From contig CAJIZG010000003.1 of NCBI GenBank assembly GCA_905181865.1, positions 186,001 through 250,000 of the forward strand: 64,000 nt of DNA. Reading direction: 5' to 3'. Shown one piece after another: positions 1-64,000 of the stretch. The notes under the pieces are model-generated. The model had not been told where the DNA came from and did not search any database. It saw nothing but the letters and a program-made list of their open reading frames with translations. Both the position numbers and the translations under genes were made by a program. This DNA comes from Urechidicola croceus. GTDB lineage: Bacteria; Bacteroidota; Bacteroidia; Flavobacteriales; Flavobacteriaceae. The first letter of the stretch is position 1. Each line of letters starts with the position of its first letter.

Positions 1-1
1 A

Positions 2-1276
2 AGAACCGTAAATTGCTCGTAGCATATGATCTCTAATCGTTTCAGCATCATGAATTTGATGTAAGTCATTTCTTGAGAACTCCCAGTACCACTCCCCTGC
101 TATTGCAGCGTGATTTCCAGAAACATCACTAGCCCAAGGAGTTTTAGGAAACGCTTGTTTTGTTTGCTTCTTTTCTGTTTGCCATAACACAGATGAACCC
201 ATTACAAAATTATCCCCAACTTCTGGACTCCATAACTCGCCCCATTTCTCCCATTCTTCATCATATTTATTGACACTCTCTCTACCGTATGAAAATTCTG
301 CTCCAGCCCAAAAACCAATCCATCCATCACCAGTAGAGTCAACAAATAAAGGTGCTTCAAAACGAATTCGCTCTCCAGTTGCTGTTTGTCTAGCATCTAC
401 ATACTGAATTGAATTATTCTCAGCCAATACATCATAAGCCCTCCAATTTAAAAACAAACTAATGTTTTCAATAGATTTCATATTCTTATCCCTTTTCTCT
501 TGATCATATTTAGCTTTATAAGATCCATTAGGATAATGCTCTGTATCTATCATCTTTAAAATTCGCTCGTACTTTCCGTAAATCCCCAACGTATGAACTC
601 TTATTTCTTCACTTGCATTTCCTCCTAAAACTGGACGATCATGAATCAAAGCAACTTTTAGCCCTTGCTCCGCAGCGGCAATAGCCGCGGCGCAACCAGC
701 AAGTCCACCACCAGTTATAACCAAATCAAATGTTATGGTTTTTTCTGGAGCGGTTGGTTCACCCAATACCGTTTTTCTCCATACTGCCAATCTATGAGTA
801 TCATTTGTTGGTACCTCTTTTGTTTTACTAAAATATAGTGCATCACACCTGCCATTAAAGCCAGTTAAATCGTTGAGTTCAATAGCAACTTTATGCGACT
901 TAATACGTGTTTTCCCCGCATATTCCCAAGTCCAATCATTTTCAAGTCCTAAAGTATTCTTCAATACTTTACCATTTATTATAACATTAAATCTTCCTGG
1001 AGCCTCCCAATTACCTGGAACCCAATTCTTCGTTCTAACCCATACATGATACTTTCCAGTTTCTTTAAGATTAATGGTTGTGGTTGCATTTAAAACTGGA
1101 GCACCCATTCCATGTGCCATTAAATATGGAGAGCCCATTTGCTCAACAAACTGAGGATCTACAACCCATCCTCCCTTACTAATAAAACTTTCTGCTTCAA
1201 CCAATACTTCATTTTGTGCACTTAAATAATGCAACCCAGCGATTGTAAGCGAAAGAAATAAAACTAGTTTTTTCAT
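2..1276 (-). CDS. Secreted FAD-dependent oxidoreductase with N-terminal golvesin-type/carbohydrate-binding-like region; 3' end runs off the window
   Basis: Reverse-strand reading from ATG at 1276 is open to the window edge: MKKLVLFLSLTIAGLHYLSAQNEVLVEAESF... with FAD-binding motif DLVITGGGLAGCAAAIAAAEQGLKVALIHDRPVLGGNASEE. Missing from the ORF track because it is truncated. Confidence 0.85.
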   Translation of the reverse strand, partial: MKKLVLFLSLTIAGLHYLSAQNEVLVEAESFISKGGWVVDPQFVEQMGSPYLMAHGMGAPVLNATTTINLKETGKYHVWVRTKNWVPGNWEAPGRFNVIINGKVLKNTLGLENDWTWEYAGKTRIKSHKVAIELNDLTGFNGRCDALYFSKTKEVPTNDTHRLAVWRKTVLGEPTAPEKTITFDLVITGGGLAGCAAAIAAAEQGLKVALIHDRPVLGGNASEEIRVHTLGIYGKYERILKMIDTEHYPNGSYKAKYDQEKRDKNMKSIENISLFLNWRAYDVLAENNSIQYVDARQTATGERIRFEAPLFVDSTGDGWIGFWAGAEFSYGRESVNKYDEEWEKWGELWSPEVGDNFVMGSSVLWQTEKKQTKQAFPKTPWASDVSGNHAAIAGEWYWEFSRNDLHQIHDAETIRDHMLRAIYGS

Positions 1277-1329
1277 ATATCGTTCTTCAATTAATAGTTT
1301 CTATGGATTTTAAAAAATCTAAAGATAGT

Positions 1330-2022
1330 TTAAAATTGATTTATGATACCCGCTATTTTTTTTTCATCTACAATCATCTTTTCTCCCATCGATAAATTTA
1401 TCTTTATTCCTGAAGGTTTACGTGCTGTAAAATGTAAATTTTTAATTCCGGATTCTGCCAATTCTAACGCATTCAAAGGACTTACCCCACTACCAGCCAT
1501 TATCTGAATTTTATCTCCATAATTTTCTTGCAAATAGGAAATCACCTCTAATCCTTCCATTGCGGTAGGTTGCAATCCCGATGTTAATAAACGATCAAAC
1601 CTCATGGCTACGAGCATTTTTATGGCAGACTTGTAATCAGTCACAAAATCGAAAGCACGATGAAAAGTAGCCTCGACACCTAATGACTTTGTAAATTCAA
1701 CCAATTCCCTATTCAATTCAGAAATAGTATTGTCTTCGTTTAAAATACCAAAAACAACACCTTTTACTCCTACATTTTTGGCCGCTTCAATATCAACCTT
1801 CATAATTTCTACATCGTTTTGGTCATAATCAAAACCACCTTCTTTATGACGAATAATTACATGAACCTCAACACTAGAATGCTCCACACATTTTTGAATC
1901 AATCCAATATTTGGTGTTAATCCACCTGCAGACAATGCAGCACACAATTCAATACGTTTTGCTCCATATTTCTCAGCGGCAATAGCCCCTTCAATAGAAT
2001 CTGTACAGATTTCAAAATTCAT
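1330..2022 (-). CDS. cutC: Copper homeostasis protein CutC family
   Basis: MNFEICTDSIEGAIAAEKYGAKRIELCAALSAGGLTPN...VEVHVIIRHKEGGFDY... is typical of the CutC TIM barrel. Confidence 0.9.
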   Translation of the reverse strand: MNFEICTDSIEGAIAAEKYGAKRIELCAALSAGGLTPNIGLIQKCVEHSSVEVHVIIRHKEGGFDYDQNDVEIMKVDIEAAKNVGVKGVVFGILNEDNTISELNRELVEFTKSLGVEATFHRAFDFVTDYKSAIKMLVAMRFDRLLTSGLQPTAMEGLEVISYLQENYGDKIQIMAGSGVSPLNALELAESGIKNLHFTARKPSGIKINLSMGEKMIVDEKKIAGIINQF

Positions 2023-2106
2023 AATTTTTATAGTGCTTACGCCCAGAAAATTAGGGTCTGTTATATTACAAATAATTTAGTCCGTTTCGGTAATAACGGT
2101 ACTAAA

Positions 2107-2136
2107 AAACCCCAAAACTAAAAAGTTTTGGGGTTT
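2107..2136. terminator. Bidirectional intrinsic terminator
   Basis: Perfect 13-bp stem AAACCCCAAAACT-AAAA-AGTTTTGGGGTTT between the ferredoxin and cutC genes. Confidence 0.85.
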
Positions 2137-2160
2137 CTTTATAATTATTTACCTAAAAAA

Positions 2161-2511
2161 TTATTCATCGTGCATGAATGCTTTTTTAGTTAATAGTTCT
2201 TCTTCTGTTTCTACAATATCATCATCTGGAATACAACAGTCAACAGGACAAACAGCAGCACACTGTGGCTCGTCATGAAATCCTTTACATTCCGTGCACT
2301 TATCTGGAACAATAAAGTACACTTCATCATCCACAGGCTCTTGATCATCATCAGCATTTACCTCTTTACCACTAGGTAAAACCACATTTCCAGATAAATC
2401 AGTCCCCTGTGCATATGTCCAATCTTCTGCGCCTTCATAAATTGCATTATTCGGACACTCAGGTTCGCATGCTCCACAATTAATACATTCATCTGTTATT
2501 ATTATTGCCAT
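2161..2511 (-). CDS. 4Fe-4S dicluster ferredoxin
   Basis: CINCGACEPECP and CTECKGFHDEPQCAAVCPVDCC cluster motifs. Confidence 0.9.
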   Translation of the reverse strand: MAIIITDECINCGACEPECPNNAIYEGAEDWTYAQGTDLSGNVVLPSGKEVNADDDQEPVDDEVYFIVPDKCTECKGFHDEPQCAAVCPVDCCIPDDDIVETEEELLTKKAFMHDE

Positions 2512-2536
2512 TTCTATTTTTGCATTAAATTTGCAA

Positions 2537-2544
2537 CAAAAGTA
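2537..2544 (-). promoter_or_regulatory. Bacteroidota -7 box (TACTTTTG on minus strand) for ferredoxin gene
   Basis: Reverse complement of CAAAAGTA matches TAnnTTTG, 26 bp upstream of the start codon. Confidence 0.5.
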
Positions 2545-2562
2545 CAGTAAAAGTTTTAATTT

Positions 2563-3621
2563 ATGTCATTAGAAAAGCGAATAAATGCATTTGAAAAGTT
2601 AGGTTTCTTTCTAAGCCAATTTTCAACTAATTCCATTGAAAAGAAAAATAACATTCTATTTAATGACCTCTTTTTTGACATTTTCAAAACACAAATTAAA
2701 AGAGCAAAGGAGTATAATGGATGGTTTGATGACGAAAATGTTCTCTTTTCCCTGCATAGTTGGTCTTCTATTTTAACCAATGAAAACCTTCAGAAATGGA
2801 CTAAAAACTATTTTTTTAAGGAAACTAATCCCAAAACAATTGCACTCATATTTGCTGGAAATATTCCATTAGTTGGTTTTCATGATTTTTTATCTGTATT
2901 GATTTCTGGAAATAAAGTATTGGCAAAACTTTCTTCAAATGATAAACACTTTCTTCCATTAATTGCAAAATATTTAGAGCATGTTGAACCCTCTTTTAAA
3001 GGCTTCATTGAATTCACCGATGGTAAATTAAAAAATTTTGACGGCGCTATCGCTACAGGAAGTGATAATACCGCTCGTTACTTTGACTATTATTTTGGAA
3101 AATACCCTAGTATTATAAGAAAAAATAGAAATTCAGTAGCGATTCTTACAGGAAATGAATCAGAAAAAGAATTAACTGATTTAGGTGAGGATATATTTAG
3201 GTATTATGGATTAGGTTGTAGAAGTGTTTCCAAGTTGTTTATTCCATTGGATTACAATTTTGACAAACTATTTAAAGCAGTTTATAGTTACCAAGATATC
3301 ATTCACTACAATAAATACCAAAACAATTACGATTACAACAAAGCCGTTTATTTAATGAGTTTATTTGAACTCCAAGAAAACGGGTTTCTAATGTTAAAAG
3401 AAGATGAAAGTTATGGCTCTCCAATAGCCACAGTCTTTTATGAGTATTATGAATCTGACGAAAAACTTCTTGAAAAATTAAAGAATGATACGGAAAAAAT
3501 TCAGTGTATTGTTGGAAATATTAACTTACCTAATCAGGTTAATTTTGGCCGTTCCCAAACACCTCACTTATGGGATTATGCAGATGGTGTAGATACCTTA
3601 AAATTCCTAAATCAATTCTGA
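2563..3621 (+). CDS. Acyl-CoA reductase (LuxC-like)
   Basis: LuxC-family aldehyde dehydrogenase-like features (FAGNIPLVGFHDFLSVLISGNKVLAKLSSND...GLGCRSVSKLF); divergent from ferredoxin. Confidence 0.8.
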   Translation: MSLEKRINAFEKLGFFLSQFSTNSIEKKNNILFNDLFFDIFKTQIKRAKEYNGWFDDENVLFSLHSWSSILTNENLQKWTKNYFFKETNPKTIALIFAGNIPLVGFHDFLSVLISGNKVLAKLSSNDKHFLPLIAKYLEHVEPSFKGFIEFTDGKLKNFDGAIATGSDNTARYFDYYFGKYPSIIRKNRNSVAILTGNESEKELTDLGEDIFRYYGLGCRSVSKLFIPLDYNFDKLFKAVYSYQDIIHYNKYQNNYDYNKAVYLMSLFELQENGFLMLKEDESYGSPIATVFYEYYESDEKLLEKLKNDTEKIQCIVGNINLPNQVNFGRSQTPHLWDYADGVDTLKFLNQF

Positions 3622-3762
3622 ATTTAGCCTTCAAAATTGATTTATTACAAATAAATTAAAATTATTAGTTTATTGTTAAAAACACTAACAATATTTTATC
3701 ATTTTATTTGCTTTTAATTGTAATAAATTACTGAAATTTGTGGCTAATTTTTTATCTACAAA

Positions 3763-4821
3763 ATGAAAATACATAATTTTAGTGCAGGTCCAAGTATATT
3801 GCCACAAGAAGTTATAACTAAAGCAGCAGAAGCTGTTTTAAATTTAAACAACTCTGGTCTTTCGTTGATCGAAATATCGCACCGTAGCAAAGATTTTATT
3901 GCTATTATGGAAGAGGCTCAGAATTTAGTAAAAGAATTATTAAATCTACCAGACGGATATTCTGTTTTATTTTTACAAGGTGGAGCAAGTATGCAGTTTT
4001 TAGCTGTTGCGCTAAACTTATTAAAAGATGATGGAAAAGCAGCGTATCTTGATACAGGTTCTTGGAGTTCAAAAGCGTCAAAAGAAGCTGAATTATTTGG
4101 TAAAGTTGAAGTTATCGCTTCATCTAAAGATAAAAATCATAATTATATTCCTAAAGGATATAAAATTCCTGCTGATGCGAGTTATGTTCACCTAACTAGT
4201 AACAACACCATTTTTGGCACACAGATTAAAGAATTCCCAAAAACAGACATTCCTGTTGTTTGCGATATGAGTTCTGATATTTTTTCGCGTGAATTAGATT
4301 TTTCTAAATTTGACATCGTGTATGCAGGAGCTCAAAAAAATATGGGTCCAGCAGGAACAGTAATGGTCATTGTAAAAGATAACGTTCTAGGGAAATCTGG
4401 TCGTACTATTCCCTCTATGTTAGATTATCAAATTCATGCTTCTAAAGACAGTATGTTTAACACACCTCCGGTGTTCGCTATATACACAGCGATGTTGACT
4501 TTACAATGGATTAAAGATTTAGGTGGAGTTGCTGTAGTGGAAAAGCAAAATGAGGCTAAAGCAGCATTGCTTTATAATGAAATAGATAGCAACCCTAATT
4601 TTATTGGAGTTGTAAATAAAGAAGATCGTTCTTTAATGAATGCAACCTTTGTATTAGCAGATGAAAGCAAAAAAGAAACTTTTGATGCTTTGGCTAAAGA
4701 AGCAGGATTAAGTGGTATCAACGGTCATAGATCTGTTGGTGGTTATCGCGCAAGCATCTACAATGCAATGCCAATTAAAAGTGTTCAGGCGTTGGTTGAC
4801 GTAATGAAAAAACTGAATTAA
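3763..4821 (+). CDS. serC: 3-phosphoserine aminotransferase
   Basis: MKIHNFSAGPSILPQEV...LFLQGGASMQF...YAGAQKNMGPAG; followed by serA. Confidence 0.95.
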   Translation: MKIHNFSAGPSILPQEVITKAAEAVLNLNNSGLSLIEISHRSKDFIAIMEEAQNLVKELLNLPDGYSVLFLQGGASMQFLAVALNLLKDDGKAAYLDTGSWSSKASKEAELFGKVEVIASSKDKNHNYIPKGYKIPADASYVHLTSNNTIFGTQIKEFPKTDIPVVCDMSSDIFSRELDFSKFDIVYAGAQKNMGPAGTVMVIVKDNVLGKSGRTIPSMLDYQIHASKDSMFNTPPVFAIYTAMLTLQWIKDLGGVAVVEKQNEAKAALLYNEIDSNPNFIGVVNKEDRSLMNATFVLADESKKETFDALAKEAGLSGINGHRSVGGYRASIYNAMPIKSVQALVDVMKKLN

Positions 4822-4885
4822 TAAATTTATATCATTCTTGTTATTTCTATTCTTATAAATAGAAATACAAACAAAAATTAAAACA

Positions 4886-5836
4886 ATGAAAGTATTAGCA
4901 AATGATGGTCTTGCGCAAAGTGGGGTTGCAGCATTAGAAAATGCAGGGTTTGAAGTAATCTTAACGACTGTTGCTCAAAATCAGTTATTAGATTATATCA
5001 ATACCAATGAGGTTACTGTTCTGTTGGTTAGAAGTGCAACAACTGTTAGAACCGATATTATTGATGGTTGTCCATCTTTAAAGATTATTGGTCGAGGCGG
5101 TGTTGGTATGGATAATATTGATGTTGCCTACGCACGTGAAAAAGGACTACATGTAATCAATACACCAGCTGCATCATCTCATTCTGTCGCTGAATTGGTA
5201 TTCGGACATTTATACGGAATATCTCGTTTCTTGCATCATTCAAATAGAGAAATGCCATTAGAAGGTGATTCTAACTTTAAAGGACTTAAAAAAGCGTATG
5301 CTAACGGTGTTGAATTAAAAGGAAAGACTTTAGGCGTTTTAGGAATTGGACGTATTGGTCAAGCGACTGCAAAAGTTGCTTTAGGTGCTGGAATGAAAGT
5401 TATTGCTTTTGATCCATTTATAGAGAACGTGAATTTAGAATTAGATTTTTTTGATGGTCAAACAGTAAACTTTGAAATTGAAACTATTTCTAAAGAAGAA
5501 GTATTAAAACAAGCCGATTTTATTACATTACACGTTCCTTCTCAAGATGAGTACGTTATTGGAGCGCCAGAATTTGATTTGATGAAAAGTTCAGCAATTA
5601 TTGTAAACGCTGCGCGTGGGGGTGTTGTTGACGAAGTTGCTTTAGTACAAGCACTTTCTGAAGGTAAGATAAAAGGTGCTGCTTTAGACGTATTTGAAAA
5701 AGAACCAAAACCAGAAATTCAATTATTAATGAATCCAGGATTGTCTTTATCTCCACATATTGGTGCTGCCACTGGTGAAGCACAAGATAGAATTGGAACA
5801 GAATTAGCTGAACAAATTTCTGCTATTTTAAAATAA
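4886..5836 (+). CDS. serA: D-3-phosphoglycerate dehydrogenase
   Basis: D-isomer 2-hydroxyacid dehydrogenase motifs (LGIGRIGQATAKVALGAGMKV; NAARGGVVDE; SPHIGAATGEAQ). Confidence 0.92.
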   Translation: MKVLANDGLAQSGVAALENAGFEVILTTVAQNQLLDYINTNEVTVLLVRSATTVRTDIIDGCPSLKIIGRGGVGMDNIDVAYAREKGLHVINTPAASSHSVAELVFGHLYGISRFLHHSNREMPLEGDSNFKGLKKAYANGVELKGKTLGVLGIGRIGQATAKVALGAGMKVIAFDPFIENVNLELDFFDGQTVNFEIETISKEEVLKQADFITLHVPSQDEYVIGAPEFDLMKSSAIIVNAARGGVVDEVALVQALSEGKIKGAALDVFEKEPKPEIQLLMNPGLSLSPHIGAATGEAQDRIGTELAEQISAILK

Positions 5837-5860
5837 TCATTTATTTCACAAGAATTATAC

Positions 5861-5895
5861 AAACCGATAAACGTGTATTCGTTTGTCGGTTTTTT
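5861..5895 (+). terminator. Rho-independent terminator after serA
   Basis: AACCGATAAACG-tgtatt-CGTTTGTCGGTT stem followed by a T-run. Confidence 0.8.
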
Positions 5896-5929
5896 AATCT
5901 AATAAATAGCATTATATATGCTAAAATTG

Positions 5930-5937
5930 TACATTTG
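5930..5937 (+). promoter_or_regulatory. Bacteroidota -7 box TACATTTG
   Basis: TAnnTTTG match 30 bp upstream of the yggS-like start. Confidence 0.5.
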
Positions 5938-5966
5938 ATTTTACACCCAAATTCGAAATATATCTT

Positions 5967-6626
5967 ATGTCTATTGTTGATAACTTACAAATAATATCTT
6001 CTAGTTTACCAAAGCACGTTTCACTCGTAGCTGTTTCAAAAACAAAGCCTATTTCTGATATCCAAGAGGCCTATGACGCAGGTCAACGGATTTTTGGTGA
6101 AAATAAAATCCAAGAAATGGTGGAAAAGCATGAAGTTCTTCCAAAAGATATTGAGTGGCACATGATAGGCCATTTACAACGAAATAAAGTCAAATATATG
6201 GCCCCTTTTGTTGATCTAATACATGGAATTGATAGTTTAAAAACACTGAAAGAAATCAACAAACAAGCCCTAAAACATCATAGAAATATTAATTGTTTAC
6301 TCCAAGTTAAGATTGCCCAAGAGGAAACAAAATTTGGCTTGGAAACAAATGAAATTGAATCTATTCTATCAAATTCAGCGTTTAACGAATTGAAAAATAT
6401 TACAATTACAGGCTTAATGGGTATGGCTAGTTTTACTGATGATTCATCTCAAGTAAGTAAAGAGTTTCAATCGTTAAAAATAATTTTTGACAAACTCAAA
6501 ACACATCATTCTTCTCTTACAACTATTTCAATGGGTATGAGTGGGGATTATAAATTAGCCATTGAAGCAGGGAGTAATATGATTAGAGTGGGAAGTTCTA
6601 TTTTTGGAGAAAGAAATTATTTATAG
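5967..6626 (+). CDS. yggS: YggS family pyridoxal phosphate homeostasis protein
   Basis: LVAVSKTKPISDIQEAYDAGQRIFGENKIQEM...WHMIGHLQRNKVKY...MGMSGDYKLAIEAGSNMIRVGSSIFGER. Confidence 0.93.
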   Translation: MSIVDNLQIISSSLPKHVSLVAVSKTKPISDIQEAYDAGQRIFGENKIQEMVEKHEVLPKDIEWHMIGHLQRNKVKYMAPFVDLIHGIDSLKTLKEINKQALKHHRNINCLLQVKIAQEETKFGLETNEIESILSNSAFNELKNITITGLMGMASFTDDSSQVSKEFQSLKIIFDKLKTHHSSLTTISMGMSGDYKLAIEAGSNMIRVGSSIFGERNYL

Positions 6627-7706
6627 ATGTACGCTATTTTAGATATTGAAACGACCGGAGGGAAATTTAATGAAGAAGGCATTACCGAAATTGCTATTTA
6701 TAAATTTGATGGTCATGAAATTGTAGATCAACTAATCACACTTGTAAATCCAGAAAAACAAATACAGCCCTTTGTAGTGCAACTTACTGGAATTAATAAT
6801 GGAATGCTGAAAACCGCTCCAAAATTTCATGAAATTGCAAAACGCATAGTAGAACTCACCAAAGATTGTATTCTAGTTGCGCACAATGCCGTATTTGATT
6901 ACCGCATCCTAAAAACAGAATTTAGAAGACTTGGCTACGAGTTTCAGAGTCAAACTTTATGCACCGTAGAATTAACTAAAAAATTAATTCCAGATTTAGA
7001 TTCCTATAGTTTAGGAAAACTTTGCAAAGCATTGTGTATTCCTGTATCAAATCGCCATCGTGCGGAAGGAGATGCACTTGCCACGGTCAAACTATTTAAA
7101 ATATTACTCGACAAGGACACTGAAAAAACAATTATAATAGGTAACATCAAGCAAGGTATTGATAAGGAATTATCTTCTAAATATCAGATAATTTTAGACG
7201 ATGTTCCCTCCGACCCAGGAATTTTTTATATCCATGATAAAACTGGAGCCATCTTATATATAGGAAAAGGTAAGGATATGAAAAAAGCAGTTAATAAATT
7301 ATTTATTAAAACCTCTAAAAAGGCTAAATCACTCAGAAAAAGGCTCTCACATGTCTCCTATGAAAAAACAGGAAACGAACTCATCGGTAGGCTTAAGTTT
7401 CAGAATGAATTGGAAATTAACAAACCTACATTCAATTTTTCAAATCCTACCATTATTGAAAATATTGAATTTAGCAACCCCAACTTAATTCTGTTAGATA
7501 AAGGAAGAACGGCTGGCGAACATTCGTTAATATTAATCGAAAACGATATTTTGTTAGGGTTCTGTTTTGTAGATTTGGAATACCAAATAAATCATACGGA
7601 AGTTTTAAAATCACTTATTACAGAATTACCTAACGATAAAAAGAACAGATACATCGTTAAGAATTACCTTCAAAAATATAAAGTTGAAAAAATTATTCGA
7701 TATTAA
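6627..7706 (+). CDS. DEDDh 3'-5' exonuclease (DNA pol III epsilon-like) fused to a GIY-YIG-like domain
   Basis: ILDIETTGG, HNAVFDYRIL and HRAEGDALAT exonuclease motifs; PGIFYIHDKTGAILYIGKGKDMKK GIY-YIG-like segment. Confidence 0.85.
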   Translation: MYAILDIETTGGKFNEEGITEIAIYKFDGHEIVDQLITLVNPEKQIQPFVVQLTGINNGMLKTAPKFHEIAKRIVELTKDCILVAHNAVFDYRILKTEFRRLGYEFQSQTLCTVELTKKLIPDLDSYSLGKLCKALCIPVSNRHRAEGDALATVKLFKILLDKDTEKTIIIGNIKQGIDKELSSKYQIILDDVPSDPGIFYIHDKTGAILYIGKGKDMKKAVNKLFIKTSKKAKSLRKRLSHVSYEKTGNELIGRLKFQNELEINKPTFNFSNPTIIENIEFSNPNLILLDKGRTAGEHSLILIENDILLGFCFVDLEYQINHTEVLKSLITELPNDKKNRYIVKNYLQKYKVEKIIRY

Positions 7707-7714
7707 ACTACACC

Positions 7715-8551
7715 ATGTCTACTAGACAAAATAAATTGCCGAAATGGAAACATCGTCTTCATGAAATTATTTATGAAGCGGATACTCCTGCAGGAAAATA
7801 TTTTGATATTATCCTTTTGGTTGTTATTTTATTTAGTGTTGTAATTGTGATGCTTGAAAGCATTGAACCTATAGATAAAAAATATCATGCGTTTTTCAAT
7901 ATTTCTGAATGGATAATAACAATCATTTTTAGCGTTGAGTATTTTGCGCGAATCATCTGCATCAGAAGACCGAAAAAATATATTTTTAGTTTTTTCGGAA
8001 TCATAGATTTACTCTCCACCATTCCAAAATATTTATCTTTTTTCTTTATAGGTACGCATGTATTGGCCGCACTTAGGGCCTTAAGATTGCTTCGTGTTTT
8101 TAGAATTTTAAAATTGGTTCGCTTTTTAGGTGCCTCTCGAATTTTAACAAAAGCCTTGATTGCAAGTCGCGCCAAAATTTTTGTCTTCTTATTTTTCGTA
8201 ATAATATTATGCTGTATTCTTGGTTCAATCATGTATTTGGTAGAAGGTACGAATGACAGTGGTTTTACCAGTATTCCAAAAAGCATATATTGGGCTATTG
8301 TAACCTTAACGACTGTTGGATATGGCGACATTGCCCCTACTTCATCATTTGGACAATTAATCGCTTCAATAATTATGATCTTGGGGTATGGAATTATTGC
8401 AATTCCAACAGGTATTGTAACCTCTGAACTTACTAAGAACAAAATACAGACCAGTACCCAAGCCTGCTTAAATTGTAACGCTATAAACCATAATGATGCT
8501 GCCGATTTTTGCTATAAGTGTGGTCATAAATTGAATGACGCCAATGGCTAA
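7715..8551 (+). CDS. Voltage-gated potassium channel / ion transporter with C-terminal zinc-ribbon-like tail
   Basis: S4-like RALRLLRVFRILKLVRFL, selectivity filter TTVGYGD, C-terminal CLNCN...FCYKCGHK. Confidence 0.9.
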   Translation: MSTRQNKLPKWKHRLHEIIYEADTPAGKYFDIILLVVILFSVVIVMLESIEPIDKKYHAFFNISEWIITIIFSVEYFARIICIRRPKKYIFSFFGIIDLLSTIPKYLSFFFIGTHVLAALRALRLLRVFRILKLVRFLGASRILTKALIASRAKIFVFLFFVIILCCILGSIMYLVEGTNDSGFTSIPKSIYWAIVTLTTVGYGDIAPTSSFGQLIASIIMILGYGIIAIPTGIVTSELTKNKIQTSTQACLNCNAINHNDAADFCYKCGHKLNDANG

Positions 8552-9458
8552 TCAAAAGTATTTAATTTCTATTGTTGGTGCTACAGCCATTGGGAAAACG
8601 GCTTTAAGTATAAAAGTTGCGCAACATTTTAATTGCCCGATTATCTCTTCGGATTCACGTCAATTTTATAAAGAAATGTCTATTGGGACTGCTGTTCCAA
8701 ATGCTATAGAATTAAATGCAGCAACGCACTATTTTATTCAAAACAGATCTATTTTTGACAATTATAATGTTGGTCAATTTGAAAAAGAAGCGCTTTCCAA
8801 ATTAGATACTCTTTTTAGTAAAAATGATGTTGTTGTCATGATAGGTGGTAGTGGATTATATGTTGATGCTGTATTAAAGGGATTGGATTTTTTTCCAGAA
8901 GTTTCTCCAGATATAAGAAACTCTCTAATCAATAGAATTAAAACAGAAGGACTAGAAAGTCTTCAAAATCAATTGAAACAATTAGATATAGATAGTTATA
9001 ATACCATTGAAATTGATAATCCTCACCGATTAATTAGAGCTCTAGAAATTTGTATTGGAACAGGCAACCCGTATTCTTTCTATAAAAACAAGCCTAAACA
9101 ACCACGTAACTTCGCTCCTATCAAAATAGGCATAACTGCTGACCGAGAAATTATGTATTCTAGAATTAATGAACGCGTAGATATCATGGTTGAAAGCGGC
9201 CTTTTAAAAGAAGCCCGTGAACTTCATAAGCACAAAGATTTAAACGCGTTACAAACTGTGGGATACCGTGAATTATTCTCCTATTTTGATGCAGCCGAAA
9301 CGTTAGCTTTCGCCATATCAGAAATTAAAAAGAATACGCGGAGGTTTGCTAAAAGACAGGGTACGTGGTTTCGAAAAGACACAGATATTAGATGGTTTGA
9401 TTTTAAGGAAAAGCCTAACATTATTATAGACTACATAACATCTAAAATTTCAATATAA
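8544..9458 (+). CDS. miaA: tRNA dimethylallyltransferase
   Basis: IVGATAIGKTALSIKVAQHFNCPIISSDSRQFYKEMSIGTA; overlaps the channel gene end; internal ATG at 8544 is the more likely start within ORF 8535..9458. Confidence 0.93.
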   Translation: MANQKYLISIVGATAIGKTALSIKVAQHFNCPIISSDSRQFYKEMSIGTAVPNAIELNAATHYFIQNRSIFDNYNVGQFEKEALSKLDTLFSKNDVVVMIGGSGLYVDAVLKGLDFFPEVSPDIRNSLINRIKTEGLESLQNQLKQLDIDSYNTIEIDNPHRLIRALEICIGTGNPYSFYKNKPKQPRNFAPIKIGITADREIMYSRINERVDIMVESGLLKEARELHKHKDLNALQTVGYRELFSYFDAAETLAFAISEIKKNTRRFAKRQGTWFRKDTDIRWFDFKEKPNIIIDYITSKISI

Positions 9459-9472
9459 AATTATTTTAAAAC

Positions 9473-9508
9473 AAAACGCCTTAACTTATCATAAAAGTTA
9501 GGACGTTT
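9473..9508. terminator. Bidirectional terminator between miaA and guaB
   Basis: Imperfect inverted repeat AAACGCCTTAACTT...AAGTTAGGACGTTT between convergent genes. Confidence 0.65.
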
Positions 9509-9530
9509 AATATCTTGCATAATTACTACG

Positions 9531-11036
<1,506 letters not shown>

Positions 11037-11307
11037 GAGTTTTTTATTGGATTATGAGTTATAATTAAACTGTGATTTTTAAAAACAAAGAATTAATAAC
11101 AAAAACGTTAATATTAAACCATTTACATAACTCAATGTCATATCAATGTAAAACAGGATTACTCAATAAAAATAAAAAGCGTTAACTACATCGTCTTTTC
11201 TATCTACTCAAAATAAATAGAACTATATTGGTAGGAATTAACTGTAGTCGTTTGTTTTATAAGAGATGGCCGCAATCAATAAAGTAATAAAACTAAAAAA
11301 TAATTTT

Positions 11308-12645
11308 ATGCATAAATTTTTCTTAACAGTACTCATCTTATTTTTCTTTTGTTCTTGTAATACTGACGATGCCCATTCAATTCCCGAGATTGAAGATGAC
11401 CTAACACTATTAATGGAGGAAGATGAAAAATTGATAAATGAAAAGCCTAACATTCTATTAATTATTGCAGACGATATGGGGGTGGATGTAACACCAGGAT
11501 ATGACAATGGCCATTTAAAACCAAGCATGCCAACACTAGAAAGTATGATAAATTCTGGAATTACATTTAATAATGTTTGGTCCAATCCAACATGTACACC
11601 AACAAGGGCAACTTTATTAACGGGCAAATATGGATTTAGAACAAACGTAACCAAAGTAGATGACGTGCTTTCTGCTTCAGAAACTTCAATTCAATCTTAT
11701 CTAAACTCAAGCAGTGCTTCTGAATATACCAGCGCAGTTATAGGGAAATGGCATCTATCAAAAAATGTTAGCCACCCCAATACTATGGGGATTGATTATT
11801 ATGCTGGTGTTCTAGGTGGTGGTGTTCAATCTTATTGGAACTGGCCATTAGTTGAGAATGGAATGGCTGCAACTTCAAACGAATACTCGACGACCAAGTT
11901 TACTGATTTAGCCATAGATTGGGTTTCTAATCAATCCAAACCATGGTTCTTGTGGCTAGCTTACAATGCTCCGCACACTCCATTCCATGTACCTCCAAGC
12001 AGTTTGCATGCTCAAGGAAACTTACCCGAAGATGACGCTAGTATTGATGCAAACCCTCTACCCTATTATTTGGCTATGATTGAGGCCATGGATAGTGAAA
12101 TGGGTAGACTTATAAATTCGATGAGTCAAGAAGAAAAGGACAATACTATAATTATTTTTATAGGAGATAATGGCACCCCAGGCCAAGTAACTCAAGGTGC
12201 TCCAAAAACAAGAGCTAAAGGAAGTATTTATCAAGGTGGCGTAAATGTACCCATGGTTATAAGCGGAAAAAATGTAACGCGGTCAAATACTTCAGAAAAT
12301 GCGCTAATCAATACAACCGATTTATTTGCAACCATAGTAAATATTGCTGAAATTAGTTTAGCTCAAATAAATGATAGTAAGAGTTTTTATGAATTACTAT
12401 CAGACAGTTCTTCTGAAAAAAGAACGTATACATATGCCGAAAATAGGCAAGACTCTGGAGATTCTGATGTAACTATCAGAAATACCACCCATAAATACTT
12501 GCTGTTTGATGATGGCTCAGAAAAATTCTATGAACTAAATACCGGAGAATTAGAAGATACAGATTTATTATTAAGTTCTTTAAGTTCTGAAAACGAAGCC
12601 ATAAAAACAAAATTAATTAATAAAATGGCCGAATTAAAACAATAA
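11308..12645 (+). CDS. Secreted lipoprotein sulfatase (Cys-type arylsulfatase family)
   Basis: Lipobox-like signal FFFCSCNTDD; NILLIIADDMGVD; CTPTRATLLTGKYGFR formylglycine motif; KWHLS. Start at internal ATG 11308 preferred over 11266. Confidence 0.88.
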   Translation: MHKFFLTVLILFFFCSCNTDDAHSIPEIEDDLTLLMEEDEKLINEKPNILLIIADDMGVDVTPGYDNGHLKPSMPTLESMINSGITFNNVWSNPTCTPTRATLLTGKYGFRTNVTKVDDVLSASETSIQSYLNSSSASEYTSAVIGKWHLSKNVSHPNTMGIDYYAGVLGGGVQSYWNWPLVENGMAATSNEYSTTKFTDLAIDWVSNQSKPWFLWLAYNAPHTPFHVPPSSLHAQGNLPEDDASIDANPLPYYLAMIEAMDSEMGRLINSMSQEEKDNTIIIFIGDNGTPGQVTQGAPKTRAKGSIYQGGVNVPMVISGKNVTRSNTSENALINTTDLFATIVNIAEISLAQINDSKSFYELLSDSSSEKRTYTYAENRQDSGDSDVTIRNTTHKYLLFDDGSEKFYELNTGELEDTDLLLSSLSSENEAIKTKLINKMAELKQ

Positions 12646-12646
12646 C

Positions 12647-13012
12647 TTATTGTTTCTTAAAAAGCTGCGGAAAAATAAGTATACTTCCCAATAGAAAAGA
12701 TAAAGTCATCAACATTCCTGAAACCATGACAACGTACTTAAACCAAGTCACTCCCAACCACATCAAATAAATTCCTCCTAAAGTTAATAGAATTGATACA
12801 AATGGCTCAATCATTAAAAACCGTTTAACCTTTCTATTGACGCTAGTTGTTGCCAATAATCCTGAAAGTAAAAAGAATATAATTGATAAAGAAAGTATAT
12901 GATTGTGAACCAATGTTAAAATTTCACGCCTTGACTCCTTAAATTTCATAACCTTGGCATCTTCATCAAATTCATTCCCCAAATATTGCATTTCAATTCC
13001 ATCAGAATCCAT
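12647..13012 (-). CDS. Small membrane protein of unknown function (probably N-terminally extended to about 13105)
   Basis: Hydrophobic segments; in-frame coding-like upstream extension without an ATG (see findings). Confidence 0.55.
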   Translation of the reverse strand: MDSDGIEMQYLGNEFDEDAKVMKFKESRREILTLVHNHILSLSIIFFLLSGLLATTSVNRKVKRFLMIEPFVSILLTLGGIYLMWLGVTWFKYVVMVSGMLMTLSFLLGSILIFPQLFKKQ

Positions 13013-13138
13013 TTCTGTTGTATCATTTACAAATAGTAGACCTGAATAATGTCCAACACTTAATACGACTAAAAATAAAGCAATTAATATTTTTCTTATT
13101 AAAATCTACTTGCAATCTCACAAAACTATAAACAAAAA

Positions 13139-13162
13139 AAACCTCCCATTTCTGGGAGGTTC
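13139..13162. terminator. Bidirectional terminator downstream of rpsA
   Basis: ACCTCCCA-tttc-TGGGAGGT stem flanked by A- and T-runs. Confidence 0.8.
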
Positions 13163-13200
13163 AATTTTAAAAACTGTGTTCTAATTATTGGAAGCAATGA

Positions 13201-15516
13201 TTAAACTTTACCGTCCATTTTATCTTTCAACGCTTGTAACGCATCATTAGCATCACCTATTGTTGGTTTTTCAACATCTTGAGATTTCTTAGCTGCAGCG
13301 CTAATATTTCTCTTTTCTTCCGCTCTAAATATAGCAGAGTGAGAAATTACAATTCTTCTATACTCTTTGTTAAATTCTAATATTTTGAAATCAACAACTT
13401 CACCATTTACAATCTTAGCGCCGTCTTCTTTAGACATATGACGTCCAGGAACAAATGCATCTACTCCGTCTTCTAAAACTACGATAGCTCCTTTGTCAGT
13501 AACTTCTTTTACTGTACCAGAATGAACAGAATCAATTGTATATTTAACTTCATGTTTGTCCCATGGATTATCCTGCGTTTGCTTGTGTCCTAAATTCAAC
13601 TTACGACCCTCAACATCCAATTCTAATACTTGAACAGCAAGTTTATCACCTATTGCTGTAAAATCAGATGGGTGCTTCACTTTCTTAGTCCATGATAAGT
13701 CAGAAATATAAACTAACCCATCAATTCCTTCTTCTAATTCAACAAATACACCAAAGTTTGTATAATTCCTTACAATACCCTCATGTGTAGATCCTACAGG
13801 ATATTTCTTAGTAATATCTGTCCATGGATCTGGATGTAATTGTTTGATACCTAATGACATTTTACGATCATCTCTATCTAATGTTAAGATAACAGCATCT
13901 ATCTCATCACCAACTTTTACGAAATCCTGAGCAGAACGTAAGTGAGTCGACCAAGACATTTCAGAAACGTGTACCAATCCTTCTACTCCTGTAGAAACTT
14001 CAATGAACGCGCCATAATCTGCAATTACAACTACTTTTCCTTTTACTTGATCTCCAACTTTAAGATCTGCATTTAAAGCATCCCAAGGGTGCGCGCTTAA
14101 TTGCTTTAATCCTAATTGAATTCTTGTTTTTTGATCATCAAAATCAAGAATTACAACATTCAGTTTTTGATCTAATTCTAAAATTTCACTTGGATGATTA
14201 ATTCTACTCCAAGATAAATCTGTAATATGAACTAATCCATCAACACCACCTAAATCAACAAAGACACCGTAAGAAGTAATGTTTTTAACAACACCTTCTA
14301 ATACTTGACCTTTTTCTAATTTACCGATGATTTCTTTTTTCTGTAATTCGATATCAGCTTCAATCAATGCTTTATGCGAAACTACAACATTTTTAAATTC
14401 GTGATTGATTTTCACAACTTTGAATTCCATTGTTTTCTCTACGTACTGATCGTAATCTCTAATAGGCTTCACATCAATTTGAGAACCTGGTAAGAATGCT
14501 TCAATTCCAAATACGTCAACGATCATACCTCCACGAGTTCTACATTTTACAAATCCATTAACTACTTCACCAGATTCATGCGCAGCATTTACGCGATCCC
14601 ATGCCTTAATTACACGTGCTTTTTTATGAGACAATACTAATTGACCTGTAATATCTTCTCTTTTATCAACCAATACCTCAACAACATCACCTACTGCTAA
14701 GCTTGGGTTGTAACGGAATTCATTTAAGGAAATAACTCCTTCAGATTTAGAGTTAATATCTATAATTACTTCACGCTCATTTTTTCTAACAACCGTTCCT
14801 TCAATTACTTCTCTTTCTGTTACGAAACCTACAGTACCTTCTAAAGCTGCTTCAAAGGCTTTTAATTTATCCTCTTCAACTTCTTCAATACCTTGCTCGT
14901 ATTTATGCCAATTGAAATTTTCTAAAAACTCTTCTGGCGTTGCAGCAGTATTTTCTTCTTCTTCAACTAATTCTAATTTTTCCTCTACCTCTTCATCTGC
15001 TACTTCTGCAACAGGCTCATCAATTACTTCTGCAACTGATTCTTCTAATGCTTCAGGAACAGATTCTTCAGCCACTACCGTTTCTTTTGCAGCAACTGCT
15101 TCCTCAACAACTACTGCTTCTTTTTTTGTTTCTTCTGACACTTCTTTTTGTTTTGATTTTACTTCTTTTGATTCTTCTGTCGTATAGAAAGCTTGAGCAC
15201 CTAAATCTTCTACCAAGACAGTATAAAATATGGCTCTGTACTTATTTCTATTCGATTTACCGATTTTCTCAATCGCAGAAACAATAGCAGCATCTAATGC
15301 ATCACTATCTTCTAAGCCTAACTTTTTAATTAAAAAGTTTTTCTTAATTGCTTCTAATTCTTTTTTGTCTGAACTGGATACTTTTTCGGAGTCCGCTTTG
15401 TAGATTAAAGGTCCTAAACCTTTTGTTACGGCTGCTAATAAATCAGCGTTTAATCCCAATCCTAATTTTTCAACCTCGCTAGTATAAAGGTCAATCTTTT
15501 CTTGTAATTTTGACAT
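13201..15516 (-). CDS. rpsA: 30S ribosomal protein S1 with N-terminal DUF2853-like domain and acidic linker
   Basis: Six S1 repeats readable (e.g. GVVKNITSYGVFVDLGGVDGLVHITDLSW); aa ~1-113 resemble DUF2853 (KVTKGLGP-type motif, KNFLIKKLGL, SNRNKYRAIFY); aa ~114-190 E/V/A-rich. Confidence 0.93.
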   Translation of the reverse strand: MSKLQEKIDLYTSEVEKLGLGLNADLLAAVTKGLGPLIYKADSEKVSSSDKKELEAIKKNFLIKKLGLEDSDALDAAIVSAIEKIGKSNRNKYRAIFYTVLVEDLGAQAFYTTEESKEVKSKQKEVSEETKKEAVVVEEAVAAKETVVAEESVPEALEESVAEVIDEPVAEVADEEVEEKLELVEEEENTAATPEEFLENFNWHKYEQGIEEVEEDKLKAFEAALEGTVGFVTEREVIEGTVVRKNEREVIIDINSKSEGVISLNEFRYNPSLAVGDVVEVLVDKREDITGQLVLSHKKARVIKAWDRVNAAHESGEVVNGFVKCRTRGGMIVDVFGIEAFLPGSQIDVKPIRDYDQYVEKTMEFKVVKINHEFKNVVVSHKALIEADIELQKKEIIGKLEKGQVLEGVVKNITSYGVFVDLGGVDGLVHITDLSWSRINHPSEILELDQKLNVVILDFDDQKTRIQLGLKQLSAHPWDALNADLKVGDQVKGKVVVIADYGAFIEVSTGVEGLVHVSEMSWSTHLRSAQDFVKVGDEIDAVILTLDRDDRKMSLGIKQLHPDPWTDITKKYPVGSTHEGIVRNYTNFGVFVELEEGIDGLVYISDLSWTKKVKHPSDFTAIGDKLAVQVLELDVEGRKLNLGHKQTQDNPWDKHEVKYTIDSVHSGTVKEVTDKGAIVVLEDGVDAFVPGRHMSKEDGAKIVNGEVVDFKILEFNKEYRRIVISHSAIFRAEEKRNISAAAKKSQDVEKPTIGDANDALQALKDKMDGKV

Positions 15517-15639
15517 AGTGCCTAAATTTAAATTGTATCTTACTTAAAACCAGGTTTTTAAACGAAATTCTCTATAAGAGAAATTAATATAATTTAGATG
15601 CTCAACCCTCTTCAAAACCTGTACTCGTAAAAAGGAGTG

Positions 15640-15647
15640 CAAATTTA
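15640..15647 (-). promoter_or_regulatory. Bacteroidota -7 box (TAAATTTG on minus strand) for rpsA
   Basis: CAAATTTA on plus strand about 125 bp upstream of the rpsA start, implying a leader of more than 100 nt. Confidence 0.5.
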
Positions 15648-15736
15648 CAAATAGTTGTCAACAAAAGCAACTAATATTTATCTAATTATTTCTAGCCTAT
15701 TAAGCGAGAATTAGACGCCTGTTTTTAAATCTCAAA

Positions 15737-16492
15737 TCAATCAATCCAATGCTTAAAATCTCTGACTTTTTCTCTACTCACAATTATTTCTTGTTCACTA
15801 TAATTATTCAAAATCACCCTTAAACGGCTATTGGTATATGAAATAATATCTTTGATCGCGTTTATATGTACATAAAACTTTCGACTGACTCTAAAGAATT
15901 TGGTAGGATCTAATTTGTCTTCTAATTTTTCTAATGTTAGATCTATTAAATAAGCGCGTTTCGAATTGGTATATAGGTAAGAACCTTTATTCTCACTATA
16001 CAAACATTCTATTTCATCTGTGAAAATAATTTTGAGATGTTGCCCTATTTTAATCGTAAATCGTTCTTTATAACGTTTATCGAAAGGATTTGCCAATAAT
16101 TTTTTGATTTGTTCTAAATCGACTTGAATACCCTGTTTTTCTGGTTTATTGATGCTAAATTTCGCAATGGCATTTTCTAGTTCTTCGTCATCAATTGGCT
16201 TTAACAAATAGTCAATACTGTTTAATTTAAACGCCTTTAGTGCATACTCATCATAAGCAGTCGTGAAAATAATTGGACTCTCCACGTTGACTTGCTCAAA
16301 TATTTCAAATGACAATCCGTCCGATAATTGAATATCTAATAAGATTAAATCTGGGTGCTCATTAGTCTTAAACCAATGTACAGATTCTTTTACTGAATGT
16401 AACATGGCAAGCGCCTCAATATTAATTTCTGTAAGCATTCTTTTCAATCTTCTCGCTGAAGGCTTTTCATCTTCAATAATAATTACGTTCAT
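15737..16492 (-). CDS. LytTR-family response regulator
   Basis: REC (MNVIIIEDEKPSARRLKRML...DLILLDIQLSDG...KPIDDEEL) plus LytTR (FFRVSRKFYVHINAIKDI). Confidence 0.92.
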   Translation of the reverse strand: MNVIIIEDEKPSARRLKRMLTEINIEALAMLHSVKESVHWFKTNEHPDLILLDIQLSDGLSFEIFEQVNVESPIIFTTAYDEYALKAFKLNSIDYLLKPIDDEELENAIAKFSINKPEKQGIQVDLEQIKKLLANPFDKRYKERFTIKIGQHLKIIFTDEIECLYSENKGSYLYTNSKRAYLIDLTLEKLEDKLDPTKFFRVSRKFYVHINAIKDIISYTNSRLRVILNNYSEQEIIVSREKVRDFKHWID

Positions 16493-16498
16493 AAGCGA

Positions 16499-16807
16499 TT
16501 AATAATCAAATGTGTCTTTGTCCATATACTCTTTAACCTTTCTATCTTCCCATTCTTTGGTAAAAGCAATATTTCTTCCAAAAACGCCTAAACAATGAAA
16601 GAACAAACCAATTCCCCAAAAGAATGCTGTAAAAAAGTGACCGTATTGAAAGAAACTTTCAGCGGCATCTAAGTTGATAAAAATGGACCACCATATAAAT
16701 ATATTTACTGCTAAATACCAAAATAAATGCCAATAAAAACCTTTGATTCTTTTTATTTTCTTTTGTGCTCTTAAATATTTTTGTTCTTCTATATATTTGT
16801 TTTCCAT
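16499..16807 (-). CDS. 2TM domain-containing protein
   Basis: YLRAQKKIKRIKGFYWHLFWYLAVNIFIWW...FGRNIAFTKEWEDRKVKEYMDKD; paralogous to the C-terminal part of the neighbouring kinase ORF. Confidence 0.8.
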   Translation of the reverse strand: MENKYIEEQKYLRAQKKIKRIKGFYWHLFWYLAVNIFIWWSIFINLDAAESFFQYGHFFTAFFWGIGLFFHCLGVFGRNIAFTKEWEDRKVKEYMDKDTFDY

Positions 16808-16818
16808 TTTCTTGTTTT

Positions 16819-18135
16819 TTAAAAATTATCTTTATTCATTAATTGACGTATTTTTCTTTCTTCCCAATTGGCACCATACCCAAATACCGTAAAGGCTTGA
16901 ATAACGATCCCTAACCCCCAACCGAACAAGGGGTACCAAAACCAGTGGTGACCAGACGAAGTTTTAAGGTTTATATATATTAAAAAAGGGATTACAACAC
17001 AATACGCTATTGCACTTCCATAAAATCCTTTTAAATCATCTACTTGCTTTTTTGCTCTAATGTATTTGTTACTATCGGTTATATAGGCTGTTTTCATTAT
17101 TTTAATTTTTTGAGTTAATAAAGGTAGTTTTACCTTAAAAATCGTACTGTCCTTTGTTATTTCAACCTTTACTTTTGAAACCAAAGCATACCGCTGAATA
17201 ATATTTTTTAGCCCAACTTTTGTACTTTTCTCAAGTGAATTCTTGGGATTTAAGTTATTCTGAATTACCAATAAGCCGTTCTCTTCATAAATTTCTATAC
17301 GCAATGGGTTTTCTGAAGTAATTATATTGTGTTTTACGGCATTCTCTAGTAATAATTGTAAAGCCAACGGCACTATTTTAAGCGCTGGATCCGAAACTGT
17401 TTCTGGAATACTGAAGGTAATACCGTCTTCAAATCTCATTTTTAAAAGTTCCATATAAGTCTTGGCAAACTTTAATTCATCTTCTAACGATATCAAATCT
17501 TTGTCTTTTTGCTCCAGCACATAGCGATAAACTTTAGACAATTTAGTCGTAAATTTCCCTGCCGACTTTGGGTTTTCTTCTATCAAGGAAGTCAGCACAT
17601 TTAAACTATTAAATAAAAAATGTGGATCTAATTGATTCTTTAAAGATTCAAACTTGGCAGATTCTGTTTTTGCGACTAACTGTGATTCTGTTACTTTATT
17701 TTTTTGATACTTGTTATAAAAGTATATAAATTGAAAAATGGCTAATATTGTTAAGGTTATCCAAAGTCCAAACTGATAATTCCAAACGGTTTCTGTTGCA
17801 ATAATCTGCTCTATCGATCTTTTTTCATAGACAACAGCTGTTAAGAGCCTTAAAACAAACAAACCGGTCACGGTTATTACAATCGAACCAAGGACTCCTG
17901 CTGAAATTCTTTTTAATCGATCTCCAATTTTCCAATCTCTTTTTTCAAGATATTTGAAGTAAATCAAATTTGAAAAACCCAAAACAAAAGAATATAATTG
18001 ATCAAATGAAAACCGTATCAGTAATTCTTGTGTACTTTCAAACTGAAACCCCTTATCTGAAAAAGCTAATTCTATTATAAAAATAACACATCCAATACTA
18101 AAAGTGATGGCTATATTTTTTCTTAGATTATTCAT
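16819..18135 (-). CDS. LytS-type sensor histidine kinase with a C-terminal 2TM domain in the same ORF
   Basis: LKNQLDPHFLFNSLNVLTSLIEENP (His_kinase), LLLENAVKHNI; tail MKTAYITDSNKYIRAKKQVDDLKGFYGS...WEERKIRQLMNKDNF. Confidence 0.88.
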   Translation of the reverse strand: MNNLRKNIAITFSIGCVIFIIELAFSDKGFQFESTQELLIRFSFDQLYSFVLGFSNLIYFKYLEKRDWKIGDRLKRISAGVLGSIVITVTGLFVLRLLTAVVYEKRSIEQIIATETVWNYQFGLWITLTILAIFQFIYFYNKYQKNKVTESQLVAKTESAKFESLKNQLDPHFLFNSLNVLTSLIEENPKSAGKFTTKLSKVYRYVLEQKDKDLISLEDELKFAKTYMELLKMRFEDGITFSIPETVSDPALKIVPLALQLLLENAVKHNIITSENPLRIEIYEENGLLVIQNNLNPKNSLEKSTKVGLKNIIQRYALVSKVKVEITKDSTIFKVKLPLLTQKIKIMKTAYITDSNKYIRAKKQVDDLKGFYGSAIAYCVVIPFLIYINLKTSSGHHWFWYPLFGWGLGIVIQAFTVFGYGANWEERKIRQLMNKDNF

Positions 18136-18672
18136 TCCTAAAATTTTAATTCCTACGTAATATTTCGATGGTCCTCGCTATTCAACCCTTGATTGGGTCT
18201 TAATCTTTTTAGCATGCCCAGACCAAATGTAAGATTTGTATTTTGAACTTTTTAAGTTATTCTGGATTCTTAGAATTTACGACTCCTTATTTCTTGTTTT
18301 TTCTTGATTAAATTCTAATAAAGAAAGACAAAGTATAATGAGGATAGGTAATCGTTTCATCCTACTCATTCATTTTAAATTTGATTGAAACTTAACTGCT
18401 AAAAGGTCTGTTTTCTGACCAGCGAATTTTACAGTTTGAAAAAAAGACATATTCTCTTTTTGATGTTGGTGTGCTTCCTAATAATGTTTTCATAATACTT
18501 TGTTTTTAATTACAGGCCAAATGTCTACCAAAAGCCACGGTTTAAAAATTGTTAAGTGCTGAATTGTTAAAATTTAAGGATGGATTGTAGATAATTATAA
18601 TAAACCAATCAACTGCCATTCAGAATCTAAAGAAAACCCTACAGAAATTAGACCAAATATATAAGTAAACCG

Positions 18673-18680
18673 TACCTTTG
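18673..18680 (+). promoter_or_regulatory. Bacteroidota -7 box TACCTTTG
   Basis: TAnnTTTG match 25 bp upstream of the PPIase start. Confidence 0.5.
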
Positions 18681-18704
18681 CAGTCTCAATAAAAAAAATA
18701 GAAA

Positions 18705-19637
18705 ATGAATAACGGTTTATACGCTAAATTCAACACTTCAAAAGGAGTGATTTTAGTTAATTTAGAGTTTGAAAAAACTCCAGGCACAGTAGGTAACTTT
18801 GTAGCACTTACAGAAGGTAACATGGAAAATGAGGTAAAGCCTCAAGGAGCACCATATTATGATGGTTTAAAATTTCACCGAGTGATTACAGATTTCATGA
18901 TACAAGGTGGTTGCCCACAAGGATCTGGAACTGGAAATCCAGGATATAGTTTTGATGACGAATTTCATCCAGATTTAAAGCATGACAAGCCAGGTATTTT
19001 ATCAATGGCCAATTCTGGTCCTGCGACGAATGGAAGTCAATTTTTTATAACACACGTTGAAACTCCTTGGTTAGACAACAAACATTCTATTTTTGGAAAT
19101 GTTATTGAAGGTCAAGAAGTTGTTGATACCGTGGCTCAAGGTGATTCTTTAGATACTATTGAAATTGTAAGAGTTGGTGAAGCGGCTGAAAAATTTAATG
19201 CGATTGAAGCTTTTAGAACATTTGAAGGTGCTCGTGAAGCTAATATTGCAAAAGAATTAAAAGTACAACAAGAAGTGATGGAAGCTGCAGCAGTAGGATT
19301 TAATACTACTGACAGTGGATTGCGTTATAAAATCCTTCAAAATGGAAACGGCAAACAGGCTACAAAAGGAGCCATGGTATCTGTGCATTATAAAGGACAA
19401 TTATTAGATGGAACTGTATTTGATTCATCTTACAAAAGAAAAGAGCCTATCGATTTTAACGTTGGTGTAGGTCAGGTAATTTCTGGATGGGACGAAGGAA
19501 TTCAATTATTAAAAGTGGGTGATAAAGCTCGTTTTGTAGTTCCATCAAACTTAGCCTATGGAAGCAGCGGTGCTGGAGGTGCAATTCCACCAGACGCTAT
19601 TTTAATATTCGATGTAGAATTAATGGATGTAAAATAA
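18705..19637 (+). CDS. Dual-family peptidyl-prolyl isomerase (cyclophilin-FKBP fusion)
   Basis: Cyclophilin half (YYDGLKFHRVITDFMIQGGCPQGSGTGNPGY...NGSQFFITH) then FKBP half (GAMVSVHYKGQLLDGTVFDSSY...IPPDAILIFDVELMDVK). Confidence 0.92.
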   Translation: MNNGLYAKFNTSKGVILVNLEFEKTPGTVGNFVALTEGNMENEVKPQGAPYYDGLKFHRVITDFMIQGGCPQGSGTGNPGYSFDDEFHPDLKHDKPGILSMANSGPATNGSQFFITHVETPWLDNKHSIFGNVIEGQEVVDTVAQGDSLDTIEIVRVGEAAEKFNAIEAFRTFEGAREANIAKELKVQQEVMEAAAVGFNTTDSGLRYKILQNGNGKQATKGAMVSVHYKGQLLDGTVFDSSYKRKEPIDFNVGVGQVISGWDEGIQLLKVGDKARFVVPSNLAYGSSGAGGAIPPDAILIFDVELMDVK

Positions 19638-19674
19638 TTTATCGCTATCCAGCAATTAGAAAGTATTAAAAATA

Positions 19675-19724
19675 AAAAATCTTGAAACCAACTATTTAAA
19701 AAATAGGGTGTCAAGATTTTTTTT
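19675..19724. terminator. Terminator between PPIase and rhomboid genes
   Basis: AAAAATCTTGA...TCAAGATTTTT inverted repeat followed by a T-run between convergent genes. Confidence 0.7.
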
Positions 19725-19744
19725 GTTTTAGTATATCCTGAGCA

Positions 19745-20398
19745 CTAAACTAGTTTCTTCGCAAATACAAAAAGTAAAATTATAGGTATCCCCAAAATAA
19801 GAACCATTCTAAAATTTGTATCTATAACACTTGGTACTAATACCAAGGTTAAAACAAAACCGGCAATGGCTCCACCTAAATGGGCGCTATGACCTATATT
19901 CCCTATTCCTTTTTTCATTCCATAGACTGAATAAATCAAATATCCTAATCCGAAAACATATCCAGGTATATCAAAAAATGGTAAAAGTATAAATCCTAAT
20001 TTCATTTCTGGGTATAACATAATTCCGGCATAAATAATTCCCATAACCGCGCCTGAAGCACCAACGGCACTATAATATAAGTTGTCTTTGTGAAATACAT
20101 ACGCCAACCAGTTACCAACCAATAAACTCACAAAATATAGTATCAGAAAAAAAGGTACACCTACCCTATCTATTACGCTGTCAGCAAAAAAATAAAGGGT
20201 CAGCATATTAAATATTAGATGTGACATATCTACATGTAAAAACCCCGAACTCAACAAACGTATATATTCACCCTGTTTTACAGCACCAACTTGAAATTTA
20301 TATTTGTTAAAAAAAGAAAGGTCCTTAAATCCTTTGTAGGAGAGCAGTCCATTCGCTGCAAGTATCAATAAAATAATGGGATTTATATCTGGATTCAT
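19745..20398 (-). CDS. Rhomboid family intramembrane serine protease
   Basis: HLIFNMLTLYFF, SAVGASGAVMG (GxSG), NIGHSAHLGGAIAG. Confidence 0.92.
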   Translation of the reverse strand: MNPDINPIILLILAANGLLSYKGFKDLSFFNKYKFQVGAVKQGEYIRLLSSGFLHVDMSHLIFNMLTLYFFADSVIDRVGVPFFLILYFVSLLVGNWLAYVFHKDNLYYSAVGASGAVMGIIYAGIMLYPEMKLGFILLPFFDIPGYVFGLGYLIYSVYGMKKGIGNIGHSAHLGGAIAGFVLTLVLVPSVIDTNFRMVLILGIPIILLFVFAKKLV

Positions 20399-20456
20399 TT
20401 TTGTGTTTTTATGTTCTCAAAGATAAAATTATATCCGATATTTGTAGCCTTTTATA

Positions 20457-21368
20457 ATGCAATTACTCACCTACATACTCCTTTTTCCAATACTTTGGTT
20501 AATTTCTTTATTACCATTTGGAATATTGTATCTTATATCAGATATTGTCTCTTTTATAATCTTTCATTTTATAGGATATCGAAAAAAAATTGTTCTAGAT
20601 AATTTAAAACTTGCTTTTCCAGAAAAATCGACTAAAGAGTTACTTAAAATTAGACGTCAATTTTTTACTCATTTCACAGATGTATTTATGGAAATGATTA
20701 AGTCAATTACCATTAGTGAGAAAAATGTACATAAACATTTTATATTTGAAGATCTTGATGTTATTCATACCTTAGGTGAAAAAGGTAAAAGCGTAATACT
20801 CGTTGGAAGTCATTATGCAAACTGGGAATGGATGGTTTCTATGAACAATTTAATAGAACATCAGGCCTTTGCTGTTGGAGCACCCATTGGAAATAAATAT
20901 TTTGACAAAATGATGTTAAAATATAGAACTAAATATGGAGGTAATTTTGTAAAACCAAGTAGGGCAAGAAGAACCTATGTGAAAAATGCCGAAAACGGTG
21001 TACTTGCCTTAAATGCATTAGTTAGCGATCAATCTCCCCAATTGAGAAAAACCAATTATTGGGCTAAATTTTTAAATATTAAAGTCCCTGTGCATGTGGG
21101 TGCGGAACAAATTGCCAAGTCGCTAAACCAATCCATAGTTTTCTATGAAGTGAAAAAAGTTAAACGAGGATATTACACATGTACTTTTAGATTACTCGCA
21201 GAAAACCCAAGGGAATACCCTGATTATCAAATTACAGATATATTTTTAAGAGAAGTTGAAAAACAAATAAAAACAGCCCCACAATATTATTTCTGGACAC
21301 ATAAGCGCTTTAAGCATAAAGATCGATTTGAGGAGTTTATTAAAAATAAACCTGACTACCAGTTCTAA
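20457..21368 (+). CDS. LpxL-like lysophospholipid/lipid A acyltransferase
   Basis: GYRKKIVLDNLKLAFPEKS...ILVGSHYANWEW...; C-terminal YYFWTHKRFKHKDRF. Confidence 0.88.
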   Translation: MQLLTYILLFPILWLISLLPFGILYLISDIVSFIIFHFIGYRKKIVLDNLKLAFPEKSTKELLKIRRQFFTHFTDVFMEMIKSITISEKNVHKHFIFEDLDVIHTLGEKGKSVILVGSHYANWEWMVSMNNLIEHQAFAVGAPIGNKYFDKMMLKYRTKYGGNFVKPSRARRTYVKNAENGVLALNALVSDQSPQLRKTNYWAKFLNIKVPVHVGAEQIAKSLNQSIVFYEVKKVKRGYYTCTFRLLAENPREYPDYQITDIFLREVEKQIKTAPQYYFWTHKRFKHKDRFEEFIKNKPDYQF

Positions 21369-21422
21369 ATCTTCTTATAAAAAAGGAGAAACTTATCAAT
21401 AAGTACTAAAAAAGTTATTTTA

Positions 21423-22811
21423 CTACTTTATAATTTCCCTTATTTCCGAAATAATACGTTGCGCTAGGTTATCTGCATTCTCTTGAGAAGTGCTTTCTGT
21501 ATAAATTCTAATAATTGGTTCCGTATTCGATTTTCTTAAATGTACCCATTCTGTATCAAAATCTACCTTTACTCCATCAATAGTAGAAATATCTTCATTT
21601 TGATATTTTTCAGCCATTAATTCTAAAATAGTATCTACATCAATTCGAGGGGTTAACTGAATTTTATTCTTACTCATAAAATAACTTGGATAACTCTCTC
21701 TTAATTCTTTACAGGACAAGTTACCCTTCGCCATATGCGATAAAAACAAAGCCACTCCTACTAGCGAGTCTCTTCCATAATGTGAGTCCGGATAAATAAT
21801 ACCTCCATTTCCTTCACCTCCAATGATTGCGCGTGTATCTTTCATCAACTGGACAACATTTACCTCTCCTACCGCACTTGCAGTATATTGACCTCCATAC
21901 TTTTGAGTTACATCTCTTAAAGCTCTCGAAGAAGACAAATTAGAAACTGTATTTCCGCCCTTTTTAGACAAAACATAATCAGCACATGCAACCAATGTAT
22001 ATTCTTCACCAAACATAGATCCGTCTTCACAAACTAACGCAAGTCTATCTACATCTGGATCTACAACAATTCCAAAATCTGCTTTTTCTTTCACTACCAA
22101 TTTAGAAATTTCACCTAAATGCTCCTTTAAAGGTTCTGGATTGTGAGGGAAATCACCATTTGGCTCACAATATAATTTCACGCATTCCACACCTAACGCC
22201 TGCAACAAAGCAGGAATAAAAATCCCTCCCGTTGAATTTACAGCATCTAATACCACTCTAAAGTTCGCCTTTTTAATAGCAGCAACATCAACCAATTCTA
22301 AATTTAGAACTTCCTCAATATGCTTTTGAACATAGTCTCTATTCTTTGAATACACGCCAAGATCATCCACTTCTGAAAATTCAATAGTGTCACTTTCCGC
22401 AAGTTCTAATATCTTTTGACCTTCGATACTATTCAAGAATTCTCCTTTTTCGTTTAATAATTTCAACGCATTCCATTGCTTTGGATTGTGAGAAGCCGTC
22501 AAAATAATCCCACCATCAGCACTTTCAAGTGTCACTGCCACTTCTACTGTTGGCGTAGTTGACAATCCTAAATCTACTACATCAATCCCAAGTCCAACCA
22601 AAGTATTAGCCACCAAAGAACTAATCATTTTTCCAGAGGTTCGAGCATCACGCCCTATAACCACCGTTAACCGTTCCTTTTCTGCATTTCGCTGTATCAA
22701 CCAACTTCCGTATGCTGCTGCAAATTTAACTGTGTCAATTGGAGTTAAATTGTCACCTAAAGTTCCACCAATAGTCCCACGAATTCCTGAAATAGATTTA
22801 ATTAATGCCAT
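21423..22811 (-). CDS. glmM: Phosphoglucosamine/phosphohexose mutase
   Basis: SISGIRGTIGGTLG, GRDARTSGKM, TASHNPKQWNALK, DPDVDRLALV. Confidence 0.85.
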   Translation of the reverse strand: MALIKSISGIRGTIGGTLGDNLTPIDTVKFAAAYGSWLIQRNAEKERLTVVIGRDARTSGKMISSLVANTLVGLGIDVVDLGLSTTPTVEVAVTLESADGGIILTASHNPKQWNALKLLNEKGEFLNSIEGQKILELAESDTIEFSEVDDLGVYSKNRDYVQKHIEEVLNLELVDVAAIKKANFRVVLDAVNSTGGIFIPALLQALGVECVKLYCEPNGDFPHNPEPLKEHLGEISKLVVKEKADFGIVVDPDVDRLALVCEDGSMFGEEYTLVACADYVLSKKGGNTVSNLSSSRALRDVTQKYGGQYTASAVGEVNVVQLMKDTRAIIGGEGNGGIIYPDSHYGRDSLVGVALFLSHMAKGNLSCKELRESYPSYFMSKNKIQLTPRIDVDTILELMAEKYQNEDISTIDGVKVDFDTEWVHLRKSNTEPIIRIYTESTSQENADNLAQRIISEIREIIK

Positions 22812-22829
22812 CTGCTTTTTTTAGAGCAA

Positions 22830-22837
22830 CAAAGATA
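22830..22837 (-). promoter_or_regulatory. Bacteroidota -7 box (TATCTTTG on minus strand)
   Basis: CAAAGATA on plus strand 19 bp upstream of the glmM start. Confidence 0.5.
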
Positions 22838-22970
22838 CTTTTTTGATTATTTTTAATTGATAATATTTTGAATAAAATCTTAAATAAAAAAACTGTCGCA
22901 AATGTGTTTTCTAAACATGCTATGACGTTTATATCTTGGCGTTTGTTACTCTATCATTTTTCGGAGGTTC

Positions 22971-23334
22971 ATGGTTGATAAAAGAGATCCTTATATCATT
23001 ACCCAAGTATTGGATGGAATTGCAGGAGCCAGAATCCTTTATTTAATTATTACCGGAAATGGAGTTTTGATTGGATATTTTGAAACAAACAGTTACGGAG
23101 AAGATTCTCCCGGAGATCATAGTCCGCAAATTAGCCATTGGCTTCGGTTTGACTTTAATTCATTGAATTAGTATCTCTGTAACGAACACATCTATAATTC
23201 TTGCACGGAGTATGAGTCAGGCTTTATTTGTTCATGATTGGGCAACAGAACAATTATGGGTATTTTGTATAGGCCAAATTATAGGCGCAATTATTGCTGG
23301 TGTAGTATACAAATCGCTTTCACCAGAAGAATAA
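22971..23334 (+). pseudogene. aqpZ: Aquaporin Z (MIP family) pseudogene: N-terminus missing, internal frameshift, in-frame stop
   Basis: Frame 1: VDKRDPYIITQVLDGIAGARILYLI...SYGEDSPGDHS; second frame from 23131: LAIGFGLTLIH*ISISVTNTSIILARSMSQALFVHDWATEQLWVFCIGQIIGAIIAGVVYKSLSPEE*. Confidence 0.85.
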
Positions 23335-23349
23335 ATAGCATAATACATC

Positions 23350-23373
23350 ATAAAAAAAGAAGCGAATTTCGCT
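23350..23373. terminator. Terminator downstream of Xaa-Pro aminopeptidase
   Basis: AAGAAGCGAATTTCGCTCCTTTTTTT hairpin with A/T tracts. Confidence 0.6.
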
Positions 23374-23387
23374 CCTTTTTTTATACG

Positions 23388-24851
23388 TTAATCTAACTTG
23401 GGAAGACTAAAAGCATTTAATATGCTTTCATCCTTCATTAGTTCTTCTATTTCATCGGCATGTCTTGGAGCCATTCCTGAATAATTCACAGGGCCTCCTT
23501 TCGTAATTAAAATACAATCTTCAATTCTAACGGCTATCCCCCACCATTTTTTATCACACGGACTGCCTTCTGGGATATAAATTCCAGGCTCTACCGTTAT
23601 AATCATATTTTCCTTTAAAGGGCCATAATTACTTAGGTCATGTACATCCAATCCAATATGATGAGAAGTTCCGTGTGGAAAATATTTTCTTCCTTGTGCA
23701 ACGGAATCAATAATTCCTAGACTTACTAATCCTTCATTAATAATAGTTCTACCTGCCTTATCAATCTCTTTTGTAGTTGCTCCGATAACTGTTTTAGAAA
23801 TTCCCGCCTCTTGTGCTTTATAAACTAAATCATAAATAACTCTTTGCTCTTCGTTAAATGTACCATTTGCGGGTATTGTTCTTGTAACATCAGCTGTATA
23901 GCCGTGGTATTCTGCTCCCAAGTCCATCAATACCAGTTCGTTCTTAGCGGTCATCTTCGTATTCTCAATATAGTGTAAAACACAGCCATTATTTCCTGCA
24001 CCTACAATTGACGGATATCCCTCATATTCAGCGCCATATTTTTTATAAATAAATTCATGTACTCCTTGAATTTCTCTTTCAGACATACTAGGGTTTATTG
24101 CTTTCATAATTTCCGATTGCCCTATTGCTGAAATTTCACAAGCCTTTTTTAATAAAACTAATTCTTCGGTTGTTTTTACCTCCCTCAAACTTGCCATTAT
24201 AGTTGTTAATTCCTTAACATCAAATTTGGTAATCACTTCTTTTATTTTTTCGTCAACAGTCATTTCTAACGGTGCTAAACTATAAGAAATCATTGTGCTA
24301 AATTGTTCTATTAAACTATACAAATCGGCATCATCATGTTCATTATCTCGAACGTCATTGTTAAAATCTTGAAAAAGTATTCTTGAAAAAGTTGAAAAAT
24401 CAACTGGAATATCCTTGAATTGTTCTCCATTAAATACATTTTCAAAACCTAAATTTATTCCTACACCTTCAACACCCAAACGGATTCCAGTCCATTGTTC
24501 CTTAGCAGTATCCCTCTTTTGTACATAAATGATTTCATTAAAGGTTGAATCCTCCGTTTCTTGGTTTTCAGAAAATACGAGCAATACTGAATTTGGCTCG
24601 TTATACCCTGTTAAATAATAGAAGTTGGGGTCTTGATGGAACACATAATCTACGTCATTAGCTCTATTTCTAACAGCACCTGCAAAAAACACGGCAACAC
24701 TGCTCTCTGGTAACGATTTTCGCAACAATTCCCTTCTTCCCTTATGAAATTCTGCTTCTAAATAATCTTTTGGTAAGTCACGCTGAGCAACTAGAGAAAT
24801 TGTTAAAATACAGAATAGGCAACTTAAAACTCTTTGGAATATAGTCATCAA
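23388..24851 (-). CDS. Secreted Xaa-Pro aminopeptidase (M24B)
   Basis: Signal peptide; VLMDLGAEYHGYTADVTRTIP, HGTSHHIGLDVHD, ITVEPGIYIPEG, VRIEDCILIT metal-ligand motifs. Confidence 0.92.
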   Translation of the reverse strand: MMTIFQRVLSCLFCILTISLVAQRDLPKDYLEAEFHKGRRELLRKSLPESSVAVFFAGAVRNRANDVDYVFHQDPNFYYLTGYNEPNSVLLVFSENQETEDSTFNEIIYVQKRDTAKEQWTGIRLGVEGVGINLGFENVFNGEQFKDIPVDFSTFSRILFQDFNNDVRDNEHDDADLYSLIEQFSTMISYSLAPLEMTVDEKIKEVITKFDVKELTTIMASLREVKTTEELVLLKKACEISAIGQSEIMKAINPSMSEREIQGVHEFIYKKYGAEYEGYPSIVGAGNNGCVLHYIENTKMTAKNELVLMDLGAEYHGYTADVTRTIPANGTFNEEQRVIYDLVYKAQEAGISKTVIGATTKEIDKAGRTIINEGLVSLGIIDSVAQGRKYFPHGTSHHIGLDVHDLSNYGPLKENMIITVEPGIYIPEGSPCDKKWWGIAVRIEDCILITKGGPVNYSGMAPRHADEIEELMKDESILNAFSLPKLD

Positions 24852-24973
24852 TATAATTTTAAAATTATGTCAAATATAACAATTATAGGTTTGAATAAAA
24901 TAGTCAAATAAAGATTGTAGAAATAATATTCTTTCATATTGATTTTCTAAATTAGCACTAAATTTTATTCTAA

Positions 24974-26059
24974 ATGAAGAAAATAGCATTATCATCGATT
25001 CATGAATCCTTAGGTGCCAAAATCGTTCCTTTTGCGGGATACAATATGCCCGTACAATATGAGGGTGTGAACATTGAACATGAAACTGTAAGAACTCGTA
25101 TTGGCGTCTTTGATGTTTCTCACATGGGTGAGTTTTTAATTGAAGGGGAGAATTCCCTGGCATTGATTCAAAAGGTAACGTCAAATGATGCGTCAAAACT
25201 AGCCATTGGAGATGCTCAATACTCTTGTATGCCAAATGAAACAGGTGGTATCATAGATGATTTGATATGCTACAAAATTAAAGAGGAAACCTATTTATTG
25301 GTTGTGAACGCTTCAAACATTGATAAAGATTGGAATTGGATAGCAAAATACAATGAAGAATTTAATGCCACCATGAGAAATCTTTCAGATGCTTATTCAT
25401 TATTAGCAATACAAGGTCCTAAATCCATTGAGGCAATGCAAGCGCTAACATCGGTTGATTTAGCTTCCATACCTTTTTACAAGTTTAAAATTGGAGATTT
25501 TGCAGGAATAGAACATGTGATTATTTCAGCAACAGGATATACTGGATCTGGTGGGTTCGAAATTTATTGTAAAAACAATGAAGTAGAACAAGTTTGGAAT
25601 ACCGTTTTTGAGGCTGGTGCATCTTTCGGTATCAAACCTATCGGTTTGGCCGCTCGCGATACACTGCGATTAGAAATGGGATATTGCTTATACGGAAACG
25701 ATATTAATGATACCACCTCTCCTATCGAAGCAGGTTTAGGTTGGATCACAAAATTCACCAAAGACTTTGTGAATAGTGAATCGCTAAAAGCGCAAAAAGA
25801 AAAAGGTATTGAACGTAAGTTAGTGGCCTTTCAAATTGATGAAAAAGGAGTTCCGCGCCATGATTATCCAATTGTTGACGAAAATGAAAATGAAATTGGA
25901 ATTGTAACCTCTGGCACCATGAGTCCTTCTCTTAAAAAAGGAATTGGTTTGGGGTATGTTCCAAAACAACACGCTACAATTGGAAGTGAAATTTACATTC
26001 AAGTGCGCAAAAAAACACTAAAAGCAACTGTCGTAAAACTACCATTTTATAAGAACTAG
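24974..26059 (+). CDS. gcvT: Glycine cleavage system aminomethyltransferase
   Basis: [66 protein letters not shown]. Confidence 0.96.
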
Positions 26060-26091
26060 AAACCTTGATTCTTGCTTAATAGTATTACCAA

Positions 26092-27198
26092 ATGAAAAAC
26101 TTATTGTTTACCCCTTATAGGCTCAATGGAATTGAATTAAAGAATCGATTTATAATGGCGCCGTTAACTCGCTCAAGGGCAACTTCGCCAAATGAGGTTC
26201 CAAACGCCTTAATGGCTGAATATTATGGACAGAGAACCTCTGCAGGCTTAATAATTGCAGAAGCCACACAAGTTTCACTGCAAGGAATGGGATATGCCAA
26301 TACACCTGGTATTTATTCGCAAGAACAAATTGAAGGATGGAAATTAACGACCGAAGAAGTTCACAAAAAACGAGGTAAAATATTTCTACAAATTTGGCAT
26401 TCTGGAAGGATTTCTGCTTCAAAAGTAAACGGATTACAGCCCGTTGGCCCCTCAGCCAAAATTGCGAACGACACCTCTGTATATATTTTTGACGGTGCTC
26501 CCAATGGAGATGCTACTTTTGTGCCCGTTGAAGAACCCAGAGCGCTTACTCATAAGGAAGTTAAGGAAACAATAAATGACTTTAGAACTGCTGCAAAAAA
26601 CGCCATAGAAGCGGGATTTGATGGCGTAGAAATTCATGGTGCTAATGGATATTTAGTAGATCAATTTTTAAGAAGTAATTCAAACCAAAGAACGGATGAA
26701 TATGGTGGTTCAAAAGAAAAAAGAACGCGTTTTTTAATTGAATTAGTACAAGCTATTTCCGAGGAAATCGGAAAGGAAAAATTAGGCGTACGAATGTCTC
26801 CTTTTATAAGTTTTAAAGATATGAGTGACCCTGAAATTTTGGACACGATGTTGATTGCCGCTGACAAATTAGAACAAATCGGAATTGCATATATTCATTT
26901 ATGTGAGGCAGATTGGGATGATGCTCCAATTATTCCTGCTGATTTTAGAGTTCGATTAAGAAGTACTTTTAGCAAAACTATAATAGCTACAGGAAATAAA
27001 ACCCCTGAGGAAGGTCACGAATTATTAAGTCAAGAATTAGTTGATTTAATCGGATTTGGAAGAAATTTTATTTCGAACCCAGATTACCCATTACGTGTGG
27101 AAAAAAATGCTGAAATTACTAAAATAACAGACAACCATACGTTATTTGGTGGCGGCTCTGCAAGAGGATATACAGATTATCCTTTTTTAGAAAATTAG
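26092..27198 (+). CDS. Old Yellow Enzyme family alkene reductase (NemA-like)
   Basis: LKNRFIMAPLTRSRA; FDGVEIHGANGYLVDQFLRSNSNQRTDEYGGS; GFGRNFISNPD. Confidence 0.93.
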   Translation: MKNLLFTPYRLNGIELKNRFIMAPLTRSRATSPNEVPNALMAEYYGQRTSAGLIIAEATQVSLQGMGYANTPGIYSQEQIEGWKLTTEEVHKKRGKIFLQIWHSGRISASKVNGLQPVGPSAKIANDTSVYIFDGAPNGDATFVPVEEPRALTHKEVKETINDFRTAAKNAIEAGFDGVEIHGANGYLVDQFLRSNSNQRTDEYGGSKEKRTRFLIELVQAISEEIGKEKLGVRMSPFISFKDMSDPEILDTMLIAADKLEQIGIAYIHLCEADWDDAPIIPADFRVRLRSTFSKTIIATGNKTPEEGHELLSQELVDLIGFGRNFISNPDYPLRVEKNAEITKITDNHTLFGGGSARGYTDYPFLEN

Positions 27199-27218
27199 AA
27201 GATTTAACTCATAAAAGA

Positions 27219-27758
27219 TTAACTATACTCGGGATCTTTTCCTTTTATACCTTCGTAACCCTTTCTTAAATTAGCGATATCTGTCTTAACATCGTCCGTT
27301 AAGAAAAAGGGAGCCAATAAAGTAAACACCTTCTTTTCATAGTCTAATACTCCCCTAATTATGGGCACGTTTGCCCCTTTAGCTATATAGTAAAATCCTG
27401 TTTTCCAACTGTCTACTTTTTTACGAGTGCCTTCAGGTGACAAGGTTAAAATAAACACCTCTTTCTGATCGAATATTTCTACGATGGAATCTACCATGTT
27501 ATTACTTTTAGTTCTATCGACAGGAGTACCTCCCAAAGCCCTAAAAATAAAGCCATGCGGCCAATTAAACAAAGATTTTTTTCCTATAAAATTCGTCTTT
27601 AATCCCAATGTATTGCGCACCAATAAACCCATAGGGAAATCCACCCAATGTGTATGTGGAGCAATTATGATTACATACTTCTTAGTATTTGTAGGAAAAG
27701 TACCTTTAATTTTCCACCCTAATAAAGTACACAATATAAATCGGCTAATATCTTTCAT
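27219..27758 (-). CDS. 1-acyl-sn-glycerol-3-phosphate acyltransferase family
   Basis: IIAPHTHWVDFPMG (HxxxxD variant), FRALGGTPVDRTK, SPEGTRKKV. Confidence 0.85.
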   Translation of the reverse strand: MKDISRFILCTLLGWKIKGTFPTNTKKYVIIIAPHTHWVDFPMGLLVRNTLGLKTNFIGKKSLFNWPHGFIFRALGGTPVDRTKSNNMVDSIVEIFDQKEVFILTLSPEGTRKKVDSWKTGFYYIAKGANVPIIRGVLDYEKKVFTLLAPFFLTDDVKTDIANLRKGYEGIKGKDPEYS

Positions 27759-27822
27759 AAAATCAATCTATTCTTATGAAGACAAATATAAAACTCTTAA
27801 TTTTATAAACTAATTTTACTTT

Positions 27823-29154
27823 ATGAATCCCTATTTAGTTTCTATCATTATTGCCATATTATTTTTGGGTATCGGCTTTGCCATTGGAAAGGTAATCACC
27901 AAATTAAAACAAGAAAATAGCAGCGCTGGATTGAATGCGACCCTAGATTCATTAAAAAGCACGTTGGATGAAAAGGAACGCCTGTTTGTTAGATCGATAG
28001 AAGATATAGACCTTTTACGGAAAGATAAGGAACAAGTGACCATTGATTTAACTAGAAAAGTTTCAGAAATAGAAAATCTACGATTAAAACTTAGTGAGAA
28101 CAAGCTAGAAGTAGAAAACCTTCAAGAAAAATTTACCAAAGAATTTAAATTATTAGCGAGTGAAATATTAGAAACCAACTCTTCTAAAATTACCAAACAG
28201 AATAAAGAAAACTTAGAAGCTATTTTAAATCCGCTTCAAGAAAAAATTAAAACGTTTGAGAAGAAAGTTGAAGATACTCACAAAGATACTATCGACCGTC
28301 ATGCATCTTTACGTCAACAAATAATTGGTTTGAAAGAGTTGAATGAGCAAATGAGTAAAGAGGCCGTTAACTTAACGAAAGCGCTAAAAGGTGACAGTAA
28401 AATCCAAGGAAATTGGGGAGAATTGGTATTGGAGCGCGTTTTAGAAAAATCTGGTTTAGAGAAAGGACGTGAGTATGAAATGGAAAAAAGTTTTGACGAT
28501 GAGACTGGAAAGCAACAAAGGTTGCGACCAGATGTTATTATTCATTTGCCCGACAATAAGAAAATGATTGTTGATTCTAAAGTCTCTTTAACTGCTTATG
28601 AAAAATACGTGAATGCAGAAGATACCGAAGAAGGAGAATACTTTTTAAAAGAACATATTGCTTCGTTAAATCGCCATATTACGCAATTGAGCGAAAAAAA
28701 ATACGAGGACTTATACCAAATCGAATCTCCAGACTTTGTATTACTTTTTGTACCGATAGAACCTGCGTTTGCCATTGCCATTAACAAAGACAATCAACTC
28801 TATAACAAAGCATTCGAGAAAAATATCGTAATTGTTACACCATCTACCCTACTGGCAACTTTACGCACCATTGATACCATGTGGAACAATGAAAAGCAAC
28901 AACGAAACGCAATTGAAATTGCACGCCAAGCAGGAGCGCTATATGATAAGTTTGAAGGATTGGTAATAGACCTTACAAAAGTTGGCAAAAAAATGGATGA
29001 AGCCAAAACCGAATACAAAGGTGCCATGAATAAATTGGTGGATGGACGTGGTAACTTAATAACGTCTGTCGAAAAAATTAAGAAGTTAGGTGCCAAGGCA
29101 AAAAAGTCATTACCAGATGCCGTCATTCAAAGAGCTGAAGATCAAAACTCTTAA
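27823..29154 (+). CDS. rmuC: DNA recombination protein RmuC
   Basis: Coiled-coil N-terminus, GNWGELVLERVLEKSGLEKGREYEME, RLRPDVIIHLPDNKKMIVDSKVSL. Confidence 0.95.
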   Translation: MNPYLVSIIIAILFLGIGFAIGKVITKLKQENSSAGLNATLDSLKSTLDEKERLFVRSIEDIDLLRKDKEQVTIDLTRKVSEIENLRLKLSENKLEVENLQEKFTKEFKLLASEILETNSSKITKQNKENLEAILNPLQEKIKTFEKKVEDTHKDTIDRHASLRQQIIGLKELNEQMSKEAVNLTKALKGDSKIQGNWGELVLERVLEKSGLEKGREYEMEKSFDDETGKQQRLRPDVIIHLPDNKKMIVDSKVSLTAYEKYVNAEDTEEGEYFLKEHIASLNRHITQLSEKKYEDLYQIESPDFVLLFVPIEPAFAIAINKDNQLYNKAFEKNIVIVTPSTLLATLRTIDTMWNNEKQQRNAIEIARQAGALYDKFEGLVIDLTKVGKKMDEAKTEYKGAMNKLVDGRGNLITSVEKIKKLGAKAKKSLPDAVIQRAEDQNS

Positions 29155-29520
29155 AATCCAAACTAACTAATTATAGTTGGATGATTATATAATAAAAATA
29201 AGTAACCTGTTTGGTTAGCTGCGTGTTGTAAATAATTAGAACTATAATTATTAAGAATTGGCTAAGTATATGACAAAACAGAAAGGTGTTTGTGTTAGAT
29301 TGGTTTTCATTCTTTAACAAAATACCCGCTAAGAAATTGAGTCCGTATTTAAATATACTTTTAGCTTTTCTACCCTGTTTTTTGATAGTAATCGGATTGG
29401 GTATCAAAAGACATTTACAATTTTCTTAAAAGTGAATGTTGGGACTTTGCACAGTGCAATAACAAAATATGAAATGAGATTTAATCGTACTAAATTTTTG
29501 TAGACCAATAATCAACCTTA

Positions 29521-30327
29521 TCAAAGTTGCCTCCGTTGTCCATACTTCATAATTCCTACAAAAAACACACCTCCTAATGCATTGCCCAGAATGGAGGTAA
29601 CTTCAAAACTTACATAATCCATAGTACCGATCGTTGGATCGATCAATAATCCCGTAAACACTTCTATAGAACCGACAATAGAATGATGCAAACCACCAAT
29701 ACCTATGGTGGCAGTGACTAAAACGATCATAAATAGACGGCTAATCGTTTCTTGGGATGATGCCACTAACCAGGAAAGCAGCCCCATAAGCCAACCCGCT
29801 ATGATAGCGCTAATAAAAATCATCCGCAAGGGTATGTCAATTACTTTATGAGCCAGATGAGCAAAGGCTTCAATCGAAATAATTCCAATTTCCGGAGCAA
29901 AATAGGCCAGTAATGCCCCGAAGATATATCCACCAATTAAATTACCCGTAAGAATAATTCCCCAAAGAATGAAAAGACTCTTAATACTAATAGTCTTGTT
30001 CAATACAGGAAGTATCGCCAAGGTAGTGTGTTCTGTAAATAATTCTGATCTGCCAATTATCACAAAAATAAAACCTATAGGATAAGCGAGCGAAATGAGA
30101 ACATGTAAGGTTTCATTCGAAACCTGACCATGAAACAACGTAAATAATACTCCCATCAGAAATATGCTGAACCCAATTTCTAATCCCGCGGAAAGTGCAG
30201 AAATAAAAAGCCGTTTATTAGATCGTTTATATTCATGTATTGCAGTGGCTATCTGTTCATCCAGTATATCATTGATTCCTTTTGGTTGATCAGTACTCTC
30301 TTTATTATTGTTATCTAATTTGCTCAT
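29521..30327 (-). CDS. Formate/nitrite transporter family protein (YfdC-like)
   Basis: ALSAGLEIGFSIFLMG, IIGRSELFTEHT, GNLIGGYIFGALL, WLMGLLSWLVAS; start at internal ATG 30327 preferred over 30405. Confidence 0.82.
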   Translation of the reverse strand: MSKLDNNNKESTDQPKGINDILDEQIATAIHEYKRSNKRLFISALSAGLEIGFSIFLMGVLFTLFHGQVSNETLHVLISLAYPIGFIFVIIGRSELFTEHTTLAILPVLNKTISIKSLFILWGIILTGNLIGGYIFGALLAYFAPEIGIISIEAFAHLAHKVIDIPLRMIFISAIIAGWLMGLLSWLVASSQETISRLFMIVLVTATIGIGGLHHSIVGSIEVFTGLLIDPTIGTMDYVSFEVTSILGNALGGVFFVGIMKYGQRRQL

Positions 30328-30753
30328 AGTTAAAACTAAAAACGACCTACTGGTCAGAAAATTTTGATACTTAAAGGCGAATTTACAAAATATAATATTT
30401 CTCAAACCGTCAAAGTCAATATATCTATTGAGACAATGTTCAAAATTTTATGAGTTCGCTGATAACTAAATATGGTTTACTGATTAAGAACAACCCCCGT
30501 ATTTACATTTAGTAAAGACGGTTATATTACCTAGTCTATAAAAAACTAAAAAAAATATTTTTACTTAGAATAGAAAGGTTTAATAATGATTGATTCCCTA
30601 AGAAATCATCTTACAAGCTGTTTATTTTATTTTTTTTATCAAGCTAAAAAATTATAAATTTTCAGTTCACCACCAAAAATCTAACTAAAATAACCTTGCG
30701 AGACAATACTTCACTCCAATTATCCTAACTTTACAATCAAATTATAAAATCGA

Positions 30754-33009
30754 TTGAAAGAAAAGTTCAAACAACTAGAATTATTTCTAAAAAGTTCCAA
30801 TTTTGATCGAGGAATTCGGCTTGGGGTTGGGATTACTGCGCCCTTTGCTCTACTGTATTTTACAGGATATTTTGAATATGCTCCAGCTGTTGTAGTTGGT
30901 ACTTTTTTAAATGCGCCAGGCGACATTCCGGGAAGTATGAAACGTAAGGTCAATGCCATTTTAGTCAGTATTGGATTAACGATGGTCATTACAGTCATAA
31001 TCCTATTTTCAAAACCTTTCCTACCCCTTTTGTTGTTAGCACTTACAATCATTTCGTTTGTTGTTTCGCTCATTTCGGTGTATGGTTTTAGAGCGTCTTT
31101 GGTATCCTTTTCTGGCTTGTTGGCAATGGTATTAGCATTTGCAATTCAAAAAGAAACAGCGCATGAGATTTTGGTTCAGGTTACCTCAATGGGAGCTGGT
31201 GGTCTTTGGTATTTGGTCGTATCCTTTATTTTTGAAAAACTTGCACCTAAAAAAGATCAGAACCAACTATTGTCAGATACGCTGCTGCTTATTGGTGAGT
31301 ATCTAAAATTACGAGCCAAATTATTAACAAAGAAAACCAAGCGTGACGAGCTCCTCAAACAAACCTTCGTACTTCAACATCAAATTAACGAAAAGCACGA
31401 AACACTTCGAGAAGCACTGTTTACTCAACGTAAGCGTTCTGGACGGACACATTATGAAGAAAAGCAGCTATTAATTTTCCTCTCTTCTATCAATATCTTC
31501 GAGTTAATAGAAGCAAAGCATTTGGATTATAAAACGATCGACGGGATTTTTGGCAAGCACAAAGAATTTCTAAAAGCTTCCAAAAAACTGAATAAAATCA
31601 TGGGAAACCATCTCATACGTTTATCTGAATTATTAATTCAAAAAGATAAAATACCAAATAAAAATATGCTTTTAAATGCATTATCAAAAGCCAACGTATC
31701 TATCACAAATTACATCGATTCCGTCAAATTACCTGAAGCGCGTGAAGGTGCATTGGTATTGAAAAACCTATACGATTATCAAGAACAACTGCTTCAAGAA
31801 ATAAGGGCTATTAGGCGTGTAATGGCGAATGTCAAAGATGACTCCAAACTATCTTTAAAAAGACAAGATTCGAGTCAGTTTTTAACGCTCCAAGAATACA
31901 GACTGAATATCCTTGTTCAAAATTTCAGTTTGGATTCCAAGATGTTTAGACATTCATTGCGCCTTGCCATCGCAATTATATTTGCATACCTGTTAGGCTT
32001 TCTTCTTGACATCCAAAACACCTATTGGATTCTGCTGACCATCGTTGTTATTATGCGACCTAGCTATGGTCTAACCAAAGAGCGTTCAAAAGATCGTATC
32101 ATTGGCACACTCATCGGTGCTTGTGTTGCTGCTGTTATTGTACTGATTACTCAAAATGTAGTGGTCTTCGCCGCATTGGCCGTTGTTTCTTTGGTATTGG
32201 CATTCTCATTAATTCAGCAGAACTATAAGTCTGCTGCTGCGTTGATCACTATTAGTATCATCTTTGTGTATTCCTTTATTAATCCTAATGCCTTTGAAGT
32301 GATTCAATATCGCGTCATCGATACTATTATTGGATCCGTTATTGCTGTCGTTGCTAATTATATACTATTACCAACTTGGGAAGCCGATAACTTAAAACAG
32401 GTCCTCCTGAACGCTTTAGAAATGAATAAAAGATATCTTTTAGCAACACAAGAGTTATATCACGATACATCCAAATATAAACTCTCTTATAATGTGGCAA
32501 GGAAAGAAGCATTTCTTGCCATCAGTAATTTGAATGCTGCCTTCCAACGATTGACCCAAGATCCAAAATCAAAACAGAAAGAATTTCAACTAATTTATGA
32601 AATTGTCACGCTTAACCAGACAATGATTTCAGCCATCGCTTCCATAGGGAATTTCATCAATAATCATAAAACCACACCTGCTTCAAAAGAGTTTAATGTA
32701 CTTATTAAAAAAATTTCCAACACACTACAAATATCGTTAGACATTTTAAACCATACACAACTCAAGAAAAAAATCAACGAAGAACCTGTTGAATATGCAC
32801 TAGAAGAGTTGTTGGGTAAATATAAGCAATTATCAAATTTACGAGATGAAAATATCAGAAAAGGGAACACCGAATTAGATACCGAAACGCTTCAAGCTCT
32901 TCAGGAAGCCTATTTGATTGCCAATCATATGAGTTGGTTGAAATCCCTTTCAGAAAGCCTGAAAAAGGCAACGAGAAGCTATCGTTCTTCTTTTGTGGAT
33001 GACCAGTAG
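30754..33009 (+). CDS. FUSC/YccS-family membrane protein (TTG start)
   Basis: Duplicated hydrophobic halves with RLGVGITAPFALLYFTGYFEYAPAVVVGTFLNAPGD and LRLAIAIIFAYLLGFLLDIQNTYWILLTIVVIMRPSYGLTKERSKDRIIGTLIGA. Confidence 0.85.
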   Translation: MKEKFKQLELFLKSSNFDRGIRLGVGITAPFALLYFTGYFEYAPAVVVGTFLNAPGDIPGSMKRKVNAILVSIGLTMVITVIILFSKPFLPLLLLALTIISFVVSLISVYGFRASLVSFSGLLAMVLAFAIQKETAHEILVQVTSMGAGGLWYLVVSFIFEKLAPKKDQNQLLSDTLLLIGEYLKLRAKLLTKKTKRDELLKQTFVLQHQINEKHETLREALFTQRKRSGRTHYEEKQLLIFLSSINIFELIEAKHLDYKTIDGIFGKHKEFLKASKKLNKIMGNHLIRLSELLIQKDKIPNKNMLLNALSKANVSITNYIDSVKLPEAREGALVLKNLYDYQEQLLQEIRAIRRVMANVKDDSKLSLKRQDSSQFLTLQEYRLNILVQNFSLDSKMFRHSLRLAIAIIFAYLLGFLLDIQNTYWILLTIVVIMRPSYGLTKERSKDRIIGTLIGACVAAVIVLITQNVVVFAALAVVSLVLAFSLIQQNYKSAAALITISIIFVYSFINPNAFEVIQYRVIDTIIGSVIAVVANYILLPTWEADNLKQVLLNALEMNKRYLLATQELYHDTSKYKLSYNVARKEAFLAISNLNAAFQRLTQDPKSKQKEFQLIYEIVTLNQTMISAIASIGNFINNHKTTPASKEFNVLIKKISNTLQISLDILNHTQLKKKINEEPVEYALEELLGKYKQLSNLRDENIRKGNTELDTETLQALQEAYLIANHMSWLKSLSESLKKATRSYRSSFVDDQ

Positions 33010-33270
33010 CTATATTATTGAGTTGTGTATTCATATTTCAGGACGAGTTAGCAATACTCGCAACATGCTTTTCATTATTACTTCGAGTTAATTACCGCGA
33101 TAAGCAGAATATGTCAGTTTTAGCATAGCTTCTTTCCTTTTTATTCTTATCTTGTTCCTAGAATTTATTTCTAGGTATTTTCAATTTATTGGTACCCTCA
33201 AACCTACGATTCTTTTTATTGACAAGCCTGTCGATCACTTTAGTTAAAAGTAATCTCTAAAATCAAAAAC

Positions 33271-35237
33271 ATGAACTCATTAAACGTTGCGCAAAAATTG
33301 ATACAATCCCATTTGATAAGCGGAAAATCGGACCCAGGAACGGAAATTGGCCTAAAGATAGACCAGGCATTATTGCAAGATGCTACAGGTACTTTGGTGC
33401 AGTTGGAACTGGAAGCAATGGGTCTCGAGAGGGCAAAGACCGATGTGGCGGTGCAATATGTAGATCATAATTTATTACAGACCGATTTTAAAAATGCGGA
33501 CGACCATCTTTTTTTATATTCAGCGGCTCAAAAATTTGGACTATGCTACAGCAAGCCCGGTAACGGAGTAAGCCATCCCGTTCATATTGAGCGTTTTGGA
33601 ATTCCGGGGAAGTCCCTAGTAGGTTCCGATAGCCATAGTTGTGCTGTGGGATCTTTGGGAATGCTTGCCATTGGCACAGGTGGATTGGATGTGGCCGCTG
33701 CCATAGCCGGGCAACCCTATTTTGTGAAAATGCCAAAGATCATGGGGGTGAAACTGACGGGTAAACTTCCCGATTGGGTAAGCGCCAAGGATGTCATACT
33801 TGAAATGTTACGTCGTTTTGGTGTTAAAGGGGGGGTCGGTAAAATAATAGAGTATTATGGGAGTGGATTAACCTATTTGAGTGCCATGGATAGGCATGTT
33901 ATAGCGAACATGGGTGCCGAACTCGGCGCTCCTACAACGGTATTTCCAAGTGATGGGGAAACCCGTCGCTTTCTGAAATCCCAAAGAAGGGAAGGCGATT
34001 GGACCGAAATTTTAGCGGATGAAGGTTGCTCCTATGACTTGGAGCATGAAATTCTACTGGACGAGCTGGTTCCGCTAATCGCTTTGCCCACAAGCCCCGG
34101 CAATGTTGTCCCCGTTCGCGATGTGGTAAATAAAAAAATCAGTCAAGTAGTCATCGGTTCTTCCGCCAATCCGAGACTGAGGGATTTTTGGATGGCAGGT
34201 GCTATTGTAAAGGATAGAAGTGTACATCAAGAAGTATCGTCGATATTAACCCTACTTCCCGACAGATTATTCAGAATATGATTGGGAACAGAACTTTTGC
34301 AAATCTCATAAAGGCAGGGGCGCGCTATCATCAGTCTGGATGTATGGGGTGCATTGGTATGGGACAGGCTCCGGCAAGTGGCACCATAAGTCTACGGACG
34401 ATGCCCCGTAATTTTCCAGACCGCTCTGGAACAAAGGATGATCAGGTCTATCTGTGTAGTCCCGAAACAGCTGCTGCCTCTGCCCTGAACGGAAAAATTA
34501 CAGATCCCAGAGACCTTGCAAAGATATATGGAATGGAATATCCGAAATACATAACTCCAAATCAGGAAATTATCAATGTAGATATGTTGGTGCCGCCGAC
34601 CAAGGACAATCTCGAAACCAAGCTTAAAAAGGGACCTAATATCAAATCTCTTCCAGAGATGAACGCACTAAAATCGGCATATGAAGTTCCCGTACTATTA
34701 AAAATGGGGGACAATGTCTCTACGGATGAAATATTAAAAGCAGGTGCGGAGGTGCTTCCGTTCCGAAGTAATATTCCTGAAATAAGTAAATTTTCCTACT
34801 CCGTAATTGATGAAAAGTTTTATGACCGGGCGATACTTGCCAAAGAAAAATATGGGGGTCATATCGTTGTGGCCGGGGAAAACTACGCACAGGGCAGCAG
34901 TAGGGAACATGCTGCAATCGCACCAAAATATTTAGGCCAAGTGGCGGTCATTGCCAAAGATTATGCACGCATTGCATGGCAGAACCTGATAAATTTCGGT
35001 ATTCTTCCCTTAGAATTTGAAAACCAACAAAATTATGACGCTATCGAACAAGGGGCGATGATTGAGTTCAAAAACCTAAGGGAAGACATAATGAATAAAG
35101 GCCTTATAAGGGTTAAGGTAAAAAACAAGAACAATACTATGGAAATTCTCACTAAGCATGGCCTTAGCGATAGACAGATAGGATTGTTGTTGAAGGGTGG
35201 GGTAATAAACGATTTTAAGGATAAACTCTCTTCTTAG
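33271..35237 (+). pseudogene. Aconitase-family hydratase interrupted by a single frameshift (ORFs 33271..34281 and 34278..35237)
   Basis: ORF1: SLNVAQKLIQSHLISGKSDPGTEIGLKIDQALLQDATGTL...VGSDSHSCAVGSLGMLAIGTGGLDVAAAIAG. ORF2 frame read from about 34242: DINPTSRQIIQNMIGNRTFANLIKAGARYHQSGCMGCIGMGQAPASG...NYAQGSSREHAAIAPKYLG. Confidence 0.85.
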
Positions 35238-35843
35238 GCCAAATACGTAAAAAGGAACCTAGTGTAGAAATCGTCGATTTCACTATACAACGTGAGCATA
35301 AAGAGCGTATTTTATTCTGTTATCTTGAAAAATAACTCAAAAAAATTAATATATTAAATTATTCAATATACCATTCCACTCCAGTCCCATTGCCATTTTA
35401 TACAAAGAGTATTTTATTACCTTTTAATAAAAAACTTTGAAGTGAAAAACTTTTTAAAGTTCAAATTATACGTTTAAAAGTTTAAATTCGTACGATTCTA
35501 ACTTGTATGAGGTATCTTTACACTGTGCTATTATTTATTATTTTTACAATAGTAGGATCATATTCTAACTCGACTCCAGCGAGTCCTTTTTGATCGTAAT
35601 TAGGACGGCAAGGTAAGGTGTTGGTAGATCCATAAGTTTCTTTTCTTCCGGATAATATATAGGAGTTGTAACAATTATACCTTTAAAAACAATATTACAG
35701 CAATGCACTCAAGTTTGAAGAAGTCATGTTTAATTTCTTCAGTAAAATAAAAAGGTACCACTTGCGCTACTTTAAATAATTGTATTTTAGTACTACACAA
35801 TGAATTAACATAATTTTAAACAATTACAATTCTTTATTTTTTG

Positions 35844-35851
35844 TACATTTG
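35844..35851 (+). promoter_or_regulatory. Bacteroidota -7 box TACATTTG
   Basis: TAnnTTTG match directly upstream of the HYC_CC_PP gene (ATG 35858). Confidence 0.5.
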
Positions 35852-35857
35852 TTTTCC

Positions 35858-36271
35858 ATGAAACAAGTATTTAATAAAATAATGTCAACAATAATGGCTT
35901 TTGTAGTGTTATTCTCTACACTATCCTTTACTGTTAATATGCACTTTTGTGGCGATACTTTGGTAGAAACGGCTCTGTTTCATAAGACAAAAGGATGCGG
36001 AATGGAAATGCAAAGCCCTTCAACTGAAGGCTGTGCTATTATTAAAAAGAATTGTTGTAATGATGAACAGTTAGTGGTTGATGGTCAAGATGAATTACAA
36101 CTATCCATTGACACGATTTCTTTTGAACAACAACTATTTCTAGTTTCATTCGTATATACTTATATTACCCTTTTTGAAGGTTTAGATAAAAATGTATCTT
36201 CCTACGAACAATACAAGCCCCCACCCTTCATAAGGCAAATCTACAAGTTTGACGAGACTTTTTTAATTTGA
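35858..36271 (+). CDS. HYC_CC_PP-type small cysteine-rich protein, probably metal-associated
   Basis: Signal-like N-terminus, HFCGD, NCC and PPPF motifs; directly upstream of the RND efflux operon. Confidence 0.75.
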   Translation: MKQVFNKIMSTIMAFVVLFSTLSFTVNMHFCGDTLVETALFHKTKGCGMEMQSPSTEGCAIIKKNCCNDEQLVVDGQDELQLSIDTISFEQQLFLVSFVYTYITLFEGLDKNVSSYEQYKPPPFIRQIYKFDETFLI

Positions 36272-36378
36272 TTTTTAAACAATAGACTTTTTTATCCAGT
36301 GGATGTTTTCCAGTAGGATAATTTGTTGTATTCGGTGTTTTCTAAGCCCAATGTCTAACTATTTAATAATCAAAACCA

Positions 36379-39300
36379 ATGCTAAACAAAAGCATCAAAT
36401 TTTTAATAGAGAATAAACTCGTTTCAGTGCTGCTACTTTTCCTTTTAGTTGGATGGGGAATCGTTAATGCTCCGTTCAATTGGGATACAGGATTTTTAAC
36501 AAGCAACCCTGTAGCTGTAGATGCCATTCCCGATATTGGAGAAAACCAACAAATTGTATTTACTAAATGGGAGGGTCGTTCACCACAGGATATTGAAGAC
36601 CAAATCACATATCCTCTAACCACTTCTTTACTCGGTATTCCAGGAGTAAAAACCATTCGTAGTTCCTCTATGTTTGGCTTTTCAAGTATTTATATCATTT
36701 TTGAAGAAGATATAGATTTTTATTGGAGCCGTAGTCGCATCCTCGAAAAACTAAACTCATTACCAAGTGGATTAATTCCCGCTGATGTTAACCCTTCTTT
36801 AGGGCCAGATGCAACAGGTTTAGGTCAAATTTTTTGGTACACTTTAGAAGGTCGCGACGCACATGGAAATGTTACTGGAGGTTGGGATTTACAAGAATTA
36901 CGAAGCATACAAGACTACTATGTAAAATATGCTTTATCGTCTGCAAGTGGCGTGTCTGAAGTAGCTTCAATTGGTGGTTACGTACAAGAATATCAAGTAG
37001 ATGTCAATCCAGAATTAATGCGTCAATACAACATTGGTTTAAATCAAGTTGTAAAAGCAGTAAAGGAGAGTAATAAAGATATTGGTGCTCAGACTTTAGA
37101 GATTAACCAAGCTGAATATTTAGTGCGTGGTTTGGGTTATATAAAATCCATTTCAGATTTAGAAAATGCAGTAGTCACTTCCGAAGATTACACAGCAATC
37201 AAAATTAAAGATATTGCAAAAGTTTCATTAGGTCCTGCAGCTCGAAGAGGAATATTAGACAAAGAAGGTGCTGAAGTAGTAGGTGCTGTGGTAGTAGCTA
37301 GATATGGCGCTAACCCGATGGAAGTGATTAATAACGTTAAAGAAAAAATCAAAGAACTAAGTACCGGACTTCCGTCAAAGGTATTGCCAGATGGCAGAAC
37401 ATCACAAGTTACGGTCGTTCCTTTTTATGACAGAACAGAATTGATTCAAGAAACATTGGATACGCTAAACGAGGCATTAACATTAGAAATTTTAATAACC
37501 ATTTTTGTTATTGTCCTTATGTTATTTAATTTACGTGCTTCGATACTTATTTCTGGGCTATTACCAGTAGCAGTGTTAATGGTGTTTATCGCTATGAAAC
37601 TGTTTAATGTTGACGCTAATATTGTAGCATTATCTGGTATTGCTATTGCTATTGGCACCATGGTAGATGTAGGCGTTATTATTTCAGAAAATATTATTAG
37701 ACATCTCGATGAAGCCGACAATATCATTCCGACAGAGCTAGGAACGAGCGATGAGGAATCTCATGAAAAACTACCAATAAATCAAGTAGTTTACAACGCA
37801 ACAACAGAAGTTTCTGGTGCAATTGTAACAGCTGTAATGACAACGATAATTAGTTTTATTCCTGTTTTTACTATGATTGGTGCAGAAGGAAAATTATTTA
37901 GACCTTTAGCCTTTACAAAAACCTTTGCTTTAACTACATCTTTAATAGTTGCCTTGTTTCTAATACCACCATTTGCAGCCTATTTATTTAGAAAGAAAAA
38001 CATTAAAAAAAGCTTTAACTTTATATTAAATAGTGTTTTAATACTATTTGGTTTAGGTGTGATATTATATGGCTATTGGTTAGGGTTGATTTTGATTGCA
38101 TTTGGAACTACGACTTTATTGAAACTTCAAGGAAAAGTAATTGAAAAACGAGTGAACCTTATCAATATAATAGTTTCAATGTTAGTAATTGTTTTTCTAT
38201 TGGCTGAATATTGGAGACCTTTAGGCGTAGATAAAAGTATCTTTTGGAACCTCATTTTTGTAAGTATTATTTGTTTCGGGCTCTTAGGTATTTTTACTCT
38301 TTTCAGAAACTATTACACCCGTATTTTAAGATGGTGTTTAGACAATAAACTCTTGTTTCTATCTTTACCGACAGCTATTGTGATTACTGGTTTTTTCATT
38401 ATGAAAAATACAGGAAAGGAATTTATGCCATCTTTAAATGAAGGTTCCTTTTTATTGATGCCTACATCAATGCCACATTCTGGTGTTGCCGAAAACAAGC
38501 GTGTCTTGCAACAACTAGATATGGCAGTAGCCAGTATTCCAGAAGTTGAAACGGTTCTGGGTAAAGCAGGTAGAACAGAATCGGCTTTAGATCCGGCACC
38601 CCTATCTATGTATGAGAATCTTATTCAGTATAAGTCTGAATATATGCAAAATGAAAACGGAGAACGTCAACGCTACAAAGTGAATGATGATGGCTTATTT
38701 GAATTAAAAGATGGACGTTTTAATGCAAATCGAAACACAACAGATAATGTAGCCTTTACCACAATCAAAAGGGCTCAATTAGTTGAAGATAAAAATGGAG
38801 AATTCTATCGTAATTGGCGACCAGAAATACAATCACCTGATGATATTTGGAATGAAATTGTAAGAGTTACCAAATTACCTGGAGTAACCTCTGCCCCTAA
38901 ATTACAACCTATTGAGACCCGATTAGTAATGTTGCAAACAGGAATGCGAGCACCAATGGGTATAAAAGTAAAAGGGCAAGATTTAAAGCAAATTGAAGCA
39001 TTTGGAGTTCAATTAGAAAACATATTAAAACAGGCAGAAGGAGTTAAAAAAGAAGCAGTTTTTGCAGATCGGATTGTTGGCAAACCGTATTTGTTAATTG
39101 ATATTGATAGAGAGAAAATTGCTCGGTATGGCATAACAATTGAAGAAGTCCAAAATGTATTAAAAGTTGCTGTTGGTGGCATGGTTTTAACTCAAACGGT
39201 AGAAGGGCGTGAACGTTATGGGGTACGTGTACGTTATCCAAGAGAATTACGAGCAAACCCAACTGATTTAGAACAGATTTATATTCCAGTTGAGAAAGGT

Positions 39301-40143
39301 AGTCCTATTCCTTTAAGTGAATTAGCAACCATTCGATATGAGCGAGGTCCACAAGTTATAAAAAGTGAAGACACTTTTTTAGTGGGTTATGTGTTGTTTG
39401 ATAAATTAGATAGTTTTGCAGAAGTAAGCGTCGTTGAAAATGCTCAAACTTTAATTCAACAAAAAATTGATTCAGGCGAATTGATCGTACCAAAAGGCAT
39501 CAACTATAAATTTACAGGAACGTATGAAAATCAGTTAAGAGCAGAAGAAACTTTAGCGATGGTCGTTCCTTTAGCATTAGCTATTATCTTTTTGATATTG
39601 TATTTCCAATTCCGTTCGGTAGCAACATCCTTCATGGTATTTACAGGTATTGCAGTTGCCTTTTCAGGTGGTTTTATAATGATTTGGCTCTATGGTCAAG
39701 ATTGGTTTTTAAACTTCAATTTCTTTGGAGAAAACTTACGGGACTTATTCCAAATGCACACCATCAATTTAAGTGTAGCGGTTTGGGTTGGGTTTATTGC
39801 ATTATTCGGTATTGCAACCGATGACGGTGTGGTCATGGCAACCTATTTAACGCAAACCTTTAATCGAAATACTCCTGAAAGCAAAAAGGAAATAAGAGCG
39901 TCTATAGTAGAAGCAGGAGAAAAACGTATAAGACCCTGTTTAATGACAACTGCTACAACCATTTTAGCCTTATTACCAGTTTTAACATCAACAGGACTTG
40001 GAAGTGATATTATGATTCCAATGGCTATACCGAGTTTTGGAGGTATGTTAATCGCATTAATAACCTTATTTGTAGTGCCGGTATTATATAGCTGGAGGGC
40101 GGAGTTGAAAGTGAAAAGTGGTAAGCGAAAAATGAAAAAATGA
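36379..40143 (+). CDS. cusA: CusA/CzcA heavy-metal efflux RND transporter
   Basis: HME-RND length and motifs: VDAIPDIGENQQIVFTKWEGRSPQDIEDQITYPLT; GIAIAIGTMVDVGVIISENI; FGIATDDGVVMATYL. Confidence 0.95.
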   Translation: MLNKSIKFLIENKLVSVLLLFLLVGWGIVNAPFNWDTGFLTSNPVAVDAIPDIGENQQIVFTKWEGRSPQDIEDQITYPLTTSLLGIPGVKTIRSSSMFGFSSIYIIFEEDIDFYWSRSRILEKLNSLPSGLIPADVNPSLGPDATGLGQIFWYTLEGRDAHGNVTGGWDLQELRSIQDYYVKYALSSASGVSEVASIGGYVQEYQVDVNPELMRQYNIGLNQVVKAVKESNKDIGAQTLEINQAEYLVRGLGYIKSISDLENAVVTSEDYTAIKIKDIAKVSLGPAARRGILDKEGAEVVGAVVVARYGANPMEVINNVKEKIKELSTGLPSKVLPDGRTSQVTVVPFYDRTELIQETLDTLNEALTLEILITIFVIVLMLFNLRASILISGLLPVAVLMVFIAMKLFNVDANIVALSGIAIAIGTMVDVGVIISENIIRHLDEADNIIPTELGTSDEESHEKLPINQVVYNATTEVSGAIVTAVMTTIISFIPVFTMIGAEGKLFRPLAFTKTFALTTSLIVALFLIPPFAAYLFRKKNIKKSFNFILNSVLILFGLGVILYGYWLGLILIAFGTTTLLKLQGKVIEKRVNLINIIVSMLVIVFLLAEYWRPLGVDKSIFWNLIFVSIICFGLLGIFTLFRNYYTRILRWCLDNKLLFLSLPTAIVITGFFIMKNTGKEFMPSLNEGSFLLMPTSMPHSGVAENKRVLQQLDMAVASIPEVETVLGKAGRTESALDPAPLSMYENLIQYKSEYMQNENGERQRYKVNDDGLFELKDGRFNANRNTTDNVAFTTIKRAQLVEDKNGEFYRNWRPEIQSPDDIWNEIVRVTKLPGVTSAPKLQPIETRLVMLQTGMRAPMGIKVKGQDLKQIEAFGVQLENILKQAEGVKKEAVFADRIVGKPYLLIDIDREKIARYGITIEEVQNVLKVAVGGMVLTQTVEGRERYGVRVRYPRELRANPTDLEQIYIPVEKGSPIPLSELATIRYERGPQVIKSEDTFLVGYVLFDKLDSFAEVSVVENAQTLIQQKIDSGELIVPKGINYKFTGTYENQLRAEETLAMVVPLALAIIFLILYFQFRSVATSFMVFTGIAVAFSGGFIMIWLYGQDWFLNFNFFGENLRDLFQMHTINLSVAVWVGFIALFGIATDDGVVMATYLTQTFNRNTPESKKEIRASIVEAGEKRIRPCLMTTATTILALLPVLTSTGLGSDIMIPMAIPSFGGMLIALITLFVVPVLYSWRAELKVKSGKRKMKK

Positions 40144-40601
40144 AAAATGATGGGTAAGAGCATATTAAGAGATAAAAGTTACGATTTTGCTTTAAAAATT
40201 ATAAAGCTATCTCAATTTTTGGTTTCTGAAAAGAAAGAATATATTTTGAGTAAACAATTACTTCGAAGTGGTACCGCTATTGGCTCGCTAATTAGAGAAG
40301 CAGAGTTTGCTCAAAGTAAAGCTGATTTCATCCATAAAATGAGTATTTCTCTAAAAGAAGGTAACGAAACACTTTATTGGCTGGAGTTATTAAAAGATAG
40401 TTCTTTGATTTCAGTAGTAGAGTTTGATACTCTTCACAACAATTGTAAAGAGTTAGTTGCGATGTTGGTGAGCACAATAAAAACTTCAAAAAAATAATAT
40501 GAAAACTTTATCATACATAGCGCCCATTAATAAACAGTCCTTTTTATTTTCCAATTTTAACTTGGTAAACAAGCGAACTTTTCACTTTTTACTTTTCACT
40601 T
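40109..40601. mobile_element. Putative IVS-like cassette: four-helix-bundle ORF between 25-nt inverted-repeat arms
   Basis: Left arm 40109-40133 AAGTGAAAAGTGGTAAGCGAAAAAT; right arm 40577-40601 is the reverse complement of AAGTGAAAAGTAAAAAGTGAAAAGT (first 11 nt identical, then 8 of last 10). Confidence 0.5.
40147..40497 (+). CDS. Four-helix-bundle protein (23S rRNA intervening-sequence protein family)
   Basis: SYDFALKIIKLSQFL...LSKQLLRSGTAIGSLIREAEFAQSKADFIHKMSISLKEGNETLYWLELLKD is diagnostic of the family. Confidence 0.92.
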   Translation: MMGKSILRDKSYDFALKIIKLSQFLVSEKKEYILSKQLLRSGTAIGSLIREAEFAQSKADFIHKMSISLKEGNETLYWLELLKDSSLISVVEFDTLHNNCKELVAMLVSTIKTSKK

Positions 40602-41827
40602 ATAACTTAAAAAGCGTCTTAATATCTAGCTTTTTACTTTTCAATTTAAACGTAATTAGTGCACAACAATTGGGAACACTTATAGAAGAAGCATTGTTAA
40701 ACAGTCCAGAAATTCAAAAATTTGAATTGCAATACAGTATTGCTTCTGAAAAAGTGAATGAAGTAAACACGATACCTGATACCGAATTTGGTGTTGGTTA
40801 CTTTATAAGCGAGCCAGAAACACGTTCAGGAGCGCAACGCTTTAAAGTATCGGCTAAACAAATGTTGCCTTGGTTTGGCAATATAACTGCAAGAGAAAAT
40901 TATGTGAGCGCTTTGGCAGCTGCTAAATATGAAGACATTATAATTGCCAAAAGAAAACTAGTGGTTTCCGTATCGCAATCTTATTACAATCTATATACTA
41001 ATAAGGCAAAACAAGAGGTATTACTAGAAAACATCAACTTACTTAAAACTTATGAAACACTAGCGTTAACATCTGTTGAAGTTGGAAAAGCATCTGCGGT
41101 AGATGTATTGCGATTACAAATGCGCCAAAATGAAATACAGCAATTATCAGCTATTTTGAGTCAACAATATCTTACTGAACAAACTGCTTTTAATAATTTT
41201 TTGAATAGAGAAAATTATATTGAAATCAATATAGTCGATGAATTGATTATGCCTTCAATAGATTTTGAAATCAACGATGAAAGTATAGTGCTGCATCCTG
41301 AATTGTTGAAATACGATAAACTCTATCAATCTTTAGAAAAATCTGAATTATTGAACCAAAAAGAAAGTAATCCAATGATTGGTTTTGGGCTGGATTATAT
41401 CAATGTTGAAAAGAGATCAGCTATGAATTTCAGAGACAACGGAAAAGATATTGTTATGCCCATGGTCTCGGTTTCTATTCCAATATTTAATAGTAAATAC
41501 AAATCAAAAACCAAACAAAACGAATTACAACAACAGGAGATTATTGCTCAAAAGCAAGAAAGATTAAACATATTGGAAACTTTTTTAGATAAGGCAATAA
41601 ACGATAGAAGCTCTGAAAGAATAAGATATGTAACACAAACTAAAAACTTAAAGCAAGCCAAACATGCACAAGAAATTTTAATCAAAAATTATGAAACAGG
41701 AACGATTGATTTCAATGATGTATTGGATATTCAGGAATTACAACTCAAGTTTCAAATAAATCAAATAGAATCGGTTAAAAGTCATTATATACAAACAACT
41801 CTTATTAACTATTTAACGCAACAGTAA
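40499..41827 (+). CDS. TolC/CusC family outer-membrane efflux protein (annotated start lies in the inserted cassette)
   Basis: AQQLGTLIEEALLNSPEIQKFELQY...SVEVGKASAVDVLRLQMRQNEIQQL; N-terminal ~45 aa atypical. Confidence 0.88.
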   Translation: MKTLSYIAPINKQSFLFSNFNLVNKRTFHFLLFTYNLKSVLISSFLLFNLNVISAQQLGTLIEEALLNSPEIQKFELQYSIASEKVNEVNTIPDTEFGVGYFISEPETRSGAQRFKVSAKQMLPWFGNITARENYVSALAAAKYEDIIIAKRKLVVSVSQSYYNLYTNKAKQEVLLENINLLKTYETLALTSVEVGKASAVDVLRLQMRQNEIQQLSAILSQQYLTEQTAFNNFLNRENYIEINIVDELIMPSIDFEINDESIVLHPELLKYDKLYQSLEKSELLNQKESNPMIGFGLDYINVEKRSAMNFRDNGKDIVMPMVSVSIPIFNSKYKSKTKQNELQQQEIIAQKQERLNILETFLDKAINDRSSERIRYVTQTKNLKQAKHAQEILIKNYETGTIDFNDVLDIQELQLKFQINQIESVKSHYIQTTLINYLTQQ

Positions 41828-42558
41828 TGACACATACATACAAAATAGAAGGAATGACTTGCAACAATTGTAAAGCTTCTGTAGGAAAATATCTAAACAA
41901 CTTAGAACACATGACCAATGTCTCTATTAATCTTGATAAAGGTGAAGCATTATTAACGATGGATGAACATATTACAACGGATGCACTTCAAAACGCATTA
42001 CCAAAAAAATATACGTTAGCAGAAAAAGACGAAAAAAATGTACCCTTGGCGTTCTCAGCGTCAACGATGGTTATAGATAAAGATAAAACCAAACTTCAGC
42101 AATTAAAACCATTAGTACTCATCCTCTTTTACATTACAACAGCCAGTGTATTGTTTCATTATAAAGTTTGGTCTTGGAGTGAATTTATGCTCGACTTTAT
42201 GGGATTGTTCTATATCGTATTTAGTTTCTTCAAAATGCTAGACTTAAAAGGGTTTCCAGAATCTTTTAAAATGTACGACCCATTAGCAAAGCGTATTCCT
42301 ATTTATGGAGGGATTTATCCTTTTATAGAAACGGCTTTGGGTTTAATGTTCTTAATGCGGTTTGAAGTGAACATCGCCTTAATTGTTACACTTATTGTTT
42401 TAAGTATAACGACTATTGGAGTCACAAAAACACTTTTAGATAAAAAATCTATTCGTTGCGCTTGTTTAGGAACTGCATTAAAATTACCAATGACAGAAGC
42501 AACATTTATAGAAAATACCATTATGATTGTAATGGCTTTACTAATGCTGATGTTTTAA
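41827..42558 (+). CDS. HMA domain fused to MauE/DoxX-like membrane domain
   Basis: YKIEGMTCNNCKASV (HMA) followed by four hydrophobic segments and KKSIRCACLGTALKLPMT. Confidence 0.82.
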   Translation: MTHTYKIEGMTCNNCKASVGKYLNNLEHMTNVSINLDKGEALLTMDEHITTDALQNALPKKYTLAEKDEKNVPLAFSASTMVIDKDKTKLQQLKPLVLILFYITTASVLFHYKVWSWSEFMLDFMGLFYIVFSFFKMLDLKGFPESFKMYDPLAKRIPIYGGIYPFIETALGLMFLMRFEVNIALIVTLIVLSITTIGVTKTLLDKKSIRCACLGTALKLPMTEATFIENTIMIVMALLMLMF

Positions 42559-42770
42559 TGATACATAAATCAGTTTTTAAAATATCAAAAATGGATTGTC
42601 CGTCAGAAGAGAACCTGAGTAGGATAAAACTCTCTGATATTGAAGGTGTCAAGCAACTCGATTTTGATTTAGAGCATCGGATTTTGACAGTATTTCATAC
42701 AAAAGATATAATTAATATAGAAAAAGCGATACTGAAGGTTCAATTTCATTGGCTTGGGAAAAAATTTTGA
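42558..42770 (+). CDS. Short HMA-like protein, possibly truncated relative to cation-transporter homologues
   Basis: MIHKSVFKISKMDCPSEENLSRIKLSDIEGVKQLDFDLEHRILTVFHT; ATG overlaps the preceding stop (TAATG). Confidence 0.7.
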   Translation: MIHKSVFKISKMDCPSEENLSRIKLSDIEGVKQLDFDLEHRILTVFHTKDIINIEKAILKVQFHWLGKKF

Positions 42771-42814
42771 TTGATTTTAATTTTATAGTAAAACAATGAT
42801 AAAACGATTAGAAA

Positions 42815-44593
42815 ATGAAAAATAAAAAAACAGTTATTTATATAGGTATTCTTGCCGTTGGTGTTTTATTAGGTTGGTTGCTTTTTGGAGGAGCTTCAAC
42901 TTCTAAAACAGTGCATAATCACGCTGAAATGTCAGAAACTAATCAAATGTGGACCTGTTCTATGCACCTACAGATTATGCAGCCAGAAGCGGGCGATTGC
43001 CCTATTTGTGGTATGGATTTAATTCCTGCAGAAACGAGTGCTGATGGTTTACTAGCAGATCAATTTAAGTTAACAGAAAATGCTTTGGCTTTAGCTAATA
43101 TTCAAACTTCAATTGTTGGTAATCGCAATCAAAAAGATAATTTCGTAAAATTATCTGGTAAAATTGTTGAGAATGAAGAAGCAAATACGGTTCAAGTCAG
43201 TTATTTTTCTGGAAGAATCGAGCAATTAAATGTTAGTTTTACAGGTGAAGACATTCGAAAAGGGCAATTGTTGGCGACTATTTATTCGCCAGAACTATAT
43301 GCTGCACAACAAGAATTAATTACAGCAGTGTCTTTAAAAGAATCGCAACCTGCACTTTACAAAGCGGTGCGTAATAAACTAAAAATCTGGAAACTTTCTG
43401 AAAATCAGATTCAGCAGATTGAAACATCCGGAAAGGTAAAAGAAAACTTCCCTGTTTATGCAACAGTTTCGGGCACTGTATCAGAAAAATTAGTAACAAA
43501 AGGCGCATCAATTAAACAAGGTCAGCCGCTGCTTAAAATCGCAAATCTTACGAATGTTTGGGCAAATTTTAATGTCTACGAAAATCAAATCAGTCAATTT
43601 AAAAAAGGACAAGAAATTTCTATAACTACCAATGTCTATGCAAATAAAGAATTTAAGGCGAAAGTAGATTTTATAGATCCTGTTTTAAATACAAAAACAC
43701 GAACTGTAATTATAAGAGCGGTATTAAATAATAAAGATGCTATCTTTAAACCCGGTATGTTTGTTGAAGGAAAAATAAAAGGAATCACTTTAAATAAAGA
43801 ACAGGTATTGACCATTCCATCATCGGCTATTTTATGGACAGGTAAACGCTCTGTAGTCTATTTAAAAACCAACCCAAACGCTCCTGTTTTTGAAATGCGT
43901 AAAATTACATTAGGCACTATGGTTGGTGATTATTATGAAGTGCTAGAAGGTTTGAATAAGGGTGATGAAATCGTAACAAACGGAACATTTACCGTGGATG
44001 CTGCGGCACAATTAAAAGGTAAAAAATCAATGATGAACAAAGAAGGTGATATGGCTATGAATGGTCATGAGGGACATATGGTTATGGATAAAAGCATTCC
44101 AGTAAAAAATGAGGAGCATACGAATATGAATGAAAGGCTGAAAGTGTCAAAGGTTTTTCAAAATCAATTAAAAATAGTTTTTAATAATTATATCAAATTA
44201 AAAGATGCTTTAGTTAAAGATGATTCAAATAACGTAATGGCAGAATCAAAAAAACTATTAGTTAATTTGACAAAAATTGACATGAAACTATTAATAGATA
44301 AAAAAGCTCATAATCATTGGATGCTATTAGAAAAAGAAATAAAAAGAGCGGCAACTTTAATTTCAAATACATCGGGTATTAAAGAACAAAAAAATTATTT
44401 TAAACATTTGTCAACATATATGGCAAATGCTATTCAACTATATGGAGTTAATGAAAAAGTCTATTATCAATTTTGTCCTATGGGAGATAATAATAAGGGG
44501 GCTTATTGGTTAAGTAAAGAAGAAAAAGTAATTAATCCATATTTTGGTGATGCAATGCTAACATGTGGAGAAGTAAAACAAGTAATAGAATAA
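42815..44593 (+). CDS. cusB: CusB-type RND periplasmic adaptor with N-terminal heavy-metal-binding domain and C-terminal DUF3347
   Basis: WTCSMHLQIMQPEAGDCPICGMDLIP; membrane-fusion core; C-terminal KNYFKHLSTYMANAIQLYG...YYQFCPMGDNNKGAYWLS. Confidence 0.9.
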   Translation: MKNKKTVIYIGILAVGVLLGWLLFGGASTSKTVHNHAEMSETNQMWTCSMHLQIMQPEAGDCPICGMDLIPAETSADGLLADQFKLTENALALANIQTSIVGNRNQKDNFVKLSGKIVENEEANTVQVSYFSGRIEQLNVSFTGEDIRKGQLLATIYSPELYAAQQELITAVSLKESQPALYKAVRNKLKIWKLSENQIQQIETSGKVKENFPVYATVSGTVSEKLVTKGASIKQGQPLLKIANLTNVWANFNVYENQISQFKKGQEISITTNVYANKEFKAKVDFIDPVLNTKTRTVIIRAVLNNKDAIFKPGMFVEGKIKGITLNKEQVLTIPSSAILWTGKRSVVYLKTNPNAPVFEMRKITLGTMVGDYYEVLEGLNKGDEIVTNGTFTVDAAAQLKGKKSMMNKEGDMAMNGHEGHMVMDKSIPVKNEEHTNMNERLKVSKVFQNQLKIVFNNYIKLKDALVKDDSNNVMAESKKLLVNLTKIDMKLLIDKKAHNHWMLLEKEIKRAATLISNTSGIKEQKNYFKHLSTYMANAIQLYGVNEKVYYQFCPMGDNNKGAYWLSKEEKVINPYFGDAMLTCGEVKQVIE

Positions 44594-44611
44594 TAATTAA
44601 AATTTTAAACA

Positions 44612-45052
44612 ATGAAAAAAGTAATTTTAAGTGTGGTTGTTGTACTAGCAACTATCGTGTTAACAAGCTGTAAAAGCGAATCTAAAAAAGAAAAAGTAAC
44701 AACAACCGAAATATCTAAAGAAAATGGTATCACAGCTATTACTTTTGGTGTAAGAGGAAACTGTACCATGTGTAAAAAAACCATTGAAAAAGCAGCGAAC
44801 AGTGTTGAAGGCGTTTCTATTGCAACTTGGGATGTAGGTAAAAAGAAAATTGATGTGTCTTTTGATGATGCCAAAACAAGTGCAATGGCAATTCATAAAG
44901 CAATTGCAGCATCAGGTTATGATACCGAAAAACATGTAGGTAGTGAAGATGCTTACAACGGTTTACCTGGTTGCTGTCAATATGACCATGCAATGGTAAT
45001 GAATCAGTCTGTTGAAATGAAAGAAGATAGTCATTCAAATCACGATCATTAA
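44612..45052 (+). CDS. HMA-domain lipoprotein
   Basis: Lipobox LTSCKSE; FGVRGNCTMCKKTIEKAANSVEGV; His-rich C-terminus HSNHDH. Confidence 0.85.
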   Translation: MKKVILSVVVVLATIVLTSCKSESKKEKVTTTEISKENGITAITFGVRGNCTMCKKTIEKAANSVEGVSIATWDVGKKKIDVSFDDAKTSAMAIHKAIAASGYDTEKHVGSEDAYNGLPGCCQYDHAMVMNQSVEMKEDSHSNHDH

Positions 45053-45117
45053 AATTAAGAACAAATAGATGCTATTTGCGAAGACTTAAATGACCCCAAA
45101 TAATCCTCTAACCTAAA

Positions 45118-47064
45118 ATGAAAAAATTTTTGCTTTTGAAACCGATTTTTTGGTTTTTTATAATTGGAATTGGAATCACTACTATAAGTAGGCTTTTACT
45201 TTTATTAATATTCACGTCTAGGGTTACAATAGTTGAGAACTATTGGCTCCTATTTCCGATCGGATTAAGGATAGATGTTATATTGTTATCATATATAGCC
45301 CTATTGCCCACGTTACTTATTCTTTTATTACCAGATAGTATCGTTCGCAGAATTGGAGGGTTTATTCGTTCTTATTTAGTACTATTTTTATTGTTACTAC
45401 TGTTTATGGAATTGGCAACTCCTAGTTTTTTGATGCAGTATGATACTAGACCAAATAGACTGTTTATAGAGTATTTAATTTACCCCAAAGAAGTTTTTAC
45501 GATGCTCTTAAAAGGTTTTGTTGAAATTTTAGTTGTCGCGATTATTGCTTTATTAATTATTGGGTATTTTTTAATTATTAAATCTAGAAAACTATTTAAA
45601 TTGCAAAATGCTAGTTCTTATTTATTTAAGTTGCTATTATTCCCCATCGTTGCTTTTTTATTATTTTTTGGTGCACGTTCTAGTTTAACTTCTAAACGTC
45701 CGATAAATGCTAGTGATGCGGTGTTTTCTAATGATCAGTTTACAAATAGTTTAGCTCTAAACTCACTTTATACTGTTGGCTTTGCGCTGTATTCTTTAAA
45801 AAATGAAGAAAACATGATTAAAATGTACGGAAAACTTCCAGTGGAAGAGTCCTTACAGAGAGTTAAGAAATATATGACTGCAAATAGTAAAGACTTTGAT
45901 AATGAAGAAATCCCATTGTTACATCTACAAAAAAGCACTCATAAAAGAGAAAAGCCCTATAATTTAGTTGTTTTTTTACAAGAAAGTATCGGAGCAGAGT
46001 ATGTTGGTGTATTGGGAGGATTGCCTTTAACTCCTAATTTTGACGAACTAAGCAAGGAAGGTATGTTGTTTACCAATATTTATGCAACTGGCACAAGAAG
46101 TGTTAGGGGGATTGAAGCGGTAACTACTGGATTCTTACCGACGCCATCAACGAGCGTGGTTAAATTAGGGAAATCACAAAATAATTTTTTTTCTTTGGCA
46201 GAAGTTTTAAAAAGAAAAGGGTATGCGACGAGTTTTATATATGGAGGTTCCGCTAATTTTGATAATATGGCCTCTTTTTTTAATGGAAATGGATTTGATG
46301 AAATCATTGATGAACGTGACTTTAAAAAAGACGATTACGATTTTAAAGGTACTTGGGGGGTGTCGGACGAATCTTTGGTTAAAAAAGGAAATAATTTGTA
46401 TAAATCATATGGCGATAAACCTTTTTTTTCATTGATGTTCTCAAGTTCAAATCATGAGCCTTTTGAATTTCCCGATGGTAAAATCACCTTGTATGATGAA
46501 AAGAAAAACACTGTTAATAATGCAATCAAATACGCTGATTACGCAATTGGAGAGTTCTTTAAAATCGCTAAGACTCAAAATTACTTTGATAATACGGTGT
46601 TTATAGTAATCGCTGACCATAACACAAGAACGTGGGGTAGTGAACTCATTCCCGTTAATAAATTTCATATTCCAGCACTAATCATTGCGCCCAACATTGA
46701 AGGTGGGTTTAATTATGATAAACTATGTAGTCAAATAGACATTCCTCCGACTTTGTTAGATTTAATAGGGATAGATGTCAAAACACCAATGATCGGACGA
46801 AATATTTTTCAATTAAATGATTCTATCCAAGGAAGAGCCATTATGCAATTCCATTCTACAAATGCTTTTAGAAGCGGAGATGATTTGATAGTTCTTCAAG
46901 CAGATAAAAAAGCTGTTCAGTTTAAAGTTGGAGAAAATGATGGATTAACTGAAATAGAGAAGGTGGATGAAAAGCTTGCCAAGGATGCTTTGGCCCATAT
47001 CATTTCAGCCTCTTATTTATATAATTCAAGAAAATATAAATTGCCAACCCCAACAAACAAATAG
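45118..47064 (+). CDS. LTA synthase-like membrane sulfatase/phosphoglycerol transferase
   Basis: N-terminal TM helices; LVVFLQESIGAEYVG...ATGTRSVRGIEAVTTG; SSSNHEPF; IADHNTR. Confidence 0.88.
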   Translation: MKKFLLLKPIFWFFIIGIGITTISRLLLLLIFTSRVTIVENYWLLFPIGLRIDVILLSYIALLPTLLILLLPDSIVRRIGGFIRSYLVLFLLLLLFMELATPSFLMQYDTRPNRLFIEYLIYPKEVFTMLLKGFVEILVVAIIALLIIGYFLIIKSRKLFKLQNASSYLFKLLLFPIVAFLLFFGARSSLTSKRPINASDAVFSNDQFTNSLALNSLYTVGFALYSLKNEENMIKMYGKLPVEESLQRVKKYMTANSKDFDNEEIPLLHLQKSTHKREKPYNLVVFLQESIGAEYVGVLGGLPLTPNFDELSKEGMLFTNIYATGTRSVRGIEAVTTGFLPTPSTSVVKLGKSQNNFFSLAEVLKRKGYATSFIYGGSANFDNMASFFNGNGFDEIIDERDFKKDDYDFKGTWGVSDESLVKKGNNLYKSYGDKPFFSLMFSSSNHEPFEFPDGKITLYDEKKNTVNNAIKYADYAIGEFFKIAKTQNYFDNTVFIVIADHNTRTWGSELIPVNKFHIPALIIAPNIEGGFNYDKLCSQIDIPPTLLDLIGIDVKTPMIGRNIFQLNDSIQGRAIMQFHSTNAFRSGDDLIVLQADKKAVQFKVGENDGLTEIEKVDEKLAKDALAHIISASYLYNSRKYKLPTPTNK

Positions 47065-47067
47065 TCA

Positions 47068-47949
47068 ATGCCAAAAATTCACTTTATTGTAAATCCAATA
47101 GCTGGTTCTGGCACACATAATTTTTCAGAGTCTTATTTTCAAGATTATTTTGAAAGTAACCAATATAACTTGACTGTAAAATATTCTGAATATAAGGGTC
47201 ACGCTGTCGATTTAACAAAAGAGTCTATTGCCCAAGATGCAACTATTATAGTTGCTTGTGGTGGAGATGGTACCATAAATGAGGTAGCATCTGCTTTAGT
47301 TAGCACTAATATCCCTCTCGGTATTATTCCAGTAGGGTCTGGGAATGGTTTAGCCTCAAACCTTAAAATCTCTAATAAAATTGAAGAAGCAATTGAGATT
47401 ATAAAAAATAATTTACAAACAAGAATTGATGTAGGTTGTGTCAATAATTATTATTTCTTTAGCAATACTGGTTTTGGTATTGATGCAATCGTTATTAAAA
47501 ACTACGAAGCATCTCAAAAAAGAACATTGTATTACTATTTAATAGCAACCTTAAAATCGGTTGTAAATTTTTATAAAAATAAGGATATCACTATAGAAAT
47601 AGATGGTTTGGAAACTATGGAAAATCCGTTTTTAATTTTTATTTCAAACTCTAATGAATTGGGATATGGTGTAAGTTTAACACCCAGAGCATTGCTACAA
47701 GACGGACTGTTGGATGTTGTTATTGTACCCCGATTAAATAAAAGTGCAATGTTGCTATTTGGGATATTTATGCTTTTTAAAAAACCAGAATTATTAAAAG
47801 GTGTACGATGTTTTCAGACAAAAACGATTAAACTATTTCGGAAGCAAGGAACTCTATTTCAATCTCAAATGGATGGAGAGTTTATGAATATTCAAGATAC
47901 CACTCTATCTATTTCCTTAAAAGAAAAAGCACTATTAGTTATAAAATAG
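47068..47949 (+). CDS. Diacylglycerol kinase / YegS-like lipid kinase
   Basis: HFIVNPIAGSGTHN; VACGGDGTINEVASAL; GIIPVGSGNGLASNL. Confidence 0.93.
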   Translation: MPKIHFIVNPIAGSGTHNFSESYFQDYFESNQYNLTVKYSEYKGHAVDLTKESIAQDATIIVACGGDGTINEVASALVSTNIPLGIIPVGSGNGLASNLKISNKIEEAIEIIKNNLQTRIDVGCVNNYYFFSNTGFGIDAIVIKNYEASQKRTLYYYLIATLKSVVNFYKNKDITIEIDGLETMENPFLIFISNSNELGYGVSLTPRALLQDGLLDVVIVPRLNKSAMLLFGIFMLFKKPELLKGVRCFQTKTIKLFRKQGTLFQSQMDGEFMNIQDTTLSISLKEKALLVIK

Positions 47950-48078
47950 TAAGTTTTTAGATTCTGGCACATATATTTTTATTAAGACTTTAGTTTTAGT
48001 TATGAATCGTATTAAAATAGAAAATAAGAACATAGACGAAAAACTACTTTAATTGTTACTTAAAATAAATTCTAAGTA

Positions 48079-48574
48079 TTGCTTATATCTTTTAAAAATT
48101 ATTTGATGTCTACTATAATTTTAATACTCATAAATGTTCATTGTGTAAATGCGCAAAAATCTGCTATAGAAATAGTAGGCGATATCGCACTTTTTGCAAT
48201 GCCTATAGCTACAATTTCTACAACTTTTATTAAAACTTGGCAGTTTACAAATGAGTTTTTACTAAGTCAAGACCAGATTTTAGCGAAAAAATGCTTTTCC
48301 TTCTGGACATACTTCTACTATATTTCAAAGCGCTTCATTTATTCATCGTAGGTATGGTTTTACGTAAAGTATTCCAGCGTATGCCGTTGTAGGTTTTACT
48401 GCATTTAGTAGAGTTGATGCCGACAAGCATGATGGGTGGGATATACTCGCAGGAGCCTTAATAGCTGCTGGGAGTACCTATTTTTTTATAACACCATATC
48501 AAAAAGAACATATGGAATTAACTTTTAATAGTTCTAAGAATAATTATTTCGTAGGTTTTACGTACACATTTTAA
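48079..48574 (+). pseudogene. PAP2 superfamily phosphatase pseudogene
   Basis: Frame 1 N-terminus AQKSAIEIVGDIALFAMPIATISTTFIKTWQFTNEFLLS; other frame AFPSGHTSTIFQSASFIHRRYGFT*SIPAYAVVGFTAFSRVDADKHDGWDILAGALIAAGSTYFFITPYQKEHMELTF...GFTYTF*. Confidence 0.85.
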
Positions 48575-48651
48575 TCGCCCTATTTATTTGATAAAGTTGT
48601 GTTGCTGAATTTAACACAATATTATAATATATAAAATGATCTCGTACTTTT

Positions 48652-49980
48652 CTATTTCTTTATGTTCTTTTTAGACTCCTCCGGTTTCCGTAATTGTGCC
48701 AAGTAATTTGCTACTATTTTATCTACTAGTTCCTCTTTTGTTAAGTGATGAAATATATTTTTTACCTTTGCTTTAAAATCTTGAGACACCTCTCGATTAG
48801 GTTTGGTCTTAAATATTTTCTTTGCCCATAATAAACCATTATTTTCCTCAATACTTTGCGAATCTGCTTTTATGAATTTCTTAAAAATAATACCTAATTT
48901 ATTTTCAAAATTGATTATATCTTTAACTTCGTCTTTTTGCAAGATGGTTATCGAAAGCCCATTTTTTCCTGCCCTAGCAGTGCGTCCACTTCTATGTACA
49001 TAGGTATCAAATGTATCTGGTAAATGATAATTGACTACGTATGAAATTTCTTTTACATCAATACCTCTCGCTGCTAAATCGGTAGCAACTAAAATATCGA
49101 TATATCCTTCTCGGAATTGCCCCATAATACGGTCTCGAATACCTTGGGATAAACTACCATGTATAGCACCAGAAGAAAACTTATTTATCGCTAAATTTTT
49201 AGCTAATTTATTGACTGCAGCTTTGGTTTTACAAAAAATAATACCGCGTTCGCCTTCTTTAGAATTTAAAAAATGAAGCAATACTTCTAATTTTTCTATG
49301 GGTTCTACAACCACATATTGATGGGCGATACCTTGATGCCCCATAGTTGCCATGTCTGCTTCTATATGCAACACTTGCTTTGACATATAATTTTGAACCA
49401 ATTGTTTTATGGCTCCTGACATGGTTGCAGTAAATAATAGCGTTCTTCTAGATTTTGGAATATCTTTTATAATTATGTCCACCTCTTCTTTTAAAGCACT
49501 CAGCATTTCATCTGCTTCATCCAATACTAAATAATTTAATTTTTTGATATCAATAGCATCACGTTTCATTAAATCAACCAAACGTCCAGGAGTCGCTACA
49601 ATCAGATGGATTGTCGTTTTCAAACATTCAATTTGAGGTTTTATAGGAGTACCCCCGCATAATAATGCGATCGCTTTTTTTTGGCTCTCCGCAGCAAAGG
49701 ATAGTAAATTAGCATAAATTTGTTGCCCTAATTCTCTTGTAGGCGCCAATATAAGCGTCTGGATATCCGTATTCTCTGCATCAATCAACTGCAGTAAAGG
49801 CAATCCAAAAGCAGCTGTTTTTCCTGTTCCTGTTTTTGCTAAAACAACAATATCTTCTTTTTGATTTAGAACAATCGGAATTGTCTTTTCCTGAATTTCG
49901 GTTGGAACAGAAATTTGTAAATGAACTAAACTTTGTTGCAATTGTTCATTAACTCCTAAATCTAAAAACTGTTTTGACAT
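48652..49980 (-). CDS. DEAD/DEAH-box RNA helicase
   Basis: AKTGTGKTAAFGLPL, PTRELGQQIY, LDEADEML, ATMSG, HRSGRTARAGK; start at ATG 49980 preferred over 50070. Confidence 0.95.
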   Translation of the reverse strand: MSKQFLDLGVNEQLQQSLVHLQISVPTEIQEKTIPIVLNQKEDIVVLAKTGTGKTAAFGLPLLQLIDAENTDIQTLILAPTRELGQQIYANLLSFAAESQKKAIALLCGGTPIKPQIECLKTTIHLIVATPGRLVDLMKRDAIDIKKLNYLVLDEADEMLSALKEEVDIIIKDIPKSRRTLLFTATMSGAIKQLVQNYMSKQVLHIEADMATMGHQGIAHQYVVVEPIEKLEVLLHFLNSKEGERGIIFCKTKAAVNKLAKNLAINKFSSGAIHGSLSQGIRDRIMGQFREGYIDILVATDLAARGIDVKEISYVVNYHLPDTFDTYVHRSGRTARAGKNGLSITILQKDEVKDIINFENKLGIIFKKFIKADSQSIEENNGLLWAKKIFKTKPNREVSQDFKAKVKNIFHHLTKEELVDKIVANYLAQLRKPEESKKNIKK

Positions 49981-49994
49981 AAAGTGTTTTTCTG

Positions 49995-50002
49995 CAAAGA
50001 TA
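49995..50002 (-). promoter_or_regulatory. Bacteroidota -7 box (TATCTTTG on minus strand) for helicase
   Basis: CAAAGATA 15 bp upstream of ATG 49980; supports the shorter start. Confidence 0.5.
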
Positions 50003-50461
50003 ACCACACTTTTGGAAATAATTCTACCAATTTGGTTTGTTATTCTTTTTATTAGTGCCATATAAAACATTGTTAAACGAACAGGCTACAATACAATATT
50101 TGCATTCCACACTTATCTACTTAATTAGGATGGCATCTCGCTTCGCTCCTATCGTCGTTCGTAAAGAGAAGGTTTTCTCACACTTGCCGTTTTTATAAAT
50201 AAGTGCCCGTGAACTTAGGGCTTACTTTGGCTAGTCCCTAAACTTATTTTTAAATTTCATTAAGGCTGAGGTAAAGCCTTAAGATTATTTTTTTGATAAA
50301 ATTTAATATCCCGACCTAATATTACTTCATATTTATCAAGTACTAAGTCGTATTTTTGAATGCTCCGCGGTTGTTCGTATTTAAAATTACGGGGCCAAAA
50401 TTATTTTATGATAAGTCTTGTGAAGTGGATTGAAGTTTTGAGAAATATACACGAGATTGTA

Positions 50462-51130
50462 TTAATCTTCTAATTTTAAACTTTTAATATCAATAATTAA
50501 TTGAGCAATAGAAGCGCTGTTTAAGCCATTATAAATACCTCTTATATGTTTTTGTTTATCGATCAATAAAAAGTTTTCGGTATGTAAAAAATCATCTATA
50601 CTCTTGGCTTCACCTAAATCGTTCTCTACAAAATAATGATCTCTACCTAAACTATAAATTTCAGACTTATTGCCTGTTACCAAATGCCATTTATTATCTA
50701 TTACTTCGTGTTTTGTTGCATAGGTTTTTAAAACAGACACCGAATCTGTTGCTGGCATTACTGAATGTGACACTAATACTATTTCAGGATCATTCCTAAA
50801 TACTTCCTGAACTTTAAACATATTCCCTGTCATTTTAGGGCAAATACCAGGACACGTTGTAAAAAAGAAATCGGCTATATAAATTTTATGATCGAACGTT
50901 TTCTGAGTTACCATTTCTCCTAACTGATTTGTTAATTTAAAATCAGGTATTTTATGAAACGCTCTTTCTTCCTTAGAGCCTGGGGTTAGCCAATTTGGTG
51001 TAAACGATTCTTCATTATAATAAGGTAAATAATCAACCCTACTCGTTTCAACAACCGTTATAGTTTCTTTTTTGATTTGCTGTTTACAACCAAAAATAAA
51101 TAAAATTAAAAATAGTGTTATATACCTCAT
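50462..51130 (-). CDS. SCO1/SenC family lipoprotein
   Basis: Lipobox FGCKQQ; FTTCPGICPKMTGNM CxxxC; FLHTENFLLIDKQ. Confidence 0.9.
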   Translation of the reverse strand: MRYITLFLILFIFGCKQQIKKETITVVETSRVDYLPYYNEESFTPNWLTPGSKEERAFHKIPDFKLTNQLGEMVTQKTFDHKIYIADFFFTTCPGICPKMTGNMFKVQEVFRNDPEIVLVSHSVMPATDSVSVLKTYATKHEVIDNKWHLVTGNKSEIYSLGRDHYFVENDLGEAKSIDDFLHTENFLLIDKQKHIRGIYNGLNSASIAQLIIDIKSLKLED

Positions 51131-51744
51131 TGTTTTTTTCTTCTAATTATAAGTTCATCTTCTAACCGATAGCAAGAATTAGCACGTTTCATTCCAAAAA
51201 TCCTACCATTTTTTGCTTCGTAATTCACATACATCTTACCGTTTTGTAACCAAGCTTGTTGTATACCCTCTTCTCGCCCATTAACTAAATTTCTTTTCTT
51301 AGATAACATACCCGTATTGAACCACTTTTTTTCAACACCTTCCTTCTCGCCGTCTACATAAGTAACTTCAGATGCTAAAATACCGTTACTCCACCAAAAC
51401 CTATAATCACTTACTAACTTATTTTGATGGTAGTGGTATTCCATTTTAAGCACGCCATCTTCAAACCATTTTTGAGCTTTTCCTTCTTTTTTTCCATTAT
51501 AAAACCCAACCTTTTCCTTTAAAGTATTATTAGAATAATATTTTACAGCATACCCAGAAAAACGTTGGGTTTTATAATACCAAACACCTTGAATACCATT
51601 AAGGATTAAGAGCTCCTTTACAACTTCTATATTTTTGATAGTTAGTAATTTAGTTTCTACTAATTGTTTTTTATCCGTCGCTTTTTTACAACTAAAAATA
51701 ACGACTACAGAAACAATCATGAAAAGAAACTTACGTATATTCAT
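51127..51744 (-). CDS. YwqK-family MORN-variant-repeat lipoprotein
   Basis: Lipobox FSCKKA; repeats GKKEGKAQKWFEDGVLKMEYHY / GEKEGVEKKWFNTGMLSKKRN. Confidence 0.85.
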   Translation of the reverse strand: MNIRKFLFMIVSVVVIFSCKKATDKKQLVETKLLTIKNIEVVKELLILNGIQGVWYYKTQRFSGYAVKYYSNNTLKEKVGFYNGKKEGKAQKWFEDGVLKMEYHYHQNKLVSDYRFWWSNGILASEVTYVDGEKEGVEKKWFNTGMLSKKRNLVNGREEGIQQAWLQNGKMYVNYEAKNGRIFGMKRANSCYRLEDELIIRRKKQ

Positions 51745-51747
51745 CTT

Positions 51748-52536
51748 TTAATAGCCTTGAAATGGTCCAGCAAAAGCAATGTAAGAACCTGTCGTAGCAT
51801 ATATTTCATTAATAATATGATAATGATATTCTTGTTCTCCATCTGTATGTTGTGTAGCAGAAGTGTGGCCTCCTGAAGCATCTAAATCTGTTGGATACGA
51901 TTCTGTAGCATTACATTTTCTACCATATAAAAACACACCATCTAGCAAAATTCCAGCTAAATTAACATCATCATTCGTAAACGCAACCGGCTCTAAATGA
52001 TAATGATAGACCCCTGGACCAATATGTGCTCCTGTCCAATCTAAACTAGCCGCAGCCTGATCTAATGCCCCGTTTCCTTCTTGATCGTTAAAAATTGCAG
52101 CGCCACTAACTGCAATGCCAATGGTGCCTAATTGGGTTGAAACGGTACTACCTATCAAATCTGGAGTCGCATCAATATTTATAGTAGCTGCGTTGTTATT
52201 GCTAGAAATAATAGAAGGCGTTAATTGAACATCTGGTTCATCTCGGTATAAATTATTCCCAACGCCCCAATATACAGTTTCATGATCTGGTAAACCTGTA
52301 GTTTCAATCGTAACTGAAGTACCATTATCAGACAAATAAATATCTGTTTCAGTTGTATTAAATTCTGTAAATGCAGCGTGTAATTCTGTTACTGCATCAT
52401 CTTCATTCTCTTCTTTATATTCATCATCGTCACTGCTACAGGCTATAAAACCTGCAGTTGTGAGTATCGTAATAAAAAAAGTCATTGTGATTTTTTCTAG
52501 TATCGTTTTCATGTCTATTCGTTTTAAGTGATTCAT
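51748..52536 (-). CDS. YHYH-domain lipoprotein
   Basis: Lipobox FIACSSDDD; IGIAVSGAAIFND; GVYHYHLEPV; EYHYHIINE. Confidence 0.85.
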   Translation of the reverse strand: MNHLKRIDMKTILEKITMTFFITILTTAGFIACSSDDDEYKEENEDDAVTELHAAFTEFNTTETDIYLSDNGTSVTIETTGLPDHETVYWGVGNNLYRDEPDVQLTPSIISSNNNAATINIDATPDLIGSTVSTQLGTIGIAVSGAAIFNDQEGNGALDQAAASLDWTGAHIGPGVYHYHLEPVAFTNDDVNLAGILLDGVFLYGRKCNATESYPTDLDASGGHTSATQHTDGEQEYHYHIINEIYATTGSYIAFAGPFQGY

Positions 52537-52557
52537 TATTTTTTTTTTATAAAAGAA

Positions 52558-53685
52558 TTATTCTTTTCGTGTTGATTTTCCTTTATTCTTTATTCCCTTT
52601 TCTAATTCGTCTAATGAAATGAAGTCATTCGCATCGCTGTCTGTACTAGAGAAATCTCGCTCTAAAGGTCCTTTGGATTCAATCTTAGAAAGTTTACCAT
52701 CTTTATCAGTATCCATTTGTTCAAATAATTGTGTAGCACTTAATCGCTCTACATGATCTCTTCCCTTTTGCCGTAGAGGTGGTCCATGACGTTCTTCGTG
52801 TTCAACTTCTCCCATTAAACAGCGACCTATATAAGGAAATTCATTTGTAACAAGATACATATATTTGCCTTCAATTGTAATTCCGTTGCATACATCCAAA
52901 TCGCCATAGCCCTCCGCATATTCAAAATCCGAACCATAAGTGCCATCATGATGACCACCAACCGAAATATCCATACTTTGTATTGGATTTTCATAGGTAC
53001 AATCTTCTCCTTCTCGCGTACCTTCTAATAGTTTAAAACTTGTTTTATATTTTCCGCTTTTAGAATAATACATTGGAAAACCATCATGAGCAAAACCTAT
53101 ATGAACCAAATCTTTACCTGTATCAAAATTTTCAATTGCAGAAGTTGGGGCTCCATGATAATGGTAAGCCCCAGTAGGTTGTACGTGCGCATAGTTAAAA
53201 TCCAATCCTAAATCTATAAGATCTTGTATGGCTTCTACACGATAATTTTCGCCTGTTTCGCACACCACAACTTCTGCAGTTTGTGGTTCGAATTTTATAC
53301 CATTTAAAGCCACTCCGGGTTCTCGCATCCATTGTACTTTTCCTATATATTTTGGATTTAACGGAAAATTATACGTTTTCTTTTGAATAGAAATTGTATT
53401 TGGATTTCCTTTCGTTGGGAATGCTCCTGTTTTATGATTTGGGAGCGAATTGGTTACCATAACACGCTGATCTGATGTAAGAGTAACCTTTGTTTTAGTT
53501 CCAAAATTTTGATCTTCTAAACTATACTCTCCAAAATAATTATTCTTATTTAGTACGATGTTTTCTATTTCATAAAGGTGGCTATCTTGACCATTATGAC
53601 TGTGATTATTATTACTAAGTGAAGCATTCTTATTGCTATTGCAACTCACAATTATTAAACAGAATAGAATAATTAAATTTTTCAT
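52558..53685 (-). CDS. YHYH-domain lipoprotein with C-terminal EF-hands
   Basis: Lipobox IVSCNSN; GVALNGIKF; PTGAYHYHGAP; C-terminal DTDKDGKLSKIE and DSDANDFISLDEL. Confidence 0.9.
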   Translation of the reverse strand: MKNLIILFCLIIVSCNSNKNASLSNNNHSHNGQDSHLYEIENIVLNKNNYFGEYSLEDQNFGTKTKVTLTSDQRVMVTNSLPNHKTGAFPTKGNPNTISIQKKTYNFPLNPKYIGKVQWMREPGVALNGIKFEPQTAEVVVCETGENYRVEAIQDLIDLGLDFNYAHVQPTGAYHYHGAPTSAIENFDTGKDLVHIGFAHDGFPMYYSKSGKYKTSFKLLEGTREGEDCTYENPIQSMDISVGGHHDGTYGSDFEYAEGYGDLDVCNGITIEGKYMYLVTNEFPYIGRCLMGEVEHEERHGPPLRQKGRDHVERLSATQLFEQMDTDKDGKLSKIESKGPLERDFSSTDSDANDFISLDELEKGIKNKGKSTRKE

Positions 53686-53809
53686 TTTTTTAAATATGTT
53701 TTTCTTAAAATACGTGCGTTTTCATTCTTTTTGTCTAAAGCTTCGTAACTTATCATGAAGCTTTAAAAAACGAACCAAACCAATCTTAATTATTAAAACT
53801 CATTTCTTA

Positions 53810-55258
53810 TTAATTCAAATAATTACTTACTGCTGATGCTCGTTCTGTAACATGAGTATTAACTTGATTAATGCCCGTTTGAAAATCTGTACTAGATCTT
53901 AAAAAAGTATAACCCGCTATTTCGGAATTCGCATAGGACGCAACCAAAGCTGAATATGAACTATATAATACTTGCATTTTACTACTATTAAAAGGGCCAT
54001 CAATAACTTCTTGAACATAGGTGTCGTATTTTTCTTTATACACTTGGTCTTGGTATAGGTATCCAATCAATGGCCATTGTAACGCAGATACATCAGAAAA
54101 ATCTAGTTTTAGTGAACCTCCCATTTTTCCATTTTGTAAAGCCTCATTATTATCCCAAGGAATCCAAGTTAATTTACCCGTATCAGGATTATTATATAAA
54201 TAATAATTATGCGTCATTCTGCCATAAGTATCCCAGTTTTGAATAACTGTATTAACTGCTAAGTATTTTAAAAACACATCGGTATCAAACACTGCTTCTA
54301 AATTTTCTCTCCAAGCGGAAGCATCTGTAATTCTTGAACCATCATGTAAGATTGATAATAAGTTTTCAACATCTGAAAAATCAGCTTCATCTTCATTGTT
54401 CTTTTTAACATATTCATCTTCATCAAAAGTTCCTACTGCAAAACTAGCGGCATCACCATCAGGCTTATATAAATTGCCATCATCATCAGAAAATTGAGTA
54501 TCTAAAACGGTATCATCAACCTCCTCAACCATGGTGTATAATCCAAAATACTCAGGGCCATCGCCATGATCTACGTAAACGCTATAAAATGCCGTATGAG
54601 ACGCTACCAAACCTGCATTTCTAAAAACATCCATCGCAACTTTTTCTCGCAACATCGAGATGTCATCATAATTATTCTTGAGGCTTAATTTTTTAAACCC
54701 ATAAAAACGTTGATTGTCTATTTGTGGATACTTATCTTCAAACTCGTCAAAATCTAGTTTTAATGATAATTTTAAAATTCCGGATTGCCAACTAGTTCGC
54801 AAACTGGAATTTCCTTTAAAACGAACCCCAACACGATACCACTCAATACCGTTATAGAAAACCTCTGCAGGTACAAAAATTGGATTTTTGTCAATGTCTA
54901 CTCCACCACCTGGACCACCTGAACCGCCTGGACCACCTCCAACTCCAAAGGTTCCGTATAGATCTGTCATGTCATCAAGCATACTTTGCCAACGGTTTTC
55001 AGTAACTACGATATCTAATCTTTTTACTGTATTATCCTCAAATATTTTCTCAATATTGGGATCGGCCTCTTTGGTGTGAGTGTCTGATGTCCAATCTATT
55101 GCTTCAAAATCGGTATCATCAAAAACTTCAATTATCTCTTCTTCAATTATATCGATAACTTCCTCATTGTCATTACTGCATGAATTTAAAATAATTGTAA
55201 AACCAACTAAAACTATTACTGTAAAAAGCAAGTTGATGTTTTTTTTAACTAGTAACAT
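53810..55258 (-). CDS. CotH family protein (extracytoplasmic kinase fold)
   Basis: Lipobox LNSCSND; RVGVRFKGNSSLR, LSLKNNYDDISMLREKVAMDVFRNAGL, YFGLYTMVEEVDD, NYYLYNNPDTGKLTWIPWDNNEAL. Confidence 0.9.
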   Translation of the reverse strand: MLLVKKNINLLFTVIVLVGFTIILNSCSNDNEEVIDIIEEEIIEVFDDTDFEAIDWTSDTHTKEADPNIEKIFEDNTVKRLDIVVTENRWQSMLDDMTDLYGTFGVGGGPGGSGGPGGGVDIDKNPIFVPAEVFYNGIEWYRVGVRFKGNSSLRTSWQSGILKLSLKLDFDEFEDKYPQIDNQRFYGFKKLSLKNNYDDISMLREKVAMDVFRNAGLVASHTAFYSVYVDHGDGPEYFGLYTMVEEVDDTVLDTQFSDDDGNLYKPDGDAASFAVGTFDEDEYVKKNNEDEADFSDVENLLSILHDGSRITDASAWRENLEAVFDTDVFLKYLAVNTVIQNWDTYGRMTHNYYLYNNPDTGKLTWIPWDNNEALQNGKMGGSLKLDFSDVSALQWPLIGYLYQDQVYKEKYDTYVQEVIDGPFNSSKMQVLYSSYSALVASYANSEIAGYTFLRSSTDFQTGINQVNTHVTERASAVSNYLN

Positions 55259-55271
55259 ATTTTCTTTTGTT

Positions 55272-55679
55272 TTAATTTCTCTTTTCTCGTCTTCCTTTTT
55301 TAGGACGATTATTATTCAAATAACGGGTATATAGTTCTTGCTGATCTTCAGACAGCACTTCTTTAACATCATCCTCAAAATTTTTTCTAATTGACTGCAT
55401 TTCATCTCTATCTGGCCTTCCAGATTTTATTTTATCCTTAATTTCTTTAAAGTGATTTGTATACAATTCTAATACCTCTAACTCTTGAGGTTCTGATAAT
55501 GAAATTTCCGTTGTTAATTCATTTATCATTTTTTTTATTTGCTTGGCAGATGGAATCGGTGGTGGACCTTGCTGGCCTCCCCTTTGCCCTCCTTGAGGCT
55601 GTGCATACGTTGAATTAGAAAGAAATGCGACGCAAATAATCATCACTAAACTTATTGTTTTAATTGTTTTTAGTATCAT
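55272..55679 (-). CDS. Small secreted Spy/CpxP-like (LTXXQ-type) protein
   Basis: Signal peptide ending TYAQ; QGPPPIPSAKQ low-complexity start; helical, charged remainder with VLSEDQQELYTRYLNNN. Confidence 0.6.
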   Translation of the reverse strand: MILKTIKTISLVMIICVAFLSNSTYAQPQGGQRGGQQGPPPIPSAKQIKKMINELTTEISLSEPQELEVLELYTNHFKEIKDKIKSGRPDRDEMQSIRKNFEDDVKEVLSEDQQELYTRYLNNNRPKKGRREKRN

Positions 55680-55744
55680 ACTTTTAAATGTTTTAATTTA
55701 TCCTTTGACAACAAATTAAAGAAAAAGTAATATTAAAAAATGCT

Positions 55745-55780
55745 GTTTTCAATGAATGCCCATAGGTTTTCAGTGAATAC
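55745..55780. promoter_or_regulatory. Candidate LytTR-type operator: two 15-bp direct repeats at 21-bp spacing
   Basis: GTTTTCAATGAATGC (55745-55759) and GTTTTCAGTGAATAC (55766-55780), 13/15 identical, in the divergent intergenic region. Confidence 0.55.
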
Positions 55781-55869
55781 ATTTCCGTTTTCTTTTAATC
55801 ATATATTAAGCAAGTTTAATTTTGATTGTTTTTGGGAGACCTTAATTATTAATTGTTTTTATTTGTAGT

Positions 55870-56955
55870 ATGAATCAATGTAAACGTTTTCTTTTACAGT
55901 CATTTTTATGGCTAATTGTCTGGCTTATTTTATTTGCTGGCCAAAATTTTAATTCAAATTATTTACTAGATCATTCTGTCGCATATCTATTTCAAGTCTG
56001 TCTTATTGCCGGACTTATTTTTTATGGTGCAAAGACCTTACTGTTTAAGAAACGATATCTTTTATTTACTTTGATATCATTGGCTTCCTTAATATTCTGT
56101 GCTCAGATATCCTCTAGTTTGATACAATTACCTAAAAAGCCTAAGCTACGACTAGAAATGAGGCGCCAAGGACCTCCTCCAGAAATGAAGCAAGAAGCAA
56201 GGAGCCGCATTCCTCAATGGCCTCAAGGAAATAAATTTTTTATGCCAAAGGTTGGGCCATCAAAATTCTTTATTCATTTTCTTATGCTCTCTATATCATT
56301 TATAATAGCCGCTTTTATAGAGGTCTTTATATTTGCAAAAAAGAAAGAAGAGGAACACTTAAGGGTCGAAACAGCACATTTACAAACTGAATTAAAATTG
56401 CTTAAAACCCAGATTAATCCTCATTTTTTATTCAATTCACTCAATAACATCTATGCTTTATCCGCGATAGATACAACACGAACTCAAGAAAGTATTAGTT
56501 ATTTATCTAACATGCTTAGATATGTATTGTATGAATGTGAACGACCCAAGGTTTTAGTACAAAAAGAAATTGATTATATAGAAAACTACATCAAATTATT
56601 TTCATTAAAAAGCAGCGAGAAATATCCTATAACAACGCATTACGAAATAGCCGACCCAATGGCTCCTGTAGCGCCAATGATATTTATTCCATTCATTGAA
56701 AACGCCTTAAAACACAGTCATATTGAGAAACGAGGTAAAGCCTTTATCAATATTGAGTTAATCGCAAACTCCAAACAAATAGCACTAAAAGTAACAAACA
56801 GTAAACCAACACAAAAAATCGAAAAAGATGATGTCGGCGGTATTGGTTTGGAAAATGTAAAGAAAAGATTGGCTATAGTATATTCCGATTCTTACAAACT
56901 TAAAATTAATGAAACCTCTACGGAGTACTTTATAGATTTAATGATTAAAATATAA
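55870..56955 (+). CDS. LytS-type sensor histidine kinase
   Basis: LLKTQINPHFLFNSLNNIYALS; IPFIENALKHS; DDVGGIGLENVKKRL; Pro/Arg/Met-rich loop RRQGPPPEMKQEARSRIPQWPQ. Confidence 0.92.
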   Translation: MNQCKRFLLQSFLWLIVWLILFAGQNFNSNYLLDHSVAYLFQVCLIAGLIFYGAKTLLFKKRYLLFTLISLASLIFCAQISSSLIQLPKKPKLRLEMRRQGPPPEMKQEARSRIPQWPQGNKFFMPKVGPSKFFIHFLMLSISFIIAAFIEVFIFAKKKEEEHLRVETAHLQTELKLLKTQINPHFLFNSLNNIYALSAIDTTRTQESISYLSNMLRYVLYECERPKVLVQKEIDYIENYIKLFSLKSSEKYPITTHYEIADPMAPVAPMIFIPFIENALKHSHIEKRGKAFINIELIANSKQIALKVTNSKPTQKIEKDDVGGIGLENVKKRLAIVYSDSYKLKINETSTEYFIDLMIKI

Positions 56956-56960
56956 ATAAT

Positions 56961-57629
56961 ATGTTGAAATGTTTGATTATTGATGATGAAGAACTGGCTA
57001 GAACTTTGTTGAAAACCTATGCCAATAAGATAGATTTTATAGAAGTTGTTGGAACTTATGAAAACCCTGTTGAGGCATTAAGTATTATAAAAAATAAGGA
57101 TATCGATCTTGTATTTCTCGATATTCAAATGCCAGATTTAAAAGGTACCGTCCTCGCGAGTATTTTGCCAGAAAAATGTAGAGTTATTTTTACAACTGCC
57201 TATGCAGAATATGCACTAGAAGGCTTTGAATTAAACGCAGTTGATTATTTATTGAAACCAATCACATTTGAACGTTTTCTAAATGCTGTTACAAAACTGC
57301 AGTCAAACACAAGTACTAATTCAGATGCAACACTTACGATAAAATCTGGTTATGATTTACATAAACTAAAACTTAACGATATTACACATATTGAAAGTGA
57401 TAGTGAGTATGTAAAATTTCATACGGCTACTAAAAGAATAATGAGTTATCAAACACTTAAATCGTTAGAAAAAACGTTAGATGCTTCAATTTTCATGCGT
57501 GTCCATAGATCCTATATAATTAACAAAACTAAAGTCACGGGTTTAAAAGGTCGAGAGTTATTATTATCAGATATTAAAATTGCAGTCAGTGATTCTTATT
57601 ATGAGGCCGTTAAAAAGGAATTGTTTTAA
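56961..57629 (+). CDS. LytTR-family response regulator
   Basis: MLKCLIIDDEELARTLL...DLVFLDIQMPDLKG; LytTR: FMRVHRSYIINKTKVTGLKGREL. Confidence 0.94.
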   Translation: MLKCLIIDDEELARTLLKTYANKIDFIEVVGTYENPVEALSIIKNKDIDLVFLDIQMPDLKGTVLASILPEKCRVIFTTAYAEYALEGFELNAVDYLLKPITFERFLNAVTKLQSNTSTNSDATLTIKSGYDLHKLKLNDITHIESDSEYVKFHTATKRIMSYQTLKSLEKTLDASIFMRVHRSYIINKTKVTGLKGRELLLSDIKIAVSDSYYEAVKKELF

Positions 57630-58203
57630 CTACTGAATTGCTAGTTTCCAATTCTATAATACCTCCCTTCTTTTCCATTTTGCATCATAAGTGTTCCCGT
57701 ACTTTAGTAGGATTATATTTCAAGAAAGATAATTTTTCATATACTTGCTTTACGTTCGCTTCCAACACAATATTCTTCAGTGTAATCCCTTATTTTATGC
57801 AAAATAAAGATTAGATTCAAACTACAATTATACAACACATTTGGCTCAGTAATACTTAAATTTTCAGCCAAACTAATACTATGAATTCTCCTTGGATTTA
57901 CTCATTTTCCTTTAAATTGAGTTTTAAATTTGTCAAGCAAGGTACTCTAAGGAGAACTTATTTTTATTTCAAAAATTAGAAAGAAATTTGAAAATAATAA
58001 TTCAATAAGCATCGTTAATATAAATGGAGATGACTATAAAATTGAAGTTATTAATCAATAATATCTTTCAGTCCCATTCCTCACAAACCTCAATACCTAT
58101 CTATCCTTATTGTGTAAAAGTGAATTCCGTATATAAATAATTTTAGACTATCTAAATTTTTGTATTTCTATGCGATCTTCTTATATCTTTTAAAAACATC
58201 TTA

Positions 58204-59766
58204 TTAAGAACTACATGACAACATAGAACACCCAGCTTTGTGTCTTGCCCAATCTGGACGTTTCACAAACCATTTCTCGCTTTTTGGTTGCTCTTCATAT
58301 GGTTTTCTGAGCAATTTAAACAATTCGTCAATTAATTTATAATCTCCTTTATTCGCATCATCAATAGCTAATTGCGCCATATAATTTCGCAGTACATATT
58401 TAGGATTCACTTGATTCATTTTCTCTTTTCGCTCTTTTGAAGCCATGCCTTCTTTCTTTAATCGCGCTGCATATTGCCCAAACCAGGAGTTCCATTTTTG
58501 TTTTATCGAATCTGACACTTCAGTGGGTATATAAAAAGCGTCCTTAATAACAATCAGTCCTTTTGAAGGATTCTCTGCAGAAAAATCACTCAAGTTTCTA
58601 AAGAAAATCGTCATGTCTGTTTCTGTTAATTGCAATATTTCTTCTAAATCAGTTATTAATGCTGCATCCGTTTTCTCCTTAGAGAACAAACCTAATTTAC
58701 TTCGCATCATATCTAAATAATGCCTTTGTCCTTTCTCATTATAAGATTGTAAAACACCTTCTAACCCTTCCGCTTCTCCAATTAAGGGATATAAAGCATT
58801 TGCTAACTGATACAAATTCCAAAGACCAATGTCCAATTGCGCTCCATATCGATAGCGTTTAAATTGATGATCTGTCGTGTTTGGCGTCCAATTATGATCA
58901 TAGCCTTCTAGCCAACCATAGGGTCCATAATCTATAGTTTTTCCAAGAATAGACATATTGTCTGTGTTCATAACACCATGGACAAACCCAACACGTTGCC
59001 AATGAATAATCATTTCTAAAGTACTATTTGAAACAGTTTCAAAAAACTGTAAATAGGTTTCTTTAGTCGGTTTTCCTAAATGTGAAAAATGATGTTTAAT
59101 AGTATAATCTACAAGAGTTTTTAAAGTCTCTTCATCTTGACTTACTGCAAATAGTTGATAATTACCAAAACGTAAAAAACTTGGTGCTACCCTACAAACA
59201 ACAGCACCTTTTTCATACGCTGCATTTCCATCATATAGCATGTCTCTCAACACTTCATCTCCAGTCAATGCCAATGACAGTGCCCTAGTTGTTGGAACAC
59301 CTAAATGATACATTGCTTCGCTACATAAATACTCACGAACAGAAGACCTCAATACCGCTAAGCCATCTGCTGTGCGAGAATATGGAGTCTCTCCTGCCCC
59401 TTTTAATTGTAATGTCCAGTCTTTATTATGATGTTCAACTTCGGCTAAATTAATAGCGCGACCATCTCCCAACTGTCCTGCCCAATTACCAAATTGATGT
59501 CCACCATAGCACATTGCATAAGGTGTTGTGTTTTCTAATACTTTATTGCCTGTAAATACACTCAGAAATACATTGCTATTTGCATCTTCTTGAGACAAAC
59601 CTATTGCCGATAGCATCTCAGGAGAAACATGTACTATTTCTGGTTTTCTTGTTTTTTTAGGTGTTACAAATGAAAAACAAGCCTTTTGTACCTGTCTTCT
59701 CGAATTCTCAAGAATGGGATCTGCCGGTAACTCTTTAGTGAATGTATCTTTTAAATTAATTTGCAT
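58204..59766 (-). CDS. selO: Protein adenylyltransferase SelO (YdiU family)
   Basis: YGGHQFGNWAGQLGDGRAINL; ELQLKGAGETPYSR-type motif; VHGVMNTDNMSILG; C-terminus GCSMLSCSS. Confidence 0.95.
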   Translation of the reverse strand: MQINLKDTFTKELPADPILENSRRQVQKACFSFVTPKKTRKPEIVHVSPEMLSAIGLSQEDANSNVFLSVFTGNKVLENTTPYAMCYGGHQFGNWAGQLGDGRAINLAEVEHHNKDWTLQLKGAGETPYSRTADGLAVLRSSVREYLCSEAMYHLGVPTTRALSLALTGDEVLRDMLYDGNAAYEKGAVVCRVAPSFLRFGNYQLFAVSQDEETLKTLVDYTIKHHFSHLGKPTKETYLQFFETVSNSTLEMIIHWQRVGFVHGVMNTDNMSILGKTIDYGPYGWLEGYDHNWTPNTTDHQFKRYRYGAQLDIGLWNLYQLANALYPLIGEAEGLEGVLQSYNEKGQRHYLDMMRSKLGLFSKEKTDAALITDLEEILQLTETDMTIFFRNLSDFSAENPSKGLIVIKDAFYIPTEVSDSIKQKWNSWFGQYAARLKKEGMASKERKEKMNQVNPKYVLRNYMAQLAIDDANKGDYKLIDELFKLLRKPYEEQPKSEKWFVKRPDWARHKAGCSMLSCSS

Positions 59767-59785
59767 TGTGTTACTTTCTATCTAA

Positions 59786-59959
59786 TTATTGAATAATTTT
59801 ATTCCACTTCTTACTTCTAGCAGCAACTGCTTTTATATAACTACAAGTTGCTACTCCCTTATACCCTTCTTTCGTAAGCTGTCCGAATGTTTTTTCTATC
59901 GACACTTTACCAATGTCTAGACCGCTTAAAAAAGTGCGTCTGTGGGTAATTAAACAATC
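59786..59959 (-). pseudogene. Orphan C-terminal gene fragment, family not identified
   Basis: Reverse-strand reading CLITHRRTFLSGLDIGKVSIEKTFGQLTKEGYKGVATCSYIKAVAARSKKWNKIIQ* looks coding but has no start. Confidence 0.4.
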
Positions 59960-60003
59960 ATCTCAACTTATAAATTTGAAGTTAGCAATAACATAAAAAG
60001 ATA

Positions 60004-60150
60004 AGAGGGATAATTGAATTAACAAAAGTACAATTACAAGCGAGTTTAAACAATTTATTCAATCAAGAAATCGGATTAACTAACGCTTTAAAGATGACCT
60101 TAAACAATTTAATGTATTATGAACGGAAACATTATTTGAATGATCTTTAA
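60004..60150 (+). pseudogene. Possible N-terminal fragment of a mutator-type (IS256-like) transposase
   Basis: RGIIELTKVQLQASLNNLFNQEIGLTNALKMTLNNLMYYERKHYLNDL*; ends abruptly, no downstream transposase core. Confidence 0.3.
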
Positions 60151-60395
60151 TAGATCAAATAAAAGGTGTCTCATAAACTCTTGCAATTGGGATGTTTATT
60201 GGTCTATAAATTGGTTGCCATACGAACAAGCAGGCAATAGTGGAAGGAAAGGTTTTATAAACCCACAATTAGGTTTGATGCGTTCTCACCTTTGTGTTAA
60301 TCAAATTTTCTTATAGCCAATAATTTTATCTAAATTTCTTTTTAGAGATACTATAAGCCATCTAGCCTTATTTAGCCTACCTTCGATAAAAAATA

Positions 60396-61001
60396 ATGTC
60401 GATAGAGCGAAGAGTTCAATTAGTTGAAAACCTTTTTTATAAATTAGAGCAAGAAAATGCTCAGTTTGAAAAATCGTCAGGGCTTAGTTGTGTTTCTGGC
60501 TGCGGAAAATGTTGTAAATCACCAGATATAGAAGCTTCTCCATTAGAGTTTTTACCATGGGCGTTTCACTTATTTTTAAATGGGAAAGCAGAAAAAATGC
60601 TTCGTACTCTTAATAAAACCCATAGCCCCACCTGCCTAATCTACAAACCATTATCTGTTATTGATAATAAGGGTCGTTGTAGCGATTACAAATACCGAGG
60701 TTTAATTTGTAGATTGTTTGGGTTTGCCGCCAATACGGATAAGTATGGAAATTTAAGGTTAGCCACTTGTAAAATTATAAAAGAAGGTCAGGCCAATAAA
60801 TATAAATCCACAAACGAAGCAATTACTAAAGGATTATATGTACCTGTGTTTACGGAGTATTACATGCAACTTAATCAAATAGATTTTAATTTAGGAACCA
60901 TCATATTACCCATAAACAAAGCGCTTAAAATGGCTTTGGAAGAAGTATTACACTATTATGCCTACAGGCCTTTTCCAGATTTAGAAAAAAAGGTTTTTTA
61001 A
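60396..61001 (+). CDS. YkgJ family cysteine-cluster protein
   Basis: CVSGCGKCCKSPDIEASPLEFLPW; CSDYKYRGLICRLFGF. Confidence 0.88.
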   Translation: MSIERRVQLVENLFYKLEQENAQFEKSSGLSCVSGCGKCCKSPDIEASPLEFLPWAFHLFLNGKAEKMLRTLNKTHSPTCLIYKPLSVIDNKGRCSDYKYRGLICRLFGFAANTDKYGNLRLATCKIIKEGQANKYKSTNEAITKGLYVPVFTEYYMQLNQIDFNLGTIILPINKALKMALEEVLHYYAYRPFPDLEKKVF

Positions 61002-61073
61002 CCGTAAGCTGTCCCTTGAGAACAAATCAATCTTAGTTTTTTTTATAACAAAATCCTTTTTTTAGTATTCAAT

Positions 61074-62141
61074 TTACTTGTGTATAAGTACCCAAAGTTC
61101 TGCGACTTCAGTAGCGCGCCAATGCTGATCTCGTTTTGTTATTTTAGAAGCATTCTTCACTTTCTTTTTCAGACATTTCTCTAGTTGAAATCGCCCGCCC
61201 GCTGCTAGTTCCATTTCTATCGGATGTTCTTTTGTCACATTTGCTATTTGTGCCAAATTAGAAAATAAGAGCACCAATTTTCCTTCTGGCAGAAGTCGTT
61301 GCTTTGCTGCTGCAAAAAAATCAGAAAACAGATTTTCAGTATAATAAACCGCTCCATCCATGCTTTCTAGATTATAAGATTGTGGCAACCAAGGCGGATT
61401 AAAAACAATCAGTTCAGTTTTCTTTTCAAACTTTCCAAAAAGAGGTCTATAATCTAACTCTATCTTTCTAGATAATTTTGTAGCTCCCATAAACTCCGTT
61501 AATCCAACAATCGCATTTGGACTTGTATCTGTACCAAAAACCTTCTGAAATCCATGCTTTATCAATTGAAACGAAAGTACGCCACTACCAATTCCAACGT
61601 CGATTGCAGATTTCTTAGGTCCATTGTAACGTTTTAACCAATTATCAAAAAGTTCTAAATGATCGAAACGTGTAGGGAAATATGTTCCGTAATAGGGATG
61701 TATTTTATTTCTTAATACAGGAATAGAAACCCCATTTTTATACCATTGCCAAGCACTATTAAGTCCTTGTATATGAGGAAAGGATAGAAAAAAATTACTT
61801 GTTTCTGGATAAAGTATTTCTAACCAACCAATAAAAGGAGCCTTTTTTACTTCCAATTTATGAGCAACAATTTCTAGTAAGATAAGATTAGACAACTTGC
61901 GATATTCCGTACGATATTCTCGTTGCTCTTGAAAAGATTTATTAGGCAACTTTCTATCAAGATGAATCTTTAATGCTTTAAGTAGTAACATTCCATTGCT
62001 GTAAAACGCAGTTATTACTATCGGCTTCCCCGCCTCTAACCCCTTGATTGCAAGTTTGACATCTGTTTCACTATTAAACAAAGCTCTCTGGTTTTTAGAA
62101 ACTATAGGTTCTGGCTTGTTTACTTTTATATCTGTAGTCAT
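61074..62141 (-). CDS. Class I SAM-dependent methyltransferase (PrmC/HemK-like)
   Basis: AIDVGIGSGVLSFQLIKHGFQKVFGTDTSPNAI; VFNPPWLPQS (NPPW). Confidence 0.88.
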   Translation of the reverse strand: MTTDIKVNKPEPIVSKNQRALFNSETDVKLAIKGLEAGKPIVITAFYSNGMLLLKALKIHLDRKLPNKSFQEQREYRTEYRKLSNLILLEIVAHKLEVKKAPFIGWLEILYPETSNFFLSFPHIQGLNSAWQWYKNGVSIPVLRNKIHPYYGTYFPTRFDHLELFDNWLKRYNGPKKSAIDVGIGSGVLSFQLIKHGFQKVFGTDTSPNAIVGLTEFMGATKLSRKIELDYRPLFGKFEKKTELIVFNPPWLPQSYNLESMDGAVYYTENLFSDFFAAAKQRLLPEGKLVLLFSNLAQIANVTKEHPIEMELAAGGRFQLEKCLKKKVKNASKITKRDQHWRATEVAELWVLIHK

Positions 62142-63511
62142 TTTTTGATGTTACTTTCGCATAAAATGAAGAAATCTATTTCACTAATTCCCAAACCTTA
62201 TGTGGTTAATAAAAAAATTAATAACCCCGATTAATTCATGAGATTATTTACTTTATAAGGCTAATTGCTGATTAATAAAATGAGCAGAACCTACGATTAA
62301 AATTTAGATAGATAATTTCTAGCAATCAGACATTAAATTGGCCACCAGAGTTTCATTGATCAAAATAAAGACTTTAAAAAAAGAAAGCCTCACTATTCGC
62401 TGAAGTTGTGCGAAGAGATAATTAATATTAACAGATAAATAATACGATACCAAAGATATGCTATTAAAGACATAATCCCAAAGTAAATATAGTATCCTAT
62501 CATACAGAAAACATCAATCCTTTTAATTAGAATAGTTTAGTGAACGCTTTACCCTTGAAATATATAGAAAAAACTACACTTTGAGTCTTTAATATTATCA
62601 AGAAATATCCTCAAACGTTCGTAATCCAAATTCTTTATATTTACTCAAAAAACATAACTAAATTTGGCAGGAAGGTTTACACTAATTTTATAAACAAACA
62701 AAACTATAATAGAATTTATTAGAAAAACAGAAAAGATATATAAAATAATGTGATAATTAGACTTAAACAAAATAGTCACTTTCCATAGACAGAAGTATGG
62801 AAAACTAAAAATTACAGCTTAATTTTTATACCCAATTTAATAAAGCATGAACTATCTACATGTACTAAGAAACCCTTTATTTATATTTTTTTTGACTGTT
62901 CATTTTAGTTTTTCTGGATAAACTTTGACGTCCGTAACTAATAACAGTCCTTTAACAAGGACTGCAAATACTGGCGAAAAACTACAGACCAAAGTATGAA
63001 ATTATGATCATAAATAGTGGACAGTTTTATCTGATTCTAGTGGAACATACATATGGGGATTAAAACTCCATCATAATAAATATGAGTGGAATAAATCTCT
63101 CAAAATAGTTGAATCATCTCATGCAGATTGTAAGTTAAATTCCAACCTTTTACATATTTTTATTTTTGATAAAAGTAAATCCTTACCAAAAGTTAGTAAC
63201 TCCAGTATATATTTATAACAATTTAAGAACTCATTTTAGCTTAAACTTAAGAAAATCTGCGGAAGTACATTTAAATCCAAACATCAAATACAAATCATAT
63301 CGAAGAAATAATGTAAATTTGACTGAACTAAAAATTTAAAAAATAAATAGTTTAAATTATTTTTGCCTTCTAAACGGCTGAAAATATAGTTTAAACGGTA
63401 TAAATTAAACCTAAAAAAGGTTAACCTATATCAGTATAATATAGAATCAAGAATATAGTGCAAATTCAATGAATCTATTCGTACATATATTTACCAGAAA
63501 AAAATATAACT

Positions 63512-64000
63512 ATGATACAGTCCTATAAGAAAAAGCCAAAAATACTTGAAGTGTATGATACCATTTTCATAGGATCTGGAATGGGAAGTTTAGCTACCGC
63601 GGCAATTCTAGCCAAGGAAGGAAAAAAAGTGTTAATCTTAGAAAAACATTATACAGCCGGCGGATTTACTCATATCTTTAAAAGAAAAGGGTTTGAATGG
63701 GATGTAGGTATCCATTATGTCGGTGAAGTACAGCGCCCCAAAAGTATTATCAAACAATTATTTGATTATATAACTGACGAAAAGTTGCAATGGGCAGATA
63801 TGGGAGAGGTATATGATAAAATTATTATTGGAGATCGGTCTTATGATTTTGTCAAAGGAGTTCAAAACTTTAAAGATAAAATGACTTCCTATTTCCCAGA
63901 AGAGGAAAAAGCCATTTATGAGTATGTTGATCTTGTTTTTAAAGCAAATAAAACGAGTAAAAGTTTTTACTTAAATAAGTCACTTCCTGATTTCGTAAAT
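63512..64000 (+). CDS. FAD-dependent phytoene desaturase / retinol saturase-like oxidoreductase, truncated by window end
   Basis: DTIFIGSGMGSLATAAILAKEGKKVLILEKHYTAGGFTHIFKRKGFEWDVGIHYVG; open to window edge. Confidence 0.85.
   Translation, partial: MIQSYKKKPKILEVYDTIFIGSGMGSLATAAILAKEGKKVLILEKHYTAGGFTHIFKRKGFEWDVGIHYVGEVQRPKSIIKQLFDYITDEKLQWADMGEVYDKIIIGDRSYDFVKGVQNFKDKMTSYFPEEEKAIYEYVDLVFKANKTSKSFYLNKSLPDFVN

Follow-up and report, generated by a model that had tools for sequence, protein, structure and literature searches.

Fusion of DUF2853 to ribosomal protein S1 in Urechidicola croceus and other Flavobacteriaceae

Organization of the fused gene

The window, by which we mean the whole 64,000-nucleotide stretch of Urechidicola croceus DNA that was analysed, carries on its minus strand an open reading frame (13201-15516) that begins with ATG and encodes a protein of 771 amino acids. 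Three parts can be distinguished: an N-terminal DUF2853 domain with a helical fold (amino acids 1-111; minus strand, 15184..15516), an acidic and disordered linker (amino acids 112-193; minus strand, 14938..15183), and the body of a bacterial ribosomal protein S1 (amino acids 194-771 and the stop codon; minus strand, 13201..14937), in which the conserved N-terminal segment PEEFLENFNWHKYEQGIE is followed by six S1 (OB) domains. That S1 and DUF2853 are united in a single reading frame is established at the level of the gene sequence.

The N-terminal domain is identified by family models, predicted fold and selection. Amino acids 13-106 match PF11015 (DUF2853) with an E-value of 8e-30 and 103.8 bits, against a curated Pfam cut-off of 25, in an alignment that covers model positions 4-98 of 101, and amino acids 5-111 match a solved DUF2853 protein (PDB 2pyq_A, from Jannaschia sp. 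CCS1) with an E-value of 1e-24, so that the likeness to the standalone protein runs through the domain from end to end. The AF2 model of amino acids 1-111 has a pLDDT of 91.7 and was paired by Foldseek with 2pyq (TM 0.90, E 1.5e-7); in this search of the PDB nothing significant was returned beyond 2pyq, itself a DUF2853 protein, and the fold suggests no function. DUF2853 normally takes the form of a separate protein of about 115 amino acids, whereas in the window it forms the N-terminus of ribosomal protein S1, the separate small protein being the common form of the family and no defining requirement of the Pfam model.

The remainder of the protein is unambiguously S1. Amino acids 193-770 match NF004953 (30S ribosomal protein S1) with 902.8 bits against a cut-off of 720, PF00575 is matched within the same region (E 4e-74), and the alignment with a solved S1 of 591 amino acids (9zcd_A) opens at residue 6 of that protein as compared with residue 192 of the window protein. 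The likeness to Bacteroidota S1 therefore extends over its full length and takes in the conserved N-terminal segment as well as all six S1 domains. In the full-length AF2 model a folded DUF2853 unit (amino acids 1-110, pLDDT about 75-87) is followed by a disordered stretch (amino acids 114-192, below 50) and by six beta-rich S1 units. The first-pass annotation had read the frame as a complete DUF2853 protein placed ahead of a standard six-repeat Bacteroidota S1; the significant PF11015 match, the folded N-terminal domain and the six repeats bear this out, and its domain boundaries were correct to within a few residues. The fused protein is the only full-length S1 of the window genome, the remaining hits being lone S1 domains within further long frames, and it likewise holds the only DUF2853 of that genome.

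The linker and a possible vestige of the S1 start

Over its 82 residues the linker contains 29 Asp or Glu and 8 Lys or Arg, and the DUF2853 domain has a net charge near zero. Unfused flavobacterial S1 proteins open with a low-complexity tail, either short or long (MSEETKK... in Lutibacter, MAEKAK... in other genera), and, unlike the window S1, have no folded domain ahead of it. Across the family this tail varies greatly in length and composition, and is sometimes very long or rich in Lys and Ala; in two loci (L186 in G020 and L189 in G140) a long Lys/Ala-rich tail takes the place of the acidic one. Most of the linker resembles the acidic tail of the unfused proteins and is probably its equivalent, VSEETKK within the window linker standing against MSEETKK at the start of unfused Lutibacter S1. 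The linker had been described at first as an acidic joint between the two proteins, and acidic it is, but it appears to be largely the ancestral N-tail of flavobacterial S1 and not a new sequence.

At the position of the ATG that starts unfused S1 (MSEET), the window has a GTG codon (V126; minus strand, 15139..15141) followed by TCA GAA GAA ACA. It may be a vestige of the old start or a weak internal start, a reading that is suggestive only, as the low-complexity tail is full of repeats and the match does not hold generally. GTG or TTG occupies this position, with A-rich sequence upstream, in the window and in L088 and L093-L095, and is conserved in only a minority of fused genes; V126 as proof of an ancestral start was dropped for this reason.

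Expression from the native rpsA promoter and leader

Upstream of the fused frame lie a 5' leader with covarying helices (minus strand, 15517..15643) and the element TAAATTTG (minus strand, 15640..15647), which matches TAnnTTTG, the consensus of the -7 promoter element of the Bacteroidota. Fused and unfused rpsA genes have in common one such promoter element, a leader of about 120-130 nt, and the sequence ..AAGATACAA.. shortly 5' of the ATG. As promoter and leader are common to both types, DUF2853 has its place downstream of the native rpsA leader and ahead of the S1 frame, which means that the fusion is expressed as S1. In nearly all fused genes examined the ATG start follows directly after the native leader.

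Distribution and history of the fusion

Of 14 genomes in the genus of the window genome, 13 gave a match, each of them with DUF2853 and S1 in a single frame. When one genome of each species was scanned, the fusion was found in 52 of the best 80 named loci, including those of Aureibaculum marinum, A. luteum, A. flavum, Lutimonas halocynthiae and L. saemankumensis, and it occurs in many further genera of the Flavobacteriaceae; four other loci (L099, L101, L120, L129) look fused and are interrupted by contig ends. DUF2853 was present in 35 of the 398 genomes of a phylum-wide sample, 31 of the 35 being Flavobacteriaceae, and frames of S1 length were confined in that sample to the window genome and G120. 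Among sampled Flavobacteriaceae genomes it was found in about two thirds (197 of 301). S1 is the partner in every one of the 59 fused DUF2853 domains that were compared. Longer DUF2853 frames in two other genomes (G500, G087) were considered as fusions and rejected, as each proved to be an ordinary separate gene preceded by open frame. A viral origin was considered and rejected, no relative being found among viral contigs.

The median dN/dS within the genus is 0.10 in the DUF2853 domain and 0.09 in S1, against 0.36 in the linker, from which it follows that the N-terminal domain is translated and constrained nearly as strongly as S1 itself. Thirty-seven positions are conserved across fused and separate DUF2853 proteins, and probably the same surface of the domain is kept in both forms.

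The trees of the two halves of the protein differ in how often the fusion state changes. In the tree of the DUF2853 domain all fused copies fall on one side, with a single change of state and weak support, and in the rooted tree of the S1 body there are six changes, at least three of them forced by well-supported branches. Taken together, the two trees fit one old fusion followed by later losses (in Lutibacter, in G002 and possibly in the family core), gains and losses being not separable with certainty from the trees. Since the state of fusion has changed among relatives, DUF2853 is not essential to S1. The proposal that a domain had been attached to S1 in this genome is thus supported as to the fusion, but the arrangement is not peculiar to the window genome and is better seen as an old, clade-wide architecture with later losses.

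Several loci stand apart from this pattern. In L152 (2462-4627), which is fused, the S1 body nests within the unfused core Flavobacteriaceae and the DUF2853 domain groups among other fused copies, which fits either a transfer of the N-terminus or a second, independent event. In two further loci, L194/L191 (G272:C3:295063-296911) and L132 (MAG bin416), rpsA, an essential gene, is split by an apparent frameshift that is probably an error of sequencing or assembly. Separate DUF2853 genes close to the fused type occur in Campylobacterota MAGs (Sulfurovum; L137, L144, L145, L148, L151), near queF-like and fusA genes, possibly by horizontal transfer or through a binning error.

The separate DUF2853 gene

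Most members of the window genus also carry a separate DUF2853 gene of about 115 amino acids, mostly in a block that runs dnaK, sdaA, DUF2853, the last being flanked by yaaA or by a small gene. At the corresponding site of the window genome dnaK, yaaA and the small gene are all retained, sdaA is a broken pseudogene, and no remnant of DUF2853 was found. The decayed sdaA, for L-serine dehydratase, lies at C1:524710-525733 of the window genome (G000; L206). The separate gene has thus been lost from the window genome where sister genomes keep theirs. Two genomes of the Lutimonas group (G025 and G256, 99-100% complete and with the same genus code) have the fused copy only, and several other fused genomes retain a separate DUF2853 besides. 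It would fit this pattern, which is not proof, that the fused domain took over the job of the separate protein.

In the 30 best family loci of the separate gene, menD lies upstream on the same strand in all 30, and 27 of them have cvfB downstream, again on that strand and usually 74-130 bases away. CvfB, identified by PF13509 and PF17783, is by its Pfam domains an RNA-binding protein with S1 domains, and in this it resembles S1; it differs from S1 in being a neighbour of the separate DUF2853 and not fused to it. As menD and cvfB are also adjacent in genomes that have no DUF2853, the link to cvfB possibly reflects inherited gene order only. The order menD-DUF2853-cvfB may stem from one insertion and its subsequent inheritance, and the neighbourhood would offer weak independent support for an RNA-related role of DUF2853.

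A short form of CvfB, of about 145 amino acids, was encountered beside menD in the window genus, in Lutibacter, and in G002 and G033 (G000:C3:615248-615649, L258; also L252-L257); it corresponds to no more than the C-terminal half of the full-length protein.

A possible role at the ribosome

Gram-negative bacteria cannot do without S1, and in the Bacteroidota, which make no use of Shine-Dalgarno pairing, it is central to translation. Docking on the 30S subunit by an N-terminal segment together with domains D1-D2 is established for S1 generally. According to a review (PMC10931766), uS2 is the main contact of D1-D2, and the flexible C-terminal S1 domains bind mRNA. Residues F197, L198, F201, W203, Y206, G209 and I210 of the docking segment, which immediately precedes D1, are invariant across fused S1 proteins, and, with the docking segment kept and no second full-length S1 in the genome, the fused protein presumably serves as ribosomal S1.

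The reading that we favour, and to which we give about even chances, is that DUF2853 is a folded accessory domain carried in cis on S1 and acting in translation initiation or in the handling of mRNA or the ribosome. The only S1 of the cell would be made as DUF2853, a flexible acidic tail and six OB domains, and would probably still dock on the 30S subunit through the conserved N-terminal segment and D1-D2. The disordered tether of about 80 residues would then hold DUF2853 near the mRNA-handling face of every 30S subunit that bears S1, where the domain would perform in cis the task that in related bacteria falls to the separate DUF2853, acting in trans. Once the fusion was in place the separate gene would have become dispensable, as suggested by its deletion from the window genome and by the two Lutimonas genomes that lack it. 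Several observations weigh against this reading: the fold is matched in the PDB by DUF2853 alone, the net charge of the domain is near zero, the state of fusion has changed among relatives, menD and cvfB are adjacent where DUF2853 is missing too, and several fused genomes retain a separate copy. The fusion, its constraint and the loss of the separate gene are read from the sequence, whereas we infer both the ribosomal location and the function of DUF2853.

A broader scenario, which is put forward more tentatively and which we regard as somewhat doubtful, is that DUF2853 represents an unrecognised family of translation accessory proteins associated with the ribosome or mRNA, for which the fusion to S1 serves as the Rosetta stone. 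In the window species and in Lutimonas, every 30S subunit bearing S1 would then permanently carry DUF2853, which might alter the selection of mRNAs in bacteria that do not rely on Shine-Dalgarno pairing.

One alternative, unlikely yet to be taken seriously, is that the fusion merely couples the abundance or expression of DUF2853 to that of S1, the activity of the domain being unrelated to the ribosome and the disordered tail offering a permissive site of attachment. In its favour, the S1 N-tail of the family varies widely and accepts additions, the S1 tree shows repeated changes between the fused and the unfused state, and the DUF2853 fold gives no hint of RNA binding. Against this, S1 has been the sole partner in all of the fused domains compared, the two other long frames being no fusions, DUF2853 is nearly as constrained as S1, and the separate gene is missing where the fusion alone remains.

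Somewhat less probable still is a function away from the ribosome, in which DUF2853-S1 would act mainly as a free RNA-binding protein (in mRNA protection, RNA decay, contact with RNA polymerase or autoregulation through its own leader) and DUF2853 would recruit a partner protein. The retention of the conserved docking segment speaks against such a role, and the leader, although strongly structured and conserved, is common to fused and unfused rpsA, hence DUF2853 is not needed for it. The idea draws on the adjacency of DUF2853 to cvfB, which encodes a non-ribosomal S1-domain protein, and on the many extraribosomal roles of S1, one of which, in gamma-proteobacteria, is to repress its own mRNA (PMC10931766).

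It is improbable that two products are made, a free DUF2853 and an ordinary S1, by cleavage of the linker or by internal initiation at the V126 GTG. The predicted disorder of the linker and the GTG or TTG codons with A-rich upstream sequence in the window, L088 and L093-L095 would permit this, but that codon is unconserved in most fused genes and the tail is of low complexity, the full-length ATG directly after the native leader is retained in nearly all fused genes examined, and the persistence of the fused frame over long times in different genera is hard to square with a routine separation. An artefact of assembly or of start choice, with the true S1 start inside the linker, was ruled out by the in-frame conservation across independent genomes (all 13 of the genus and other genera, including the single-contig G114 and G025), by the purifying selection on amino acids 1-111 and by the lack of any Met, and hence of an ATG, between residues 1 and 331.

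The role at the ribosome that we favour bears on an earlier suggestion that the fusion offers a functional lead for DUF2853, through association with the ribosome or RNA. The joining of the domains stands on family models, fold, selection and phylogenetic spread, and the association appears a sound conclusion to draw from it; the lead gains strength from the separate copy being gone from the window genome and missing in the two Lutimonas genomes, and from the adjacency of the separate gene to cvfB, another gene for an S1-domain protein.

Comparison with other S1 fusions

A precedent is IspH-RPS1 (PMC4746011), in which another protein is likewise joined to S1 repeats and which its authors treated as a Rosetta-stone case. 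There the partner is a metabolic Fe-S enzyme, whereas here it is a small helical domain on a Bacteroidota S1. The Pfam scan gave no match to IspH (LytB) in the window protein, and NF000907 scored 491 against a cut-off of 624 with its best stretch in the S1 part, so that the protein is not of the IspH-RPS1 type. The precedent also serves as a warning that a fusion partner of S1 need not be a translation protein.

In the literature searched, DUF2853 is named in only one paper, an unrelated one that gives it in an annotation list, and no description of a DUF2853-S1 fusion was found, although domain-architecture databases could list it without comment. The domain families themselves are known; what appears not to have been described before is the architecture, together with its conservation across the clade and the loss of the separate gene. 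A folded domain added permanently to S1 would mean that the ribosome of a whole clade has been changed, and the fusion provides the first functional lead for DUF2853, one that is directly testable in cultured species of Aureibaculum and Lutimonas.

Structure of the rpsA leader

The rpsA leader of the Flavobacteriaceae is strongly conserved, in the window as well as upstream of L088-L168 and L172-L211. An Rfam search with it returned no matching family, and no S1 leader appears in the passages found in an r-leader survey (PMC7247131). Its helices covary and are apparently pseudoknotted: CCUUUU pairs with AAAAGG, UUCUGUG pairs with UACAGAA, and a further helix is formed by CAGGUUUU and AAAACCUG in the window and by CAGGAGG and CCUCCUG, or by CGGAAGAG and UUCUUCCG, at other loci. 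Judged from the sequence, the leader is possibly an undescribed S1 leader regulator.
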